This document shows, piece by piece, positions 1-64,000 of a stretch of DNA of 64,000 nucleotides. The position numbers were made by a program, and so were the translations under genes. The notes under the pieces were generated by a model. It saw only the letters and a list, made by a program, of their open reading frames with translations, searched no databases and had not been told where the DNA came from. Each line of letters starts with the position of its first letter. Position 1 is the stretch's first letter. The DNA comes from Thermincola carboxydiphila (GTDB taxonomy: Bacteria > Bacillota > Thermincolia > Thermincolales > UBA2595), in assembly GCA_016841045.1 (NCBI GenBank), contig JAENZX010000005.1, positions 62,001-126,000 of the forward strand, given 5' to 3'.

Positions 1-1063
1 TGATTGAAATATAGCAGGCCAATCGGCCAATTCCGGACAGGGTGTTGTGAACAGCAGTTACATTTCCTACCTTGGACTGAAGTGTGTTATAGACACTACC
101 TTCCTTGGGAATTGCTCCTAGGTTCCAGTGCCCTTGATGACCAGAGAAAATATCCTGCATTATGGCTTGCTGTTTCCTTGTTATTGCCTTAATCTGCATC
201 GCTTGGCGTAGACATTGTGCCTGATACTGCCTGGTCACTTCACCAAAGGGATCCACAACTTCTTTTACCCCGGGAAGCAGTTCACCTTCAATTATGATTT
301 CAGCATCTGCCGGCACGAGGAAATCTTCACCCCAAGTGACAGAGGGTGCTAACCTTAGGGGTTCGCCAAGAAAACCTCCGACCAGCTCATAATCATCTCT
401 TTCAAAAGCGGTAAGAGAGAGGCTGCCAAGGTAAAAAGCCGGGTGGTGTCCTAAAATAGAAATTATCGGAGCAGGTTTGCCTAATTCGTTATAACGGTTG
501 ACAATACGCTCTAAGTGAGGAGAGTGAATGGACACGCCCATATAATCCGGTTTCCCTTTGTAGAAGTTTTTGATAAAACTGACATCATAACTGCCGGTGT
601 CAGGGTCTTTCATACAACAGGTCATGGTGAGAACAGGTCCCATATCCATTTCATAATGCCGTACAATAGGCAGCAGACCTACGTCTATATCACTGCCGAT
701 TTGAACTACTTCCTGTACAGGCACCGAACTTCTGATAATTTCAGGTGAGATGGACAGGTTTTCCCGGCGCGCATACTCGAGACTTAAAGGCATCTTACTG
801 TCGGCAGGGTTCATTCCAAGAGCCAGTGCACAAAGCTCTCTGGTTACAAAGACATTAGATACCAACTTTATTCCTGAAGGATGTCCGTAGACATTTGCAG
901 GGTCATTGAATAAAACTGCTGTAAAATTATTTTCTTTATTCATATTTTCCAATAGGCCAGTTACCTCAAATTGTGCTGGCTTGATAGGCTTGGATACAGT
1001 ATCCAGTGTGGAAGGATGATGTTCTTGTAAAAAATTCAAAAAACTGCTTAAATCTTTTGCCAC
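1..1063 (-). CDS. UbiD-family decarboxylase-like protein, divergent, C-terminus beyond the window edge
   Basis: About 354 codons are visible. The GTG start at 1063 follows AAAGGAGGT; the overlapping ATG frame hits a stop after five codons. UbiD enzymes (about 450-490 aa) use prenylated FMN to add or remove carboxyl groups on unsaturated or aromatic acids. Family resemblance comes from YGHPSGIKLVSN (59-70), DPDTG (153-157), LGHHPAFYLGSLS (204-216) and PFGEVTRQYQ (272-281). By eye, residues that are usually catalytic differ: the NxGxYR motif reads DVSFIK (160-165) and the EGPFGE motif reads VDPFGE (270-275), so only the last Glu of the usual Glu-Arg-Glu set remains. Family membership is fairly sure; a decarboxylase reaction is not. 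The amidohydrolase gene lies upstream on the same strand, 381 bp away. Confidence 0.8.
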   Translation of the reverse strand, partial: MAKDLSSFLNFLQEHHPSTLDTVSKPIKPAQFEVTGLLENMNKENNFTAVLFNDPANVYGHPSGIKLVSNVFVTRELCALALGMNPADSKMPLSLEYARRENLSISPEIIRSSVPVQEVVQIGSDIDVGLLPIVRHYEMDMGPVLTMTCCMKDPDTGSYDVSFIKNFYKGKPDYMGVSIHSPHLERIVNRYNELGKPAPIISILGHHPAFYLGSLSLTAFERDDYELVGGFLGEPLRLAPSVTWGEDFLVPADAEIIIEGELLPGVKEVVDPFGEVTRQYQAQCLRQAMQIKAITRKQQAIMQDIFSGHQGHWNLGAIPKEGSVYNTLQSKVGNVTAVHNTLSGIGRLACYISI

Positions 1064-1444
1064 ATTTAATACCTCCTTTTATAATGAATGTTCAGTGAAT
1101 AATTTTTTGCTTAATTGACCCTCCTTTCGCGTTCCGTATTATGCAATGCTGTTCCGTTTTTTGGAGAATAAAAAACAAGATGCAATATAAATTTATTTCA
1201 GTATATGTCTGCATCCTGTTCTCGACAAGGTATATGAAGTTAATGGGATAAAATGAAGGTTCTTTGGTTTAACAGGTAATTATAATGGAATCTACCTTTA
1301 TTTTGCACGATAAATCTTTAATCGCCAGGATGAATAGCAGTTCAGTCCCTGATTAATTTAATTCAGTCAAAAAATCTTACCACTTAGTGGAAGTTATACC
1401 ATAAGATTCAACAAAATGTCTCACACTCTTACACATATAAGCAA
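1064..1444. other. Intergenic region between the amidohydrolase and ubiD-like genes
   Basis: No gene is supported in these 381 bp. On the minus strand it holds the presumed terminator of the amidohydrolase (1369-1393) and then AT-rich sequence leading to the ubiD-like ribosome binding site. A second purine-rich AAAGGAGGG block near 1121-1129 is not followed by a usable start codon. I see no convincing sigma-A promoter. Confidence 0.4.
1369..1393 (-). terminator. Probable rho-independent terminator of the amidohydrolase gene
   Basis: On the minus strand a short imperfect hairpin (arms at 1387-1393 and 1376-1383, loop TAA) is followed by six T residues (1369-1374). It sits about 50 bp after the amidohydrolase stop. 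The stem is short and bulged, so efficiency is uncertain. Confidence 0.5.
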
Positions 1445-2662
1445 TTATGAAAAAACAGGGATAATTACTGCTTCGGGTTTTTTTAATATTTCCGGGTTTG
1501 TTAAAGGGTTTTCGTTTATACAGCACCAAAAAGGCTGTTTATTAACAGAAATTGTGCCCAGGGATTGGTCCTTACCAATAATTCCGGCAGATATTGAAGT
1601 AGCCATCTTTAAGATTGTGAGATTATCAAGTCCGGCTTCAGAATAAAACTTAAGCTCGTCATGATATGAATACCCATGAGCAACCTGGTTAGCCCCGGCA
1701 TCGGTACCAATACCTAATGTTAAGCCTAATTCATAAGCTTCATGAACCATTGCCAACTGACGTTCAAAAGACCTCTTTATAATATCGAGGTCAGCTCCTG
1801 GATAAGGGATACGTTTTTCCTTAATTAAGTTACCCAGCGGAGCAAGAGTAGGCACCCAGGCTGTTTTGTGTTTTTTCATTAACTCTAACTGGTTTCGCTC
1901 CAGAAAATAACCGTGTTCAACTGAATCAACTCCAGCCAAAGCTGAGATTTCAACTGCCTGGGCCGAACTGGCGTGTGCCATCACTTTTAAGCCAAGTGAA
2001 TGTGCTTTTTCAGTAATTTCTTTTAGTTCTTCCCATGAAAACTGCACAGATCCAACGCTGCCAAAATGCTTAAAACTCACCAAGCCTGAGACAATCACCT
2101 TTATTTGGTCAACCCCACTAGTTTTAAAATTCTCTATCTGATTAAGAGCTTCTTTAGTATTGCTTACACCTGGACCCAGAAAACTGCCATACATTCCTTT
2201 TTTGTAAATTGCCTGGCCTGTCGCGGTAATCTCTGGTGATGCCAAATTTTCCGACTTTACCAGATTTCTCGTCGTGAGGCCGATATTTGCTTTGTCTCCT
2301 CCGTCCCGAACCGCAATTATGCCATTTCTTAAATAATCTTCCGAGTAGGACTTTGCCTTGGTAATAGTTTGTTGTGGGGAGGTTTCCCATTCACTCACAG
2401 CTTTAAAAAGATCATTGCAGTTCATTGCCAGGTGGACATGGCAGTCTACCAGACCGGGCATAAGTGTTATCCCGGGAAGTTTTACAGTTTCAATAGTGTC
2501 CGACGGGGGTAAATGTAAGTCAGATATCAGGCCAATATGGTCAATGATACCATTTTTTATAAAGATGGTATGATTAGAAAAACGGTCATTTGATATTCCA
2601 TCCCAGATGAATTCTGGCACAAACAAATAGCTTTTATTTGAATTGATTTTAATGAGTTTCAT
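1445..2662 (-). CDS. Amidohydrolase family protein (imidazolonepropionase/prolidase-like)
   Basis: 405 aa metal-dependent hydrolase of the amidohydrolase superfamily. After a small N-terminal beta domain come LPGLVDCHVHL (the metal-binding HxH near residues 75-77), HASSAQAVEISALAGVDSVE with EHG (HA and EHG metal or substrate His) and GTDAGAN, whose Asp is the usual catalytic residue. The C-terminus ends LGTISVNKQPFW, where family members normally have a GxAADLVL-type strand, so the tail is divergent. I chose the ATG at 2662 because AGGAGAA lies about 9 nt upstream; an in-frame ATG at 2689 precedes that site. Related enzymes hydrolyse cyclic amides, Xaa-Pro dipeptides or organophosphates; the substrate cannot be read from sequence. 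The ubiD-like gene follows on the same strand. Confidence 0.85.
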   Translation of the reverse strand: MKLIKINSNKSYLFVPEFIWDGISNDRFSNHTIFIKNGIIDHIGLISDLHLPPSDTIETVKLPGITLMPGLVDCHVHLAMNCNDLFKAVSEWETSPQQTITKAKSYSEDYLRNGIIAVRDGGDKANIGLTTRNLVKSENLASPEITATGQAIYKKGMYGSFLGPGVSNTKEALNQIENFKTSGVDQIKVIVSGLVSFKHFGSVGSVQFSWEELKEITEKAHSLGLKVMAHASSAQAVEISALAGVDSVEHGYFLERNQLELMKKHKTAWVPTLAPLGNLIKEKRIPYPGADLDIIKRSFERQLAMVHEAYELGLTLGIGTDAGANQVAHGYSYHDELKFYSEAGLDNLTILKMATSISAGIIGKDQSLGTISVNKQPFWCCINENPLTNPEILKKPEAVIIPVFS

Positions 2663-2715
2663 GATACATAATTCTCCTATTTTTAGCAATGAATTTTAAA
2701 TTGTCTATACATAAA

Positions 2716-2744
2716 AAGGGCTAACTCTTTATGAGTTAACCCTT
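2716..2744 (-). terminator. Terminator downstream of tRNA-Pro
   Basis: On the minus strand, 16 bp after the tRNA CCA end, a 12-bp stem (arms 2733-2744 and 2716-2727, loop of five) containing one G-U pair is followed by a T-run. It could also act weakly on the opposite strand. Confidence 0.75.
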
Positions 2745-2759
2745 AATTTTTAGCTTAAA

Positions 2760-2836
2760 TGGTCGGGATGACAGGATTCGAACCTGCGACCTCACGGTCC
2801 CGAACCGTGCGCTCTACCAAGCTGAGCCACATCCCG
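2760..2836 (-). tRNA. tRNA-Pro (anticodon CGG), CCA encoded
   Basis: A full 77-nt cloverleaf on the minus strand. The acceptor stem CGGGATG pairs with CATCCCG, then comes discriminator A and an encoded CCA. The anticodon arm is CACGG-TTCGGGA-CCGTG, placing C34 G35 G36 as the anticodon, which reads the proline codon CCG. The T arm contains GGTTCGAATCC. It is transcribed alone, with its own terminator at 2716-2744. Confidence 0.97.
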
Positions 2837-2910
2837 ACGCAAAATTTATTATATCACTATAATTTTAGTCTGTCAAAAGGTTATTTTAGCTATTCCGCTT
2901 TTTTAAGAGG

Positions 2911-3111
2911 TTAGAGGCTGGTGGCGAATCCCTGTAAAACTCCTTCTATTACGGCTGCCTTATGATTTAAGTTATCGAGTTCAGCTTTTTGAAACTCCTT
3001 ATTATCCACCAGAATGCCAATCCATCTGTGGCTTTCTTCTATTAAAGGTTTAAGTTCTTTAAGTCCGGAAACATCGGTTTTAAGAACAGAAACGTCTTCC
3101 TTTAGTTCCTT
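2911..3111 (-). pseudogene. Headless coiled-coil ORF immediately after the hydrogenase stop codon
   Basis: Directly after the hydrogenase TAA (3112-3114), and in the same frame, 66 sense codons run to a TAA at 2911-2913. The product would begin KELKEDVSVLKTDVSGLKEL and continue with a Lys/Glu-rich, heptad-like pattern typical of short coiled coils. No ATG, GTG or TTG lies near its beginning. The ATG two codons before the hydrogenase stop is separated from it by that TAA. It is therefore most simply the remnant of a small gene whose start was lost or merged with the hydrogenase 3' end; a read-through extension is the alternative. Function unknown. Confidence 0.4.
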
Positions 3112-4884
3112 TTAATCCATACTTGTCGCTGATCCCTGCAAATCATAAAGTGGAATCTCCGTATAAGGAGTATGAAGCAGCTGCCTGGACCTCTCACTCA
3201 GCGGGTGTCCCAAAAATTCATCATAGAGAAGTTTTATATAGGGATTTTCATGAGATTTTCTTATTTCTTTTAATTTATCCTGCTTAAAGAGGGCTTCGCC
3301 CCGTTTATATCTCTGCTCCATCTGACCGTCCCAGGTGTCCAGTCCAGGATAAACCGGTTGTCCACCTCCGCCGACACATCCACCCGGACAGGCCATTATC
3401 TCAATAAAATCGTACTGGAGTTCGCCAGATTTAACCTTGTCAATCAGCCTGCGAGCCTCACCAGTGGTTCTGGCCACTGCACATCTTACTTTTCTGCTTC
3501 CCAGGTCAATTTCTGCTTCCTGAACTTTCTCAAAAGACATTAATTCCCTCAAAGGAAGCTGCTCAAGAGGTTTACCCGTCATTTTTTCATAAACTGTGCG
3601 CATTGTTGCCTCAAGGACTCCGCCTCCTGACCCAAAAATCACACCTGCTCCGGAAGCATAGCCCATAGGGTTATCATAATCTTCTTCAGGCATTTCCGCC
3701 AGATTAATTCCCGCTGTCCTCAGCATGTGGGCTATTTCTCTGGTGGTAAGTACTACATCAACATCCTGCCTGCCGCTGGCGGTGGTGCCTTCTTCTCGTA
3801 CTGCCTCCCATTTCTTAGCTACACAGGGCATTACTGATACACTGAATATTGTTTTAGGGTCAATACCCATTTTCTGTGCGTAATAAGTCTTGGTTAAAGC
3901 GCCAAATAATTGCTGTGGCGATTTTACACTGGAAAGATGAGGAATCAGCTCAGGATAGAAAAGCAGGCATAACCTCAACCAGCCGGGGCAGCATGAAGTA
4001 AACTGCGGCAGTGGACCACCGTTTTGAAGCCGGTGCATAAGTTCATGGCCCTCTTCCATAACAACGACGTCTGCACCAAAGCAATCATCAAATACCTTGT
4101 CAAAGCCAAGTCGACGGATAGCTGCTACCATTTTTCCAGTAACTAATGAACCCACTGGCATTCCAAAAGCTTCGCCTATAGTACTTCTAATAGAAGGTGC
4201 TGTTTGAATGATTACATGTTTATTGGGATCGTTCAGAGCTTCCCATACTTTTTCCTGATCTTCACGTTCATGTATGGCGGCTGTTGGACAGAGCAGCAGA
4301 CATTGCCCACAATATATACAGGGAACTTCAGCGAGACTTTTCTTAAAAGCAGGGGAGGCAACAGCATCAAAACCACGTTCGACAATCTGATATATGCCGA
4401 TTTCCTGAATATCTTTGCATACCCTGACACATCTGCGGCAGACAATGCATTTACTTGGCTCCCTGACCATGGCTGGTGACTGGTCATCTTTTGGTGGTTG
4501 CTTCCTTTCACCTTTTGCCAGCAAGTTTGTTACGTGATAGCGCTCTGCCAGTGACTGAAGCTCACAATTCTGATTTCGGACACAGGTTAGGCAGTCAAAG
4601 GGATGATTTGAAAGATACAATTCCAAAACAATTTTTCTTGCTTTAATTACTCGAGGTGAATGAGTTTTAACAATCATTCCCTGGGCTGCGGGGATTGCAC
4701 AAGAGGGCTGCAGTGCCCGGGCTCCTTCAATTTCTACAAGGCAGACACGACAGGCTCCGGTAACGTTTAATTCTTTTAGATAACACAGAGTAGGTATGTA
4801 TATTCCCAGAGTTTTGGCAGCTTCCAGAATTGTTGTTCCCGGTTCGACAGAAACCTTGGTTCCATCAATGGTTAGGGTTACCAA
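3112..4884 (-). CDS. [FeFe] hydrogenase catalytic subunit (HndD/HydA type)
   Basis: About 590 aa. Order: N-terminal 2Fe-2S ferredoxin domain (CYLKELNVTGACRVC), a His-Cys 4Fe-4S site, a two-cluster ferredoxin (CIVCRRCVRVC and CIYCGQCLLLCP), then the H-cluster domain with TSCCPGW, MPCVAKKWEA and MACPGGCVGGGGQP, i.e. all three signatures. It should interconvert protons and H2 in the cytoplasm. I prefer the TTG at 4884, since AAAGGATG precedes it by 8 nt and homologs start MVTLTIDG; the in-frame ATG at 4908 has no ribosome binding site. Partner subunits of the NADH- or NADP-linked bifurcating complexes (HydB/HydC or HndA-C) are not adjacent, so it may act alone or with subunits encoded elsewhere. 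Confidence 0.93.
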   Translation of the reverse strand: MVTLTIDGTKVSVEPGTTILEAAKTLGIYIPTLCYLKELNVTGACRVCLVEIEGARALQPSCAIPAAQGMIVKTHSPRVIKARKIVLELYLSNHPFDCLTCVRNQNCELQSLAERYHVTNLLAKGERKQPPKDDQSPAMVREPSKCIVCRRCVRVCKDIQEIGIYQIVERGFDAVASPAFKKSLAEVPCIYCGQCLLLCPTAAIHEREDQEKVWEALNDPNKHVIIQTAPSIRSTIGEAFGMPVGSLVTGKMVAAIRRLGFDKVFDDCFGADVVVMEEGHELMHRLQNGGPLPQFTSCCPGWLRLCLLFYPELIPHLSSVKSPQQLFGALTKTYYAQKMGIDPKTIFSVSVMPCVAKKWEAVREEGTTASGRQDVDVVLTTREIAHMLRTAGINLAEMPEEDYDNPMGYASGAGVIFGSGGGVLEATMRTVYEKMTGKPLEQLPLRELMSFEKVQEAEIDLGSRKVRCAVARTTGEARRLIDKVKSGELQYDFIEIMACPGGCVGGGGQPVYPGLDTWDGQMEQRYKRGEALFKQDKLKEIRKSHENPYIKLLYDEFLGHPLSERSRQLLHTPYTEIPLYDLQGSATSMD

Positions 4885-4934
4885 TTTTATTTCATCCTTT
4901 CTATACATTCAGACTCTAGTCAGAATTGAATTTA

Positions 4935-4971
4935 ATGCAAATAAGACTATTTTTTTATGCAAATAAGACTA
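4935..4971. repeat. Tandem 15-bp direct repeat upstream of the hydrogenase
   Basis: ATGCAAATAAGACTA occurs at 4935-4949 and again, identical, at 4957-4971. The period is 22 bp, close to two helical turns, so both copies face the same side of the DNA. It lies 51-87 bp upstream of the hydrogenase start, as expected for a regulator binding site; the regulator is unknown. Confidence 0.6.
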
Positions 4972-5060
4972 AATTTTCCCGTTTTAGTATGCCCTAATGA
5001 TGGGTATGAAATTTAAAAAATAGTGAAAAATTTTATGTTAATTTCGGCAATAATTGCTTA

Positions 5061-5089
5061 GTATACATAAACTTTTAAAGCTGATACTA
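5061..5089 (+). promoter_or_regulatory. Candidate sigma-G (forespore) promoter of the 5110 gene
   Basis: GTATA (5061-5065), a 17-bp spacer and GATACTA (5083-5089). This fits the Bacillus sigma-G consensus GHATR-N17/18-CATWHTA with one mismatch. It is placed 20 bp before the 5110 start codon, and similar spacing is seen before the next gene. Confidence 0.6.
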
Positions 5090-5109
5090 AGTAACGAGGA
5101 GGTGACTAG

Positions 5110-5307
5110 ATGCACAAAAATAATCGTTTCAGCAATCAGAACACCGTTGGTAAGAATAAGGCAAAGGCAAAGGGAAAAGATTATTACGAATTCGGTGCAG
5201 GCTTTCCTGAAACTATTAATAACAATGATAAAAAGGCTAAAGCAGATCAGGGATTACTTCAACCCGATCAAAATTTAAATAACCTTCAAACCGGTGATGA
5301 TAAATAA
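5110..5307 (+). CDS. Small hydrophilic protein, probably a spore protein
   Basis: 65 aa, ATG start with GAGGAGGTG 6 nt upstream. The product is extremely polar, rich in Asn, Lys, Gln and Asp, with no membrane segment and no cysteine. That composition resembles small acid-soluble spore proteins of non-alpha/beta classes, but I do not recognise a named family. The strongest functional hint is context: a sigma-G-like promoter directly upstream, two alpha/beta SASP genes directly downstream on the same strand, and the SASP protease gene beyond. I infer forespore expression and packaging in the spore core; DNA binding is not shown. Confidence 0.65.
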   Translation: MHKNNRFSNQNTVGKNKAKAKGKDYYEFGAGFPETINNNDKKAKADQGLLQPDQNLNNLQTGDDK

Positions 5308-5385
5308 TAAATATTTAGCGATATTTAGCGAAAAAATTAGTAGATGACTTGTCAAAGACTACGAATTACCAGTAAATCATTTCTA

Positions 5386-5415
5386 GTATAATGGTTTTAA
5401 TGAGAGCTTATACTA
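5386..5415 (+). promoter_or_regulatory. Candidate sigma-G promoter of the SASP genes
   Basis: GTATA (5386-5390), an 18-bp spacer and TATACTA (5409-5415), one mismatch from the sigma-G -10 consensus. It ends 27 bp before the first SASP start codon. The same architecture precedes the 5110 gene. Confidence 0.6.
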
Positions 5416-5442
5416 AAAATACTAATGAGAGGAGGTGATATA

Positions 5443-5658
5443 ATGGGAACCGGACAAAAGCAAAATAAACTTGTAGTTCCGCAAGCAGCTCAGGCAATGT
5501 ACAACTTCAAGTATGAAATGGCTAATGAAGTTGGCGTTACCAACCAGATCCAAGGTGGATATTGGGGAAACATCTCTTCTAGAGACTGTGGTGCTGTTGG
5601 GGGTCACATGGTGAAGAGAATGATTGAGGCTTACGAGCAGTCACTGGCAGGTAAGTAA
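5443..5658 (+). CDS. Small acid-soluble spore protein, alpha/beta type (copy 1)
   Basis: 71 aa, ATG with AGGAGGTGA 6 nt upstream. Alpha/beta SASPs coat forespore DNA, protect it from UV and chemicals, and are later degraded as an amino-acid store. The Gpr cleavage region reads KYEMANEVGV (residues 25-34; family pattern K-[FY]-E-[IL]-A-x-E-[FL]-G), and the second conserved block reads RDCGAVGGHMVKRMIEAYEQ. In that block the family usually has NG before SVGG; here it is CG, so each molecule carries one cysteine. A near-identical paralog follows 50 bp downstream with its own ribosome binding site and no obvious promoter, suggesting cotranscription. Confidence 0.95.
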   Translation: MGTGQKQNKLVVPQAAQAMYNFKYEMANEVGVTNQIQGGYWGNISSRDCGAVGGHMVKRMIEAYEQSLAGK

Positions 5659-5708
5659 GTTCCTTTTCAGATACCGTACAAATCTCTTATAAAGGAGGGA
5701 AATAGTTT

Positions 5709-5933
5709 ATGGGTACTGGACAAAAACGTAATGGACTGGTTGTTCCTGAAGCATCAAATGCAATGTACAACTTCAAATATGAAATGGCTAATGAGGTTGG
5801 TATAACCAATCAAATTCAGGGTGGTTACTGGGGCCACATTTCGTCCAGAGACTGCGGTGCCGTCGGTGGTCATATGGTTAAGAAGATGATCGAGGCATAT
5901 GAGCAATCTTTGGCTGGAAAAACCCAGTTCTAA
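5709..5933 (+). CDS. Small acid-soluble spore protein, alpha/beta type (copy 2)
   Basis: 74 aa, ATG with AAAGGAGGG upstream. It is a tandem duplicate of the preceding SASP, differing at few positions and extended by TQF at the C-terminus. The Gpr recognition segment KYEMANEVGI and the DNA-binding block RDCGAVGGHMVKKMIEAYEQ are both present, with the same Cys in place of the usual Asn. The second gene probably raises SASP dose from a single forespore transcript. A strong terminator follows immediately. Confidence 0.95.
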   Translation: MGTGQKRNGLVVPEASNAMYNFKYEMANEVGITNQIQGGYWGHISSRDCGAVGGHMVKKMIEAYEQSLAGKTQF

Positions 5934-5938
5934 TATAT

Positions 5939-5967
5939 AGGTAAGCAAGCCCTAGGCCTGCTTACCT
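5939..5967 (+). terminator. Terminator after the SASP pair
   Basis: AGGTAAGCA (5939-5947) pairs perfectly with TGCTTACCT (5959-5967); the 11-nt interior is itself self-complementary, and CTTTAATTTTT follows. It separates the SASP genes from the convergent gpr gene. Confidence 0.85.
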
Positions 5968-6010
5968 CTTTAATTTTTAGGCATATACGACCCCAAATCC
6001 CCCTGAAATG

Positions 6011-6988
6011 TTAATGTAAGTACATATGAAACTCCTCCGGATCTACAGACGGGTGAAGCGCGATTGAAATACCGCCTGCTATAATCTTTCCTATAAAAGT
6101 TATCAGATCATCGATTTCCTTTGGAGTAACCATTAGATTCGTACTATATGCTCCTAATACAGATTTTACTGTTTGTTCCATAGCAATTGGATTTATATTT
6201 GCCATAGTCTGACCATGCATAGGATTTGTTGAAAGCTGCTGAAGCAACTGGTCAATTGCACTCTGGGCAATTACGGCAGCGTTGACAACAGTGGGAACAC
6301 CGATTGCCAAAACTGGAACCCCCATAGTCTCTTGGTTAATTCCCATTCTTTGATTGCCTATACCGGACCCGGGTGAGATTCCGGTATTAGCCAGCTGAAT
6401 AGATGTACCTATTCTGTCTGCGCTTTGGGTAGCCAGAGCATCTACTGCAATAACCAGGTCGGGTTGGGTTTTTTCCACTACACCTTTGATTATCTCTGCG
6501 GTTTCAATTCCGGTAATACCCAGGACTCCGGGAGCAAGGGCGCTCACTGAACGCAAACCACCACTTAAATCTTGTGGAGCATATTTTTTTAGATGCCTTG
6601 TAACAAGAGTATGATTTACTACTCTTGGACCCAGAGCATCCGGCGTTGCATTCCAGTTACCGAGCCCAACGATCAGGACAGTGGCCTCAGGGCCTATAGA
6701 GAGCATGGTACTTAATTGTTTTGCCAGCACTTCTGCAATCTCATTATGTATCTGTTTGTTGTTTTGTCTAATGTCAGGAGCATCGATGGTAATGTAAGTT
6801 CCTACTGGTTTTCCCATAGCCTGAACTGCAGAGGGGTCCATAATTTTGATGACTGTAACCTCGGCATGTTCAAAGGATTGTTTGTCCATGGCAACGCCAG
6901 GTACTTCCTGACCTGTTTGACCCCGGACAATGTCATGAGCTTCAACAGCCATGTCTATATTCACGTTAAACTTTTGATAAAAATCCAT
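6011..6988 (-). CDS. gpr: Germination protease Gpr
   Basis: 325 aa. Gpr is made as an inactive zymogen in the forespore, self-processes late in sporulation and degrades alpha/beta SASPs when the spore germinates. The N-terminus MDFYQKFNVNIDMAVEAHDI contains the expected auto-processing site (D-M-A-V-E), which resembles its SASP substrates. VLIVGLGNWNATPDALGPRVV and DALATQSADRIGTSIQLANTGISPGSG-type segments are characteristic. I chose the ATG at 6988, since AAGGGG precedes it by 9 nt; upstream in-frame ATGs lack spacing. It converges on its probable substrates, the two SASP genes. Confidence 0.95.
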   Translation of the reverse strand: MDFYQKFNVNIDMAVEAHDIVRGQTGQEVPGVAMDKQSFEHAEVTVIKIMDPSAVQAMGKPVGTYITIDAPDIRQNNKQIHNEIAEVLAKQLSTMLSIGPEATVLIVGLGNWNATPDALGPRVVNHTLVTRHLKKYAPQDLSGGLRSVSALAPGVLGITGIETAEIIKGVVEKTQPDLVIAVDALATQSADRIGTSIQLANTGISPGSGIGNQRMGINQETMGVPVLAIGVPTVVNAAVIAQSAIDQLLQQLSTNPMHGQTMANINPIAMEQTVKSVLGAYSTNLMVTPKEIDDLITFIGKIIAGGISIALHPSVDPEEFHMYLH

Positions 6989-7143
6989 TGTATTCATCCC
7001 CTTCTTTCGTAAAAGAATCCTGAGAAATAAAGTAACCATTTTTAAGAAAAATATTCAAAAAACATTTGCCTAGTCATTTTTCAAGGGGAATCGGTTTTGT
7101 TTATACTGCCTCTTTTGAGAACAAGTTGAGAAGTGCATAAAAA

Positions 7144-7174
7144 AAAACTCAGGCAGAAAATTGAGCTGAGTTTT
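7144..7174 (-). terminator. Terminator of the sugar dehydrogenase/glycosyltransferase operon
   Basis: AAAACTCAG (7144-7152) pairs with CTGAGTTTT (7166-7174) around a 13-nt interior. The poly-A tract to its left becomes a T-run on the minus strand. It lies 53 bp after the sugar dehydrogenase stop codon. Confidence 0.75.
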
Positions 7175-7226
7175 TCTTATAAAAGATAGAGTAGTACCAT
7201 AATTTACTTGTGAGACAACCCTTATT

Positions 7227-8546
7227 TTACAGAGACTCGAGTAGGAATCCGTTTTGTGCTACATCTTCACGATTGTAAAGATTTTTTGTATCTACGATAA
7301 TAGGTGTCCCTTCTTTACTCATAAGCCGTTTAAAAAGCTTGAAGTTGTTGTAGCCTATACCTTCCTGTTTGGCTAGAACGACAATTGCATGAGCATCCTG
7401 AACAGCATCCTCCAGGCTGCTTACTTTATAGTCGTGGGCAGTTGGTACAGCTGGATCAAAAGCTGACACTTTAATTCCGGAGAGCTGCATGAGTTTTATC
7501 ACCTCAAGTGCTGGACTGAGCCTGTCATCACTTGAGTAGTCTTTCATGGCAATGCCCAGAACCGCAACTTTGGCCTTATTTGCGGGAACCGGAAGGTGCT
7601 TGGTTACCAGACTTACTACAAATGCTGGAACATCTTCATTTATCCGTCTTGCAGTTTTTAGCAGTCTCAATTGAACTCCCAGTTCATCTGCTTTAGGTGT
7701 AAGATAATGAAGTGCGTTCGGAATACAGTAACCGCCTACACCAGGTCCTGGAATAAGAAGTTGTACACGTTTATGTGTATTGGCCAATTTAATAACTTCA
7801 AATACATTGATTCCGAGAGCTTCACTGAATCGAGCAAACTCGTTTACCATTGCAATATTGACGTCACGTGATATATTTTCCATAACTTTGGCAGACTCAA
7901 CAACTTCAATGGCACTGGCAATATGCAGCTCGGCTTTGGTCACAATCCCCATGAGGCTGGCTGCTTTTACTGCACTTTCTTCGTTAATTCCACTGATTAG
8001 GGTCGGCATATTCTCAAATTCATCAAAAGCTTTGCCTTCGGCAATACGCTCGGAGGAATAACCAAGATAGAAATCCTTACCGGCTTCAAGACCGGTTTCT
8101 TCGAGAATAGGCTTTATAAACTCACGGGTCATTCCCGGTACAAGGGTACTGCGCACCAAAACGAGGTCACCCTTTTTAAGTCCTGAGGCTATGGTTCGTG
8201 AACACGACTCAACATGACTAAAGTCATGGCCTCCATCAACAACAGGTATTCCTACAGTCATTATGAAATAAGTACATTCATTCAATGCATCATTTGCATT
8301 GGACGTAGCTCTGAAACGTCCATTTGCAAGTTGATTTGCTAGTACTTCCTGAATAGGGGTCTCATGATATCTTTCAAGATGATGGGTAATACCCTGATTT
8401 AGCTGTCCTACAAGATTTTCATCAACATCAACACCGACAACACTGCAACCTCTGATAGCGTAGCTCAAAGCCAGTGGAAGGCCTACAAACCCAAGGCCAA
8501 ACACAGCAACCTTAACTTCTGAAGGATTTAATTGATTAGTAGTCAA
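7227..8546 (-). CDS. Nucleotide-sugar dehydrogenase (UDP-N-acetylmannosaminuronate dehydrogenase-like)
   Basis: 439 aa. Members oxidise the C6 alcohol of a UDP-sugar to a carboxylate with two NAD+, giving precursors for acidic surface polysaccharides. The NAD-binding FGLGFVGLPLALSYA (17-31) is near the N-terminus, VRSTLVPG matches the mid-domain STVPxG segment, and GPGVGGYCIP holds the catalytic Cys. The C-terminal UDP-binding domain is complete. The start is TTG at 8546 with GGGAGG upstream. The glycosyltransferase gene ends 14 bp before it on the same strand, so the two form an operon. UDP-ManNAc or UDP-GalNAc specificity cannot be decided by eye. Confidence 0.9.
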   Translation of the reverse strand: MTTNQLNPSEVKVAVFGLGFVGLPLALSYAIRGCSVVGVDVDENLVGQLNQGITHHLERYHETPIQEVLANQLANGRFRATSNANDALNECTYFIMTVGIPVVDGGHDFSHVESCSRTIASGLKKGDLVLVRSTLVPGMTREFIKPILEETGLEAGKDFYLGYSSERIAEGKAFDEFENMPTLISGINEESAVKAASLMGIVTKAELHIASAIEVVESAKVMENISRDVNIAMVNEFARFSEALGINVFEVIKLANTHKRVQLLIPGPGVGGYCIPNALHYLTPKADELGVQLRLLKTARRINEDVPAFVVSLVTKHLPVPANKAKVAVLGIAMKDYSSDDRLSPALEVIKLMQLSGIKVSAFDPAVPTAHDYKVSSLEDAVQDAHAIVVLAKQEGIGYNNFKLFKRLMSKEGTPIIVDTKNLYNREDVAQNGFLLESL

Positions 8547-8560
8547 TTTGGGAACCTCCC

Positions 8561-9727
8561 TTATTTGATTTTCTTAACCATTTTGGATAACATGAATTCA
8601 ACCCGGCTTTCCCAAGAGTTTTCCCGGGCTCTTGCGAGCCTTGATGCTAGTTTAACCGGCGTTTCAGTTTTTAGAGCAACATCTATTAATCTGACAAATT
8701 CTTCGGCATCTGATGCGACTTCAACTACATCTGAGAAATTGCTGACACCGGGCATATCCACTGATACTATAGGTTTTCCGGAAGCGAGATATTCATAAAA
8801 CTTTAACGGACTTACTTTGTCAGTCAGCTCATTAAGCTTGAATGGATTTATACATACATCAAAAGCCTTTATGTAAGCCGGTAACTCTTTGACATCTTTT
8901 CGTCCAAGGAAGTAGACATTGGGGAGGGCCTTTAGTTCAGAAAGGTCTATTCCTGCGGCCACCGGGCCAACCATTACAAAAGAGTAGCCTGAATAGGTAA
9001 GGGCTGCCCTTTTTATTAGGTCCAGGTCTATCCAGTCCTGAATTACACCAACAAATCCCACTATCGGTCCTGGAATTGATGCTACTTCCTGCGGAAGTTG
9101 TGTTTTTGGATCCTGTGCCTGCATGAAAAGGTCGACATTGGCTGCATTGGGAGAGAAATATATTTCCCTTGCATAATCCTTTTTTGAATCGTACAGTCCT
9201 TTTGCGGTAACAAAGACCAGGTCGCATTTTTGCATTAGCAGCCGTTCCATCTGTGTCATTATTTGTTTGTTTATGAATCCTGTATACTCCGAATGCTCAT
9301 CAACACAGTCATAAACCAGTAGTTTCCGATCTCCCAGTCTGTCAACTAAATCACCTGAGTTTGGCATATAAGTCCAAATGATCGGATTTTTTATGTTTAG
9401 TTTCGAAATAAACTTCTTTAGGAAAAGAGAAATCCACCACTGATTAAACCGGTTTATCAACCGATACTTGTTTCCAAATGGAAGAACGACTGGTGGAGAG
9501 TAAAGATATATATTTTCAGTTAATCTTCGAATACCTTTAAACCACATACCCCATTTGCTCCAGGTCGCCGGATCTTTAAACGGTGACAGCAGAGTTATAG
9601 GGGGCTCCACATATAAGATCTTATTTGACTTGGGTAACCGTGACATAACCTGCTGTTTCCGGGTCCAAATCGGATCCCAGTCAATGGAGGAAATGCACAC
9701 TATATCCTGGTTTTCGAACTTGGTCAA
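8561..9727 (-). CDS. GT-B glycosyltransferase (family 4-like)
   Basis: 388 aa, TTG start at 9727 with AGGAGG 7 nt upstream. The C-terminal half shows the GT-B donor-binding pattern: GPIVGFVGVIQDWIDLDLI, PNVYFLGRKDVKELPAYIKA and SPLKFYEYLASGKPIVSVD, where the Glu of the FYEYLA element normally contacts the nucleotide-sugar. The N-terminal half (WTRKQQVMSRLPKSNKILYVE) resembles acceptor domains of polysaccharide transferases. No membrane helix is evident. Pairing with the downstream sugar dehydrogenase points to a uronic-acid-containing glycan, perhaps of the envelope or spore surface. Donor and acceptor are unknown. Confidence 0.85.
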   Translation of the reverse strand: MTKFENQDIVCISSIDWDPIWTRKQQVMSRLPKSNKILYVEPPITLLSPFKDPATWSKWGMWFKGIRRLTENIYLYSPPVVLPFGNKYRLINRFNQWWISLFLKKFISKLNIKNPIIWTYMPNSGDLVDRLGDRKLLVYDCVDEHSEYTGFINKQIMTQMERLLMQKCDLVFVTAKGLYDSKKDYAREIYFSPNAANVDLFMQAQDPKTQLPQEVASIPGPIVGFVGVIQDWIDLDLIKRAALTYSGYSFVMVGPVAAGIDLSELKALPNVYFLGRKDVKELPAYIKAFDVCINPFKLNELTDKVSPLKFYEYLASGKPIVSVDMPGVSNFSDVVEVASDAEEFVRLIDVALKTETPVKLASRLARARENSWESRVEFMLSKMVKKIK

Positions 9728-9914
9728 GATATAACCTCCTGAAGACGAAAATCTACCTTTTCTATCATATTACAACTGAATTCAAATGTAAAGAAACAGG
9801 TTGTGAAACTATTAACTAAAAGTTAAATAGGTGATATCACGAAATTAAACAAATAGTAAGGGGAGTTGGATATAAATTCTATGGAAGATTTTAAACGAAT
9901 CAGGTAAAACTAGG

Positions 9915-9940
9915 TACAGACTTTATAATCTGTATTTTTT
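9915..9940 (+). terminator. Weak terminator or attenuator abutting the 9941 gene
   Basis: TACAGA (9915-9920) pairs with TCTGTA (9929-9934), followed by six T residues that touch the ATG at 9941. The stem is only 6 bp. It may be a leader attenuator. Confidence 0.35.
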
Positions 9941-10681
9941 ATGAAAGCAGGGGTTATGTTGGAGGTATATATTGGGAAGAATCCAACGTATGTTTCAGCC
10001 TTAAAAATAATACTTGCGGCAGCAAGCCCGGCTCAAAGGTTTATCCAGTCCCCGGTGATAACTCATTTTATGATTAACAGGCAGGCCAGGATAATACTGC
10101 AAAATGACGGCTTTACCAACTATGCAGGTGTTGTAGGTAATTACTCATCATGGATTGATAAAGGTGTTTCCTGGGCAGATGAAGGTTTTAAAAACATGTC
10201 CCATTTTTTAAATCCCAGGACACGTAAAGGATTATACGGTTGGACAGATGCCATCCGGGAGTGCAGTTTATACTGGAATAAAGCCATTAGGAGCTGGAAA
10301 GCTGATAACATAGAAAAGGCGTTTTTTTACATAGGAGCGGCAATGCACCTGGTGCAGGATGTATGTGTACCTCATCATGCCCTTGGCATACTATTTGACG
10401 GTCACAAGGAGTACGAACAATGGGTAAAAGAAAATCATAAGAATTTTATTGTGGAAAGAGGCGGGATATACAGTCAGTGCTATTTACCAGCTTCATGGAT
10501 TAAATCTAATGCTGAAATTGCAGTTAAACTTTTTCCACTGGTCAGGGCTGGTTCGTCTGTGGCCAACTATCATGAAGCTACATCAGTACTGCTAACTAGA
10601 GCACAGAAAGTAACAGCGGGATTTTTACATTGTTTCTTGACAGGTACGGAGCAAATATTAGAAAAAAGGAATTATTCATAG
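9941..10681 (+). CDS. Zinc-dependent phospholipase C family protein
   Basis: 246 aa with the pattern of the zinc PLC/alpha-toxin N-domain fold: WADEGFKNMSHFLNP (near 78-92, Asp and His ligands), FYIGAAMHLVQDVCVPHHA (near 127-145, HxxxD and HH) and HKEYEQWV (near 151-158). Such enzymes hydrolyse phospholipid head groups. No convincing signal peptide is visible, unlike secreted PLCs, so a cytoplasmic or spore role is possible. The start is uncertain: the ATG at 9941 directly follows a T-run and has no ribosome binding site, while the ATG at 9956 has AGGGG 3 nt upstream. It stands alone. Substrate unknown. Confidence 0.8.
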   Translation: MKAGVMLEVYIGKNPTYVSALKIILAAASPAQRFIQSPVITHFMINRQARIILQNDGFTNYAGVVGNYSSWIDKGVSWADEGFKNMSHFLNPRTRKGLYGWTDAIRECSLYWNKAIRSWKADNIEKAFFYIGAAMHLVQDVCVPHHALGILFDGHKEYEQWVKENHKNFIVERGGIYSQCYLPASWIKSNAEIAVKLFPLVRAGSSVANYHEATSVLLTRAQKVTAGFLHCFLTGTEQILEKRNYS

Positions 10682-10837
10682 TGTCTTTTTACCGCATTGT
10701 ATACATTTTTTTGTATTAACTTGATAAAAAGACTATATCTTAGTACAGGAGGTAGTTGCGGTTTTTGCAATGGTGGAATTAATTGGAATATGTATAATGG
10801 GTTGAACATTTGTTATAATTAAATGGAGGAGTTGGTT

Positions 10838-11308
10838 ATGATGTTTTTTACCAGTCCGACCCGAGGCAAAATTACGGAACAGCAAATGTACGATGATATT
10901 ATAGGCTATGTTAGGCAGAATCAGGATGACAGATACAGGTTAATTGTAGGTACCGATTCTCAGCCAGGCCGCCAAACTTGTTTTGTCACAGCTGTTACAA
11001 TTCATAGAGAAGGTAAAGGGGCAAGGTGTTATTACCATCGCACTTACCATAAAACCCCCTTTTCTCTGCGCCACAGGATTTTTGAAGAAGCTACCAGAAG
11101 CCTGGAAATGGCAGGAAAAATAATCAGTTATATGTCAAGCGTCCAGCCTGATCTTACAATAGAAATTCACTGTGATGTTGGAGAAAAAGGGAAAACACGT
11201 GAACTTATTCAACAGGTTGTAACTATGATTAATACGAGCGGTTTTCTGGCCAGAGTCAAACCTTTTTCCTATGGGGCTTCGAAAGTGGCTGACAGGTACA
11301 CAAAATGA
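10838..11308 (+). CDS. YkuK-like protein (DUF458, RNase H-like fold)
   Basis: 156 aa. I recognise the YkuK/DUF458 family, small proteins of spore formers whose fold resembles ribonuclease H; their biochemical role is not established. YRLIVGTDSQ supplies the first acidic residue of an RNase H-like core, EIHCDVGEKGKTRELI the next, and FSYGASKVADRYTK is the conserved tail. The ATG at 10838 follows GGAGGAG by 7 nt; the ATG at 10823 forms part of that site. A strong terminator follows, so it is monocistronic. Confidence 0.85.
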   Translation: MMFFTSPTRGKITEQQMYDDIIGYVRQNQDDRYRLIVGTDSQPGRQTCFVTAVTIHREGKGARCYYHRTYHKTPFSLRHRIFEEATRSLEMAGKIISYMSSVQPDLTIEIHCDVGEKGKTRELIQQVVTMINTSGFLARVKPFSYGASKVADRYTK

Positions 11309-11320
11309 TATAGATTACTA

Positions 11321-11353
11321 AAGAGTGTAAATTTCTGATACACTCTTTTATTT
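11321..11353 (+). terminator. Terminator of the ykuK-like gene
   Basis: AAGAGTGTA (11321-11329) pairs perfectly with TACACTCTT (11339-11347) across a 9-nt loop and is followed by TTATTTT. Confidence 0.9.
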
Positions 11354-11383
11354 TGAGCGATTCAAGAAATACTATTTAAAGGT

Positions 11384-11432
11384 TTAACATGTTTTAACAT
11401 AACCTTAACATTACTTCAATTGCATCTTTACA
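11384..11432 (+). promoter_or_regulatory. Pho box (PhoP operator) upstream of pstS
   Basis: TTAACA-type hexamers recur at 11384, 11394 and 11405 (perfect), then TTCAAT at 11415 and TTTACA at 11427, a period of about 11 bp. This is the arrangement of Bacillus PhoP operators (four TT[ACT]A[CT]A repeats, 11-bp phase). It supports induction under phosphate limitation. Confidence 0.85.
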
Positions 11433-11447
11433 TTAGTATTTTATAAT
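11420..11447 (+). promoter_or_regulatory. pstS: Sigma-A promoter of pstS
   Basis: TTGCAT (11420-11425), a 16-bp spacer and TATAAT (11442-11447). The weak -35 overlapping the last Pho-box repeats fits an activator-dependent promoter. Confidence 0.7.
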
Positions 11448-11505
11448 CACAATGTAAGGTTTGGAAAGACACTACAATGATTATTTGAAGGAGGAGAAAG
11501 ATTCG

Positions 11506-12471
11506 ATGCTGACTCTTAAGAGGTCAAAACTGGGTGTGCTGGTTGCACTGGCACTGGTTGCCATGATTGCAGTGGTGGGTTGTACTGGAAAAGGCTCGGA
11601 TGAGCAGAAACAAGCTGCAGACGGCGGCAAGCTGACAGGCGAAATTAAAATTGATGGTTCAAGTACAGTGTTCCCAATATCAGAAGCTGTAGGAGAAGAA
11701 TTCCAGATTCAGAATCCTGAAGTAAGGGTTAAGGTCGGTGTATCAGGTACAGGCGGCGGATTTAAGAAGTTTGCTGCCGGAGAAATTGACATAAGTGATG
11801 CATCCCGTCCTATTAAAGACAAGGAAAAAACATTGGTTCAACAGAATAAAATTGACTATATTGAACTACCAGTTGCTTACGATGGAATATCGATAGTCGT
11901 TAATAAAAATAATAACTGGGTAGACAAGTTAACCGTTGAAGAACTGAAAAAGATTTGGGAGCCTGACAGCAAAGTTACAAAATGGAGTCAAGTCCGTTCC
12001 CAGTGGCCGGACAAAGAAATCAAGCTTTACGGACCTGGAACCGATTCCGGTACCTTTGATTATTTTACCGATGTAGTCAACGGAAAAGAAGGGGCCAGCC
12101 GCTCTGACTATACTGCTAGTGAAGATGACAATATGCTTGTACAGGGTATCTCTGGTGACAAGTATAGCCTTGGATATTTCGGATATGCTTATTATGCTGA
12201 AAATAAAGACAAGCTAAAAATTGTGCCTATTGACGACGGTTCAGGCAAAGCAGTAGAACCTAATGAGCAAACTATACTTGACGGCAGCTACAAGCCGCTC
12301 TCCCGCCCGGTTTTCATATATGTTAACAAGGCTTCTCTGGCAAAGGAACAAGTCAGCGAGTTCGTAAAATATTACCTAACTGAAGGACCTGTACTTATCC
12401 CAGATGTAGGTTACGTTCCCCTGCCGGCTGAAAAATATAATGAAGGATTATCAGCTATAGGTGTGAAGTAA
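11506..12471 (+). CDS. pstS: Phosphate ABC transporter, substrate-binding lipoprotein PstS
   Basis: 321 aa. The ATG at 11506 follows GAAGGAGGAG; an earlier in-frame ATG at 11461 has no ribosome binding site. A signal peptide ends in a lipobox (VVGC), so the protein is anchored outside the membrane. Phosphate-binding segments are visible: [29 protein letters not shown] and [12 protein letters not shown]. It delivers inorganic phosphate to the PstC-PstA channel encoded next. A Pho box and promoter lie upstream, and an attenuator-like hairpin separates it from pstC, as expected when binding protein is needed in excess over permease. Confidence 0.97.
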
Positions 12472-12508
12472 TTTATTAAATTTTAAACAATTTAGAATGA
12501 GTCTAAAC

Positions 12509-12547
12509 AGTGGTGCCTTTTAAAACGAACAAAAGGCATCACTTTTG
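12509..12547 (+). terminator. Attenuator/partial terminator between pstS and pstC
   Basis: A 13-bp stem (12509-12521 with 12531-12543, one G-U pair, 9-nt loop) is followed by TTTT. Position after pstS and before the rest of the operon suggests it lowers downstream expression. Confidence 0.75.
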
Positions 12548-12579
12548 GATGTTAACTCCGTGTTGAGGAGGTACAAAGT

Positions 12580-13503
12580 TTGAATTCGAAAAAGGATGTT
12601 GTTAACAGTTACCCAAAAAAATTACGGCATCATAGAACCAGTGAATTTTTAATAGAGAAGTTTCTGCTGTTCTGTTCACTGGTTTCTATTTTGACCACGG
12701 CAGGAATTATTTTTGTGTTAATAAGTGAAACCTTTGGATTCTTTAAAGAAGTGTCTATTATAGAATTTCTTACAGGGACCAAATGGACTCCGCTATTTGA
12801 ACCTAAACATTTCGGAATTTTACCTCTTCTTTTTGGTACCTTTGTTACAACTGCCGGGGCAAGCCTGATAGCCCTTCCTGTTGGTTTAGGCAGTGCTATT
12901 TATCTAAGTGAGTACGCAACAGAGAAAGTAAGAAAAATAATTAAACCAATTCTGGAAATTTTGGCTGGGATTCCGACAATTGTATACGGATACTTTGCGT
13001 TAACTTTTGTAACTCCTATTATTAGGTATTTTATGCCTGAGACCGGGGTTTTTAACGCTGTCAGTGCCAGTATAGTTATGGGAATTATGATAATCCCTAT
13101 GGTTTCTTCACTCAGTGAAGATGCTATGATGGCTGTTCCTCTATCAATTCGCGAAGGCGCTTATGCACTGGGTGCAACTAGATACGAGGTGGCGACCAAA
13201 GCGGTTGTACCGTCCGCTCTGTCCGGTATTATAGCGTCCTTTGTCCTGGCGATTTCACGTGCTATTGGCGAGACAATGATAGTAGTTATAGCTGCTGGTT
13301 CAACTCCTAAACTGACCTTTGATGTTTTTGACAGTATTCAGACTATGACAGCTTATATTGTACAGGTGAGTCTTGGGGACACTCCTCACGGAAGCATTGA
13401 ATATCAAACTATTTTTGCAGTTGGAATGACTCTGTTTGTAATAACACTTGTTATGAATATCTTAGCTCAATATATAACAAATAAATATAAAAGGAGCTAT
13501 TAA
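12580..13503 (+). CDS. pstC: Phosphate ABC transporter permease PstC
   Basis: 307 aa integral membrane protein, TTG start with GAGGAGGT upstream. About six hydrophobic helices are seen, the first near residues 25-50. The permease EAA loop reads [21 protein letters not shown], the site that couples to the ATPase, and SRAIGETM is the typical PstC/PstA motif. It forms the membrane channel with PstA, whose gene begins one base after this stop codon. No pstB ATPase gene follows, so energisation depends on an ATPase encoded elsewhere. Confidence 0.96.
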
Positions 13504-13504
13504 A

Positions 13505-14377
13505 ATGATAAGTGATGAACAATTTAAAAAAAGATTATTTATAAGAAAGTTGAAAGAACGGATTAACAGTAAAGTGTTCCTGATTTCAACAGTCTTTGCA
13601 ATTTTAACTTTGATAGTACTAATTACACAGATATTTTATCGTGGCTGGCAATGGCTTGACTGGCAGTTTATTACATCTTATCCGTCTAGATTTCCGGCAA
13701 AGGCCGGCATAAAATCTGCTTTTGTAGGAAGTATTTGGCTGATTTTACTGACAGCACCTATTTCGTTCATTATAGGTGTCGGGACTGCCATTTATCTAGA
13801 AGAGTACGCTAAGAACTCCTGGTTTTCCAGACTGGTCAAATTGAATATCTCAAACCTTGCCGGAGTTCCTTCTATAATATATGGTATTTTAGGACTGGCA
13901 ATATTTGTGCGCGGTATGGATTTAGGAAGAAGCCTACTGGCTGGAAGTCTGACTATGGCGCTTCTGATTCTGCCTATTATTGTTGTTGCAGCACAGGAAG
14001 CAATTATTGCAGTGCCGGAATCTATTAAACATGCAGCCCTTGCCCTAGGAGCCACACGCTGGCAGACTATCAGGACTGTAACCCTGCCAACTGCCCTCCC
14101 TGGAATATTGACCGGTACAATTCTGGCTGTTTCCCGGGCAATTGGCGAAACTGCTCCGTTAATAATGATTGGTGCCTTATCCTTTGTGGCATTTTTACCG
14201 ACCGGACCTATGGACAGTTTTACTGCACTTCCGATACAAATCTTTAACTGGACTTCCCGTCCCCAGGAAGAATTCCAAAATGTAGCTGCTGCCGGCATTA
14301 TAATATTATTAGTGTTGTTATTGACGATGAATTCAGTTGCTATTTTAGTGAGGAACAAATTTCAAAAAAGATTTTAG
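13505..14377 (+). CDS. pstA: Phosphate ABC transporter permease PstA
   Basis: 290 aa with six predicted membrane helices. The coupling loop ALGATRWQTIRTVTLPTALPG and the SRAIGETAPLIMIGA motif identify PstA. The ATG at 13505 follows AAAGGAGC. It pairs with PstC. A terminator at 14401 ends the operon directly after this gene. In most bacteria pstB and phoU come next; here the following gene is rsmD. Confidence 0.96.
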   Translation: MISDEQFKKRLFIRKLKERINSKVFLISTVFAILTLIVLITQIFYRGWQWLDWQFITSYPSRFPAKAGIKSAFVGSIWLILLTAPISFIIGVGTAIYLEEYAKNSWFSRLVKLNISNLAGVPSIIYGILGLAIFVRGMDLGRSLLAGSLTMALLILPIIVVAAQEAIIAVPESIKHAALALGATRWQTIRTVTLPTALPGILTGTILAVSRAIGETAPLIMIGALSFVAFLPTGPMDSFTALPIQIFNWTSRPQEEFQNVAAAGIIILLVLLLTMNSVAILVRNKFQKRF

Positions 14378-14400
14378 TGTTCTACTGAGTTTATGGAATT

Positions 14401-14424
14401 GGCCGGTTATGCGGCCTTTTTTGT
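14401..14424 (+). terminator. Terminator of the pst operon
   Basis: GGCCG (14401-14405) pairs with CGGCC (14412-14416), loop of six, followed by a T-rich tract (TTTTTTGTTT). Confidence 0.75.
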
Positions 14425-14460
14425 TTGGCTTAGGCTAAAGTTTTAGCAGTTATTTAGAAT

Positions 14461-14565
14461 AAAAAAATTCCGCCGGTATTCCCGGCGGAGGGAGAGGAGA
14501 AACGGAGGAAGAGAATGGGGGAGGGTTCAAACTTCTCTTTCCTCCATGTTCATAATAGTGTTTGA
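14461..14565 (+). other. Structured leader-like segment with a possible 16-codon ORF
   Basis: Two nested signals precede rsmD. First, CCGCCGG (14471-14477) can pair with CCGGCGG a few bases on. Second, GGAGGAAGAGAA (about 14504-14515) can pair with TTCTCTTTCCTCC (about 14533-14545). The latter hairpin would hide a perfect ribosome binding site, GGAGG, 7 nt before an ATG at 14515 that opens a 16-codon frame ending at 14565. It could be a small regulatory RNA or a leader peptide; coding is unproven. Confidence 0.35.
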
Positions 14566-14740
14566 ACTGGTATTATTATGGAACTTTTGAAAAATGAATA
14601 TACGGAAAAATTAGCTGGGAATTAATGGTTGTCAAATTAAAAAAATATAAAAAATTCGATTTTTAGGGAAAATTATGTTATAATTTTTTTATGTAAAATT
14701 CTGTTTATTCATTTATTTTGTACAGGAGTGACGTAGAATA

Positions 14741-15292
14741 TTGCGGGTTATTACGGGTATTGCTAAAGGCCGTAAGCTGAAATCCCCTAAAGGAATGGAA
14801 ACTCGTCCAACTTCCGATAGAATAAAAGAAGCCTTGTTTAACATAATTGGTTCCAGAGCTATTGACGTAAATTTTTTGGATCTTTATGCAGGTACAGGGG
14901 CAATTGGAATAGAAGCATTAAGTAGAGGGGCAGTTAAGGCCGTTTTTGTGGAGAAGAACCCTAAAACTGTGAAGATTATAAAGGAAAACCTTCAAGTAAC
15001 CGGTTTGTCGGAAAAAGCCGAGATATTGGTGCAGGAAGCCGATAGAGCAATCAGTTTAATTTCGGCTAAAGGTGAAATATTTAATATAATTTTTATAGAT
15101 CCACCATATCTCAAAGATTTGGAGAAGACAAGTCTTGCTATGATTGACAACAATTCCTTGCTTGCTCCCGATGGTTGGGTAATAGTAGAAAGCAGTAAGC
15201 TGGATACAATGCCGCATGAAGTCGGTCAGCTTAAAATGTTTAGACAGGAAAAATACGGCGACACTGTACTCACTTTTTACCAGGGTACTTGA
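14741..15292 (+). CDS. rsmD: 16S rRNA (guanine-N2)-methyltransferase RsmD
   Basis: 183 aa. RsmD methylates G966 of 16S rRNA during 30S assembly using S-adenosylmethionine. The N-terminus [33 protein letters not shown] is diagnostic. [20 protein letters not shown] (46-65) is the SAM-binding loop and FIDPPY (catalytic DPPY) lies near 115-120. The start is TTG at 14741, with AGGAG 13 nt upstream, a long spacing. coaD follows 19 bp after the stop, the usual neighbour in Firmicutes. Confidence 0.95.
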
Positions 15293-15311
15293 TCTGAATG
15301 GAGGAAATGTT

Positions 15312-15797
15312 TTGACTAGAATTGCTGTTTATCCTGGGAGTTTCGACCCTGTTACCAACGGACATCTTGATATTATTGAGAGAGCGGCGCAGTTATTTGA
15401 CCACTTGATTGTTGCCGTATCTGTCAATCCTGGTAAAAAACCACTATTCTCCTTTGATGAACGAGTGGAATTACTTACTGAAGTCTTGGAACCTTATAAG
15501 AACGTTTCTGTTGATCGGTTTAGGGGTTTAACTGTTAATTATGCCAAAGAAAAAGGTGCACAGGCAATAATCAGGGGCCTTCGGGCTATTTCTGATTTTG
15601 AAAATGAATTCCAAATGGCGCTGACCAATAAAAAGCTTAAAAACGAAGTCGAAACTGTTTTCATGATGTCACAGTCTCAGTGGCTATTTTTAAGTTCTAG
15701 CACTGTAAAGGAAGTTGCCTCATTTGGTGGTTGTGTCAGTGATTTTGTTCCTCCTATTGTGGAGAGAAAGCTTCTTGAGAAACATTCCAACTTGTAA
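15312..15797 (+). CDS. coaD: Phosphopantetheine adenylyltransferase CoaD
   Basis: 161 aa, the standard length. CoaD transfers AMP from ATP to 4'-phosphopantetheine, the penultimate step of coenzyme A synthesis. [18 protein letters not shown] carries the TxGH nucleotidyltransferase motif and the substrate-contacting region; [16 protein letters not shown] and [20 protein letters not shown] are typical later segments. The TTG at 15312 follows GGAGG by 9 nt; an earlier in-frame ATG inside rsmD has no support. It is cotranscribed with rsmD. Confidence 0.97.
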
Positions 15798-15869
15798 TTT
15801 GATTGTGAAGCACTTGAGCACTAGGTTTTTAGGCCTCGGTTAAAATATTGTTTGGGAGGGAAATACAAA

Positions 15870-16346
15870 GTGGATATCCTGGATGTCTTAAACGAAATGG
15901 AAGAATTAATTGAAGAGAGTACCCGTGTTCCTCTGGTTGGCAAGGTATTGGTTGATGATGAATTGATTCTTGATATGGTTGACCATATCAGAACTGCTCT
16001 GCCTGAGGAAATGAGACAGGCAAAGGCTGTTGTTAGTGAACGGGAAAGGATTCTTCAGGACGCCAGGGCAGAGGCTCAGAGAATTGTGACTCAGGCTAAA
16101 GAAGAACTTAGCCGCATGGCAGGCGAAGACGAACTCGTCAAACAGGCAAGTGCCCAGGCGGCTGAAGTAATAGAGCAGGCAAAAACATTATCTAGGGAAA
16201 TAAAAATTGGTGCTTATCAATACGCTGATGAATTATTAACCAAAGGTGAAGAAAATCTTGACAAAATACTTATGCAGATTAGAATTGCACGTGAAGAGTT
16301 AAGAACGCCGCCCAAGGCGGAACAAGAAGCCGCCCCCACAAAGTGA
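15870..16346 (+). CDS. Coiled-coil protein encoded after coaD, function unknown
   Basis: 158 aa, GTG start at 15870 with GGGAGG 10 nt upstream. The protein is almost entirely charged alpha helix; residues 55-125 (AVVSERERILQDARAEAQRI and the following Ala/Glu/Lys-rich stretch) have the pattern of a long coiled coil resembling ATP synthase subunit b stalks or DivIVA-like proteins. No membrane segment is visible, so it is not a b subunit. Related short proteins sit beside coaD in clostridia. Its stop codon overlaps the first base of a palindromic repeat that may serve as its terminator. Confidence 0.75.
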   Translation: MDILDVLNEMEELIEESTRVPLVGKVLVDDELILDMVDHIRTALPEEMRQAKAVVSERERILQDARAEAQRIVTQAKEELSRMAGEDELVKQASAQAAEVIEQAKTLSREIKIGAYQYADELLTKGEENLDKILMQIRIAREELRTPPKAEQEAAPTK

Positions 16347-16467
16347 GGCTGTTGAAAACCTTCGCCTAGCGTCGTCAAAAGCGGCGCTGGAATCCTCAAC
16401 GTACGACCAGTACGCCTGTGGTTCCAGCGCCGCTTTTTCCTAGCTATGCTCGGTTTTGAACAGCCTC
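16345..16467. repeat. Palindromic repeat element, copy 1
   Basis: A 123-bp near-perfect inverted repeat. The outer arms GAGGCTGTTGAAAACC and GGTTTTGAACAGCCTC match except at one base. Inner arms AAAAGCGGCGCTGGAA and TTCCAGCGCCGCTTTT match, and the apex holds CGTAC/GTACG. About 260 bp downstream a related copy ends with the same 45-bp right arm. The pattern fits a non-coding mobile palindrome (MITE- or REP-like). It could also terminate the gene at 15870. Confidence 0.8.
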
Positions 16468-16540
16468 TTTCTCGGGTGAGGAGAACGTTGGCTGCGGACC
16501 GCTACTACTTCAGCTGTTACTGATCCGGTGTACCCCTTGC

Positions 16541-16726
16541 GGGTAAAAGCGTCGCATAGCGTCGTCAAAAAGAGCATCGGAATCCTCGACGTCGGGGGAC
16601 CCCCCGTTTTGTCGGGACATGCTTGAGAAGAATGCTTTATCCCGGTAACAAAATGGGGGCTGAGCCAAGTACGCCTGTGGTTCCGGTGCCGTTTTTTCCT
16701 AGCTATGCTCGGTTTTGAACAGCCTC
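16541..16726. repeat. Palindromic repeat element, copy 2, with a nested palindromic insertion
   Basis: The copy shares GTCGTCAAAAA, GGAATCCTC and the right part GTACGCCTGTGGTTCC through CAGCCTCTTTCTCGGG with copy 1, but its left outer arm is degraded. At the apex, where copy 1 has a few bases, about 75 bp (16593-16667) are inserted. That insert is itself an inverted repeat: CCCCCGTTTTGTCGGGA against TCCCGGTAACAAAATGGGGG. This looks like one palindromic element inserted into another. Confidence 0.7.
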
Positions 16727-16759
16727 TTTCTCGGGCGAAGAGAACGTGATCGCATATTC

Positions 16760-17995
16760 TTATCTAATCTTCAACCGAATTATTGAAAACGAACGAACAA
16801 CATAGACTGCTATTCCGGTCAGGACCCAGCCAAGTATGGTGTATATACAGAGACGGGTGAAAAATATGAGGTTTGGCAGGAAGTAGTAACCAAGATGTGG
16901 GGTTAACCCAGTGGAGACCGGTTTTGCCAGCCAATTAATTACGGGACCAAAATTGAGGGCAAAAAAGCAAAAGATTCCCCCGAAGACTGATTGCAGGAAT
17001 CGACTTAAGGTAAACAAACCTAGTTTTAAGTCGGTATCATTAATCATTGCTGCAACCTGAGCCAGAACGGAAACGCCACTCCAGCCCAGAATGATGCTTG
17101 AAGCAATAATTTTCTGAGCCAATGGGGCCGCGGCTGCAGAGGCTGCTTTAGTGCCAAGGGTTATTTCGAAAAAACCGCTGCTGAGCGAATTTACAATTGA
17201 TTCTGTAAATCCCAGCGGAATCATAAAAAATCCCAGGGAATGTGTAATCAGGTTCATAATCCCTGTTAGAGCAGACACCCGGATGATAACAGAAAAAATT
17301 ATTACAAAACCTCCTATTACCATTAGTTTGTCCATAGAAGATGTTATTGCGTCTCCCAGCATTTTACCAAAGGGTCGTGGGTTTGATCTATACGATTTTT
17401 TCATTTCCAGAAAGGCCCGATTAAATAGATTACCGTTTTGAGGCGGACCCGGGACATATTCCGGGTCTTTTGTTTTATAAAATCTGAGAATAAAACCAAT
17501 TATCAAGTTAGCAGCGTAATGAGATAGGGCAATGATTACTCCCAGGCGCGGATTGCCGAACATGCCGACCCCGACGGCAACCAGCATAAACAGTGGACTG
17601 GCGTTATTGGAAAAACACATTATGCGTTCTGCTTCGTAACGTGTGCACAATCTGTCTTTTCTTAATCTAGCCGATAAAGATGCACTGATTGGAAACCCTG
17701 AAGTATACCCAACTGCCATTACAAAAGATGCTGCCCCAGGGAGATTAAAAAGTGGACGCATAACAGGTTCAAGGAGAACTCCCATAAACCTAACCACGCC
17801 GTAACCCATTAACAGCTCAGAGCTTATAAAAAAGGGCAGCAGGGCTGGGAAAACTATATTCCACCAAGCAGCAATTCCGGTCTTGGAAGCTTCAAAAACT
17901 TCGGATGGGAATATTACCATACTGATGATAAATGCTAGTGTAGCCAGGATAATAAACTGAATGGGTCTCACTTTGATTTTTTGAAACAAGTCCAT
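16760..17995 (-). CDS. ylbJ: Sporulation integral membrane protein YlbJ
   Basis: 411 aa membrane protein with roughly eight to ten hydrophobic helices and two nucleoside-recognition (Gate) type repeats. WWNIVFPALLPFFISSELLMG and GYTSGFPISASLSARLRKD are typical of YlbJ, which is needed for normal spore cortex formation in Bacillus. The ATG at 17995 follows GGAGG. It lies upstream of the repeat elements and downstream of tmcAL on the same strand; the ylbJ-ylbM association is conserved in Firmicutes. Transported substrate unknown. Confidence 0.92.
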   Translation of the reverse strand: MDLFQKIKVRPIQFIILATLAFIISMVIFPSEVFEASKTGIAAWWNIVFPALLPFFISSELLMGYGVVRFMGVLLEPVMRPLFNLPGAASFVMAVGYTSGFPISASLSARLRKDRLCTRYEAERIMCFSNNASPLFMLVAVGVGMFGNPRLGVIIALSHYAANLIIGFILRFYKTKDPEYVPGPPQNGNLFNRAFLEMKKSYRSNPRPFGKMLGDAITSSMDKLMVIGGFVIIFSVIIRVSALTGIMNLITHSLGFFMIPLGFTESIVNSLSSGFFEITLGTKAASAAAAPLAQKIIASSIILGWSGVSVLAQVAAMINDTDLKLGLFTLSRFLQSVFGGIFCFFALNFGPVINWLAKPVSTGLTPHLGYYFLPNLIFFTRLCIYTILGWVLTGIAVYVVRSFSIIRLKIR

Positions 17996-18087
17996 GTTTG
18001 TAATACCTCCTTATTTATAAGGCATTACATTATATAGGAACATGTCATTAGATAGAACGAGAATTACGTGAGGTAACGTCAAACAGA

Positions 18088-18112
18088 AGAGACTGCTTAT
18101 TCAGCAGTCTCT
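18088..18112 (-). terminator. Terminator overlapping the tmcAL stop codon
   Basis: AGAGACTGCT (18088-18097) pairs perfectly with AGCAGTCTCT (18103-18112) around a 5-nt loop containing part of the stop codon; TCTGTTTG follows on the minus strand. Confidence 0.75.
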
Positions 18113-19365
18113 CCATCTACGTATGGCATTATCTTGCAGTCCAGCCCCTGGTTTGTAATGGTGGTTCCAGGATAGAGCAGTGTATATATATCTGTAGCTT
18201 TAACATCAAAATTCAGCATTTCTGATATCGGGTCGTTGCTGCGGAGATAAGGAGATGTTAATGTAATCACTGGAATATCTGCCTCTTTCTTGATAATTCT
18301 TAGCAGTTCGCGGCCTCTTGAGGACATCCCTAATACCCGCAAGTATCTTGGACCTGTATTGTCAAAGGATTGTGCCCTGGAAGAGGTGAAACCCAGCAAT
18401 ATATATGCAAGAATTCTCTGAAGTCTTGTCCAGGTATAACGCTTTGTTTTTATCATATTCATAAGATCTTTGACCGAACCTGCTGTACGAGCCGAACTAA
18501 TAATGCGGTTCTCTAATCCTTCTGTTACATCACAAAGGGCAGCGATTTCTTCCGGTGGGGTAATCCGTAGAAGATAAAAGAGTATTTTTGCATAATTTTC
18601 GATAAATACCGGTCCCCTCCCGGAAGCAATTTCCTCCTTGATTATTGACAATGTTGTAGGAGGCACAACGTTTTCGGCACTTTCAGTAGTCTGTCCATCT
18701 GAAAGACGAAGCTCTTCCCTGATGGAAGTGGCGCTGGCTATAGAACTTCCCTGCCTTATGCTAGTATCATGGTAACCGGCGGCCTGCCTTTTTATTGTTG
18801 TAGGTATGATTTCGCTCTTGAGTGCTAAAAGGGACTTCATATATTCGATACCCAGAATGTTGTTTGGAGTAGCTAGAATATCCGGTGGACACGCCTTAGG
18901 AGAAGTTTGAGCGAAATAAGAAGAGACAGCTCTTTCCCTTGCCGCCGGGTATGATAAACCCTGGTCCAGGTAAGCATTCAATTGAACTTTAAATTCAGGG
19001 GGCTCATCATAAAGCAGCCTGGCGGCAGGCCATAGGTTATCAATACTGCCAGTCTCACTTCCGAAGCAAAGGTGTGTTGTTACTCCGGTAGAATTTAATA
19101 CCGAAATCGAGCCATAGGCAAAAGTGCTTGCACTTCGTACGGAGAAGGCTGTTGGGAGTTCTATGACCAGGTCCACTCCTCCGCGAACAGCCATTTTGGC
19201 CCTGGCCCATTTGTTAAATAAGGCAGGTTCGCCACGCTGTAGAAAATGACCGCTCATTACAGAGATGACGTAATCAGCGCTGCAGGTTTCCCGTGCTTTT
19301 TCAACATGATAAAGATGCCCGTTATGATACGGGTTGTGCTCAGTAATAACTCCAACAATATTCAT
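18097..19365 (-). CDS. tmcAL: tRNA(Met) cytidine acetate ligase TmcAL (YlbM)
   Basis: 422 aa. TmcAL activates acetate with ATP and forms N4-acetylcytidine at the wobble base of elongator tRNA-Met. The N-terminus MNIVGVITEHNPYHNGHLYH carries the HxGH nucleotidyltransferase motif (NPYHNGH), followed by VISVMSGHFLQRGEPA and GVDLVIELP. I chose the ATG at 19365, which follows GGAGGAAATC; an in-frame ATG 12 nt earlier overlaps that site. It is divergent from yceD-rpmF and is followed by ylbJ. Confidence 0.95.
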   Translation of the reverse strand: MNIVGVITEHNPYHNGHLYHVEKARETCSADYVISVMSGHFLQRGEPALFNKWARAKMAVRGGVDLVIELPTAFSVRSASTFAYGSISVLNSTGVTTHLCFGSETGSIDNLWPAARLLYDEPPEFKVQLNAYLDQGLSYPAARERAVSSYFAQTSPKACPPDILATPNNILGIEYMKSLLALKSEIIPTTIKRQAAGYHDTSIRQGSSIASATSIREELRLSDGQTTESAENVVPPTTLSIIKEEIASGRGPVFIENYAKILFYLLRITPPEEIAALCDVTEGLENRIISSARTAGSVKDLMNMIKTKRYTWTRLQRILAYILLGFTSSRAQSFDNTGPRYLRVLGMSSRGRELLRIIKKEADIPVITLTSPYLRSNDPISEMLNFDVKATDIYTLLYPGTTITNQGLDCKIMPYVDGETAE

Positions 19366-19522
19366 GATTTCCTCCAATTAATGAATAAATATCAGTAGTA
19401 TTTCCATTTATTTATGTAAAAACCTTCATTGGTTAATAATTTTTTCTGATTAAAGAGGCGAAACCGGGTAATAACTATATTAGTCAAAGCAGGAAAACAA
19501 GGGAACTAAGCCTACTTTTTCC

Positions 19523-19552
19523 TTGACAAAACAAAGGTTAAATGAGTATAAT
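19523..19552 (+). promoter_or_regulatory. Sigma-A promoter of yceD-rpmF
   Basis: A perfect TTGACA (19523-19528), an 18-bp spacer and a perfect TATAAT (19547-19552), 28 bp before the yceD start. Confidence 0.9.
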
Positions 19553-19580
19553 ACTTGTTGTGACAATATGAGGTGAGTCA

Positions 19581-20102
19581 ATGTTTATCGATGTCAGTGA
19601 GATAAGAAAAGCTCCCGGACAATCATTTCATTATGATTTTTCAGAAAATGTAGGTCCTGTTGAAATTGGTAATGAAGAACTACGTTTCGATAATGATGTC
19701 AACATTTCAGTTGATATAAAAAATACCGGGAAGGTACTTGTTTTTAATGGCAGCATTGAGGGAGACACTGTTCTCACCTGCAGCCGGTGTTTGGAAGCCT
19801 ATCCCTATCACCTTAACACCAACTTTGAAGAAAAGTTTGTCCATGCATCTGATATCCATGCCGCTCAGGAAGAAGGACAAAACACAGATGAGATGCAGGT
19901 TTTTGAGGGAAACAGGATAGAGCTTGATGACATTATCAGTGAAAGCATAATACTTACTATACCGATGAAACTTTTATGTTCTGAAGATTGTAAGGGGTTA
20001 TGCCCAGGCTGCGGTATTAATTTGAACACAAATGAATGCGACTGCCAAACCGATGAAATCGACCCGCGGTTGGGAGTCCTGAAAAAATTTTTTGAACGTT
20101 AG
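19581..20102 (+). CDS. yceD: YceD family protein (DUF177, rRNA accumulation protein)
   Basis: 173 aa, ATG with TGAGGTGAG upstream. YceD proteins are needed for normal 23S rRNA accumulation and are almost always encoded before rpmF, as here. CSRCLEAYPYHL (near residues 69-80) and the C-terminal zinc-like cluster CSEDCKGLCPGCGINLNT followed by CDC are characteristic, as is the ending DPRLGVLKKF. The rpmF gene follows 21 bp later under the same promoter. Confidence 0.93.
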   Translation: MFIDVSEIRKAPGQSFHYDFSENVGPVEIGNEELRFDNDVNISVDIKNTGKVLVFNGSIEGDTVLTCSRCLEAYPYHLNTNFEEKFVHASDIHAAQEEGQNTDEMQVFEGNRIELDDIISESIILTIPMKLLCSEDCKGLCPGCGINLNTNECDCQTDEIDPRLGVLKKFFER

Positions 20103-20123
20103 TACTTAAAGGAGGTGTAGAAA

Positions 20124-20309
20124 ATGGGTGTACCAAAGAGAAGACGGGGTAAGACAAGAAACGCTATGCGTAGAGCCCAGCAAAAAATAGAGGCGCCGGG
20201 TTTTATCTCATGTCCACAGTGCCACGAACCCAAAATGCCTCACAGGGTTTGTCCTGAGTGTGGGTATTATAAGGATAAGGAAGTTATTGCAGTATCTGCA
20301 GCAGAATAG
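20124..20309 (+). CDS. rpmF: 50S ribosomal protein L32
   Basis: 61 aa. MGVPKRRRGKTRNAMRRAQ is the diagnostic N-terminus. CPQCHEPKMPHRVCPECGYY gives two CxxC pairs, so this is the zinc-binding (C+) form. AAAGGAGGTG precedes the ATG. A terminator follows. The fapR/plsX-fab lipid genes that commonly follow rpmF are absent here. Confidence 0.98.
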   Translation: MGVPKRRRGKTRNAMRRAQQKIEAPGFISCPQCHEPKMPHRVCPECGYYKDKEVIAVSAAE

Positions 20310-20326
20310 TAGCAGCTGGTAAAATG

Positions 20327-20352
20327 AAAGCCCTGATTTTAGGGCTTTTTGT
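20327..20352 (+). terminator. Terminator of yceD-rpmF
   Basis: AAAGCCCT (20327-20334) pairs with AGGGCTTT (20341-20348), followed by TTGTTTTTG. Confidence 0.9.
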
Positions 20353-20461
20353 TTTTGTATAGGTTTGAAGGTTTTGCATGGGCGAAGAGTTAAATAATCA
20401 GCGCTATCCGCAGCCAATTTATAAAATGTACATGGCTTAAAAGATTAAGTTGAAGTTAACC

Positions 20462-20493
20462 TTGAGATAGTATTATCTTGATATAGTATTATT
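20462..20493. repeat. Two-unit 16-bp tandem repeat upstream of the dinG-like gene
   Basis: TTGAGATAGTATTATC (20462-20477) is followed by TTGATATAGTATTATT (20478-20493), 14 of 16 identical, and by a further TTGA. Apart from this and the rpmF terminator, the 316-bp gap 20310-20625 shows nothing I can name. Confidence 0.5.
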
Positions 20494-20625
20494 TTGAAGG
20501 AAACTGTCTGCGTTTATTGAATTATAAAAAAAGAATCAAGGGAATATAATCAGGGCAATTTCAACAGACATCATTAAAGGATAATTTTGCGAACTATTCA
20601 CTAACTAAACAGGAGCATACTACCC

Positions 20626-23553
20626 ATGAATAATCACTACATTTTTCTCGACATAGAGACCACCGGCTTTAACCCCGAGACTGATAGTATTATCGAGATC
20701 GGGGCTGTTTTGGCTTGTGATGGAGAGATTATTGAGCGCTATTCCAGTTTGATTAGATTTGAGGGCAAAATTCCCCTCAGGATAAAGAACCTAACTGGCA
20801 TTACCGAAGAAATGCTTGTAAATGCACCAGGTCTGGTTGAAGTAGGGGGGGAATTACTGGAATTTATTGGTGACTACCCGGTTGTAGGGCACAATATAAT
20901 GTTTGACATCAATTTTTTGAATTCCAAGTTAGGCCACAGGATGCAAAACCAGGTGATTGATACCCTTGACCTGGTACATTTCCTGATGCCGTGTGCAAAC
21001 AGCTATCGATTGGAGATGTTGGCTGATTTTCTGAAAATCAGTATTGGAAACTCCCATAGAGCACCTGATGATGCAGAAAAGACCTCTCGGCTGTTTTATA
21101 GTCTTCGGGAGGTTCTCTCAGAACTAAATCCTGAAGTTCTATCCCAGATGTATCGCTTAAGTGAAAGCACGGATTCCGTACTGGCAGGCTTTATAAAGAA
21201 ATTTATCATGGAACGTCTGAGGGAATTTCCTGCAGTCTCTGCTAAATTACCCTACGCTTTTTTAAATTCTCCTCGTGATGATTCAAGTGGATTGTTTGCA
21301 TCTCGGGACCAGGAATTAGTTCAGCAGATTGATATTTCACAATTGGCCTCGGTTTTAGAGCCTGAGGGAGCTTTGGCAGAGCGTAACCCGCAATACAAAT
21401 TTCGTACCGGTCAGGTTCAGATGCTCAATACTGTTATCAGAGGCTTCTCTAAGAACCAGCATATGATTATTGAAGCAGGCACAGGAACAGGCAAGTCGTT
21501 GGCATACCTGATACCAGCGGTGGGATGGGCAGTAAACAAGGAGACGAAAGTGGTAATTGCTACTCATACTATAAATCTTCAGGAACAGCTATGGAGCAAA
21601 GAGATACCTGAATTAATGGCTGCCGGCGTTTTCCGGTTCAATGCGGCTTTGGTAAAGGGCCGCAACAACTATCTGTGTATTAGGCGTTGGGAGAGTAAGC
21701 TAAAAGATTTTCAGACAGCTGGGCATAATGAAATGGTCTTTCACTTGAAACTATTGGTCTGGTTGACAGAAACTATTACAGGGGATAGGTCGGAACTTAA
21801 TATGAGCCCTTCTTTGAGTGAGTTTTGGAACGAGGTATGTTCTGATATCGATACTTGTCTTGGCCCTTCTTGCAGGTGGTTTCAGGGAAACTGTTTTATT
21901 GTGAGGGCAAGGAGACAGGCGGAAAGGGCGGATATATTGGTTGTAAACCACTCGTTACTATTAGCTGATTTAAAAACTCAGAACAGGATACTTCCTACAT
22001 ATGACTACTTAGTTATAGATGAGGCACACCATCTTGAAGAAAGCGCCACAGAACAACTTGGCTGGACGATAGGTATCAATTCCCTGCGCTTGTCACTTAT
22101 ATCACTGAATAGGGGATTTGGCTCTGGCTCCGGTCCGGGGCTTTTTAATGTACTAAAAAAATCTTTTTCCAACGCAGGTGAGCTGTTTGAAGAACAGGAC
22201 AGTATCAGGCTTAACCAGTTGACCGATGATGCCTTTGATAAGGTAAAGCATATTATCCAGGCAATTGACGAACTATTTGATTTTCTCAAAGCATGGACAT
22301 TGGCTGAGTTAAAGGATAATATGGAGGAACGTTTTGCGACAGCCCGAGTGAGAGAAAATCACCGAAGGTCTGATGACTGGGTAGTGTTTGGTTCAATAGT
22401 AGGGAATATCATTTCAAGAACTACAGCGCTAGGGAATCTGTTGAAAAAGATAAGCTCCTTTTTAGATCAAATTCCCCGTGAACAATCAGGAAGTGTTCAG
22501 GTTGCCGTTAAGGATATCGAGTTTTTGGCAAGTTTTTTGAATGAAACTAATTGTAATTTAAAGTCATTTGTTGAGGGCTCAGGGGAGAGTGTTTATTGGA
22601 TAGAATTAAGCAAAGGGCTTAGAGAAGAGATATGGATGAAAAGTGCACCTGTCTCTGTAAGCCAGCTTCTTTATGACGGACTTTTTGGAACAAAAAAAAG
22701 CGTTCTTTTAACTTCAGCCACCTTAAACGTAGATGGAACATTTGAACATTTTATGGAGAGGACCGGACTTTCATTAGCGCCTGATACAGACATTATCACC
22801 AGTTGTATTAGTTCGCCATTTTTATATGAAAGACAATCGCTTCTGTGTGTAATAAAGGATTTACCTGATCCATCAGTATCCAGCGATATCTTTGCAGAAG
22901 AGATGGTGCCGGTGATTGCAGATCTGGCGAAAATATTCGAAGGGAAGATGCTGGTACTGTTTAACTCACATCGAATGCTCAGAGAAGTTTATTTTCGTTT
23001 ACAGTCAATTTTGGAACCTGAGGGAATAACACTACTAGGACATAAAATAGACGGATCAAGAACCAGAATAATCAATGAGTTCAGGCAAAACAACAAAACT
23101 GTTCTGCTCGGCGCAAGCAGCTTTTGGGAAGGAATAGATCTGCCCGGCGAAGTTCTTAAATGTGTTGTTGTTGTGAGGCTTCCATTCTCGCCGCCAAACA
23201 CGCCTGTTATTGAGGCAAGGATGGAGCAGCTGGTTAAAGATAATAAAGATGCCTTTTATAACTATGCGGTTCCCGAAGCAGTAATAAGACTAAAGCAGGG
23301 GTTCGGCAGGCTGATAAGAACCGAAAGCGACGAGGGGGTTGTTGTAGTTCTTGATAATAGAATGGTTGGCAGGCGGTATGGCAGGAAATTTTTGAATTCA
23401 CTTCCTTTGAAGACTCATATAAAAGGAGATTATATAACAGTGCTGCAGAAGATATCTGACTGGGTAAAAGGGGAGAGAACGGAATTTCAGGGATATAATA
23501 TTATAGACAATATCGATGACATCAATAAATTTATCCGCAGCCGTAAAAAGTGA
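20626..23553 (+). CDS. dinG: DinG family ATP-dependent helicase/exonuclease
   Basis: 975 aa. Residues 1-165 are a DnaQ-like 3'-5' exonuclease domain (FLDIETTGFNPETDSIIEIG; NIMFDINFL; SHRAPDDAE). The rest is an XPD/DinG-type superfamily 2 helicase: EAGTGTGKSLAYLIPA (Walker A), VNHSLLLADL, VIDEAHHLEE (DEAH) and late motifs LGASSFWEGIDLPGE and KQGFGRLIRTESDEG. Cysteines in NYLC, DTCLGPSC and GNC could hold a 4Fe-4S cluster, as in E. coli DinG. B. subtilis DinG has the same exonuclease fusion. The ATG has CAGGAG 11 nt upstream. Likely role: unwinding and processing damaged or looped DNA. Confidence 0.93.
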   Translation: MNNHYIFLDIETTGFNPETDSIIEIGAVLACDGEIIERYSSLIRFEGKIPLRIKNLTGITEEMLVNAPGLVEVGGELLEFIGDYPVVGHNIMFDINFLNSKLGHRMQNQVIDTLDLVHFLMPCANSYRLEMLADFLKISIGNSHRAPDDAEKTSRLFYSLREVLSELNPEVLSQMYRLSESTDSVLAGFIKKFIMERLREFPAVSAKLPYAFLNSPRDDSSGLFASRDQELVQQIDISQLASVLEPEGALAERNPQYKFRTGQVQMLNTVIRGFSKNQHMIIEAGTGTGKSLAYLIPAVGWAVNKETKVVIATHTINLQEQLWSKEIPELMAAGVFRFNAALVKGRNNYLCIRRWESKLKDFQTAGHNEMVFHLKLLVWLTETITGDRSELNMSPSLSEFWNEVCSDIDTCLGPSCRWFQGNCFIVRARRQAERADILVVNHSLLLADLKTQNRILPTYDYLVIDEAHHLEESATEQLGWTIGINSLRLSLISLNRGFGSGSGPGLFNVLKKSFSNAGELFEEQDSIRLNQLTDDAFDKVKHIIQAIDELFDFLKAWTLAELKDNMEERFATARVRENHRRSDDWVVFGSIVGNIISRTTALGNLLKKISSFLDQIPREQSGSVQVAVKDIEFLASFLNETNCNLKSFVEGSGESVYWIELSKGLREEIWMKSAPVSVSQLLYDGLFGTKKSVLLTSATLNVDGTFEHFMERTGLSLAPDTDIITSCISSPFLYERQSLLCVIKDLPDPSVSSDIFAEEMVPVIADLAKIFEGKMLVLFNSHRMLREVYFRLQSILEPEGITLLGHKIDGSRTRIINEFRQNNKTVLLGASSFWEGIDLPGEVLKCVVVVRLPFSPPNTPVIEARMEQLVKDNKDAFYNYAVPEAVIRLKQGFGRLIRTESDEGVVVVLDNRMVGRRYGRKFLNSLPLKTHIKGDYITVLQKISDWVKGERTEFQGYNIIDNIDDINKFIRSRKK

Positions 23554-23560
23554 AAATATC

Positions 23561-23583
23561 GGGGGTTGGCATCCCCCTTTTAA
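23561..23583 (+). terminator. Short terminator after dinG
   Basis: GGGGG (23561-23565) pairs with CCCCC (23573-23577), loop of seven, followed by TTTTAATT. Confidence 0.65.
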
Positions 23584-23640
23584 TTCTATGCAAAAAGTGG
23601 TAGAATGTAATAAGTTAGAATAGTGGAGGTCAAAATTTAT

Positions 23641-24282
23641 ATGAGATCGCGTTTTATTATTGCAGGTGATGCTTTACCGTATCTTGCTGTTCTTGGTATA
23701 CTGACTATGGCAGCAGCTTATTACTTACCATGGCTGGCTTTGGTTCCGGGAATTCTTTTTCTATTTACAGCATTCTTTTTTAGGAATCCTCCCCGAAAGA
23801 TACCTGGAGGTGACCAACTGCTTGTATCACCTGCCGACGGAGTGATAATGGATATTAGTGAAATTAATGAGGACAGGTTCTTAAAGAGCAAAGCTGTTAA
23901 AATAAGCATTTTTCTATCTGTATTTAATGTTCACCTGAACAGGTGTCCGATAGACGGTGAGATCAAATATCGAAGCTACCGCCCAGGCAAAATGATACCT
24001 GCTTTTAAAAGCCATGCTTCAGATATTAATGAGAAAAATTTTGTGGGTATTGAAAATGGAAATCTTCGGATTATGGTGACCCAAATAACTGGATTTATTG
24101 CACGCCGCATTGTTTGCTGGGTAAATCTCGGAGACAAAGTATCACGCGGTGATATTTTCGGACTCATTAAATTTGGTTCATGTACCGAAATAATTGTTCC
24201 AACTGATATAGAAATAATGGTGACCAAGGGGGAAAAGGTAGTTGGAGGAGAAACAATCATCGGCAGGCTTAAGAGGGGCTAA
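23641..24282 (+). CDS. psd: Phosphatidylserine decarboxylase, short form
   Basis: 213 aa. This short form makes phosphatidylethanolamine from phosphatidylserine using a pyruvoyl group produced by self-cleavage. Two membrane-spanning segments occupy about residues 8-50, then FRNPPRKIP and SPADGVIMDIS, SVFNVHLNRCPIDG and the C-terminal KFGSCTEIIVP, whose Ser after Gly is the expected cleavage and pyruvoyl site. The ATG at 23641 follows GGAGG by 12 nt. The pssA reading frame overlaps its end by 41 nt, so substrate-making and substrate-consuming enzymes are translationally linked. Confidence 0.93.
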   Translation: MRSRFIIAGDALPYLAVLGILTMAAAYYLPWLALVPGILFLFTAFFFRNPPRKIPGGDQLLVSPADGVIMDISEINEDRFLKSKAVKISIFLSVFNVHLNRCPIDGEIKYRSYRPGKMIPAFKSHASDINEKNFVGIENGNLRIMVTQITGFIARRIVCWVNLGDKVSRGDIFGLIKFGSCTEIIVPTDIEIMVTKGEKVVGGETIIGRLKRG

Positions 24283-24781
24283 GTTAATACCAAACATATT
24301 TACCCTGGCGAATCTTTTATTGGGTATTATTTCACTTATATTTACCATGGATGGTGACTTTATAATAGCTGCTGCATCAATTCTTTTCGCAATGATATTG
24401 GATGCTATGGATGGGAGACTTGCCAGAAGGCTAGATGCTACATCACCTTTTGGTAAAGAACTGGATTCTTTGGCAGACCTGGTATCTTTTGGGGTTGCTC
24501 CCGCAATTCTTGTCTATGCTCTTAAAATTAAAACATTGGGTGTTATAGGACTTGTAATCTGTATTTTGTTTGCTTTATGCGGAGCTGTCCGGTTGGCTAG
24601 GTTTAATGTATTAAATATCTCAACTTACTTTATCGGGGTTCCTATAACTGCAGCTGGAAGTCTTGTGGCACTTATGGTGCTGGTTGGAATACGGCTTCCT
24701 ATACCCATAATGGTTTACCCGGTTGTTATGATAATACTTGCATATCTTATGGTGAGTAATATTAAGATTCCAAAACATTAG
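24242..24781 (+). CDS. pssA: CDP-diacylglycerol-serine O-phosphatidyltransferase
   Basis: 179 aa membrane enzyme that makes phosphatidylserine from CDP-diacylglycerol and serine. The CDP-alcohol phosphotransferase motif DAMDGRLARRLDATSPFGKE continuing LDSLAD (DGx2ARx8Gx3Dx3D) is intact. LIPNIFTLANLLLGIISL is the first helix. The only standard start is TTG at 24242, inside psd; initiation further in, near the psd stop, would need a rarer codon. It forms a two-gene phosphatidylethanolamine operon with psd. Confidence 0.93.
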   Translation: MEEKQSSAGLRGAKLIPNIFTLANLLLGIISLIFTMDGDFIIAAASILFAMILDAMDGRLARRLDATSPFGKELDSLADLVSFGVAPAILVYALKIKTLGVIGLVICILFALCGAVRLARFNVLNISTYFIGVPITAAGSLVALMVLVGIRLPIPIMVYPVVMIILAYLMVSNIKIPKH

Positions 24782-24826
24782 TAAAAACTAATTGTTTGTT
24801 TTGGACAGTCACCTTTTGCGCCTTTT

Positions 24827-24860
24827 TTAATAAAATGAAAACAGAGTTAATAAAATGAAA
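24827..24860. repeat. 20-bp duplication upstream of spoVM
   Basis: TTAATAAAATGAAA occurs at 24827-24840 and 24847-24860, giving a 20-bp period directly before the spoVM ribosome binding site. Origin and role are unknown; it may contain promoter elements. Confidence 0.4.
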
Positions 24861-24871
24861 GGGTGAGGGTG

Positions 24872-24940
24872 ATGAAAGTCTATTATATCAAACTGCCTCA
24901 GGTTCTCAGAAAAATGTTGATTAAGATATTTAACAAGTAA
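24872..24940 (+). CDS. spoVM: Stage V sporulation protein M (22 aa)
   Basis: The 22-codon frame starts MKVYYIKLPQVLRKML and ends IFNK. B. subtilis SpoVM is 26 aa and begins MKFYTIKLPKFLG; the MK-Y-IKLP--L pattern and the amphipathic, Lys-rich helix match. SpoVM lies flat on the outer forespore membrane, recognises its convex curvature and anchors the SpoIVA coat basement layer. GGGTGAGGGTG directly precedes the ATG and a strong terminator follows 36 bp after the stop, both as expected for a real gene. It sits between pssA and the hdr locus. Confidence 0.9.
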   Translation: MKVYYIKLPQVLRKMLIKIFNK

Positions 24941-24975
24941 ATTTGCTAGTTTATCATGTGTTCTTATTTTTGAAA

Positions 24976-24999
24976 AGAGGAGTTGCTGCTCCTCTTTTT
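24976..24999 (+). terminator. Terminator of spoVM
   Basis: AGAGGAG (24976-24982) pairs with CTCCTCT (24989-24995), loop TTGCTG, followed by TTTTG. Confidence 0.9.
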
Positions 25000-25369
25000 G
25001 CTTTGTATAATTTAATTGTACCTGAATACACACTCATCAAGTGATTCAATGGGTCATAGTAAAAAATTACATGTCCCAATATCATTGATTGTATGTTAAA
25101 ATAGCCTTGCTTGCTGTACCTTTCCTTTAAATCTTAATATCCTATCTTTCCTCAATTTTAGCTAATTTTCGCAAAATTTTTATTTTTGAAAAAGGAATTA
25201 TTGGCTTTGTATAGAATAAAATTGTATTGGACATACTTTGCCTTTTTGCATTAATTTTGATGTTCAGTTTTTCACAATTATTTAAAATTTAAAGCTATAT
25301 TTTTGTAGGGAGGTGTTTCGTCAGCTCTCAAAAATGTTTATTTAGATCTTAGTAAAGAGGGGTTATTGA
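25000..25369 (+). other. 370-bp leader region of the hdr-flx operon
   Basis: No gene is visible in this AT-rich stretch. A GGGAGGTG block at about 25309-25316 looks like a ribosome binding site but is followed by GTTTCG and no supported frame. A single TTCACAA half-site at about 25272-25278 resembles half of a Rex operator. I cannot place a clear promoter; the long leader suggests regulation. Confidence 0.3.
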
Positions 25370-25960
25370 ATGAGCACAACTGTTAATCTTTCTCAGATGC
25401 AGAAGGATCATGGCGACTTCATAGAGAGAGTTCGCAAGTTGAGCGGTCAGGATGTACGGAAATGCTATCAGTGCGGTAAGTGTTCAGCCGGATGTGCGGT
25501 TCATAACTGCCAGGGCATGGATGTTTCACCAAACCGCGTAATGAGAATGGTTCAGCTGGGAATGGAAGAAGAAGTTTTAAAATCCAAAACTATTTGGGTT
25601 TGTGTTCTTTGTTCCACATGTACAACTCGCTGTCCAAGAGACATCGATATTGCTCGAGTAATGGATGCTCTAAGGATTTTGTCTAAAAAGAATAATACTT
25701 TTGTTAATGCTAAAAATGCCAATACGTTCCATGAAACATTTATGAATTCTATAATTAAGTATGGCAGGGTTTATGAAGCCGGTTTGGCGGTTACTCTTAC
25801 ACTGAAGTACGGGTATGGTTTCAACCTTATTGGTATTGGACCGGCTGCACTGGCAAAAGGTACACTGCCATTTTTCCCGCCTAAACTAAAGAATCCGGAG
25901 CAAATAAAGAAGATAGTTGAAAATGTTGAAAAAATCGAGAGAATGGAGGGTGAAAAGTAG
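25370..25960 (+). CDS. hdrC: Heterodisulfide reductase-like subunit HdrC
   Basis: 196 aa iron-sulfur protein. Two 4Fe-4S sites are visible: CYQCGKCSAGC...C (residues 33-49 region) and CVLCSTCTTRCP (near 80-91). HdrC carries electrons between HdrA and the catalytic HdrB. AGAGGGG lies upstream of the ATG. It begins the seven-gene operon hdrCBA-flxDCBA; its last base is shared with the hdrB GTG, giving translational coupling. There is no b-type cytochrome gene, so this is the soluble, HdrABC class. Confidence 0.93.
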   Translation: MSTTVNLSQMQKDHGDFIERVRKLSGQDVRKCYQCGKCSAGCAVHNCQGMDVSPNRVMRMVQLGMEEEVLKSKTIWVCVLCSTCTTRCPRDIDIARVMDALRILSKKNNTFVNAKNANTFHETFMNSIIKYGRVYEAGLAVTLTLKYGYGFNLIGIGPAALAKGTLPFFPPKLKNPEQIKKIVENVEKIERMEGEK

Positions 25961-26820
25961 TGAAATATGCTTATTACCCAGGATGCTCCCTCCATGGCCC
26001 CGCTAAAGGGTATGATTTGTCTGTAAAAGCAGTATGCAAAAACTTAGATATTGAACTATGGGAAGTGCCGGACTGGACTTGCTGTGGTGCCAGTTCAGCC
26101 CATAGCTTTGGGCATTTGCTGGGATTGGCAATCCCAGCCCAAACGCTGGTACCTGCAGAACAAGAGGGGTTAGATATTGTGGCTCCCTGTGCGGCATGCT
26201 GGCAGAGATTGGTCTGGGTAAACCATGAAGTTACCACAAATGCCAAGACAAGAGACGAGATAAATCAGGCCATTGGAGCAGAACTTACTGGTTCCAGTAA
26301 AGTCCTATCCATTATGGAAGCTGTAGCAAGCGCTGGGATGGAAAAAATAGCCCAGGCTACAAAAAAACCTTTAAAAGGTTTGAAGATAGCAGCGTATTAT
26401 GGTTGCTATTACGTTAAGCCGCCCAAAGTAGCTCATGTTGACGATCCCGAGTCTCCAAAGTTAATCGATGATATTATGGCCGCCGTTGGTGCCGAACCTG
26501 TTGATTGGCCGTATAAAACCGAATGCTGTGGGGCTTCTCTGGGGTTTGTCGAATTTGATACCACACTTGCCATGAGCGCCAAAGTCTTGGATTACGCTAT
26601 CAAGTCAGGTGCTGATATGATAGTTACGGCATGTCCTCTTTGTCAGCAGAATTTGGATATGCAGCAGTCAACTATTAACAAGAAATTTGGCACCAATCAT
26701 AAAATCCCGGTCACTTACTTTACCCAGTTAATGGCTTATGCTTTTGGTATGAGTGACAAGGAAGCAGCAATGCATAAGAACTTTACGTCTTATCAATCGG
26801 CGCTGGCCAAGCTGGGCTAA
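25960..26820 (+). CDS. hdrB: Heterodisulfide reductase-like subunit HdrB
   Basis: 286 aa, GTG start overlapping the hdrC stop. Two cysteine-rich CCG domains are complete: WTCCGASSAH with APCAACWQRL, and ECCGASLGFVE with ACPLCQQNLDM. In methanogens these Cys bind two noncubane 4Fe-4S clusters that cleave CoM-S-S-CoB. In sulfate reducers and related Firmicutes the disulfide substrate is not settled; the DsrC trisulfide or another thiol pair has been proposed. It is the presumed electron exit of the complex. Confidence 0.93.
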   Translation: MKYAYYPGCSLHGPAKGYDLSVKAVCKNLDIELWEVPDWTCCGASSAHSFGHLLGLAIPAQTLVPAEQEGLDIVAPCAACWQRLVWVNHEVTTNAKTRDEINQAIGAELTGSSKVLSIMEAVASAGMEKIAQATKKPLKGLKIAAYYGCYYVKPPKVAHVDDPESPKLIDDIMAAVGAEPVDWPYKTECCGASLGFVEFDTTLAMSAKVLDYAIKSGADMIVTACPLCQQNLDMQQSTINKKFGTNHKIPVTYFTQLMAYAFGMSDKEAAMHKNFTSYQSALAKLG

Positions 26821-26893
26821 TTAAGACACCAGGTTTTATTGAGACGGTTTTATTAAATTAAGATAGAAATTTACCGTATAGGGAGCGATGCAC

Positions 26894-28882
26894 ATGAAAA
26901 AAATAGGGGTGTTTCTTTGCTGGTGTGGCTCCAACATCGGCGGGGTAGTTGATATTCCGAAGGTTGCGGAAGCTACCAGGACACTGCCCGGCGTTGCTGT
27001 TGTGGAGGAGAACAAATACACTTGTTCAGAACCGGGACAGGTCGCCATGATTCAGGCAATTAAGGAGCATAATCTTGACGCTGTGGTAGTTGCCTCCTGC
27101 TCACCGCGGATGCACTTGCCAACATTCCAGAAGGCAGCTCAGCAGGCCGGAGTCAACCCATATATGGTTGAAATGGCCAACATTCGTGAGCACTGTTCAT
27201 GGGTTCATGCCTCTGAACCGGAACGGGCAACCCAGAAGGCAATGGAACTTGTTCGTAAAGCAGTTGCTAAAGTTGCTAAACTGGAGCCACTTTTCGAAAG
27301 CTATATTCCTGTTACCAAACGTGCTCTCGTTGTCGGGGGCGGTATTGCAGGTATTCAGGCGGCTCTTGACATTGCAGATGCAGGCCACCAGGTTGTTTTA
27401 GTCGAGAAGGAGTCTACTATCGGGGGCAGAATGGCCCAGTTAGATAAGACGTTCCCTACACTCGACTGCGGCACTTGAATTCTCGGGCCGAAAATGACTG
27501 CTGCGGCGCAGCATCCTAACATTACTCTTTACACCTGTTCTGAGGTTGAATCAGTAGGTGGGTATATCGGTAACTTTGAGGTTGCCATCAAAAAGAGAGC
27601 CAAGTACGTTGATTATACCAAGTGCACAGGTTGTGGCTTATGTGAAACAAAATGCCCAACTAAGAAGGTAACTAGTGAATTTGACGAAGGCATGGGTCAA
27701 AGGACTGCTATATACAAAGCCTTTACCAATGCCGTTCCAAGTAAACCGGTTATTGACAAAAACTCCTGTAAGAAACTTATCGATGGTAAGTGCGGAGTTT
27801 GTGCAAAAGTTTGTCCTACAGGCGCTATTAATTACGAAGACCAGGACGAAGTAATTACTGAAAAGTTCGGCGCTATTGTTATGGCTACAGGATTTGACCT
27901 TATTGACTGGGGTAAATATTACGGTGAATACGGCGGGGGAGCAATTCCCGACGTAGTAAGCGGTATCCAGTTTGAGCGTCTTGTTAATGCCAGCGGACCG
28001 ACCGGCGGTAAGATTAAGCGCCCGTCAGACGGGGAAATCCCTAACACCGTGGTGTTTGTTAAGTGTGTTGGTTCAAGAGATGTTCAAAAAGGTAAGTCCT
28101 ATTGCTCCAGAGCCTGCTGTATGTACACTGCCAAGCATGCTCATCAGGTGCTTGAAAAAGTAAAAGGCTCAGATGTTTATGTGTTCTATATGGATGTTCG
28201 TACTCCCGGAAAGATGTATGATGAGTTTTATATGAGGACCAGGGAGGAAGACGGAGCCAAGTATATCCGTGGACAGGTGTCCAAGATATTCCAGGATGGT
28301 AACAAGATTGTCGTTCGTGGTGAAGATACCCTTGTTGGCCAGAGCGTCGAAGTTGTTGCTGATATGGTAGTTCTTGAGACAGCGATGGTTCCACGGTTAG
28401 ATGCAACACAGCTTGCTCAGACAATTGGTTTCTCTTACGATAAAGACGGTTGGTTTTCAGAAGCCCACCCGAAACTTCGTCCTGTGGAAACTAACACAGG
28501 CGGTGTATTCCTTGCCGGATGCTGTCAGGGTCCCAAGGACGTACCAGATACAGTAGCCCAGGCTAGTGCTGCTGCTGTTAAGGTTTTGGGCATGTTTGCC
28601 AAAGATCAGCTGGCTGCCAACCCGCAGATAGCGTCTGTTAATGAGGCTACCTGTGTTGGCTGTCTGCTTTGTAAGCCAATTTGTCCGTATAAGGCTATTG
28701 AAGGAAAAGAAATCTCAGAAAGAGCTCATGGTGAAACTCTTACCCGTACGGTCGCTAATGTTAACTCCGCTCTCTGTCAGGGCTGTGGTGCATGTACAGC
28801 TGAGTGCCGTTCAGGTTCGATAAATCTTAAAGGATTCACCAACCAACAATTACTTGCGGAGGTGGATGCTGCATGTCTGTAA
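26894..28882 (+). CDS. hdrA: HdrA-like flavin subunit, selenoprotein (in-frame UGA read as Sec)
   Basis: 662 aa counting one UGA (27476-27478, residue 195) as selenocysteine. Both sides are one frame: N-terminal Cys cluster domain ([17 protein letters not shown]...), FAD-binding [19 protein letters not shown], then [19 protein letters not shown]-Sec-ILGPKM, where homologs read DC[SA]AC. Ferredoxin motifs follow: [33 protein letters not shown] and [11 protein letters not shown]. HdrA is the electron-bifurcating flavoprotein of Hdr complexes. A perfect hairpin at 27499-27513 fits a bacterial SECIS. Conservation after the UGA argues against decay. The ATG at 26894 has better spacing from GGGAG than the one at 26888. 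It overlaps flxD by 10 nt. Confidence 0.92.
27499..27513 (+). promoter_or_regulatory. Candidate SECIS hairpin of hdrA
   Basis: TGCTGC (27499-27504), loop GGC, GCAGCA (27508-27513): a perfect 6-bp stem with G in a 3-nt loop, the loop lying about 27 nt after the UGA. Bacterial SECIS elements are hairpins just downstream of the UGA with a loop G recognised by SelB. Confidence 0.75.
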
Positions 28883-29304
28883 ACGAAAATGAACTCCCGT
28901 GGCAGCCAAAGATATTGGGCTTCGCCTGTAACTGGTGCAGCTACGCCGGTGCGGATTCAGCCGGGGTAAGCCGTTTTCAGCAGCCCTCGACAATGAGAGT
29001 TGTCCGCGTGCCGTGCTCGGGACGTGTTAATCCGCAATTTATCCTGAGGGCATTTCAAAGGGGAATTGATGGTGTCCTCGTCGGTGGCTGACACCCTGGT
29101 GACTGCCACTATGCTAGTGGTAATTATTTTACAAGAAGAAGGTTCCTAGTAATGAAACGCCTCTTGGAATATGTCGGATATGAGCCTGGCCGGTTCAATG
29201 CACGCTGGATCTCCGGTTCGGAAGCCCAAAAGTGGGCTGATACCACCAAGGTAATTACTGAAAATATTCAGGCCCTTGGTCCGAACAAGAGATTTTCGAA
29301 ATGA
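28873..29304 (+). CDS. flxD: FlxD/MvhD-like subunit, selenoprotein (in-frame UGA read as Sec)
   Basis: 143 aa counting the UGA at 29089-29091 (residue 73) as selenocysteine. The frame reads [17 protein letters not shown] near the start, then GIDGVLVGG[15 protein letters not shown] and on to a normal TGA at 29302. MvhD/FlpD homologs have a Cys in the CHxGDCHY motif at this place. The subunit holds a 2Fe-2S cluster and passes electrons from the NADH-oxidising Flx module (or a hydrogenase) into HdrA. A perfect hairpin lies 12-30 nt after the UGA. Known MvhD homologs in Methanococcus (VhuD) are selenoproteins. It overlaps the end of hdrA and is followed by flxC. Confidence 0.92.
29104..29122 (+). 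promoter_or_regulatory. Candidate SECIS hairpin of flxD
   Basis: TGCCACTA (29104-29111), loop TGC, TAGTGGTA (29115-29122): an 8-bp stem with one G-U pair and a central G in a 3-nt loop, 22 nt after the UGA. Confidence 0.75.
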
Positions 29305-29323
29305 TTAAAAGGATGTGTGCCTA

Positions 29324-30286
29324 ATGAACAAAGTAACTGAAAATCTTAGAAAAACAGCGGCCAAGCTACTTCAGGACAAAGAGGTTGATCTGGTAATAGG
29401 TTACGGTCTCGGATCCGAGGCTGTAAGAACTCAGCCAGTCTTCGTTACTTCCCCCGAAGACGTCGAAAAACTTGTATGGAACCCATTCTGTGTTAACGGA
29501 CTTACAAAATACCTGTCAGACTTAAAGACTCACCCGGGAAAGATTGCGGTTGTAGTTAAAGGCTGTGATTCCCGCGGTATCTGGAGGTTGACTCAGGATA
29601 ACATTATTCCCAGGGATAAGGTTGTTGTAATCGGAATTCCCTGTGCAGGACAGTTATCTTATCCTAAACTTGCTTCTAAAATAGATGTTTCCGGACAGTT
29701 AAATGATGTCGAAGAAAAAGGCGAAGATATTGTTATCAAGACAACAAAAGGTGATTTTACAGTCAAACGCAGTGAGGTAGCCCTTGACAAGTGTGCTGCC
29801 TGTGAACACCATAACCCTGTTGTTGCTGATCATGTTGTCGGCGATTCCATTAATGCGGCCCCAACACCGGATAGCTATGATGAAGTAAAGAAATTCGAAG
29901 AAATGTCTGCAGAGGAAAAAGCGAAGTTCTGGTTAGGCCAGTTTTCACGCTGTATCCGCTGCTATGCTTGCCGTAACACATGTCCCGGCTGCACCTGTCG
30001 TGAATGTGTATTTGACACCATCAAGCCTGATTGGGTAGGAAAAGAAGTAAATATCGAAGAAAATGAACTTTTCCATCTTACCCGTGCCTTCCACTTGGCA
30101 GGCAGATGTGTTGATTGTGGCGAATGTGACAGGGTTTGTCCCATGGATATACCCATCAGGCTTTTGAATAAGAAGCTGCTTAAGGATTGTAAAGAATTAT
30201 TTAGCATGGATACTCCGGGTTCTGCCGAAGAAGGCGGGTCTGTTCTTGGACAGTACCGTCTGGAAGATCCCGAAGAGTTCATGTAG
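29324..30286 (+). CDS. flxC: FlxC-like iron-sulfur protein
   Basis: About 320 aa. The N-terminal half resembles the F420-dehydrogenase beta-subunit type domain (VVVKGCDSRGIWRL; IGIPCAGQLSYPK). A Cys-rich segment CAACEH follows, then C-terminal ferredoxin sites CIRCYACRNTCPGCTCREC and CVDCGECDRVCP. In Desulfovibrio FlxABCD, FlxC is an iron-sulfur subunit relaying electrons to and from ferredoxin; I assign it by order and clusters. AAAGGATG lies upstream of the ATG at 29324; a GTG 9 nt earlier is an alternative. Same operon, 19 bp after flxD. Confidence 0.85.
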   Translation: MNKVTENLRKTAAKLLQDKEVDLVIGYGLGSEAVRTQPVFVTSPEDVEKLVWNPFCVNGLTKYLSDLKTHPGKIAVVVKGCDSRGIWRLTQDNIIPRDKVVVIGIPCAGQLSYPKLASKIDVSGQLNDVEEKGEDIVIKTTKGDFTVKRSEVALDKCAACEHHNPVVADHVVGDSINAAPTPDSYDEVKKFEEMSAEEKAKFWLGQFSRCIRCYACRNTCPGCTCRECVFDTIKPDWVGKEVNIEENELFHLTRAFHLAGRCVDCGECDRVCPMDIPIRLLNKKLLKDCKELFSMDTPGSAEEGGSVLGQYRLEDPEEFM

Positions 30287-30304
30287 GATGGAGAGGTGAA
30301 TATA

Positions 30305-31327
30305 ATGGCGAATAAAGCAATGAAGAAAGACCAGGTCAAAAACCTGCTTGATAAAATCGCCCAGAGCAGCCAGCTCATTGCCCCCATCCAGAATGATGGT
30401 ATTACCCTTTTTAGACCTGTTCAGTCAGGTGAAGGCGTTGTGCTGGATTATCAAAATGCCTCGGTTCCTCCCAAAGATTTCTTCTTCCCACAGAGTGAGA
30501 AGATGTTCAGTTATGATACAAGTGACCCATCATGGGCAATCACTCCCGAGGCAGGGGCACCGAACAGGGTTCTCTTTGGTGCAAGACCCTGTGATGTCAA
30601 AAGCATACTCCTTTTAGATAAGGTTTTTGACGCAGAGTTCCGTGATGATCTATATATCGATAAGAGGAATAAAACTACTATTGTTGCTATTAGCTGCAAC
30701 ACCTGCAGGCATACTTGCTTCTGTGGCGCATTCGGAATATCTCCCGGTGGGACTGAAGGTGCCGATGTACTTCTGACAGACCTTGGCGACAAGTATCTGG
30801 TGGAAGTTATGACAGAGAAGGGAGAGGCTCTGGTAGCGGCAAACTCCAGTCTGTTCACAGATGATGACGGCAGCGGATTAGCTGCTAAGGAGAAGGCTAT
30901 AGCTCCCGCAGTGGAAAAGCAGATGAAAATTGACCTGGAGGGTGTTAAAGCCAAACTGGATGATATGTTCGAACATCCCATTTGGGATGCTGAGTCCATG
31001 AGGTGTATCGGATGTGGTACCTGCACATTCGTATGTCCGACCTGCCACTGCTTTGATATTGTTGATTTCAACGATCAAAGCTCAGTTGGTTATCGTTACC
31101 GCTGTGCAGATTCCTGTCAGTTTGCCAACTTTACCAGGGCAGCTGGCGGACACCAACCCCGTCCGTCAAAGAAGCAGAGAATCAGGCAGAGATTCCTGCA
31201 CAAACTCAGATACTTTGTGGACCGCTATGAAGATTTTGGCTGCGTAGGATGCGGACGCTGCCTTGAGAAGTGCCCGGTTAACCTCGATATAGCCCAGATC
31301 ATCAATAAAGTAAAGGAGGTTGGCTAA
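30305..31327 (+). CDS. flxB: FlxB-like iron-sulfur protein (AsrA-like)
   Basis: About 340 aa. It resembles anaerobic sulfite reductase subunit A: RVLFGARPCDVKSILLLDKVF and ISCNTCRHTCFC in the first half, then two 4Fe-4S motifs CIGCGTCTFVCPTCHCFD and CVGCGRCLEKCP. With FlxA it should form the NAD(H)-oxidising module of the Flx complex. The ATG at 30305 follows GGAGAGGTG by 6 nt. It is followed by flxA after 3 bp. Assignment to Flx rather than sulfite reductase rests on the neighbouring hdr and flxD genes and on the absence of a siroheme subunit. Confidence 0.87.
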   Translation: MANKAMKKDQVKNLLDKIAQSSQLIAPIQNDGITLFRPVQSGEGVVLDYQNASVPPKDFFFPQSEKMFSYDTSDPSWAITPEAGAPNRVLFGARPCDVKSILLLDKVFDAEFRDDLYIDKRNKTTIVAISCNTCRHTCFCGAFGISPGGTEGADVLLTDLGDKYLVEVMTEKGEALVAANSSLFTDDDGSGLAAKEKAIAPAVEKQMKIDLEGVKAKLDDMFEHPIWDAESMRCIGCGTCTFVCPTCHCFDIVDFNDQSSVGYRYRCADSCQFANFTRAAGGHQPRPSKKQRIRQRFLHKLRYFVDRYEDFGCVGCGRCLEKCPVNLDIAQIINKVKEVG

Positions 31328-31330
31328 GAT

Positions 31331-32188
31331 ATGTGTAGTTGCAACACCAGAGAAGTAGCCAGTCCTTTATTACCTCATATAGCTACGATTCAAAAAATCA
31401 TTGATGAGAATGAAAATATCAAAACCTTCCAGGTAACTTTTGATGAACCTGGTATTTTGGAAAACTTCGGCAACTTGCCGGGACAATGTGGGATGCTGTC
31501 TATTCTTGGAGTTGGGGAAATTATGATTTCCATAACTTCTTCACCTACCAGAAAAGGCTTTTTGGAGTTCGCCATTGCCAAGGTTGGGCGTGTAACCAGT
31601 GTTATCCACGAATTAAATGTTGGTGACAAGATAGCTGTTCGTGGACCCTATGGCAACAACTTCCCCTTTGAAGAATTGAAAGGGAAGAACTTACTGTTTG
31701 TTGTCGGTGGTATTGGTATAGCTCCACTGCGTTCATTGATTGACTATGTTCTGGATAATCGTGATGACTATGGCAGGGTAGATATCGTCTACGGAGCCAG
31801 GACGTATGATCTCCTGTGTTTCAAGTATGATATTTTTGATAAATGGCCAAAAATTAAAGACACCCATGTCCATATTACCCTGGATGCCGAAGATCCAAAA
31901 TGGAATGGACGCACAGGATTTATTACCCAGGATTGGCTGCAGGAAATTGTGCCAGACATCAATAACACAGTGCCACTAACCTGCGGACCACCTATCATGA
32001 TCAAAATACAGCTCGGCAACTTCCAGAAGATGGGCTGGAAGCCAGAAGATATCATCACTACTTTGGAAATGAACATGAGGTGTGGTATTGGAAAATGCGG
32101 ACGATGCAACATAGGTGATAAATACATCTGTGTTGACGGACCCGTGTTTAGAGTATCTCAGATAAACCAGCTGCCTCCTGAATTCTAA
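31331..32188 (+). CDS. flxA: FlxA-like FAD/NAD(P)-binding oxidoreductase (AsrB-like)
   Basis: 285 aa ferredoxin reductase-type flavoprotein. An FAD-binding beta-barrel (residues 10-105, ITSSPTRKGFLEFAI; VRGPYGNNFPF) is followed by an NAD(P)-binding domain (FVVGGIGIAPLRSLIDYVL; LTCGPPIMIK) and a C-terminal 2Fe-2S site CGIGKCGRCNIGDKYIC. It would oxidise NADH and pass electrons to FlxB, FlxC, FlxD and HdrA. AAAGGAGG precedes the ATG. Last gene of the operon, closed by a strong terminator. Confidence 0.9.
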   Translation: MCSCNTREVASPLLPHIATIQKIIDENENIKTFQVTFDEPGILENFGNLPGQCGMLSILGVGEIMISITSSPTRKGFLEFAIAKVGRVTSVIHELNVGDKIAVRGPYGNNFPFEELKGKNLLFVVGGIGIAPLRSLIDYVLDNRDDYGRVDIVYGARTYDLLCFKYDIFDKWPKIKDTHVHITLDAEDPKWNGRTGFITQDWLQEIVPDINNTVPLTCGPPIMIKIQLGNFQKMGWKPEDIITTLEMNMRCGIGKCGRCNIGDKYICVDGPVFRVSQINQLPPEF

Positions 32189-32200
32189 AAATAATTCTCA

Positions 32201-32225
32201 GAACCACCCAAAGGGTGGTTCTTTT
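32201..32225 (+). terminator. Terminator of the hdr-flx operon
   Basis: GAACCACCC (32201-32209) pairs perfectly with GGGTGGTTC (32213-32221), loop AAA, followed by TTTTC. Confidence 0.95.
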
Positions 32226-32294
32226 CTATTATCCCTTTTAAGATGTTACAGCATATTTTAATTATACAGAACACAACATCAGGGGGTATAAGGA

Positions 32295-32552
32295 ATGGAA
32301 CAAAACGCTTTTCTGGTTAAGTTGTTTAAGGAAGAAGGTGTTAGTAGAAATATCAGGTTAAGCAGTCGTCTGATTTTAGGGAGTGTCTTCACCGTAATCG
32401 GCGTTGTCTTACTTATATATAATAATAAAACTAATTACCCGCCGGAATGGCGGGTAATTAGTTTATTTCTGCTGTTAAATCTCCTTGTTACTGGCCTACT
32501 CCCCAAATGCCGCCGAGACTGCCTCCAATCAGGGCTGCAACAACTTTCTTAA
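32295..32552 (+). CDS. Possible small membrane protein, doubtful
   Basis: An 85-codon frame with an ATG 8 nt after GGGGG. The first 45 residues look protein-like: a polar N-terminus (KLFKEEGVSRNIRLSSR) then one hydrophobic helix (LILGSVFTVIGVVLLIY). Beyond residue 45 the frame runs through a perfect terminator hairpin and into the 3' end of the convergent gene, so the C-terminal half is probably not authentic. No family recognised. It may be a truncated gene or spurious. Confidence 0.3.
   Translation: MEQNAFLVKLFKEEGVSRNIRLSSRLILGSVFTVIGVVLLIYNNKTNYPPEWRVISLFLLLNLLVTGLLPKCRRDCLQSGLQQLS
32431..32461. terminator. Bidirectional terminator
   Basis: CTAATTACCCGCC (32431-32443) pairs perfectly with GGCGGGTAATTAG (32449-32461), loop GGAAT. 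T-rich sequence lies on both sides. It best serves the minus-strand gene ending at 32488. Confidence 0.85.
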
Positions 32553-32883
32553 AAACAGCAAAACCAAATATTCCACCGGGAACAAAAATATTAAAAATTA
32601 TAGTAAGGAGTAAAAAGACAAGTCCCACACCGAGTCCATGCAGCCAACCGAGCCTTCCGGCTTTGCGGGCTGATATAAGGCCACCGGAAAAGACACTAAA
32701 AAAAAGTATTCCCAATCCTATTACGGGAATCATCCGGTCATTAAAGACAGTATAGTACATAACTGTACCACCGATTGCCATCAAGATAATGGTAGCGATA
32801 ATTGCAAGCATAGTACCATAAAAAATTGCTGTCCAGTTAACGTTACTCTGCTGATTTAATGTTGAAGACATTTTTAGATTCAT
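32488..32883 (-). CDS. TIGR04086 family membrane protein
   Basis: 131 aa with four hydrophobic helices (about residues 17-42, 51-70, 79-105 and 110-130), rich in Gly in the last one (AALIGGSLGGIWGVG). It matches the TIGR04086/YrzE type of small membrane proteins of spore formers, whose function is unknown. The ATG at 32883 has GGGAGGTG 6 nt upstream; a GTG within that site gives a longer but poorer start. Monocistronic. Confidence 0.8.
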   Translation of the reverse strand: MNLKMSSTLNQQSNVNWTAIFYGTMLAIIATIILMAIGGTVMYYTVFNDRMIPVIGLGILFFSVFSGGLISARKAGRLGWLHGLGVGLVFLLLTIIFNIFVPGGIFGFAVFKKVVAALIGGSLGGIWGVGQ

Positions 32884-32981
32884 ATTTGTCACCTCCCGTT
32901 CACTTCAAATGGATTATTTGTACAACAATATTACTTACTTCATTAAAATATTACTATCATATAAGCTGTTTTTCTAAATAC

Positions 32982-33028
32982 TTGACGGGACGAGGTGTCA
33001 TCAGTTAATATAAAAGTGAGTACTCACT
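32982..33028 (+). promoter_or_regulatory. Promoter and palindromic operator of the TetR-HlyD-ABC operon
   Basis: TTGACG (32982-32987), an 18-bp spacer and TAATAT (33006-33011). AGTGAGTACTCACT (33015-33028), a perfect 14-bp palindrome, follows immediately, where a bound repressor would block initiation. It is the likely operator for the TetR protein encoded next (autoregulation). Confidence 0.75.
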
Positions 33029-33077
33029 CATGATTAATATAAATTAATGATATAAAGAGAAGGGGTGGTTAGTAAAA

Positions 33078-33725
33078 TTGGTAGCAGACCAGGTAGATTC
33101 ACGTAAAACAAGGTCTAACAATCGTCAGCAACAAATCCTCGACGCAGCAATGACTGTCTTCTTAAAAAAAGGCTTTAGTGGTTCAACGACTAAAGAAATT
33201 GCAAAAGAGGCAGGGGTTGCCGAGGGAACTATTTTTAGATATTTTAAAACAAAAAAGGACTTACTGTTGGAATTAGCGAGTCCAGGCATAGTCCAGTCAC
33301 TTGCAGATACGATGGAAGGCACGAGCGGACAATCTGATGAAGTGATTTTAAAAGCAATTTTAACAAACCGTCTAGAAGTTTTTAATCAAAACAGGGAACT
33401 TGTTCAGCTGCTAATTGCGGAAGCAAGATTTCACCCTGAAATAAAAGAACAGTTCGTGGAACGAATCGTATTAAGAGCTGCTGCAGTTATGCAGAGGTTC
33501 ATGACGGAACGGGTCGCAGCAGGTGATTTCAAGGATATGGATCCCAAAATCTTAACAGGGGCATTAGTCGGTATGATGGGTTTTTTTGTCTTATGGAAAG
33601 AGTTTTTGCTGGCTGATAAATATGTCGATTTTAATAGTGAGACCGTAATTGACAGTGTGATTGAAGTCTTTTTAAATGGTGTAAGAAATAAGGAAAAGGG
33701 TGAGGATGATGAGAACAAAGCTTAA
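33078..33725 (+). CDS. TetR/AcrR family transcriptional regulator
   Basis: 215 aa, TTG start with AGGGGTGG upstream. Residues 18-64 form the TetR helix-turn-helix ([40 protein letters not shown]). The C-terminal ligand domain is all-helical and poorly conserved, so the inducer is unknown. It heads an operon with a membrane-fusion lipoprotein and an ABC exporter and overlaps the next gene by about 20 nt. It most likely represses this efflux operon through the palindrome at 33015. Confidence 0.92.
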
Positions 33726-34731
33726 GATCATTGTCTTGGTATTAACTATGATGGGCTTTTCAGCATTGCTTACAGGATGTTCTGAGATGAAAGAGGAGAA
33801 AAGTATTGAGGTATCTGGAACTGTTGAAGCTACTCAGATTAACATAAACTCTGAAGCTGCAGGCAAAGTAAAAGAGGTGATGGTCGAGGAAGGCAGTACG
33901 ATAAAAGAAGGACAGGTTCTTGCCAAAATAAATTCGACTATTCAGGCTCTTCAGGTTCAACAGGCAGAGGCAGCTTTATCTTCTGCACGTGAATCATCGA
34001 AGCAGACTAAAACAGGAAGCAGGGAACAGCAGATAGCACAGGCACGGGCCGGAGTGGAACAGGTAGACGCCTTGTTAAAGGGAGCCAAGGATAGTTCGGC
34101 AAATGCCCTTGATAACCTTAACCGTATAAAAAAACTGTTCAAAGAAGGCGGAGCTACATCTCAACAGTTGTCAGAAGCGCAGACACGTTATAATGTTGCC
34201 CAGGCACAGGTTGAAGCATATAACGCACAGAAGAAGTCTGCTCAGGAACAGCTTGACCTTCTAAAAGATGGTTCAACCAAGGAGGCAGTAAATATTGCAA
34301 ATGCTGGAGTTGCTCAAGCCCAGGCAAATCTTGAAATTGCTAAAGTACAGTTGGCAAAAACCATCATTTATGCTTCATTAGAAGGAATCCTTACTGATGT
34401 TAACTTCAAAAAAGGGGAATATGTTTCTCCCGGGGCAGCATTATTTACAGTTTTGGACCCTCAAGACCTGTGGATTAAAGTATATGTATCGGAAAAAGAC
34501 CTTCCTAGAGTAAAATTAGGACAGAAGGCTCATGTGTTTGTAGATGCATTTCCGGGAAAGCCCTTTGAGGGCCAAGTATCCAATATTGCTGCAAAAGCTG
34601 AGTTTACCCCTAAAAACCTCCAAACTAATGAAGAGAGAGTGAATATGGTTTTTGCAGTAAAAATCAAGATTACAAAAGGCATTGATCAGCTAAAACCGGG
34701 ACTTCCGGCTGATGTTAAAATAATTTTATAG
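33706..34731 (+). CDS. HlyD-family efflux adaptor lipoprotein
   Basis: About 341 aa. A signal peptide ends in a lipobox (LLTGCS), so the protein is anchored on the outer face of the membrane. A biotinyl-lipoyl-like barrel ([20 protein letters not shown]) flanks a long alpha-helical hairpin (about residues 85-205, Gln/Ala-rich), then [19 protein letters not shown] and a beta-barrel domain. This is the periplasmic-adaptor architecture, here in a Gram-positive type cell, paired with an ABC exporter of the YhiI/YbhG-FSR type. Start is ATG at 33706 or 33709, behind GGGTGAGG. Confidence 0.88.
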
Positions 34732-34747
34732 CGAGGAGGAATACCCC

Positions 34748-35539
34748 TTGCAGACTGTTATAGAAGTAAAAGAACTCACCAAGAATTTCGGCGGCCATGT
34801 TGCAGTCAACAACGTGTCTTTCAAAGTTAGATCGGGAGAAATCTTTGGTTTTCTTGGTCCTAATGGCTCTGGAAAGTCAACTACCATTCGTATGATATGT
34901 GGAATTCTTTCTCCAACAGCGGGAATCGGTTCAGTGCTGGGATTTGACATTTATAAAGAAGCGGAGAAAATCAAGCAGAATATTGGATACATGTCGCAGA
35001 AATTCAGCCTGTATGAAGAATTGACCGTAGATGAAAACCTTGATTTTTATGCCGGGATCTATGGTTTAGGCCCTGCTCAGGCAAAGACAAGGAAAAGTGA
35101 AGTGATTGAGCTGGCGGGTCTTAAGGGACGTGAAAAATTCCAGGCTAAGATGCTGTCAGGAGGTTGGAAGCAAAGGCTTGCTTTAGGATGCGCTCTTATT
35201 CACCGGCCTCAATTGTTATTTTTGGACGAACCCACGGCAGGTGTTGACCCGGTATCAAGACGGATTTTCTGGGAAATTATTAAATACCTTGCAAAGGCTG
35301 GGATAACTGTATTTGTAACAACCCACTACATGGATGAAGCTGAACTCTGTGACACCATTGGATTTATCCATAACGGCACCCTTACCGCTTACGGGTCCCC
35401 TGAAGAGCTGAAAGAAAAGCACGGGCGTCTTACTCTGGAAGATGTATTCATATCTTTTGTAGGCCAGGAGGAATTGGACCAGGTAAAAGCCCTCTTTGAA
35501 AATAAACAAACCTCCCTTGTGGGAGGTGACCTAAAATGA
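34748..35539 (+). CDS. ABC transporter ATP-binding protein (export type)
   Basis: 263 aa, TTG start with GAGGAGG upstream. Walker A GPNGSGKST, signature LSGGWKQRLALGCAL, Walker B LLFLDEPTAGVD and the switch His in VTTHYMDEAELC are all present, so it should be active. It belongs to the drug/antibiotic exporter class that pairs with ABC-2 permeases. Its stop overlaps the permease ATG by 4 nt (ATGA). Confidence 0.93.
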   Translation: MQTVIEVKELTKNFGGHVAVNNVSFKVRSGEIFGFLGPNGSGKSTTIRMICGILSPTAGIGSVLGFDIYKEAEKIKQNIGYMSQKFSLYEELTVDENLDFYAGIYGLGPAQAKTRKSEVIELAGLKGREKFQAKMLSGGWKQRLALGCALIHRPQLLFLDEPTAGVDPVSRRIFWEIIKYLAKAGITVFVTTHYMDEAELCDTIGFIHNGTLTAYGSPEELKEKHGRLTLEDVFISFVGQEELDQVKALFENKQTSLVGGDLK

Positions 35540-36669
35540 ACCTTCAGCGGCTAATAGCAGTTGTAAAAAAAGAAATTATACAAATCAGGAGAGACCCGCC
35601 TAGCCTTATCATGGCCTTTGTAATGCCAATTTTTATGCTTTTGATTTTTGGATATGCTGTTACAACAGACGTCGACCACATTAAAACAGCAGTTTTTGAC
35701 CAGTCTATGAGTCAGGAAAGCAGACAGCTGGTGGATATGTTCAGGAACACAGAATTTTTCGATACTGATTTTTATGTGGCTGATTTCAGAGAAATGTCAC
35801 ATCTTATAGATTCGGGTAAAGCCAGGGTTGGTATTATAATCCCCCCTGATTATTCAAAAAAAATTCATAGGAATGAGACTTCTCAGGTTCAACTGGTGGT
35901 TGACGGCTCAGACCCACTGGTAGCCAGGACTGCTCTGGCAAACGCCCAGGTGTTAGCCCAAGTAAAGTCTTTTGATATTAAAGCTAAGACCTTGGAAAAG
36001 TCCAGAGTAGGGATTAATCTGAGTCCTGCACTGGATTTACGCTACAGGATTTGGTTTAATCCCAACATGGAGAGCATAAAATTTAACATTCCCGGACTTA
36101 TAGGCCTTATTATGCAAAACATCACTATGCTGTTAACAGCCTTTGCCATGGTTAGAGAACGGGAACGGGGGACTCTGGAACAGTTAATTATAACTCCGGT
36201 AAGACCAGCAGAACTGATTATCGGTAAGCTTATTCCATACATCGCAATTGGTTTTATGGATGTGGCTGTGATACTCGGTTTCGGAGTTTTTTGGTTTGAT
36301 GTACCGGTCAAGGGCAGTATTGTACTTCTCCTTGCCTTATCGTTCTTATTTCTCATGGCTGCACTGGGGTTTGGTATGTTTGTTTCAACTGTTGCGAAAA
36401 CTCAGCTACAGGCAATGCAGATAAGTGTTATAATCATACTTCCCAGTGTTTTGCTGTCAGGTTTTATGTTTCCCCGTGAATCGATGCCCAAAATTATTCA
36501 GGCAATAGGATATATACTTCCCCTTACGTATTTCATGCAGATACTAAGGGGGATTATCCTCAAAGGCATCGGAGCAGCCTACCTGTGGAAGGATATTGCT
36601 ATGCTGACGGCTTTTGCTGTAGGAATATTAACATTAGCAGTGATTAGAATGAAAAAAAGGCTTGATTAA
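35536..36669 (+). CDS. ABC-2 type permease
   Basis: 377 aa. One N-terminal membrane helix (near 25-45), a large extracytoplasmic domain (45-175) and five C-terminal helices (from LIGLIMQNITMLLTAFAMV onwards) match the YbhS/YhhJ ABC-2 class. ERERGTLEQLIITPVRPAEL is the coupling element. With the ATPase and HlyD-like lipoprotein it forms an exporter of unknown substrate, presumably a toxic small molecule that also binds the TetR repressor. Confidence 0.92.
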   Translation: MNLQRLIAVVKKEIIQIRRDPPSLIMAFVMPIFMLLIFGYAVTTDVDHIKTAVFDQSMSQESRQLVDMFRNTEFFDTDFYVADFREMSHLIDSGKARVGIIIPPDYSKKIHRNETSQVQLVVDGSDPLVARTALANAQVLAQVKSFDIKAKTLEKSRVGINLSPALDLRYRIWFNPNMESIKFNIPGLIGLIMQNITMLLTAFAMVRERERGTLEQLIITPVRPAELIIGKLIPYIAIGFMDVAVILGFGVFWFDVPVKGSIVLLLALSFLFLMAALGFGMFVSTVAKTQLQAMQISVIIILPSVLLSGFMFPRESMPKIIQAIGYILPLTYFMQILRGIILKGIGAAYLWKDIAMLTAFAVGILTLAVIRMKKRLD

Positions 36670-36698
36670 AAGAAATAATTTTCATGATAAAAATTAGT

Positions 36699-36720
36699 GG
36701 AGCGCCCTCTGGGACGCTCC
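36699..36720. terminator. Bidirectional terminator between the ABC permease and terC genes
   Basis: GGAGCGCCC and GGGACGCTCC form a stem with one bulged A and a 3-nt loop; TTGTTTC follows on the plus strand and an A/T-rich tract on the other. Confidence 0.75.
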
Positions 36721-36734
36721 TTGTTTCATTTAGT

Positions 36735-37610
36735 TTAGTCGGGATTATTATATTGAGCAGAACTTTGGTCAGCACATGTAATCAGTGCTGCTTCTTTTTT
36801 ACCAAAAAGTACTGATGAAATTATACTTCCTACGATTATTGCTGCAATGGTACCCAGTGCAACGGGTATAGGGACTTTGATATCCCAGAAGGTTAAAAGC
36901 ATTTTCAAACCTGTTACGGCAAGAAGTAAAGCAACTCCGTACTTAACGTGGATAAAAGCCTTCTGTACCCGCTCCAAGAAGAAATAGAGAGATCTGAGAC
37001 CTAGAATAGCAAGAACATTAGAACTATATACGATAAAGGTATCAGTGGTAATAGCAAAAATAGCTGGAATAGAATCAATGGCAAATATCAAGTCTGTACT
37101 TTCAATAAGAAGAAGAACTATAAATAAGGGAGTTGCGTGCAATACTCCTCCAATACGGGTAAAGAACTTATCACCGTGTTCTTCACAGGTCACCGGCATA
37201 AGTTTTTTAAAAAGCTTAACAGCCCAATTATCTTCTACGTTTGGCTCAGCTTCTTTACCAAAGGCCATTTTGTATCCTGTTACAATGAGAATAAAACCGA
37301 ATATATAGAGTATCCAGTGAAATTTTTCAACCATAGCGATTCCTAAAACTATGAAAATCAGCCTCAGAATGACTGCACCTAGGAGTCCCCAATTCAGAAT
37401 CCGGCGCTGGTAAGCACAATCAATCCTATAAACACTAAAAAGCATTAAAAAGAGGAAAAGATTATCCATGCTTAAAGATAGTTCGATAAGATAACCTGCC
37501 AGAAACTCCAAAGCCTTAGTTTGTCCCTGATAATGAAATATTCCTGCTGCAAAGCCCATCGCTACCAAAAACCACAGCAGTGTAAACAGGGCTGCTTTTT
37601 TAAATGACAT
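36735..37610 (-). CDS. TerC family membrane protein (Alx/YkoY-like), riboswitch-controlled
   Basis: 291 aa. ATG at 37610 with GGAGG upstream; longer in-frame starts would translate through the riboswitch leader and are rejected. About eight helices; ELSLSMDNLFLFLMLFS and LIESTDLIFAIDSIPAIFAI carry the paired acidic motifs of TerC proteins, and they probably bind the exported metal ion. Alx/MntX and related TerC proteins export Mn2+, which fits the yybP-ykoY riboswitch in its leader. Expected role: manganese efflux when the ion is in excess. Confidence 0.9.
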   Translation of the reverse strand: MSFKKAALFTLLWFLVAMGFAAGIFHYQGQTKALEFLAGYLIELSLSMDNLFLFLMLFSVYRIDCAYQRRILNWGLLGAVILRLIFIVLGIAMVEKFHWILYIFGFILIVTGYKMAFGKEAEPNVEDNWAVKLFKKLMPVTCEEHGDKFFTRIGGVLHATPLFIVLLLIESTDLIFAIDSIPAIFAITTDTFIVYSSNVLAILGLRSLYFFLERVQKAFIHVKYGVALLLAVTGLKMLLTFWDIKVPIPVALGTIAAIIVGSIISSVLFGKKEAALITCADQSSAQYNNPD

Positions 37611-37684
37611 AAATAGGTACCTCCATGCTTGATTTTTTCGTATAATTGCAGTCCCTTTCATGGTGTTTAGGAGTATGATAATTA

Positions 37685-37840
37685 AAACAAAAAGACTTTT
37701 AACACGCATGACAAGACTGTTGTCATACATGTTAAAAGTCTCACCACTCAGATTAACCGAGTATGAAGCCAGGTTCATAAACAACCGGGTATGTTGACTT
37801 CATATAACGGATTATACCGCCGGCTACTCCCCCTTAACAG
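37685..37840 (-). promoter_or_regulatory. yybP-ykoY (Mn2+) riboswitch with terminator expression platform
   Basis: Read on the minus strand: AAGGGGGAGTAGC (about 37839-37827), then GTCAACATAC (conserved loop), CTGAGTGG and GAGAC, the order of conserved blocks in yybP-ykoY RNAs. The 3' part GACTTTTAACATGTATGACA (37740-37721) pairs over 20 bp (with G-U pairs) with 37713-37694 and is followed by TTTTTGTTTT: a strong terminator. Metal binding to the aptamer would be expected to disfavour it and switch on the terC gene. Confidence 0.88.
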
Positions 37841-37996
37841 ACTCATCTTACTATAAAATGGATAGATAGTCAAGTCATGCGCAGTTAGTGACGGTATAAA
37901 TGGCCTGCTTTTAGATAATGTTATCTTCTCAAACGTGTGGGTAAAAAACTTTATCATAGGGAAAACTAAACTAAACATTATTATGGAGGAAAAATT

Positions 37997-38668
37997 ATGG
38001 ATTTCTTATCATCTGAGTTTTTATCAGCACTATTGGCGCTGATTATTATTGACCTGGTTTTGGCAGGAGATAATGCAATTGTAATAGGGTTAGCTGCTAG
38101 AAGCCTGCCAATAGATCAGCAGAAACAAGCAATAATATGGGGTACTGTTGGCGCTATTGCTGTTAGAGTAGCGGCAACCCTGGCAGTAGTTTGGCTGCTT
38201 AAAATTCCGGGACTGTTACTTGTTGGGGGAGTATTGTTAATACGTATAGCTTATAAATTGCTTGTGAGTGACAAATGCCATGATGTAAAAGAATGCAGCA
38301 ATTTATCGAAAGCCATTCAAACAATAATAGTTGCAGATGCTTTGATGGGTCTGGATAACGTTTTGGCAGTTGCAGGGGCAGCTCATGGAAATTTCCTGCT
38401 GGTAGTAATAGGACTTCTGATAAGTATACCAATAGTTGTATGGGGAAGCACAATAGTAATAAGACTTATAGAGAGATACCCGTCCATAATATTTCTTGGG
38501 GCAGGAGTTTTGGGATGGACTGCTGCTAAGATGATAGTTGACGAACCCTTTATAGAAGCCTATTTAGCCAATAAACAGCTGCTTAAATGGGGTTTTGAAG
38601 CAATAGTAGTTCTGGGAGTGCTGTGGTATGGAAAAATAAAGAGAGAAGCTCCAGAAAAAGCATTGTAA
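37997..38668 (+). CDS. TerC family membrane protein (YjbE-like)
   Basis: 223 aa, ATG with TGGAGGA upstream. LIIIDLVLAGDNAIVIGLAAR (15-35) and IIVADALMGLDNVLAVAGAA (about 109-128) are the two acidic membrane motifs of the shorter YceF/YjbE branch of TerC. In Bacillus these proteins, together with the Alx-like branch, are implicated in manganese export to secreted enzymes. It is divergently placed from the riboswitch-controlled paralog; I do not see a second riboswitch in its 5' region. Confidence 0.9.
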   Translation: MDFLSSEFLSALLALIIIDLVLAGDNAIVIGLAARSLPIDQQKQAIIWGTVGAIAVRVAATLAVVWLLKIPGLLLVGGVLLIRIAYKLLVSDKCHDVKECSNLSKAIQTIIVADALMGLDNVLAVAGAAHGNFLLVVIGLLISIPIVVWGSTIVIRLIERYPSIIFLGAGVLGWTAAKMIVDEPFIEAYLANKQLLKWGFEAIVVLGVLWYGKIKREAPEKAL

Positions 38669-38698
38669 TTAAACTGTTTGAAATAGGTATATGTTTGT

Positions 38699-38732
38699 CA
38701 CCGGTACCATGAATTAATAGTACCGGTGCTTT
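38699..38732. terminator. Terminator between terC-like and hemerythrin genes
   Basis: CACCGGTAC (38699-38707) pairs perfectly with GTACCGGTG (38720-38728), loop of 12, followed by CTTTAATTTT. Confidence 0.85.
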
Positions 38733-38736
38733 AATT

Positions 38737-39138
38737 TTACATCAGTTTTGGAAGCTCGTCCTCTTCTTTGATAATATGATGCCTGAGTACTTGAATCAAG
38801 GTTCCACTTATTTCAATTATCTTTTGATTATCCCGTTCCTCCACGGCATTGAAGAACTGGTCAAAAACAGAGTAAAGAGCCTTATGCTCCATCAGCATGT
38901 TTTTGATGAAGGACTGTTCCTCAGGGCCGGCTTCGGATACATCTTTATAAACAGTTACTTCCTCGTTTTTAAAGTGAGGGATTATTACGTCTTTTATCAC
39001 ATGTGCAAACTCCTCAAACTCAAGATAGGGGTTTGGTGACGGGTAACCTGCCTTTAAATCCATTATATTACCTTCCAATTTTGCCAGAAGAAGCAGTACC
39101 GCTTTGTGATCATCCTGATATACCTTAAGCCAGTTCAA
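38737..39138 (-). CDS. Hemerythrin-like diiron protein
   Basis: 133 aa. A four-helix bundle with the expected ligands: DDHKAVL (helix 1 His), VIIPHFKNEEVTVYKD (HFxxEE), MEHKALYSVFDQF and LRHHIIKEEDELPKLM (HHxxxED). Such proteins bind O2, NO or iron and in anaerobes often serve as oxygen or nitrosative stress sensors. The TTG at 39138 with AAAGGAGTG upstream is preferred; a longer frame from 39231 has no ribosome binding site. Confidence 0.85.
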   Translation of the reverse strand: MNWLKVYQDDHKAVLLLLAKLEGNIMDLKAGYPSPNPYLEFEEFAHVIKDVIIPHFKNEEVTVYKDVSEAGPEEQSFIKNMLMEHKALYSVFDQFFNAVEERDNQKIIEISGTLIQVLRHHIIKEEDELPKLM

Positions 39139-39338
39139 AAATCTCACTCCTTTATTTATAACTGAATTATTATTTTGTCTTATTATAGCATTTTTATCCA
39201 GTTTACTACAGTACAAATTCAGAGGATTCACCGCGTGGTCTGGCGAATAATTGAATTTAAAGTTAATTTTGTTAAAGTTTGATTTGTTATAGTAAATTGT
39301 GCAGAGTGAGTTAATTTTACGTGTCAGGGGTGAACGAA

Positions 39339-42300
39339 TTGAGCCTCCGTTTTATTTTGGGCCGGGCAGGGTCAGGTAAAACTCATTTTATATCAGACGC
39401 CATAAAAAAATCTATTTTAGAATCACCTGATGGACCTCAAGTAATATTACTCGTTCCAGAGCAAGCAACCTTCCAGATGGAACTGGACATGGTAAGGGAT
39501 CTTGAAGGTGCGGTAAGAGCACAGGTGCTTAGTTTTCGCAGGCTGGCCCACCGGGTCTTCGTTGAAACCGGGGGGGCGGCTAGAATCCCTATAGGTGAAC
39601 TTGGTAAGCGGATGGTTTTAAGGGAATTGCTGGAACAAAACAAGGAAAATCTCCGGGTCTTCGGTAAAAGCGCTGGACGAATTGGTTTTGCTGACTGCTT
39701 GGCCAGAACGATAGGGGAATTTAAAACTTACCTTATCACTCCCGAAAATCTGGACTTTGCCGGGCGCGTGATGGAAAAGGCAGATTTACTAAAGAGTAAA
39801 CTGGCTGACTTTAGTTTGCTTTACAGGCAAATGGAAGAATACCTATCAACACGCTATACAGATCCTGATGATTACCTTAGCCTGCTTGTAGAAAAACTGC
39901 CCCTTGCTTCATCATTTAGGAAAGCCCAAATTTGGATTGATGGTTTTAAGGGGTTTACTCCCCAGGAAATAAAAGTTATAGAAAAATTGCTGGAAACCGC
40001 TGAAAGAGTCAATGTTGCCCTCTGTATAGACCCAGAAGTTACCACCGTTAATTTGGAAGATGACCATGTCTTTTATCCTGTTTGGGAAACTTACAAAAGA
40101 ATTACGGATGCAGCAGCAAAAACGGGTGTCACAACAGAAAAAACCGTGATCATGGTTGATTCAGAAGCGGTAAAGTTTGATAAGGCTTCTGATATTGCAT
40201 GGCTGGAAAAGCACTTTTTTACATATCCAGCTCCTGCCTACGCGGGGGATGATAAAAACATAAAAATAATTGCCGGGTCAAACAGAAGAGCTGAGGTGGA
40301 GGCATGCGCCAGAGAAATGATGCGCCTTGTAAGAGACGACGGGTACCGATGGCGTGACTTTGCAGTCCTTCTGCGTGATATGGAGCCTTATAATGAACTG
40401 ATAAAGTCAGTATTTCAGGACTTTGGGATACCTGTCTTTCTTGACCGAAAAAGGAATGTACTGCACCATCCCTTGGTGGAACTTATCAGGTCAGTATTGG
40501 AGATTGCCGAAAAAAACTGGGCTTATCAACCTGTTTTTCGTTATCTTAAAACAGACCTAGTGCCTATTGAACGTGAGAAAGTTTTTCTATTGGAAAACTA
40601 TGTATTGGCTCATGGTATAAGAGGAGATAAATGGACTTCTGGTGACAACTGGCAATATGTGCGGCATTATACCCTGGGCGAAGATGCTGCTGTATCTGAA
40701 GGGGAAAGGCAAATTTTGGAAGAGATAAATGAGGCCAGAAGGATTGCTTCACTGACAGCCGCTAATTTTACTGCCAAGGTCGGAAAATGCCGGACGGTAA
40801 GAGAAAAGACTTCTGCCCTGTATGAACTCCTTGATGAGCTTAAAGCTGCAGAAACTATTGAAACATGGAGAATAGAGGCAATTGACGCGGGTCTATTGGA
40901 CAAGGCGCGCGAACATGCCCAGATTTGGTCAAATGTAATCAACCTCTTGGATGAGATGGTAGAAGCTCTCAGTGAAAAGGAACTTGACATCAAAACTTAT
41001 CTTGAAGTGTTAGATGCAGGTTTTCAAAGCATGACCCTAAGTCTTATTCCTCCAGCTCTTGATCAGGTGCTTATTGCGTCATTGGACCGTTCAAGAAGCC
41101 CGGAGATTAAGGCTGCTTTTATCCTTGGGGTGAGCGAAGGAGTATTTCCTGCCAGAACAAGCGGGGATGGGGTTTTCAGTGATACTGAGAGAGAAAAACT
41201 TGATTCCATTGGTCTTTACTTATCTCCTGGAGGGAGGCGCAGGGCTTTTGAGGAACAGTATCTTGTGTATACTGCCCTTACCAGAGCCAGTGAAAAAATA
41301 TGGTTGAGTTTTCCTATGGCTGATGACGAGGGAAGGGCCAATAGTCCATCATACATTATCAGCCGTATCCAGGAACTTCTTCCAGGCATTGGGGTAATAA
41401 GCATGCAGGCAGAACCTGAAAATAACGACCTGGCCGAATGTGAAGAGTTTCTGGTCCATCCAGGGAGAGCCTTATCTTACCTTTTAAGCCGGCTGAGAAC
41501 TGCCCAATCAGGGGAAGAGATAGGTGCAGTCTGGTGGAGACTATACAACTGGTTTATAAGCAATCGGCAGGAGGATAGCATTGTTTCGCTGTTTAACTCA
41601 ATTTTTCACATTAACCGGGAAGAACCTATAGGCAGAGAGAAAAGCCTTGCCATATACGGTAGTCCAGTCAAAGCAAGTGTCTCGAGATTGGAAAAGTTCA
41701 GGGCCTGCCCTTTTGCACACTTTTCGTCTTATGGACTTAAACTTTCGGAGAGGAAGGTTTATCGACTGGAAGCCCCGGATATGGGCGAATTTTTTCACGC
41801 CGCCCTGAAGTGTTTTGCAGATAGGCTGGAAAAGGACGGACTTGACTGGGGAAATCTGAGCACTGAGGAATGTCTTAAAATTTGTGATAAAATCATCGAC
41901 GGACTAGCTCCACAGCTGCAGAGCGAAATTCTTTTGAGTACTGCCAGGTACAGATATCTGACCGGCAAACTGAAAAAGACGGTTAACCGGGCAGTCCTGA
42001 CCCTGGCAGAACATGCACGACGTGGTGATTTTAGACCCAAATCAGTTGAACTGTCTTTTGGGCCGGGAGGTTCAATACCTCCTGTGGGGATACAATTACC
42101 CGATGGAATCCAGATGCAGCTCTCGGGTCGTATAGACCGCCTTGACGCAGCTGAAAAAGATGGGTCTGTCTACTTAAGGGTTATTGATTATAAGTCCGCA
42201 GACCAGAGTGTGAAGCTGCCTGACATATATCACGGATTGAAACTGCAGCTTTTAACATACCTGCATGTGGCCCTTGAGCATTACTCTCAAAAGGGGCTTA

Positions 42301-42806
42301 AGGTAAAACCGGCCGGTATTTTCTACTATACAGTCAGAGAACCGCTCATTCCTGTCAGGGGGCCTCTGCCTGATGAAGAAGTTTCAAGGCTCATCCTGGG
42401 CAATTTGAAGATGAGAGGTTTTATTTTAGATGACAGGGAAGTGTTCAGAATGATGGATAACAAAACAGAATCCGGCTGGTCGGAGCTGTTCCCTGTTGGA
42501 ATAAAAAGAGACGGCACTTTTTACAGTGGGTCTCCTGTATTTAATGAGGGCCAGTTTACAGCTCTTACCAATTATTTAAATAAAGTTTTTATGGAAGTAG
42601 GGGAGGAAATTGTTGCAGGAAACGTGACGATTCAACCTTTTCGTGATAAGGCCGTTACGGCATGTACCTTCTGCCAGTTTAAGCCTGTATGCAAATTCGA
42701 CAACCTGTTACAGGGAAACACGTACCGAAGTCTGCCGAAGGTTTCTGAAGATGAAGTCTGGAAGCTGATAACAGGTGATGGGGGTGAAACTAATGACCGG
42801 GCCTAG
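39339..42806 (+). CDS. addB: ATP-dependent helicase/deoxyribonuclease subunit B (AddB)
   Basis: 1155 aa. With AddA it forms the Firmicute equivalent of RecBCD, resecting double-strand breaks to a Chi-like site for RecA loading. FILGRAGSGKTHFI is the Walker A, and the C-terminal nuclease includes LRVIDYKSADQSVKL (DxK). Four Cys, one in FRACPFAHFSSYGL and three in TACTFCQFKPVCKFD, bracket the nuclease to hold a 4Fe-4S cluster as in B. subtilis AddB. The TTG at 39339 lies 6 nt after GGGGTG; GTG at 39321 is the longer alternative. It overlaps addA by 14 nt. Confidence 0.95.
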   Translation: MSLRFILGRAGSGKTHFISDAIKKSILESPDGPQVILLVPEQATFQMELDMVRDLEGAVRAQVLSFRRLAHRVFVETGGAARIPIGELGKRMVLRELLEQNKENLRVFGKSAGRIGFADCLARTIGEFKTYLITPENLDFAGRVMEKADLLKSKLADFSLLYRQMEEYLSTRYTDPDDYLSLLVEKLPLASSFRKAQIWIDGFKGFTPQEIKVIEKLLETAERVNVALCIDPEVTTVNLEDDHVFYPVWETYKRITDAAAKTGVTTEKTVIMVDSEAVKFDKASDIAWLEKHFFTYPAPAYAGDDKNIKIIAGSNRRAEVEACAREMMRLVRDDGYRWRDFAVLLRDMEPYNELIKSVFQDFGIPVFLDRKRNVLHHPLVELIRSVLEIAEKNWAYQPVFRYLKTDLVPIEREKVFLLENYVLAHGIRGDKWTSGDNWQYVRHYTLGEDAAVSEGERQILEEINEARRIASLTAANFTAKVGKCRTVREKTSALYELLDELKAAETIETWRIEAIDAGLLDKAREHAQIWSNVINLLDEMVEALSEKELDIKTYLEVLDAGFQSMTLSLIPPALDQVLIASLDRSRSPEIKAAFILGVSEGVFPARTSGDGVFSDTEREKLDSIGLYLSPGGRRRAFEEQYLVYTALTRASEKIWLSFPMADDEGRANSPSYIISRIQELLPGIGVISMQAEPENNDLAECEEFLVHPGRALSYLLSRLRTAQSGEEIGAVWWRLYNWFISNRQEDSIVSLFNSIFHINREEPIGREKSLAIYGSPVKASVSRLEKFRACPFAHFSSYGLKLSERKVYRLEAPDMGEFFHAALKCFADRLEKDGLDWGNLSTEECLKICDKIIDGLAPQLQSEILLSTARYRYLTGKLKKTVNRAVLTLAEHARRGDFRPKSVELSFGPGGSIPPVGIQLPDGIQMQLSGRIDRLDAAEKDGSVYLRVIDYKSADQSVKLPDIYHGLKLQLLTYLHVALEHYSQKGLKVKPAGIFYYTVREPLIPVRGPLPDEEVSRLILGNLKMRGFILDDREVFRMMDNKTESGWSELFPVGIKRDGTFYSGSPVFNEGQFTALTNYLNKVFMEVGEEIVAGNVTIQPFRDKAVTACTFCQFKPVCKFDNLLQGNTYRSLPKVSEDEVWKLITGDGGETNDRA

Positions 42807-45800
42807 GTGGACTCCTGACCAGTCAGAGGCGATAACGGAACGCGGATGCAGCCTTCTAGTTTCCGCAGCTGCAGGTTCGGGTAAAACAGCAGTACTTGTT
42901 GAAAGAATTATCAAAAAGATAACAGATGAAGCCAACCCTGTTGACATTGACCGATTACTTGTGGTGACCTTTACTAAAGCAGCTGCAGCTGAAATGCGGG
43001 AACGAATAGGTGCTGCTATCAATAGGGAACTGAATAAAAATCCTGATTCAAGGCATCTGAACCGTCAGCTTACCCTTCTGAACCGGGCTTCGATCACCAC
43101 ACTTCACTCCTTTTGTCTGGATGTCTTAAAGCAGTATTTTTACAGTATAGACCTTGACCCGGGTTTTAGGGTTGCTGATGATGGAGAAGCTGCCCTATTG
43201 AGGCTGGAGGTGCTGGAAGAACTTTTTGAAGAGCTGTATTCTTCGGGTTCAGAAGAATTCCATGCCCTTGTAGATGCTTATGGCGGAAATAAGGATGATG
43301 TATTACTGCAGGATATTATCCTCAGGCTCCGTGATTTTGCCTCCAGCAACCCCTGGCCTGAGGTTTGGCTGCAGACTTTGGCTGAAGGTTACCGGCATCC
43401 GGAGGGGTTACCCCTGGAGGAATCAGACTGGGGTAGGGAAATACTGTCCTGGCTTGAACTGCACCTGAGTGGCTGTAGAGATAGACTTAATAAAGCCCTT
43501 AACCTTTCACAGGTGCCCGGAGGGCCTGATGTATATTGTGAGAATCTCATGGATGATATGCGGATAATAGACGATCTTTTAAATGCTGCCCGTATTTCCT
43601 GGGGGGAATTTTATCGTATAATAAATTCGGCTGAATTCACCAAGCTGAAATCCTGCCGAAGTAAAGATGTTGATGAAACATTAAAGAGCAGGGTTCAGTC
43701 TGCTAGGGATAAGGTAAAGAAAACTGTTAGCAGCATCAAATCAGATTTGTTTTCTCGTTCGCCGGAGGAACTTGTGTCTGATTTATATTGTCTTGCGCCG
43801 CTGGTTGAAGAGCTGTGTGAACTTGTGATTGAGTTTGGCAATAGATACAGTAACGCTAAAAATCAGAGAGGGCTAGTGGATTTTTCTGACCTTGAGCACT
43901 ACAGTCTCAGAATTTTGCTTGAGCAAGGCAGTAAGCCGGGAAAAGTAGTCCCTTCAGCTGTTGCCTGTGAACTCCGTGAATATTTTGAAGAAGTCTTTGT
44001 TGATGAATATCAGGACATCAATGAAGTTCAGGAAACAGTCCTTAGACTGGTCTCACGGGAAAAAAGCAGCTCCAACAGATTTATGGTGGGGGATGTAAAG
44101 CAGAGCATCTATGGGTTCCGCTTGGCTGACCCAACACTTTTTATGCAGAAATATACTGATTATCCTAGAGAAAAAGGGTTTCCAGAGCGAGGTATAGACC
44201 TAAGACAAAATTTCCGCAGCAGAGAAGAAATAATTGATGCCGCTAACTATATTTTTCGCCAGATAATGACTGTTGGGCTAAGTGGTATCAGCTATGATGA
44301 AAAGGCAGAACTGGTTTACGGGGCACAGTTTCCCACTGCAGCTGAAGGGATTTCATGTGGTGCGGGACCGGTGGAGGTTCATCTGCTGGACAAAAAGGGA
44401 AATGAGGATGGGTCTGAATCCATTTGGGAACAACCGGGTTTTGAACTGGAGGATGCTGAAACATCATTTACAAGTATGGGTGAAGTGGAAGAGCTTGATG
44501 CCCTGCAGAAGGAAGCGCGCCTGGTGGGAAATAGGATTGCCGAAATGGTACGAGGTCAGGGGGACGTGAATGGCGCTGAATTCTGTATCTTTGACAAAGC
44601 TATCGGGGAATACAGACCTGTTCGCTACGGGGATATTGTAGTTTTACTTAGGACAACACGTAATACAGCAAATGTTTTTATAGATGAATTCCGCAAACTG
44701 GGAATACCTGCGTATGCAGACCTGGGGACGGGGTACTTTGAGGCTGTTGAAGTTGATACAGTTATGTCACTCTTGAGAGTAATCGATAATCCGAGACAGG
44801 ATATCCCCCTTACTGCAGTACTTAGGTCGCCGATGGTTGGTTTGAACGCGGCGGAACTGGCGGCAGTGAGGCTCAGGAATGCAGGGGCAGAATATTACGA
44901 TTGTGTCAGAATATCTGCCGAACTGGGTGAAACCCCGGCAGATTTAAAAATCCGTAAGTTTCTGGAAGTATTAGAAAAATGGAGAACTATGGCAAGGCAG
45001 GGACCGCTGTCAGAGCTTATTTGGCAGCTTTACAATGAAACAGGCTACTACACATATGTTGGCGGAATGCCGAGTGGGAGTCAGCGCCAAGCTAACCTCC
45101 GTGCGCTGCACGACAAGGCTCGGCAGTACGAAGCAACAAGTTTTAGAGGTCTTTTCCGGTTTCTGCGTTTTATAGAGAAGTTTCGGGAGAGCGGCAGTGA
45201 CTTCGGAGCTGCCAGAGCACTGGGTGAAAGTGAAGATGTGGTCAGAATTATAAGTATTCATAAGAGTAAAGGTTTGGAATTTCCGGTTGTCATTACTGCA
45301 GGTCTGGGAAAGCAGTTTAACCTAAATGACCTTAGGGAAAAAGCGTTATTACAAAAGATTCTTGGACTCGGTTTGCCAGTGGTTGATCTAAACAATTGTT
45401 TAACTTACCAAACAGTTGCGCAGTTTGCCATTAAGAAGCGGCTTCACATGGACCTGTTGGCCGAAGAAATGAGAATTCTTTATGTTGCTCTAACCAGGGC
45501 GAAAGAGAAGTTAATTCTGGTGGGTACTGTCTCAGATTTGGTGAAAAATGTTTCCCGATGGTGTGAAATTGCCACTGGAGAGAAGCTGGAACTTCCCGAT
45601 TCTGCTTTGGCAGAAGCCAGGACTTTTCTGGATTGGATAGGTCCCGCCCTTGCCCGGCACCGGGACGGAACAATTCTATGGGAGATGGGAAGCGGTTCAT
45701 CAAGCCGCACAGGACCGATTTTTGATGACATATCTTGTTTTCAGGTCAAATTACATCAAGAGGTCACCCAGCTTGAAGTATGCTTTGAACAGGCAGCGGA

Positions 45801-46560
45801 TAGCAGAGAATGGCTTGAAGCAGTACGAAGGCTTGAGCCTATTCCAATAGAAACAGGAGTTGAAGCTATTGAAAGGATGCTTAACTGGCAGTATCCTTAC
45901 CAGAAAATAGTGGGCAGACCTGCCAAGGCTTCTGTGACAGAGCTTAAAAGAAGGTTTGCGTCAGAGGAGGATAACGTAAATCAGGTAATAAAACAACGTA
46001 ACTTTATATCACCAAGGCCGACTTTTCTCACCCGCTCTTCAGCTCTATCGCCGGCGGAACGGGGGTTAGCGATGCACCTTGTTATGCAGCATATCGAATT
46101 CCGGGAAGGTCTGACGGAAGACGAAATCAGAGAAGAAATCAGCCGTATGACTGCTGTAGAACTGCTTACACCTGAACAGGCCGCAGCTGTGGATACAGAT
46201 AAAATATTGGGATTTTTCAAATCGGATATTGGGAGAAGGGTTGTACGGGCCGATGTTGTTAGAAAAGAAATACCCTTTACTCTTGCGGTACCAGCAGACA
46301 GGATTTACGCCGAACTTGATGAAACCTGCGGAGAAAAGGTGCTCCTGCAGGGTGTAATAGACTGCCTCTTTGCCGAGGGTGATGGATACATACTGATTGA
46401 TTATAAAACTGACACCGGCCCGATAGAAGAAATCGTGAAAAACTACCAGGTCCAGTTAAATCTCTACGCAGAGGCCGTAGAAACCATTCTCAAAAAGCCG
46501 GTTAGGGAGAAGTACCTGTATCTCTTCCACTATGGTCAGGCAGTGAGGTGCAAATTTTAA
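42793..46560 (+). CDS. addA: ATP-dependent helicase/nuclease subunit A (AddA)
   Basis: 1255 aa, UvrD/Rep superfamily 1A helicase fused to a nuclease. VSAAAGSGKTAVLVERI is Walker A, VVTFTKAAAAEMRERI motif Ia, EVFVDEYQDINEVQE motif II, VGDVKQSIYGFR motif III, IHKSKGLEFPVV motif V and LYVALTRAKEKLIL motif VI. The C-terminal nuclease carries DYKTDTGPIEEI (DxK). The ATG at 42793 follows GGGGGTG. It is the motor and second nuclease of AddAB, cotranscribed with addB. Confidence 0.96.
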   Translation: MTGPRWTPDQSEAITERGCSLLVSAAAGSGKTAVLVERIIKKITDEANPVDIDRLLVVTFTKAAAAEMRERIGAAINRELNKNPDSRHLNRQLTLLNRASITTLHSFCLDVLKQYFYSIDLDPGFRVADDGEAALLRLEVLEELFEELYSSGSEEFHALVDAYGGNKDDVLLQDIILRLRDFASSNPWPEVWLQTLAEGYRHPEGLPLEESDWGREILSWLELHLSGCRDRLNKALNLSQVPGGPDVYCENLMDDMRIIDDLLNAARISWGEFYRIINSAEFTKLKSCRSKDVDETLKSRVQSARDKVKKTVSSIKSDLFSRSPEELVSDLYCLAPLVEELCELVIEFGNRYSNAKNQRGLVDFSDLEHYSLRILLEQGSKPGKVVPSAVACELREYFEEVFVDEYQDINEVQETVLRLVSREKSSSNRFMVGDVKQSIYGFRLADPTLFMQKYTDYPREKGFPERGIDLRQNFRSREEIIDAANYIFRQIMTVGLSGISYDEKAELVYGAQFPTAAEGISCGAGPVEVHLLDKKGNEDGSESIWEQPGFELEDAETSFTSMGEVEELDALQKEARLVGNRIAEMVRGQGDVNGAEFCIFDKAIGEYRPVRYGDIVVLLRTTRNTANVFIDEFRKLGIPAYADLGTGYFEAVEVDTVMSLLRVIDNPRQDIPLTAVLRSPMVGLNAAELAAVRLRNAGAEYYDCVRISAELGETPADLKIRKFLEVLEKWRTMARQGPLSELIWQLYNETGYYTYVGGMPSGSQRQANLRALHDKARQYEATSFRGLFRFLRFIEKFRESGSDFGAARALGESEDVVRIISIHKSKGLEFPVVITAGLGKQFNLNDLREKALLQKILGLGLPVVDLNNCLTYQTVAQFAIKKRLHMDLLAEEMRILYVALTRAKEKLILVGTVSDLVKNVSRWCEIATGEKLELPDSALAEARTFLDWIGPALARHRDGTILWEMGSGSSSRTGPIFDDISCFQVKLHQEVTQLEVCFEQAADSREWLEAVRRLEPIPIETGVEAIERMLNWQYPYQKIVGRPAKASVTELKRRFASEEDNVNQVIKQRNFISPRPTFLTRSSALSPAERGLAMHLVMQHIEFREGLTEDEIREEISRMTAVELLTPEQAAAVDTDKILGFFKSDIGRRVVRADVVRKEIPFTLAVPADRIYAELDETCGEKVLLQGVIDCLFAEGDGYILIDYKTDTGPIEEIVKNYQVQLNLYAEAVETILKKPVREKYLYLFHYGQAVRCKF

Positions 46561-46631
46561 CCGAATAATGATAAAGGAATTTTTGCTCCAGTTACAGAAA
46601 TGGGAAAATATGTGTGTCAAGAGGAGGGTTT

Positions 46632-47756
46632 ATGGTGGGATTAAAAATATTACATACCGGTGACTTACATATTGGAATGAAATTTAACAGCTATCCAGAA
46701 TTGATTAGGGACCAACTCATAAAAGCTAGATTTAATGTTTTGCAAACTTTAGTTAATAAGGCCAATAATGAACAATGTAATATTTTGGCTGTGGCTGGAG
46801 ACTTATTTGATAAGATAACTGTTCCCAAAAAAGATATTGAAAAAGCTCTTTCAATTTTAGAAGGTTTTGCAGGTGATTGTATATTAATTCTCCCAGGTAA
46901 TCATGATTATGATAATGGCATGGTAGAGCTGTGGGATTTTTTTAAAAAGAAGCATTCAGACAAAGTAATACTTATTAATGAAAATAGGGTGTATTCATTA
47001 GAATCACATGATTTGGATGTGGCAATATATCCCGCTGGGTGCAATAGAAAACACAGTAAACAAAACAATCTTGGTTGGATAAAAGAAATTTCTAAACAGC
47101 CAGAGGCTAAATGGCACATTGGGCTTGCCCATGGAGCTTTGGAAGGGGTATCCCCTGACATGAGCCAGCAATACTTCTTCATGACTACTAGAGAATTGGA
47201 GGAGTTGCCTATTGACATTTGGTTATTAGGGCATACCCATGCCCCATATCCTGCTCAATCATCTGTGACAGGAAATAAAATTTTTAATGCTGGCTCACCT
47301 GAACCAGATGGCATGGACTGCACACATTCTGGTCACGCCTGGCTTCTAGAGATTGATGAAAAGAAAAATGTTACTGCAGAGTTAATTAATTCAGGCACTT
47401 ATCGGTTTATTGACACCACCGCAATGATTGAAGATGGTAGTTCTTTTGAGTCAATTAAAAGGCGGTGCTTAAAAGACGGTGCTGATACAACTCTATTGCG
47501 TCTAAAACTAAAAGGCAGGATTGACCAAGATTTATTTAGACAAAAAGAGTCTTTTTACAAAGAATTAGAAAGTAAACTTGCATACCTTAAGATAGATGAC
47601 ACTGAGTTGGGAGTTAAAATTACAGGGGATATAATTGATAGTGAATTCACTTCTGGCTCATTCCCACACCAATTTTTAAATGAGCTGTTTAGCGACGGAG
47701 ATGAAGACGCACTTCAGATTGCTTACGAATTGATTCAGGGGGTTAAAGCAATATGA
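46632..47756 (+). CDS. SbcD/YhaO-like metallophosphoesterase (DNA repair nuclease)
   Basis: 374 aa. The Mre11/SbcD phosphoesterase motifs are complete: DLHIG, GDLFD, GNHDYD, GLAHG and GHTHAP, all of which supply di-Mn ligands. Such proteins are exo/endonucleases acting with an SMC-like ATPase, encoded directly next (4-nt ATGA overlap). The ATG at 46632 follows GAGGAGG. The gene pair is visibly more A/T-rich in third positions than addAB upstream, which may indicate a different history. YhaO of Bacillus is the closest named relative I can suggest. Confidence 0.87.
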   Translation: MVGLKILHTGDLHIGMKFNSYPELIRDQLIKARFNVLQTLVNKANNEQCNILAVAGDLFDKITVPKKDIEKALSILEGFAGDCILILPGNHDYDNGMVELWDFFKKKHSDKVILINENRVYSLESHDLDVAIYPAGCNRKHSKQNNLGWIKEISKQPEAKWHIGLAHGALEGVSPDMSQQYFFMTTRELEELPIDIWLLGHTHAPYPAQSSVTGNKIFNAGSPEPDGMDCTHSGHAWLLEIDEKKNVTAELINSGTYRFIDTTAMIEDGSSFESIKRRCLKDGADTTLLRLKLKGRIDQDLFRQKESFYKELESKLAYLKIDDTELGVKITGDIIDSEFTSGSFPHQFLNELFSDGDEDALQIAYELIQGVKAI

Positions 47757-50170
47757 AAATAAAAAATTTTAAGTGTAACAACTTTGGTGGAGTTATAAGT
47801 CAGGATATTAGCTTTTCCGATGGCTTAAACGTTATAGTTGGTCCTAATGAAGCTGGTAAAAGCACTATAGTAGAAGGTTTACATGCAACATTATTTAGAA
47901 AACCAAGACTTAAGAAAAGCAGTAACGCAGACAATGAATTTCTTAAAAGGTTTAGACCATATCCAAATGGAGATTCAATGTCTGGAAGTATTTCTTTTGA
48001 TATTAGTGGTATGAAATATGAAATTAGTAAAGGGTGGGGAGCATCAAAATCGGTTGCCCTAACTCTGGATGGGCAGGTTATAAAAGATGAAGATACCGTT
48101 AATGAAAAGCTTAAGGAGCTTTTAAAGTACGGAGAAAACACTTACAATAATATTGTTTTTGCAAAACAAAAAGATATCAAGGAAGCCATTGAAAGGATTA
48201 ACAAGGATGAAGAGACCTCTAGTGTAGTCGGTGATTTGTTGCGGAAGGCAATTATGGCTTTAGACGGGGTTTCGTTAGAAAAACTTAAGAAGAAGATTGA
48301 CGAAGAATTTGATTTGCTTCAAAGAAGATGGGATATTACAAACAATAGACCTGAAGGTAATAAAGGAATTGATAACCGATGGAAGATCGGTGTTGGCGAA
48401 GTATTAGAGAAGTTCTATGAAAAGGAAGAATTATTGCGTAACATGAAGTACGCCCAAAAATTAGAGGACGAATATTCGGCCATAGTTCAAGAAGTAAAAG
48501 ATGTTGAAGGAAAGAAAAATTCGGTAAGAGATGAGATTAACAAATATAAAAGAATAGAGGGAGATATTTTACAGAGAGCTATCCTTGAGCCTAAACTTGA
48601 AACGTTAAGAAAGGACATAGCAGCCTTACGGGAAATCAATAAGGAATACCCAGTCAAGGAAGTCGCATTAAAAACCAAAGCAGAGGAATTGACCAAACTT
48701 GACAAAGACATAGAAGAACTAAAACAGGAATTAACACTTGCTCAAAAGGTGAAAGAAGCAAGCGCCGCTAAGGATTTGCTTTTAAAGGTTGAAAGGATTG
48801 AAAGTGTAATTGGCGAAAAAACTAATGAGAAAAATAAACTTGCAGCAATTCAAGATGCTGATATTAAGAGAATTGAAGAATTACAACGTAAGATGGATAA
48901 TGCTAAATCTGCAATGGAAGCTGGGACGCTTCTTGGCAAGTTAAACAAATCGGACAGGCAAATATTTATTACCAGAGGGCTGGAAGATAAAGAAGAAATA
49001 AGTACAGGTACTGATTTTTCGGCAAGTGGGTATTTAAAAATCGAAGTAGATTCCTGTGTGGAGCTTGAAATTAAGGCAGGAGAAATTGATTTTGAAGAGT
49101 TGAAAAATATATTTAACCAAGCTAAAGCAGAGTTAGATGGGTATTTCAAAAAGTTCAATGTTTCTGAGATAGCCGAAGCTAAGTTAAAGCATCGTTTATT
49201 CAAACAATTGACCGATGAGATAGAAAAGTATCAATCTCAAATTAAATTACTGCTTGGTGATAAGAACCTTGAGGATTTGAAAAGACAAGTTAGCGAGACC
49301 CAGGATATAAAGGCCCGAACAGTCGAAGAGATAAACCAGGCAAAAGAAAAGGCTAATAAACAAATCATTCAAATATCTGCCGAGATAGCTTCTCTAAAAA
49401 GTACTCTTGAAGGATGGATGAAAAAATACGGTGATTTGGATAAAGTAATAGACACACTTGCCCTTTCATTGAAAGAAATTAGTGAAGTTGAAAAAATAAT
49501 TGAAAACCTGGCAAAACTCCCTGATGGTTTTGAAACAGCGAAGGATTTTCAAGAGCATCTCGCTAAACTGAGAAGTAATCTTGAAAAAACTGTTGACTTC
49601 GAAAATGCTCTCAAAGAGAAATATCACGAGGTAAGCGGGAGGCTGCCAGAGTTCTCATATGAGGAATTGCGGCCTATATACAAAGAAGCAGAAGAAAAAT
49701 TTCAAAAGCGTCTTGCACGTCTAAACCGTCTTTTCAAAATAAAGCAGGTTTTTGAAAGGAAACTTTCTGAGATGGATAAAGGTTCTTTTGAACCATTAGC
49801 TAAAACGTTTAGCAAATATCTTTCCATAATAACTCTTGGAAGTTACCACGGCGGCGAAATCAATGATTCGCTCCTGGTCAATGTTGTAAAGAACAATAAT
49901 AAGAAATTACCACTTGATTTACTGTCTGCCGGGACTTACGATTGCGTTTTACTTGCAATTAGGCTTTCACTCCTTGATTATCTATTTGGAGGGAAGGACG
50001 GGTTGGTAGTCTTAGATGATTGCCTTGTGAATTTAGACCCAAAACGTAAAGAAAAAGCAGTAGAATTAATCAAAGAGTTTGCAAAGAATAATCAAGTTAT
50101 TTTCACAACTTGTGACCCTGGAACAGCAGCTCTTTTAGGAGGAAATATTATAACGTTACAAGCATCATAG
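47753..50170 (+). CDS. SMC/YhaN-like ATPase partner of the SbcD-like nuclease
   Basis: 805 aa. The N-terminus GLNVIVGPNEAGKSTIVEGL is Walker A, residues about 220-345 and 450-680 are coiled coil, and the C-terminus has LLSAGTYDCVLLAIRLSLLD (signature) and VVLDDCLVNLDPKR (Walker B and D-loop). The DD pair with xVN-D is as in YhaN proteins. No CxxC zinc hook is present anywhere; instead the middle (about 415-450) is a non-coiled insert rich in beta-type residues. It should open or bridge DNA ends for the nuclease. Shorter than SbcC (about 1000 aa). Confidence 0.85.
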   Translation: MKIKNFKCNNFGGVISQDISFSDGLNVIVGPNEAGKSTIVEGLHATLFRKPRLKKSSNADNEFLKRFRPYPNGDSMSGSISFDISGMKYEISKGWGASKSVALTLDGQVIKDEDTVNEKLKELLKYGENTYNNIVFAKQKDIKEAIERINKDEETSSVVGDLLRKAIMALDGVSLEKLKKKIDEEFDLLQRRWDITNNRPEGNKGIDNRWKIGVGEVLEKFYEKEELLRNMKYAQKLEDEYSAIVQEVKDVEGKKNSVRDEINKYKRIEGDILQRAILEPKLETLRKDIAALREINKEYPVKEVALKTKAEELTKLDKDIEELKQELTLAQKVKEASAAKDLLLKVERIESVIGEKTNEKNKLAAIQDADIKRIEELQRKMDNAKSAMEAGTLLGKLNKSDRQIFITRGLEDKEEISTGTDFSASGYLKIEVDSCVELEIKAGEIDFEELKNIFNQAKAELDGYFKKFNVSEIAEAKLKHRLFKQLTDEIEKYQSQIKLLLGDKNLEDLKRQVSETQDIKARTVEEINQAKEKANKQIIQISAEIASLKSTLEGWMKKYGDLDKVIDTLALSLKEISEVEKIIENLAKLPDGFETAKDFQEHLAKLRSNLEKTVDFENALKEKYHEVSGRLPEFSYEELRPIYKEAEEKFQKRLARLNRLFKIKQVFERKLSEMDKGSFEPLAKTFSKYLSIITLGSYHGGEINDSLLVNVVKNNNKKLPLDLLSAGTYDCVLLAIRLSLLDYLFGGKDGLVVLDDCLVNLDPKRKEKAVELIKEFAKNNQVIFTTCDPGTAALLGGNIITLQAS

Positions 50171-50198
50171 GGTTTGCATACGCAAACATATATTTAAA

Positions 50199-50226
50199 AA
50201 AGGAACAATGAGGTTCCTTTTTTTTG
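50199..50226 (+). terminator. Terminator after the SbcD/YhaN-like pair
   Basis: AAGGAAC pairs with GTTCCTT around AATGAG, followed by a run of seven T. A second hairpin (50251-50258 with 50265-50272) lies 25 bp further on. Confidence 0.85.
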
Positions 50227-50340
50227 CAAATCAGTTTTGGCTGAAATAAGAAGTCCACATAAAAGTGGATTTCTTCTGTTAGAGAAGTTTTAAGATTGTA
50301 ATCCCTTCTTTAAAGGGTGTTTTTTGTAATTAATAAAAAA

Positions 50341-50381
50341 TTAACATTTCTATTGCTGAGAGTTAACACTGACACGTTACA
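50341..50381 (+). promoter_or_regulatory. Possible Pho box upstream of phoP
   Basis: TTAACA at 50341 and at 50363 are exactly two 11-bp periods apart; a looser GTTACA follows near 50376. This would fit PhoP autoregulation but only two repeats are perfect. Confidence 0.45.
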
Positions 50382-50424
50382 ATCATATTGGACAAGAACA
50401 TTCAACATAACAGGAGAGAAAATT

Positions 50425-51126
50425 ATGCCTAAAATCCTGGTGGTAGATGATGAAAAAAGTATTGTTGAGCTTATCAGGTTTAATCTGGCCAAAGAGAAAT
50501 GGGATATTGAAATTGCTTTGGACGGAAGGACAGCAATCGAACTTGCCAAGCAAATCTTACCCGACGTAATTATATTAGACATTATGCTGCCAGAAATAGA
50601 CGGTCTTGAGGTATGCAGGAGGTTGAAAGCAAACGAGAAGACTGAAGCTATTCCTATTATCATGCTGAGTGCCAAAGGTGAAGAACTAGACAGGATACTG
50701 GGTTTGGAAATAGGAGCAGACGATTATATGGTAAAACCATTCAGCCCGCGCGAATTAATTGCAAGAATTAAAGCCAGGCTTAGAATTAAGTACCAGGTTA
50801 AGGAACAAGTACCGGAAGATATAAAAGAGATCAAAGTGGGTCAACTAATAATTAATCCTCAGAAATTTGAGGTATCACTAAACGGTGTTAAAAAAATTTT
50901 AACCCTTAAAGAGTTTGAACTGCTGAAATTACTTGCGGCCAACAGAGGAAGGGTTTTCACCAGAGAATTTTTACTAAATTCAGTCTGGGGTTATGATTAC
51001 CTGGAAGAAACAAGGACTGTAGATGTACATGTGAGGCACTTGAGACAAAAAATAGAAGAGGACCCTGATAACCCAAAACTAATTGAAACAGTCCGAGGAG
51101 TAGGTTACCGGTTCAGAGATGTATAG
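50425..51126 (+). CDS. phoP: PhoP/PhoB-like response regulator
   Basis: 233 aa OmpR-family regulator. The receiver domain shows KILVVDDEKS (acidic pocket), DVIILDIMLPEIDG (phospho-Asp near 52), MLSAKG (switch Ser) and VKPFSP (Lys). The C-terminal winged helix has LTLKEFELLKLLAANRGRVFTRE and RTVDVHVRHLRQKIEEDPDN. These match PhoP of phosphate signalling. The ATG at 50425 follows CAGGAGAG by 7 nt. No histidine kinase gene is adjacent, which is unusual for phoP. It is a plausible activator of the pstS Pho box at 11384. Confidence 0.88.
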   Translation: MPKILVVDDEKSIVELIRFNLAKEKWDIEIALDGRTAIELAKQILPDVIILDIMLPEIDGLEVCRRLKANEKTEAIPIIMLSAKGEELDRILGLEIGADDYMVKPFSPRELIARIKARLRIKYQVKEQVPEDIKEIKVGQLIINPQKFEVSLNGVKKILTLKEFELLKLLAANRGRVFTREFLLNSVWGYDYLEETRTVDVHVRHLRQKIEEDPDNPKLIETVRGVGYRFRDV

Positions 51127-51150
51127 TAAGCCTTAGTTGCTTACTATTTT
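51123..51150 (+). terminator. Terminator overlapping the phoP stop codon
   Basis: ATAGTAAGC (51123-51131) pairs perfectly with GCTTACTAT (51139-51147), followed by seven T residues. The stem includes the stop codon. Confidence 0.9.
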
Positions 51151-51290
51151 TTTCTCTGAGAAATTGCCCGGGCAAAATTTAAAATTCGTTTTTCAAAGAG
51201 TTAGCAGCTGGTTAATATTTTCTTAAACTTGGGAGAGTACAATATTTTCAGGATATTATTAAGTAGTTAGTAGAAAGGGGATAAAGAAAA

Positions 51291-51947
51291 ATGAATTTGC
51301 TTCAAGGACTATTGTTTGATCTTGATGGTACTTTAATGGATAGCAGGCAGGCGGTTGTTGAAGCTGTTTTAAAAACAGCAGAGTATTTTGCACCGGGGAA
51401 ATGTTGTATGGCCGATATCAAAGCAAGGTTTGGTGAGACGTGGGACAGTTTCGCAAGCTTTCTGGGGTGCACGGATAAAGAGACAATAACAAAAACCTAC
51501 ACCCAGTTTATTAAGGATAATTATGAAAATTCAATCGCCCCTTTCCCCGGGATAACAGAGAACCTGATTCTGCTTAGAGAGGCAGGATATAAGTTGGCGA
51601 TAGTTACTAATAACTTACGGCACCTTACATTGCGGGGGTTAAGGTTGAATGAGATTGAGTCATTATTTGACGTTATAGTGACCATTGATGATGTGGAAAA
51701 TGGAAAGCCGCATCCGGAACCGGTGGAGATGGCATATCGAAAGCTTAAAATGAATAAAAGGGAAGTTATGATGATAGGTGACTCGATGTATGATGTCAGG
51801 GCAGCTTATGCTGCAGGTGTTGAATGTGCCGTAATTGACTGGTATAAGTCGTATAATAAATCTCAATGGCTGCCTGACTATTATTTTTACAATATAGATG
51901 AATTAATGGAAATGTTGACTTATTCTCAAAAAAGAAAAGCTGTATGA
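51291..51947 (+). CDS. HAD superfamily hydrolase (phosphoglycolate phosphatase/PpaX-like)
   Basis: 218 aa. HAD motif I LFDLDGTLMDS, motif II VTNN, motif III Lys in GKPHPEPVEMAYRKL and motif IV MIGDSMYDVRAA are complete, with a helical cap (residues 18-85). It probably dephosphorylates a small metabolite such as phosphoglycolate or pyrophosphate. AAAGGGG lies upstream of the ATG. Monocistronic. Exact substrate unknown. Confidence 0.88.
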   Translation: MNLLQGLLFDLDGTLMDSRQAVVEAVLKTAEYFAPGKCCMADIKARFGETWDSFASFLGCTDKETITKTYTQFIKDNYENSIAPFPGITENLILLREAGYKLAIVTNNLRHLTLRGLRLNEIESLFDVIVTIDDVENGKPHPEPVEMAYRKLKMNKREVMMIGDSMYDVRAAYAAGVECAVIDWYKSYNKSQWLPDYYFYNIDELMEMLTYSQKRKAV

Positions 51948-51960
51948 AGTTCTCCTCATT

Positions 51961-51985
51961 AGGCCCCCCGAGGGTCTTTTTTTAT
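51961..51985 (+). terminator. Terminator after the HAD gene
   Basis: AGGCCC (51961-51966) pairs with GGGTCT (51972-51977, one G-U pair) with a short loop, followed by seven T residues. Confidence 0.6.
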
Positions 51986-52073
51986 TGAAAAAAGTTGAAT
52001 TGGTTAAAAGTTTCAAATGCAACGTTACATAGTTTTATAATTTTGTTTCCCAAAGTAATCGAAATATCCCTGT

Positions 52074-52382
52074 TTGGGCGGATACAAGTTTTTCTATCTT
52101 GATTGGGATTTAATTCTATACAAATGTGCATCTCTCAAAGAAAATTATGGTTCTCTGCTGGAACTTGGTAACAGAGAATTTACTTATTCAGAATGTGATC
52201 TCTGTCACTGGCAATGTTTTAAGGATCCGAGGATCTATTATTATCCTCTTATACAAATGGAACAAATTGCGGTAAACCTTAAGAGAGGCAGGTTTGGTCA
52301 AGTATTAGGGGTTTTAGACCGTCGGAATTTAGAGTCACTGTCAGCATGGGCAGATTTAGCTGTCAACAGGTTTTATGCTTAG
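52074..52382 (+). pseudogene. Remnant of a Cys-rich (probably radical SAM-type) protein C-terminus
   Basis: A 102-codon frame without a credible ribosome binding site. The segment YKCASLKENYGSLLELG and ECDLCHWQCFKDPRIYYYP resembles the C-terminal, Cys-rich part of radical SAM/SPASM proteins, but no N-terminal domain or CxxxCxxC motif is present upstream. It runs directly into a fragment of another gene in a different frame. I read both as decayed remains of a surface-polysaccharide or modification cluster. Confidence 0.4.
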
Positions 52383-52639
52383 AGGTAAAAGGAGATATTA
52401 ATGAATCAGTTGTTGAGCTTACAAGAGTACTCACCGGAGGTGAAGTTGTAGTAGTCAAAAGCACAGTTCCTGTTGGGACTGCTGAACGAATCCAAAGTCT
52501 GTTTGATAACGATTTTAATGCTAATTCACGCATTTTTAAAGCTATATGCCCGGAGTTTTTACGCGAGGGTACTTCGGTAAAAGACTTTTTAGAGCCCAGC
52601 AGGATTGTCATTTACATAGCTGGCTGCCAGAATTTCTAG
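52346..52639 (+). pseudogene. Fragment of a UDP-glucose/nucleotide-sugar 6-dehydrogenase
   Basis: Only about 75 residues resemble the family: NESVVELTRVLTGGEVVVVKSTVPVGTAERIQSLF followed by CPEFLREGTSVKDFLEPSRIVI, i.e. the middle of the NAD-binding half (STVPVGT; PEFLREG). The N-terminal GxGxxG and the catalytic-Cys domain are absent, and a stop follows at 52637. This is a gene remnant beside another remnant; an intact relative is encoded at 7227-8546. Confidence 0.7.
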
Positions 52640-52717
52640 CATAGGCTCTTCAATAAACTCATGGGATGAACTGATAAATGTGAAGGCGGTTGCAGAATAA
52701 ATAGGTAATCAATTAAA

Positions 52718-52754
52718 AGTAAGGGGCGGCTGAATATTCCAGCCGCCCCTTACT
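52718..52754. terminator. Perfect 15-bp hairpin downstream of the decayed region
   Basis: AGTAAGGGGCGGCTG (52718-52732) pairs perfectly with CAGCCGCCCCTTACT (52740-52754), 7-nt loop. No long T-run follows, so it may be a bidirectional terminator or a REP-like palindrome. The rest of 52640-52912 shows no gene. Confidence 0.6.
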
Positions 52755-52912
52755 AATCTGGATGTCTAATAGTGATTAATCCTCTTAAATCGACAAAAAA
52801 TTCAAAACTTTATTTAGTATTAACCTATGATAGGCAGTTTCTTAATTAAATGTTAACAATAGGTGGATAAAATTAGATAATAATAGAATTCATTAATAAA
52901 GTGAGAGATATT

Positions 52913-54133
52913 ATGAGTCTGATAAACCTTCTCGTGAATAAAAAGATGCCGCCGGAAAAAGCTTTCTTTCTGCGCCTGATTCAAAACAGAGATGTATCTA
53001 TATTATTTCAACCAATTTTAGATTTAGCAAATGGGGATATGTTTGGGATTGAAGCTCTATGCCGGGGGCCGGTAAACACCAGATACTACGATCCGGTAAC
53101 TCTCCTGACTTCCGGAGAAGATGTCGGGCTCCTTTATCCTTTGGAAAGTCTTATCCGTGAAGCTTCAATAAGGAAATTTAGCGGAATGAGGCTCTCTGCC
53201 AAATTATTCCTCAATTTAACTCCTAAAATCGTTAACGAACCGGGATTCGCCAAAGGTCAAACCAGAAGGCTTGTAAAGCATCTGGGTTTAAAACCCTGTC
53301 AGGTTATATTTGAAATTACAGAAAGAAGTTCAATTAAAGATTTTGCCAGCTTTAGAAAGGCCCTGGAACATTACAGAGAACAGGGCTTCCTGGTTGCAGT
53401 TGATGATGCAGGAGCGGGATATTCCAGCCTGCAGGCAATTGCAGAGCTTCATCCGGACTTCATAAAAGTGGATATGTCATTAATCAGGAACATTGACACT
53501 AATTCCACCAAAAGAGCGCTGTTGGAAACCTTTGTTACCTTTGCCGGGAAGATTAACTCCTCTCTAATAGCCGAGGGTATTGAAACAGAACAGGAATTGA
53601 ATACCATAAAAAATCTTGGAATAACTCTTGGACAAGGCTATCTTCTTGGAAAACCTCAGTCCGAGCCACCATGGCCTGAAGTAGCTCTACTTAAAGAAAA
53701 TTCCAAAACTATTACAGCAAACAGGGATTTAGCCCAAATCATAAGTATTGTGCCAACAATTACGAAAAATGCATTAATCAAAGATGCAATAAGCGTTTTT
53801 TGTAGTAATCCAAAATTTCCTGCTTTAGTGGTGAGTGAAGAAAAAAAAACCTTGGGTTTAGTAGTTAGGAATCATTTGTTTGACATTCTTGGTCCTCAAT
53901 ATAAAACTTCGGATTTCCTAAATCAGCCCCTCACTGCAGTAATGGATTCAAACCCTTTTATCATCAAATCCAGCCTTTCACTTTCTGTTATTTGTCAGCT
54001 TATAACCTATAGGGCAGATGTCAGATTAAACGATTTGGTAATTGTCACAGAGGACGAACAAGTTTTAGGAGTGATTTCTGTTTCACTCCTGTTTTCAAAA
54101 TACATTAACCAAACCATAAAAATCAGCAGATAA
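52913..54133 (+). CDS. EAL-CBS protein, probable c-di-GMP phosphodiesterase
   Basis: About 406 aa. The EAL domain (roughly residues 15-265) keeps the catalytic set: GIEALCRG (EAL), FLNLTP (Asn), FEITERS (Glu), VAVDDAGAGYSSL (DD), FIKVDMS (Lys), AEGIETEQEL (Glu) and GQGYLLGKP (Gln), so hydrolysis of cyclic di-GMP to pGpG is likely. Two CBS motifs fill the C-terminus (ALVVSEEKKTLGLVVRNHL; DLVIVTEDEQVLGVISVSLL), probably sensing an adenine nucleotide. The ATG at 52913 is preferred to a GTG four codons earlier. A chemoreceptor gene follows 29 bp downstream. Confidence 0.9.
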   Translation: MSLINLLVNKKMPPEKAFFLRLIQNRDVSILFQPILDLANGDMFGIEALCRGPVNTRYYDPVTLLTSGEDVGLLYPLESLIREASIRKFSGMRLSAKLFLNLTPKIVNEPGFAKGQTRRLVKHLGLKPCQVIFEITERSSIKDFASFRKALEHYREQGFLVAVDDAGAGYSSLQAIAELHPDFIKVDMSLIRNIDTNSTKRALLETFVTFAGKINSSLIAEGIETEQELNTIKNLGITLGQGYLLGKPQSEPPWPEVALLKENSKTITANRDLAQIISIVPTITKNALIKDAISVFCSNPKFPALVVSEEKKTLGLVVRNHLFDILGPQYKTSDFLNQPLTAVMDSNPFIIKSSLSLSVICQLITYRADVRLNDLVIVTEDEQVLGVISVSLLFSKYINQTIKISR

Positions 54134-54162
54134 AGATAAATTAAAAAGTTTCGGAGGGTCTT

Positions 54163-56037
54163 ATGATCAAATCACTGCGAGCTAAGTTGCTTTTGAGTTT
54201 TATGATTGTAACTGTGTCATTAAGTGCCGTAAGCATATTTGGATATAACAAATATGCGGAACAAGGTCAGCGAATAAAACATTTAGCCAACACAGATTTG
54301 GCACAAATGGAAATTATCTTTAAGCTTAATAATTTATTCAGGGAAAAGGTTAACTTTACTAAGGACGGTATCTTAGATGTCAGTTCCTTAAACAGAAAAA
54401 GGCTGGAAAAATCTCAAAAAAAGATTTTTGATTTGTTGGCAAAGGCTGAGCAAATGATTCAGGAAGATAAAAGAAGTGAAAAAAGCCAAATTGGACAATA
54501 TATAAAGAATCTCAGCAGCCTTCATAAAAAATACGATACAAATTTGGAGCAATTCATTAAAGCCAAAACAGCAGGTGATGCCGTCTTAAGTGAGGAACTG
54601 CTTAAGGAAAATGAAGCAATTGCCGGTCAAATCACCATAACTACAGATTCGTGGACTTTTGAGATAGCCAAAGAAGCTGATCAAAAGCTGAGAGAGGCTC
54701 AACATGATAGTAATTCAACATTGTTTCTAACGATAATGTTTATCATTTTTTCGGTTCTGGTTGCCACAATTATTGCGATTTATTTGGGCATTAAAATAAC
54801 CAGGCCTGTTAAACTCCTGGCAGAATCAGCATACAACATTTCAGAGGGAAATTTAACGATAGACCTTCCAGTGGTCAGGGCCAAAGATGAGTTGGGTACT
54901 CTCTCTGAAAGTTTCATAAAACTAAAGTCAAATCTTACTACAATAATTAAAGAAATAAGTAGCATGTCTGAAGAAGTAAGTACAAATTCTGATAAACTTT
55001 ATGAAAACACAGTGGAAGTAAGTAATGGCGGACAATTAATGAGCTCGTCAATAAATCAGGTAGTAGAGGGTATTCAAAAACAAAGTAGTATAGTCGAAGA
55101 AGCTGTATTGGTCATCCGCGAGTTTGATACGGCAATTGAACAAATAGCCACCAATGCATTTGACCAAACTCAGCAGATTAATGATACTACCCTGGCTGTA
55201 ACTCAAATGGCTCAGACAATTAATGAAATGGCAAAAAATGCACAGGAAGTTAGACAAGCAGCTGAACATACATTTTTATTTGCGCAAAAGGGAGGGACAG
55301 CTGTTAATAACTCAATCAAAGGAATGGAGTCAGTCAAAACTAATGTCCTTAATACGGCAGACAGAATTCACATACTGGGTGAACAATCAACAAAAATTGG
55401 AGCTATAATTCAGGTTATAGAGGATATTGCGGATCAAACCAATTTATTGGCCCTCAATGCGGCAATTGAAGCAGCAAGAGCGGGTGACCGGGGTAAAGGT
55501 TTTGCGGTAGTTGCTGATGAAGTACGTATTTTGGCCGAAAAATCCAGAAAAGCCACAAAGGAAATTACCCGTCTTATTGCAAGTATTCAGTTAGAAACTG
55601 CAAAAGTAATAGACTCTGTGGAAGATGGTACCCGGGAAGTGGAAAAAGGTTCTGCTCTGGCTCAGGATGCAGGTGCTGCTCTGGAGGACATTATCAACAC
55701 AATGCAGGTTACCCTGCAGCAGGTGGAGAACATTTCCCAGTCCACTGTTGAAATTGCTGAAAATAGTGATTCTGTAGTGCGGGTTATTCAAAGTCTTGCA
55801 GTTATTAGTGAAGAGAATGCAGCTACTACAGAACAAATGACAGCCGGCAGCCAACAGGTAGTTGATATCATAAAGGAAATTTCTTCTCTTTCAAGAACTG
55901 GAAATGATCTTGCTGAAAAGGCATCCTCTTCTGTAAATGAAATGAAACAGTCAGTATATGATATAAATAATTCTGCAAATGATTTATCAAATATGGCAAA
56001 TAGACTTCGACGGATGGTAAATCGATTCAAATTATAG
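54163..56037 (+). CDS. Methyl-accepting chemotaxis protein
   Basis: 624 aa membrane receptor. TM1 at about 9-28, a four-helix-bundle-like extracytoplasmic domain (29-185), TM2 (about 186-208), HAMP (about 209-262) and a long cytoplasmic signalling helix. The hairpin tip [20 protein letters not shown] is the CheA/CheW contact. CGGAGGG precedes the ATG. It lies between an EAL and a GGDEF gene, suggesting that motility signalling and c-di-GMP turnover are coordinated here. Ligand unknown. Confidence 0.95.
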
Positions 56038-56049
56038 AAGGTGTTGTTA

Positions 56050-56083
56050 AAGGGGGTGCCCGATTAATTACGGGCACCCCCTT
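56050..56083. terminator. Bidirectional terminator between the receptor and GGDEF genes
   Basis: AAGGGGGTGCCCG (56050-56062) pairs perfectly with CGGGCACCCCCTT (56071-56083), loop ATTAATTA. It includes the last codons and stop of the convergent GGDEF gene. Confidence 0.85.
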
Positions 56084-57110
56084 TGTGATTTTCAGAATGT
56101 TTTCGTTCAAAGACGACTGACGATCCTTCATTCTGTTTGGCGAACTTCTTTAATTCTGCTGCTATTTCACCAATTTCTAAGTAATTTTTAAATTTAAGAC
56201 TGGTGTTAGTTACTGCTGCCAGTGAGACAGTCATCAGAGGAAAACATTCCGTTTGGCCACGTCGGTTGGTGACTTCAATGAAGCCTTGTGACAGGTCATC
56301 AGAGTCGTAAAGCTTTCTGATATCTCTATCGAAGTTTTCAATAATGTATTTAGCTATAACTTTATCAATTTCCGGGTTAACTATTAATAAAAAATCATCT
56401 CCTCCAATATGTCCGAGAAAGCAATCTCTACATTCAGGAAATGCCAGGCTGTCATTTAATATTTGAGCTGTTAAGAGCAGAGCCTTGTCTCCTCTTTCAA
56501 AACCATACTTGTCATTAAAAGCCTTAAAGTTATCTAAATCTACATAGAATACTGTGAAAGGTTTATTATTTTCCACAAGTTCTTTTAGTTTTGCCTCAAT
56601 TACTAAGTTTCCCGGTAGACTGGTAAGTGGATTTGAATTATGGGCACAATAAATCTGTATTTTTGTTATGTTGTTAAGTAGACTCATTACGGAAACAGCA
56701 CCGATGTACTTACCGCTATCAACCACGATAATATCGTCATAAAGGGCTTGTTCAGTCCGGCTCATCGCTAGATGGGACACCTCTTCCAGAGGCATATACC
56801 GGTTTACAACCAAAGGCAGTCTGTCCATAATAAGTGCCACCGGTTTGTTTTCGTAAAGGGATACTCCATATTTCGATGCTAGATGGTAATATAACTTATT
56901 TTTCATGATCAAACCAACGGGAACTTCGTTTTTTACTACGACAATACCGGAAAAATTGTATTCGTTAAATATTTCTCTGACTTTGTAAACCGGAACTTCA
57001 TGCTCAACTGCTGGTATCGATTCTGCTATTTCACCAATTCTTATACCTAATCCGGGAAACTTATTATTATTTCCGTCACTATTATTTATAGAAGTTTGAA
57101 TAACCTTAAT
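56064..57110 (-). CDS. CBS-GGDEF protein, probable diguanylate cyclase, with a likely AUU start
   Basis: 348 aa if translation begins at ATT (57110). No ATG, GTG or TTG occurs in frame between the upstream in-frame TGA and a TTG at 56912, yet that stretch encodes the first CBS domain (AVEHEVPVYKVREIFNEYNF, then SGIVVVKNEVPVGLIMKNKL). GGGAG and GAGG lie 9 and 4 nt before the ATT. A second CBS follows (ALIMDRLPLVVNRYMPLEEV; DIIVVDSGKYIGAVSVMSL), then the GGDEF domain (YVDLDNFKAFNDKYGFERGD). The active-site loop reads GGDDF (236-240) rather than GGDEF/GGEEF. It likely makes c-di-GMP and mirrors the EAL-CBS protein. Confidence 0.85.
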   Translation of the reverse strand: MKVIQTSINNSDGNNNKFPGLGIRIGEIAESIPAVEHEVPVYKVREIFNEYNFSGIVVVKNEVPVGLIMKNKLYYHLASKYGVSLYENKPVALIMDRLPLVVNRYMPLEEVSHLAMSRTEQALYDDIIVVDSGKYIGAVSVMSLLNNITKIQIYCAHNSNPLTSLPGNLVIEAKLKELVENNKPFTVFYVDLDNFKAFNDKYGFERGDKALLLTAQILNDSLAFPECRDCFLGHIGGDDFLLIVNPEIDKVIAKYIIENFDRDIRKLYDSDDLSQGFIEVTNRRGQTECFPLMTVSLAAVTNTSLKFKNYLEIGEIAAELKKFAKQNEGSSVVFERKHSENHKGGARN

Positions 57111-57232
57111 AAGTCCTCACTCCCTTCAATTATTACATGATGGAATATTAACCCAGATAATTAATATAATTATACATTGGTTTCTTTGAGCACTAATTAA
57201 GACACTATTAAACTTAAGTTAACTATTTAGAA

Positions 57233-57256
57233 GACCCCGCGTTTTTACGCGGGGTC
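57233..57256. terminator. Perfect hairpin in the divergent region
   Basis: GACCCCGCGT (57233-57242) pairs perfectly with ACGCGGGGTC (57247-57256), loop TTTT. It sits between the divergent GGDEF and TPR genes with no gene ending there, so its role as terminator, attenuator or repeat is open. The rest of 57111-57452 shows no further feature. Confidence 0.55.
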
Positions 57257-57452
57257 GGTTAATATTTTTTATCTTCATTCTTAAATCTCTGAGCGGGGTA
57301 TTGCCCGAATTTTTCGCTTTAGAGTATTCAATGCCATTTGACAACTGTTAACTGCAAACTTTTTTTGTCATATTCTACTTCTTCACTCATATGTTTAATT
57401 GTAAATGGGTTTTATCCGCATAAAGTTTAATGTTAATCGGGGAGGGGTTGTT

Positions 57453-58505
57453 TTGAAGAAGGAAGACAACTTAAAAGTTGATGAGCAGATAGAAATGTTT
57501 GAAAAAGCAGTGAAGAACAACCCTAAGGATATTTGGTCTCTGATCCGGCTTGGTTATAGTTACACCAGGGCTAACAAGTATAAGGAAGCAATTAATGCCT
57601 ACAACCAGGCATTGAATCTTGATCCCGCAATGTATCTTGCACACTATGGGCTGGGTTACTCTTATATGAAATATAAAAACATTGATGAAGCAATAAAATC
57701 ATTCAAAAAGTCTTTGGAATACAACCCTGAATATATCCAGGCACACTACCGTCTGGGATACATTGCCTGTGAACAGCAGAGATACGAAGATGCTATAGAG
57801 CATCTTACAACACTGCTCAAGCTTGAGGAGAAACACGCTAAGGGCTGTTTCTGCCTTGGGAAGGCATACAATGCATTGGAACGGTGGGACAAAGCAATAG
57901 AAGTGCTGCGAAAGTCTGTAGAGTTAAATCCCAAATTCGAGTTTGCCTGGTACCAGATAAGCCTGTCATATGTAGGAAAAAGGGAATACCAGAAAGCCCT
58001 TGAGACCTTGCAGAAGGCAACTGAAATAAATCCCAGGCTGGAATATATATATGACCAGATGGGACGCATTTACATGAGACTCCGCCGCATAAAAGAAGCT
58101 ATAGAAATGCACTCAAAAGCCGTGGAGATTGCTCCCAAGTTGGGCTATTTGTGGAAAAACCTGGGGGTGGCGTATCTTCGTGATAATAGGTATTGGGAAG
58201 CCATAGCAAGTCTAAACAGATCCCTTGAAATAAATAGGAGTAATGGTACATCACATTACTATCTCGGATGTTCCTACCAGTATCTTGGTGAGCAGGAGCT
58301 CAGCATAAAGCATTTCAAAGAAACCTTGAGACTGCTTCCCAACCATCAAAAAGCAAAGATCCAGCTTCAAGCATTAGAAAAAACTGTTACACCAAAGGAA
58401 CCCATTGTTGAACAACATAACGAACCTGAACCTGTGGTAACAGAAGATATTAATGACAGATTAAAGCAGCTTAGAGCAAAATGGAGAGAGAATAGCCCTT
58501 CATAA
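57453..58505 (+). CDS. TPR-repeat protein
   Basis: 350 aa, TTG start at 57453 with GGGGAGGGG upstream. About eight consecutive 34-residue tetratricopeptide repeats fill residues 15-310 (for example AINAYNQALNLDPAMYLAHY, AIKSFKKSLEYNPEYIQAHY, ALETLQKATEINPRLEYIYD). The C-terminal 45 residues are charged and probably disordered. No signal peptide or membrane helix; a cytoplasmic protein-interaction scaffold is likely. A second TPR gene follows after 364 bp, but the two are not obvious duplicates. Confidence 0.85.
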   Translation: MKKEDNLKVDEQIEMFEKAVKNNPKDIWSLIRLGYSYTRANKYKEAINAYNQALNLDPAMYLAHYGLGYSYMKYKNIDEAIKSFKKSLEYNPEYIQAHYRLGYIACEQQRYEDAIEHLTTLLKLEEKHAKGCFCLGKAYNALERWDKAIEVLRKSVELNPKFEFAWYQISLSYVGKREYQKALETLQKATEINPRLEYIYDQMGRIYMRLRRIKEAIEMHSKAVEIAPKLGYLWKNLGVAYLRDNRYWEAIASLNRSLEINRSNGTSHYYLGCSYQYLGEQELSIKHFKETLRLLPNHQKAKIQLQALEKTVTPKEPIVEQHNEPEPVVTEDINDRLKQLRAKWRENSPS

Positions 58506-58869
58506 TATTTTTTAACAGCAGTTTCGTTATTTTTTATATTGTTATTTTTATAATGTTAGGAAATAACGAATAAGTGAGAGTTTTGACTTCTTTTATCAAG
58601 CACAATGAATGTATATCGACATAGAAACAAAATATCCTCAGCAACTTTTTTCTGTCACAGGCCTACAGTCTCTTTTAAAATTACATCGTAAGGACTTTTT
58701 TGCCTGAAATCCCCCAAAATCTCCTAGCGGTATAGCGGGGGATTTTCTGTCATTTTATAGAGGTATTTGACGTACGATTCTTACTGTTTCTAGCAGGGAA
58801 AGGTTTCTCTCCGATAGAAAAGTTAGATAAAATCAGGGTTATTAAAACAAAAGGGGAGAGATTTTTAGA
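58506..58869. other. Intergenic region between the two TPR genes
   Basis: No gene seen. An AT-rich inverted repeat (TTCGTTATTT with AAATAACGAA, about 58523-58572) follows the first TPR gene, and AAATCCCCC (58707-58715) pairs with GGGGGATTT (58737-58745) followed by TCT, a probable terminator ahead of the second TPR gene. Confidence 0.5.
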
Positions 58870-60078
58870 ATGGGAAACCTTGTTTTACAGCATAAGAAAG
58901 TATCAGACGCAGCAAAAATGGGGATTTTGAAAAAATTATCTTATAAATTTCTGCCGACTGCCACTCTGTATGCCTTTGCAGGTCTGCTTTTTGAAACTAT
59001 TGGTGATGAAGACAGGGCCATAAAATACTATTCAGGGTCAGCGGTCTTAAATCCGGAAAAAAGCTATCTTCACTACAAAATCGGACAGCTGCAGTACAAG
59101 AAGGGATGCATCAAAGAAGCGGCAAAATCTTTTCGCAAGGCAGCTCATCTAAGTCAGGAGGTCGCTTCAGTATTTTGGGTAGGAACCAGCCCGTCCAATA
59201 AAATTCCAGTATCTCCTTCAGATCGTGCAGAGGTTAATCTGGAACTTATACACAATCCTAATTCAGTGAAGGCTTTGATAACAAAGGGAAAGGATTACTA
59301 CAACAGAGGTTTGTTCAAGGAAGCCAGTTCCTGCTTTAAGAAGGCTCTGGACTTTGAGCCTGATGAACCCGAAGGGCTTCTATATTACGGACTCTGTTTA
59401 TGCAATACCAGAGACTATGAGAAGGCCCTGGAATGCTTTACAAAGAGTGCCTGCATTAGGCAAAACAACCCTGCTGTTTTTGTAAATATGGGCTTGTGCC
59501 ACAGTTATCTTGGCAATCACCAGCAGGCAGTGAAGTGTTATAATAATGCCGAGAATCTAGGTTTAATCAATGTGGAACTGCTGAATAATAAGGGCTTTTC
59601 ATTGGTGGAGCTATCGATGTACAATGAGGCACTAAAATGTTATCAACTCGCACTGGAATTAAATCCTGAAGACCTCACTTTACTGAGCAATAAAGGTACA
59701 TGCCTCTGTAAAGCAGGACGCCATGCTGAGGCTCTCAAGTTTTTTGATAAGGCTTTAAAAATCCATCAGCAGGATAGTATGCTCCTCAATAACAAAGCCC
59801 TCTGTCTTGAAGCGGTGGGCCGTTTAAGCGAAGCACTGCATTGCTATAACAAAGCATTAGATATAGATCCTAAGAATTCTACTCTTCTAATAAACAAGGG
59901 TGGCTGCCTCGCTAAACTGAATAGGTTCTATGAAGCGCTGGCCTGTTTCAATAAGGCCATCAGGTTCGATCCTGGTAATCGCGAAGTCTGGAGCTTCAAA
60001 GCTGATATATATGAAAAAATGGGTGAAAACGGAGAAGCAATTGACTGTTATAACAAAGCACTGGGATTGGTCGATTAA
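58870..60078 (+). CDS. TPR-repeat protein
   Basis: 402 aa, ATG with AAAGGGGAG upstream. TPR-like helices begin near residue 33 and about nine repeats run to the end (AIKYYSGSAVLNPEKSYLHY, ALECFTKSACIRQNNPAVFV, ALKCYQLALELNPEDLTLLS, AIDCYNKALGLVD). From residue 205 they have a distinctive LLxNKGxCL start to each repeat, indicating recent internal duplication. A linker at 97-120 (SVFWVGTSPSNKIPVSPSDR) breaks the array. Probable interaction scaffold; partner unknown. Confidence 0.85.
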   Translation: MGNLVLQHKKVSDAAKMGILKKLSYKFLPTATLYAFAGLLFETIGDEDRAIKYYSGSAVLNPEKSYLHYKIGQLQYKKGCIKEAAKSFRKAAHLSQEVASVFWVGTSPSNKIPVSPSDRAEVNLELIHNPNSVKALITKGKDYYNRGLFKEASSCFKKALDFEPDEPEGLLYYGLCLCNTRDYEKALECFTKSACIRQNNPAVFVNMGLCHSYLGNHQQAVKCYNNAENLGLINVELLNNKGFSLVELSMYNEALKCYQLALELNPEDLTLLSNKGTCLCKAGRHAEALKFFDKALKIHQQDSMLLNNKALCLEAVGRLSEALHCYNKALDIDPKNSTLLINKGGCLAKLNRFYEALACFNKAIRFDPGNREVWSFKADIYEKMGENGEAIDCYNKALGLVD

Positions 60079-60083
60079 ACGTC

Positions 60084-60127
60084 AATCGGGGTGATCTGGT
60101 TTATACCGGATCAACCCGATTTAATTT
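60084..60127 (+). terminator. Terminator after the second TPR gene
   Basis: AATCGGG...TGATCTGG (60084-60099) pairs with CCGGATCAACCCGATT (60106-60121), loop TTTATA, followed by TAATTTTT. Confidence 0.9.
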
Positions 60128-60261
60128 TTGAGAAATTTGCAAAAAATTTTGAATAATTTGCAGGAATGTCAATGATAATCTCGAAACATATTGAAATTAT
60201 AAAGTAATTTCTTCAAATTAGTGAATACTAATAGTAAAATAATTTTAAGAGGGGTATTTGT

Positions 60262-61002
60262 GTGAAAACCCACCTTGTCGAAATGTTTTCATCAGTTCAG
60301 GGTGAAGGACTTTACCTCGGGGTTAAACAGATTTTTATCAGGTTTGCAGGTTGCAATCTTAAATGTAAATACTGTGACACACCCTTTGAGCAAAAGTCCG
60401 AATTTCGGGTAGAGGTTCCTGTATGTTCAGGCAAGTTCGATTTATACCAAAATCCTGTTACTCCGGAAGAGACAATCAGTATAATAGACAGACTTAACTC
60501 AAAGCAGTGTCATAGTGTCAGTCTGACTGGAGGAGAACCACTGCTTCATACGGATTTTATCAAGCAAATTGGAGGACCGGTCGGACAGCGGGGATTAAAA
60601 ATTTATCTTGAAACCAATGGCACCCTTTCAGACGAGCTTTTAGAAGTTATAAACCTGATTGATATTATCAGTATGGATATTAAGCTTCCATCATCTACAG
60701 GGTGTGGTGAGTTATGGTCCACTCACGAGAAGTTTTTAAGAATTGGACAGTATAGACAAATTTTTGTCAAGATAGTTGTAACTTCTGAAACCTCTGAAGA
60801 AGAATTTATAAAAGCCTGTGAAACCATAAGAAGAGTCGATGAAAACATACCTTTGGTTATTCAGCCCGTAACTTCTCACCATGGTTTTCCCGACAGTAAC
60901 CCGTCCCTTGGTAAGATAATAGGGCTTCAGGAGTTAGGACTCCGGTGTCTAAATGACGTAAGGATTATACCTCAGACACATAAATATTTGGGACTACTTT
61001 AA
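60262..61002 (+). CDS. queE: 7-carboxy-7-deazaguanine synthase QueE
   Basis: 246 aa radical SAM enzyme, GTG start behind GAGGGG. It rearranges 6-carboxytetrahydropterin to 7-carboxy-7-deazaguanine on the way to queuosine. [20 protein letters not shown] and [13 protein letters not shown] hold the CxxxCxxC cluster motif (here C31, C35, C38), and LTGGEPLLH and YLETNGTL complete the family pattern. The next gene, folE, supplies the pterin precursor from GTP; queC and queD are not in the window. Confidence 0.94.
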
Positions 61003-61009
61003 GGAGGTT

Positions 61010-61579
61010 ATGTTGTTGTTTGATCAGGAGAAGATAGAAAAGGCTGTTACCATGATACTTGAAGCAATCGGAGAGGATCCTGAACGTGAAGGACTTAGGG
61101 ACACTCCCAAAAGAGTTGCCAGGATGTATAAAGAAGTTTTCTGTGGCTTGCACGACGATCCAAGACAGTACTTGAAGGTGCTTTTTAATGAAGACCACGA
61201 GGAAATGGTACTCGTCAAAGATATCCCCTTTTATTCGATGTGCGAACACCATTTGCTTCCCTTTTTTGGCAAAGCTCACGTTGCGTATATACCGAGTAAA
61301 GGAAAGATAACCGGTTTGTCAAAACTTGCCAGGACAGTTGAGCTTATTGCTAAAAGACCCCAGCTTCAGGAACGGTTAACAAGTGATATTGCTGATATGA
61401 TTATGGATACATTAAAACCATTGGGAGTTATGGTGGTTGTGGAAGCAGAACATATGTGTATGACTATGAGAGGTGTTAAAAAGCCGGGGTCAATGACGCT
61501 GACCTCTGCAGTCCGTGGTCTTTTTAAAACTAAGGGAACTACAAGAGCTGAAGCTTTTGCTCTCATAAGGGGACACTAA
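61010..61579 (+). CDS. folE: GTP cyclohydrolase I, type IA
   Basis: 189 aa. It opens GTP to dihydroneopterin triphosphate, the entry step for folate and for queuosine via the neighbouring que[36 protein letters not shown] (zinc Cys and HH), and [17 protein letters not shown] (second zinc Cys) are intact, so this is the zinc-dependent form. AAGGAGG is only 2 nt before the ATG at 61010; TTG codons at 61013 or 61016 have more usual spacing and may be the real start. Confidence 0.95.
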
Positions 61580-61654
61580 TTACCGGACAGGCTGCTTGAT
61601 TTATTTCATAAAGTTGGATAAAATAATCTCAGGCTATTTGGAAGGGGTCCCACT

Positions 61655-61831
61655 ATGGAGGAAAAACAAGATAAATTGGAGCTCATTGCTGCCAAAGGAT
61701 TTAAGCAGTATGATGAGATGTATAAAATAGTAGATTACCTTAATAAAAATCTAAAACATAAAAATGTGATGTTTGGCCTTACAAAAAACAAGGAAAACGG
61801 CTCTATGACAATTTCAATATATGAAGTATAA
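61655..61831 (+). CDS. ypmA: YpmA-like protein (DUF4264)
   Basis: 58 aa. Starts MEEKQDKLELIAAKGFKQYD and contains YKIVDYLNKNLKHKNVMFGL and TISIYEV. The pattern of a short Lys/Glu-rich N-terminus, YK[LI]VDYLN, a FGL strand and a terminal TIY strand matches B. subtilis YpmA; function unknown. GGAAGGGG lies 7-8 nt upstream of the ATG. Enclosed by folE and surE, with its own terminator. Confidence 0.8.
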   Translation: MEEKQDKLELIAAKGFKQYDEMYKIVDYLNKNLKHKNVMFGLTKNKENGSMTISIYEV

Positions 61832-61852
61832 AGCAGGTTATCCTGCTTTTTT
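61831..61852 (+). terminator. Terminator after ypmA
   Basis: AGCAGG (61832-61837) pairs with CCTGCT (61842-61847), loop TTAT, followed by TTTTT. Confidence 0.8.
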
Positions 61853-61870
61853 CTCTAAGGAGGAAGCATT

Positions 61871-62641
61871 ATGAGAATTTTAATCAGTAATGATGATGGA
61901 ATTAATGCACCTGGGATTAATGCTTTAAGAGAAGCCCTTGAGGACATGGGGGAAGTTTATGTGGTAGCTCCTGACAGGCCGAAAAGCGCTACTGGGCTGG
62001 GGATTACTATTCATAAACCCCTTAGGGCAGACGAAGTTAGTTTTGAAGGCGGAAAATCCAAAGGATTTGCAGTTAATGGCACCCCTTCGGACTGTGTTAA
62101 ACTTGCTATTCAGGCTTTACTTCCCAAATTACCTGATATTGTTGTATCAGGGATAAACCTTGGACCAAATCTGGGAACAGATGTATTATACTCAGGTACG
62201 GTTTCGGCTGCTTTAGAAGGAGTAATAAATGGTGTTCCATCTGTGGCTGTTTCCCTTGCCACTTGGGATTGCCCTGAATTTGGGTATGCGGCGGATTTTA
62301 TGAGGAAAATGGTTAAAGTCGTATATGAAAAAGGGCTTCCTGACGAAACACTTCTGAATGTAAATTTCCCACTCACCGATTGTGGGGCAAAGGCCAAAAA
62401 GGTTAGTATCACCCGCCTGGGAAAAAGAAGATATGAGAACAGCTTCGAGAAGAGACATGACCCCAGAGGAAAAAGCTACTATTGGATGGGTGGCGAAGTT
62501 TTGGACATTAATGCTGAGCCAGGGACAGATATTGCTGCAGTAAAGTCTGGGGAGATTTCAGTTACTCCACTTTTGTTTGATGTTACAAATGCTGCTTTTA
62601 TGAATAAAGTAGATTCCTGGAACCTGGATAATTTACTTTGA
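61871..62641 (+). CDS. surE: 5'-nucleotidase SurE
   Basis: 256 aa. SurE dephosphorylates nucleoside 5'- and 3'-monophosphates in a metal-dependent manner. MRILISNDDGINAPGI carries the NDDG metal site. VVAPDRPKSATGLGIT, VNGTPSDCVKLAI and VVSGINLGPNLGTDVLYSGTV are the other family blocks. TAAGGAGGAA precedes the ATG. Strong terminator follows. Probably a housekeeping or stationary-phase nucleotide scavenger. Confidence 0.96.
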   Translation: MRILISNDDGINAPGINALREALEDMGEVYVVAPDRPKSATGLGITIHKPLRADEVSFEGGKSKGFAVNGTPSDCVKLAIQALLPKLPDIVVSGINLGPNLGTDVLYSGTVSAALEGVINGVPSVAVSLATWDCPEFGYAADFMRKMVKVVYEKGLPDETLLNVNFPLTDCGAKAKKVSITRLGKRRYENSFEKRHDPRGKSYYWMGGEVLDINAEPGTDIAAVKSGEISVTPLLFDVTNAAFMNKVDSWNLDNLL

Positions 62642-62681
62642 AAAAACCGGGATGGGGCTTAAAGCCTATCCCGGTTTTTTT
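62642..62681. terminator. Terminator between surE and the spoVB-like gene
   Basis: A long stem (AAAAAACCGGGAT with ATCCCGGTTTTTT, plus an inner GGGCTTAAAGCC) of terminator form, usable in both directions. Confidence 0.9.
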
Positions 62682-62695
62682 CTGTTAAGAGAGAT

Positions 62696-64000
62696 TTAGA
62701 AAAACTTATTGAATACGGGGATTTTTTTGAGCTCCGACGACTTGAGCGTTCCTAAAAGAATTACTAACAGTAAATATGCAGGAAACCCGGTTGTTATAGA
62801 AAGAGCTACAGCGGCGCTGGCACTTCCCACAGCATTAAAAATCAGGGTGTAAACTTTGGTGAAGAGCAACGCTGTACAAATGCCTGCGAAAAAAGGCTTT
62901 ATAGTGTCATTTAGAAAAACCAGCCTAAAGGCAGTGAATTTATATAGAGATATGATGTTTAAAACAGCAGTGAGAATAAAATAAAGGTTGTAAGATTGAA
63001 TTATTCCGATAAAACCCAAACCGGGGATAAACGCCAGAGTAGAAATGGCAGCGATCTTCAGCATGCCCCCTATAAGCATATTTTTTAAAGGTATGGCTGG
63101 GAGCCCTAAACCCTGAAGTACTCCGGAAGTTGTTTGCTGCAGATACGCAAAAAGCCCGCCGATAGCAAGGGTACGAAGAAAGACACCACTGTCGGGAGAA
63201 CCGTAGATCACTGCTGTTAATTGATTGGAGAGCACAAGGTATGCCGCAATAAAGGGGATGCCGGCTATTATAGTCACTCGCACAGCAGTACTGGTGCGTG
63301 AACTAACTACATATGGCCGGTTTTGGGCTACTGCTTCGGAAATCGCAGGCACAAGACTTGTAGCAAGAGAAACAGTTATCACTGAAGGAATAAAAAGCAG
63401 AGTAAGGGCTACGCTGGTCAGCTGACCATATAGGGCAGTTGCCATTGAGGTTGTATAGCCAACTTTTTTCAGCATAACCGGTATAAGTAAAGAGTCAGCA
63501 GTTAGCATTATAGTTGCTGCAATACGGCCAAGGGTAATGGGAGTGCACATGTCAATAAGCTGTCTTAAGATATCAATACAATCTCTGTAATGAGGCAGTT
63601 CCATTCTAAAATTAACAGGTTTAGACCTGAAAAAAATAAAAAGCATTACTAATAATCCAATCAATTCACCGACAATGCTGGCCAGTGAAATCCCTACAAC
63701 GGCCCACTGCAGACCCCGTGGAAGAAGCAGAGTTGCCATCGTGAAACCTGCAAACACTCGAACAACCTGCTCAGCTACTTGACCAACTGCCGGCGGGTTC
63801 ATGTTCATTAATCCCTGAAAGAAGCCTCTGAAGGCGGAGCTTATTGAAACTATTATTACTCCGGGTAAAAGACATAAAAAGATAGGGTAAACTTTTTGAT
63901 TAACAAAAACATGTTGTTTAAGAAGAGGAGCAATTGAATATGAAAGCAAAGTGAAAAATATTCCAGAACAAATAAGAATCAGTAGTGACAGCCATAAAAT
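62696..64000 (-). CDS. MATE/MOP-type lipid flippase, SpoVB-like (N-terminus beyond the window edge)
   Basis: 434 codons are visible and the frame is open to the window end. About eleven hydrophobic helices with the polysaccharide-exporter (MviN/SpoVB) pattern: SSAFRGFFQGLMNMNPPAVGQ, EQVVRVFAG and VMLKKVGYTTSMATALYGQLTSVALT. SpoVB proteins (about 520 aa) flip lipid-linked precursors during spore cortex synthesis; MurJ is the vegetative counterpart. The other sporulation genes in the window and the SpoVB-like motif make that assignment likely, though a generic polysaccharide exporter cannot be excluded. Confidence 0.85.
   Translation of the reverse strand: MLWLSLLILICSGIFFTLLSYSIAPLLKQHVFVNQKVYPIFLCLLPGVIIVSISSAFRGFFQGLMNMNPPAVGQVAEQVVRVFAGFTMATLLLPRGLQWAVVGISLASIVGELIGLLVMLFIFFRSKPVNFRMELPHYRDCIDILRQLIDMCTPITLGRIAATIMLTADSLLIPVMLKKVGYTTSMATALYGQLTSVALTLLFIPSVITVSLATSLVPAISEAVAQNRPYVVSSRTSTAVRVTIIAGIPFIAAYLVLSNQLTAVIYGSPDSGVFLRTLAIGGLFAYLQQTTSGVLQGLGLPAIPLKNMLIGGMLKIAAISTLAFIPGLGFIGIIQSYNLYFILTAVLNIISLYKFTAFRLVFLNDTIKPFFAGICTALLFTKVYTLIFNAVGSASAAVALSITTGFPAYLLLVILLGTLKSSELKKIPVFNKFF

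Follow-up and report, generated by a model that had tools for sequence, protein, structure and literature searches.

The window, a stretch of 64,000 nucleotides from Thermincola carboxydiphila, contains a minus-strand gene encoding a pair of CBS domains followed by a GGDEF domain (the CBS-GGDEF gene), for which the earlier note proposed an AUU start codon. The gene and the elements around it are as follows.

52901–54133, plus strand: EAL-CBS-CBS gene of the same family, lacking GGDEF; over EAL and CBS it matches the fused G009 protein (see below) at 39%
56048–56085, plus strand: strong terminator hairpin that takes in the 3′ end of the CBS-GGDEF gene and there encodes the C-terminal GGARN
56064–57110, minus strand: CBS-CBS-GGDEF gene (GGDDF motif), 348 aa from ATT, with a TAA stop at 56066–56064
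56910–56912, minus strand: TTG, the first canonical start codon, within a strand of the first CBS domain (CBS1) and with no Shine-Dalgarno sequence (SD); rejected as the main start
57106–57129, minus strand: mini-ORF TTG AAG GGA GTG AGG ACT TAT TAA, found by direct reading; possible but weak coupling
57108–57110, minus strand: proposed AUU start codon, with the strongest SD among the in-frame candidates and no ATG, GTG or TTG upstream of the TTG at 56912
57115–57127, minus strand: SD region GAAGGGAGTGAGG
57117–57119, minus strand: in-frame TGA, two codons 5′ of the ATT and within the SD region
57169–57174, minus strand: TATAAT, a possible −10 element seen by direct reading; not returned by the scan, which gave no good −35
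57233–57256, plus strand: G+C-rich, terminator-like hairpin between the CBS-GGDEF gene and a divergent TPR gene

The locus and its neighbours

The two single-activity genes, EAL-CBS at 52901–54133 (plus) and CBS-GGDEF at 56064–57110 (minus), flank an MCP gene, so that phosphodiesterase-only and cyclase-only members of one family face each other across it. That they are the halves of one split gene was considered and rejected, because the EAL-CBS gene has its own CBS pair. In four relatives of the same taxonomic family (G004, G008, G002 and G001) an SbcCD-like pair stands between the gene for AddA and the TPR gene. The corresponding interval in the window (46614–57400) contains different SbcCD-like genes and about 7 kb of signalling genes not seen there in the four relatives, namely those for a response regulator, a HAD phosphatase, EAL-CBS, MCP and CBS-GGDEF (protein names in both cases by reading). 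A response regulator of the OmpR/PhoB type lies near the CBS-GGDEF genes of three genomes (50317–51126 on the plus strand here, L215 1919–2614, and L042 139–828), and those near the genes of G009 and L042 match that of the window at 57% and 53%.

The leader yielded no Rfam family at threshold that would indicate a riboswitch or other RNA control, the weak matches falling mostly on the G+C-rich hairpin, and its folding is unexceptional (z = −0.36). Similar G+C-rich hairpins stand 5′ of the EAL-CBS gene (52549–52568) and of the CBS-GGDEF gene (57235–57254), with 85% identity over 20 nt. There is also a weak inverted repeat of 37 nt (70%) between 55782–55818 in the MCP gene and 57069–57105 in the first codons of the CBS-GGDEF gene, which is probably due to chance.

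The candidate AUU start codon

Read from 57119 to 56910, the minus strand begins TGA GGA CTT ATT AAG GTT ATT CAA, and there is no ATG, GTG or TTG in this frame between the TGA at 57119–57117 and the TTG at 56912–56910. The earlier note placed 66 codons without a canonical start between these two triplets; direct reading of the frame bears out the absence, but the count of 66 applies from the ATT, and from the TGA it is 68. The sequence GGGAGTGAGG lies 5′ of the ATT at 57124–57115, and we scored every in-frame candidate down to 56789 by its duplex energy with an assumed 16S tail, CACCUCCUUUC. The ATT at 57110 has an SD duplex of −11.3 kcal/mol at a spacing of 6 nt, in agreement with the proposal that a good ribosome binding site sits just before it, and all of the remaining candidates listed score −6.2 or weaker, including the TTG at 56912 (−1.3) and the ATG at 56906 (−2.7). 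Few sites score as well: 0.38% of the window's 3387 ATT triplets do so, as do 0.24% of internal coding sites taken at random, and the median best SD is −10.2 across 253 long frames in about 0.46 Mb of the genome (two 200-kb samples plus the window). By SD energy, spacing and the weakness of the competing codons, the AUU is thus the best-supported start, and translation likely begins there. With no canonical codon for the complete protein and an SD within the range of 5–9 nt before the AUU, the gene is plausibly a new instance of a known but uncommon type of start.

Strong near-cognate sites ahead of any SD-supported canonical codon are found in 27 of 308 long frames in the same 0.46 Mb, and nearly all of these 27, by reading of the individual entries, have an ATG, GTG or TTG within one or two codons. 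The exceptions, in which no good canonical codon is adjacent, are the CBS-GGDEF gene and one ATA case (L171 8687). This latter frame, on the minus strand, resembles a FecCD-type permease and has a strong SD before the ATA and no SD-supported canonical codon; a GTG inside the SD is an alternative start.

The infC genes provide a further comparison. In G001, G004, the C13 copy of G000 and G009 (at its second ATT) they appear to have ATT or ATA starts at a spacing of about 5–7 nt, and for the C75 copy of G000, where TTG, ATA or ATT could serve, the spacing fits ATA or ATT. It is therefore probable that infC in this lineage uses AUU or AUA starts, and the similarity of these spacings to that of the CBS-GGDEF ATT suggests that the lineage probably employs near-cognate starts, and does so for infC itself. 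The genome has two infC copies, L190 (contig C13) and L191 (contig C75); the former starts at ATA and closely resembles the infC of G004, and C13 may be either a contaminant contig or the source of a second copy.

Among characterized genes, Staphylococcus aureus infC starts at AUA, and the S. aureus cvfC1 and ccpN genes have AUU or AUA starts with strong SDs that give about 10% of the output of AUG in poor medium, rising for ccpN to as much as 30% in rich medium (PMC13009471). The CBS-GGDEF gene shares with infC, pcnB, cvfC1 and ccpN a near-cognate codon after a strong, well-spaced SD, but differs from them in that its AUU start is a predicted one that is not conserved among orthologues. Another parallel is RcsD-Hpt of Yersinia pestis, a C-terminal domain whose expression, after a frameshift, proceeds from an AUU that has its own ribosome binding site (PMC10191623); in both cases a larger signalling protein has had its C-terminal part disconnected from what lies upstream, although the full gene is still present in Y. 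pestis whereas the upstream domain is absent here.

CBS1 and the apparent loss of an EAL domain

Pfam detects only the second CBS and the GGDEF domains and does not report CBS1. A profile built from 43 homologues nonetheless matches CBS-pair structures from about position 17, and an AlphaFold model of the 348-aa protein has a mean pLDDT of 90.9, with values of 87–97 in CBS1 from residue 21 on. The claim that a convincing first CBS domain is encoded 5′ of the TTG at 56912 is thus upheld by profile, homologues and structure model alike. That TTG corresponds to residue 67, inside a CBS1 strand of the model (residues 63–69), and 5′ of it lies the codon for Gly66, a residue that does not vary in the alignment. 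All of the invariant family residues are kept in the window protein, and a fold search with it returned only the expected GGDEF and CBS (AcuB) structures. The model is mostly of low confidence over residues 1–17, which also align poorly, so it is the SD that places the exact first residue.

The closest relative found is a 622-aa EAL-CBS-CBS-GGDEF protein of G009, a genome of the same order, which is 69% identical from residue 15; searches of the class and order, covering ten genomes, found no closer orthologue. Most of the 71 homologues are fused in this way, the window gene is sister to the fused G009 gene in the tree (support 100/99), and the standalone, EAL-less label changes at least seven times. 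The fused closest relative and the tree placement indicate that the EAL half was lost on the window lineage, as it was in others, an origin that the earlier note missed. The ATT lies at the position corresponding to the cut inter-domain linker. No N-terminal EAL domain is present in the protein, the frame being closed two codons before the ATT; an EAL query finds none at this place, and its best match elsewhere in the genome, at 46%, is to the paralogous EAL-CBS gene. The SD region may be homologous to the G009 linker, but the similarity is no more than suggestive, with P of about 0.02–0.16 depending on the null and length used.

We compared the starts of the EAL-less homologues L044, L155, L157, L059, L054 and L042, leaving out L120. 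The readable starts all fall within aligned residues 4–23: L044 uses a TTG at aligned residue 4 after AAGGAGG (SD −13.7), L155, L157 and L059 use ATG, and L054 uses TTG. For L042 there is a GTG candidate further upstream than this interval, and its reading is ambiguous. An alignment of orthologues had been suggested as a way of seeing whether they begin with ATG at the same place; they do start near the same boundary, but with TTG as well as ATG. The case that the earlier note named as refuting, orthologues that lack CBS1 and begin at the later TTG, did not turn up, apart from L146 of G370, in which part of CBS1 is missing; L146 hardly differs from the fused L145 and is therefore a recent break. 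Since the EAL-less relatives use ordinary codons, the ATT appears to be lineage-specific and not a conserved control element, in a comparison that includes one genome of the genus.

The motif is GGDDF in nearly all of the 71 homologues, the window protein included. Activity has been reported for the GGDDF domain of Geobacter GSU1937 (PMC8835794), and the predicted protein is likely, though not certainly, a diguanylate cyclase, so that its earlier description as a c-di-GMP synthase is probable but too firm given a family-wide GGDDF. The closest described systems, likened to it by published architecture and motif and not by sequence (PMC12900916, PMC8835794), are PA3258 of Pseudomonas aeruginosa, an EAL-CBS-GGDEF protein with residual apparent diguanylate cyclase activity once its phosphodiesterase is abolished, and its P. 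fluorescens homologue RapA, a phosphodiesterase acting on phosphate starvation (PMC12900916). They have the CBS and GGDEF region in common with the window protein, PA3258 reportedly also has GGDDF, and their domain order is that of the fused G009 orthologue. The window protein likewise has a CBS pair and then a GGDEF domain homologous to those of fused members, but unlike PA3258 and RapA it has no EAL phosphodiesterase. The reported role of RapA in phosphate starvation, together with the nearby OmpR/PhoB-type regulator, makes a link to the Pho system worth a look.

How the gene may be expressed, and what it means

We consider it probable, at roughly two chances in three, that the gene derives from the EAL-CBS-CBS-GGDEF family (the PA3258/RapA architecture), has lost EAL but is functional, and is translated weakly from an AUU start. 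The DNA for the EAL half would have been lost from a fused ancestor, and translation would now start at the AUU at 57110 in the former linker, by means of the strong, well-spaced SD, to give a 348-aa product in which the CBS pair is whole and is followed by a GGDDF cyclase domain. Reporter data on other AUU and AUA starts suggest that the weak codon probably holds the protein at a low level, which would suit a cyclase without its own phosphodiesterase.

An alternative, which we regard as unlikely, is that this is a decaying truncation in which a recent deletion removed the EAL half, the frame is hardly translated if at all, and the ATT and SD are a leftover or a mutated start. The missing EAL domain, the non-canonical codon, the C-terminus that runs into a terminator hairpin, and the recent breakage of L146 would all fit such decay. 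It is harder to reconcile with 348 codons free of stops and frameshifts, the retained invariant residues, a strong SD correctly spaced at the ATT, and standalone forms fixed elsewhere in the family. Nor does CBS1 show excess change. Compared with G009, residues 18–66 are 59% identical and residues 67–335 are 71% identical, with pN/pS of 0.35 and 0.25 respectively (indicative only, since pS is near saturation, although pN is low). When changes are polarised by outgroups, those derived in the window and in G009 stand at 10:7 in the first segment and 39:29 in the second, which argues that CBS1 is not accelerated on the window branch; selection on the fused ancestor and selection after truncation cannot be separated in these comparisons.

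We find improbable a more elaborate version, in which selection after EAL loss favoured the weak AUU because it limits the amount of a diguanylate cyclase left unbalanced, and in which the codon also couples that amount to IF3 activity through start-codon stringency. IF3 control is possible but not specially supported, because the codon is not conserved and could be merely the best start available after truncation; sensitivity of this start to IF3 is speculative, by analogy with infC.

Quite improbable, too, is an assembly or base error or a strain-specific mutation, such that position 57110 truly begins ATG or another canonical codon or that an indel hides an in-frame start such as the GTG at 57120. 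This is a single draft assembly in 75 contigs, one base (GTGAGG-A-CTTATT) separates that GTG from the frame, and the G009 linker has ATGAGGCTTATT. The SD, however, suits the ATT and would abut the GTG with almost no spacing, the similarity to the G009 linker is weak, and errors at one given base are rare. Reinitiation by ribosomes ending the mini-ORF at the overlapping AUUAA, where the TAA shares the last base of the ATT, is very improbable, as the TTG and GTG of the mini-ORF have no well-spaced SD and direct initiation at the ATT needs none of this. Scarcely credible is a true start at the TTG at 56912 or the ATG at 56906, which are the first canonical in-frame codons and would be chosen by a gene caller restricted to ATG, GTG and TTG, but which have negligible SDs, the TTG moreover cutting a CBS1 strand and dropping Gly66 where most EAL-less homologues with readable starts keep CBS1 whole.

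The functional, AUU-initiated derivative thus remains our preferred reading. Gene callers limited to canonical codons would leave only 282 aa of the protein and break up its sensor domain, and near-cognate starts can therefore hide intact domains. The gene also illustrates how bifunctional EAL-CBS-GGDEF proteins have repeatedly come apart into proteins of a single activity, here with a new start in the linker. In the literature searched, no paper connected a diguanylate cyclase with a non-AUG start (one match concerned rcsD), and there was no description of such translational control acting on c-di-GMP. If the AUU does lower output, the gene would present a case of translational control on a c-di-GMP enzyme.
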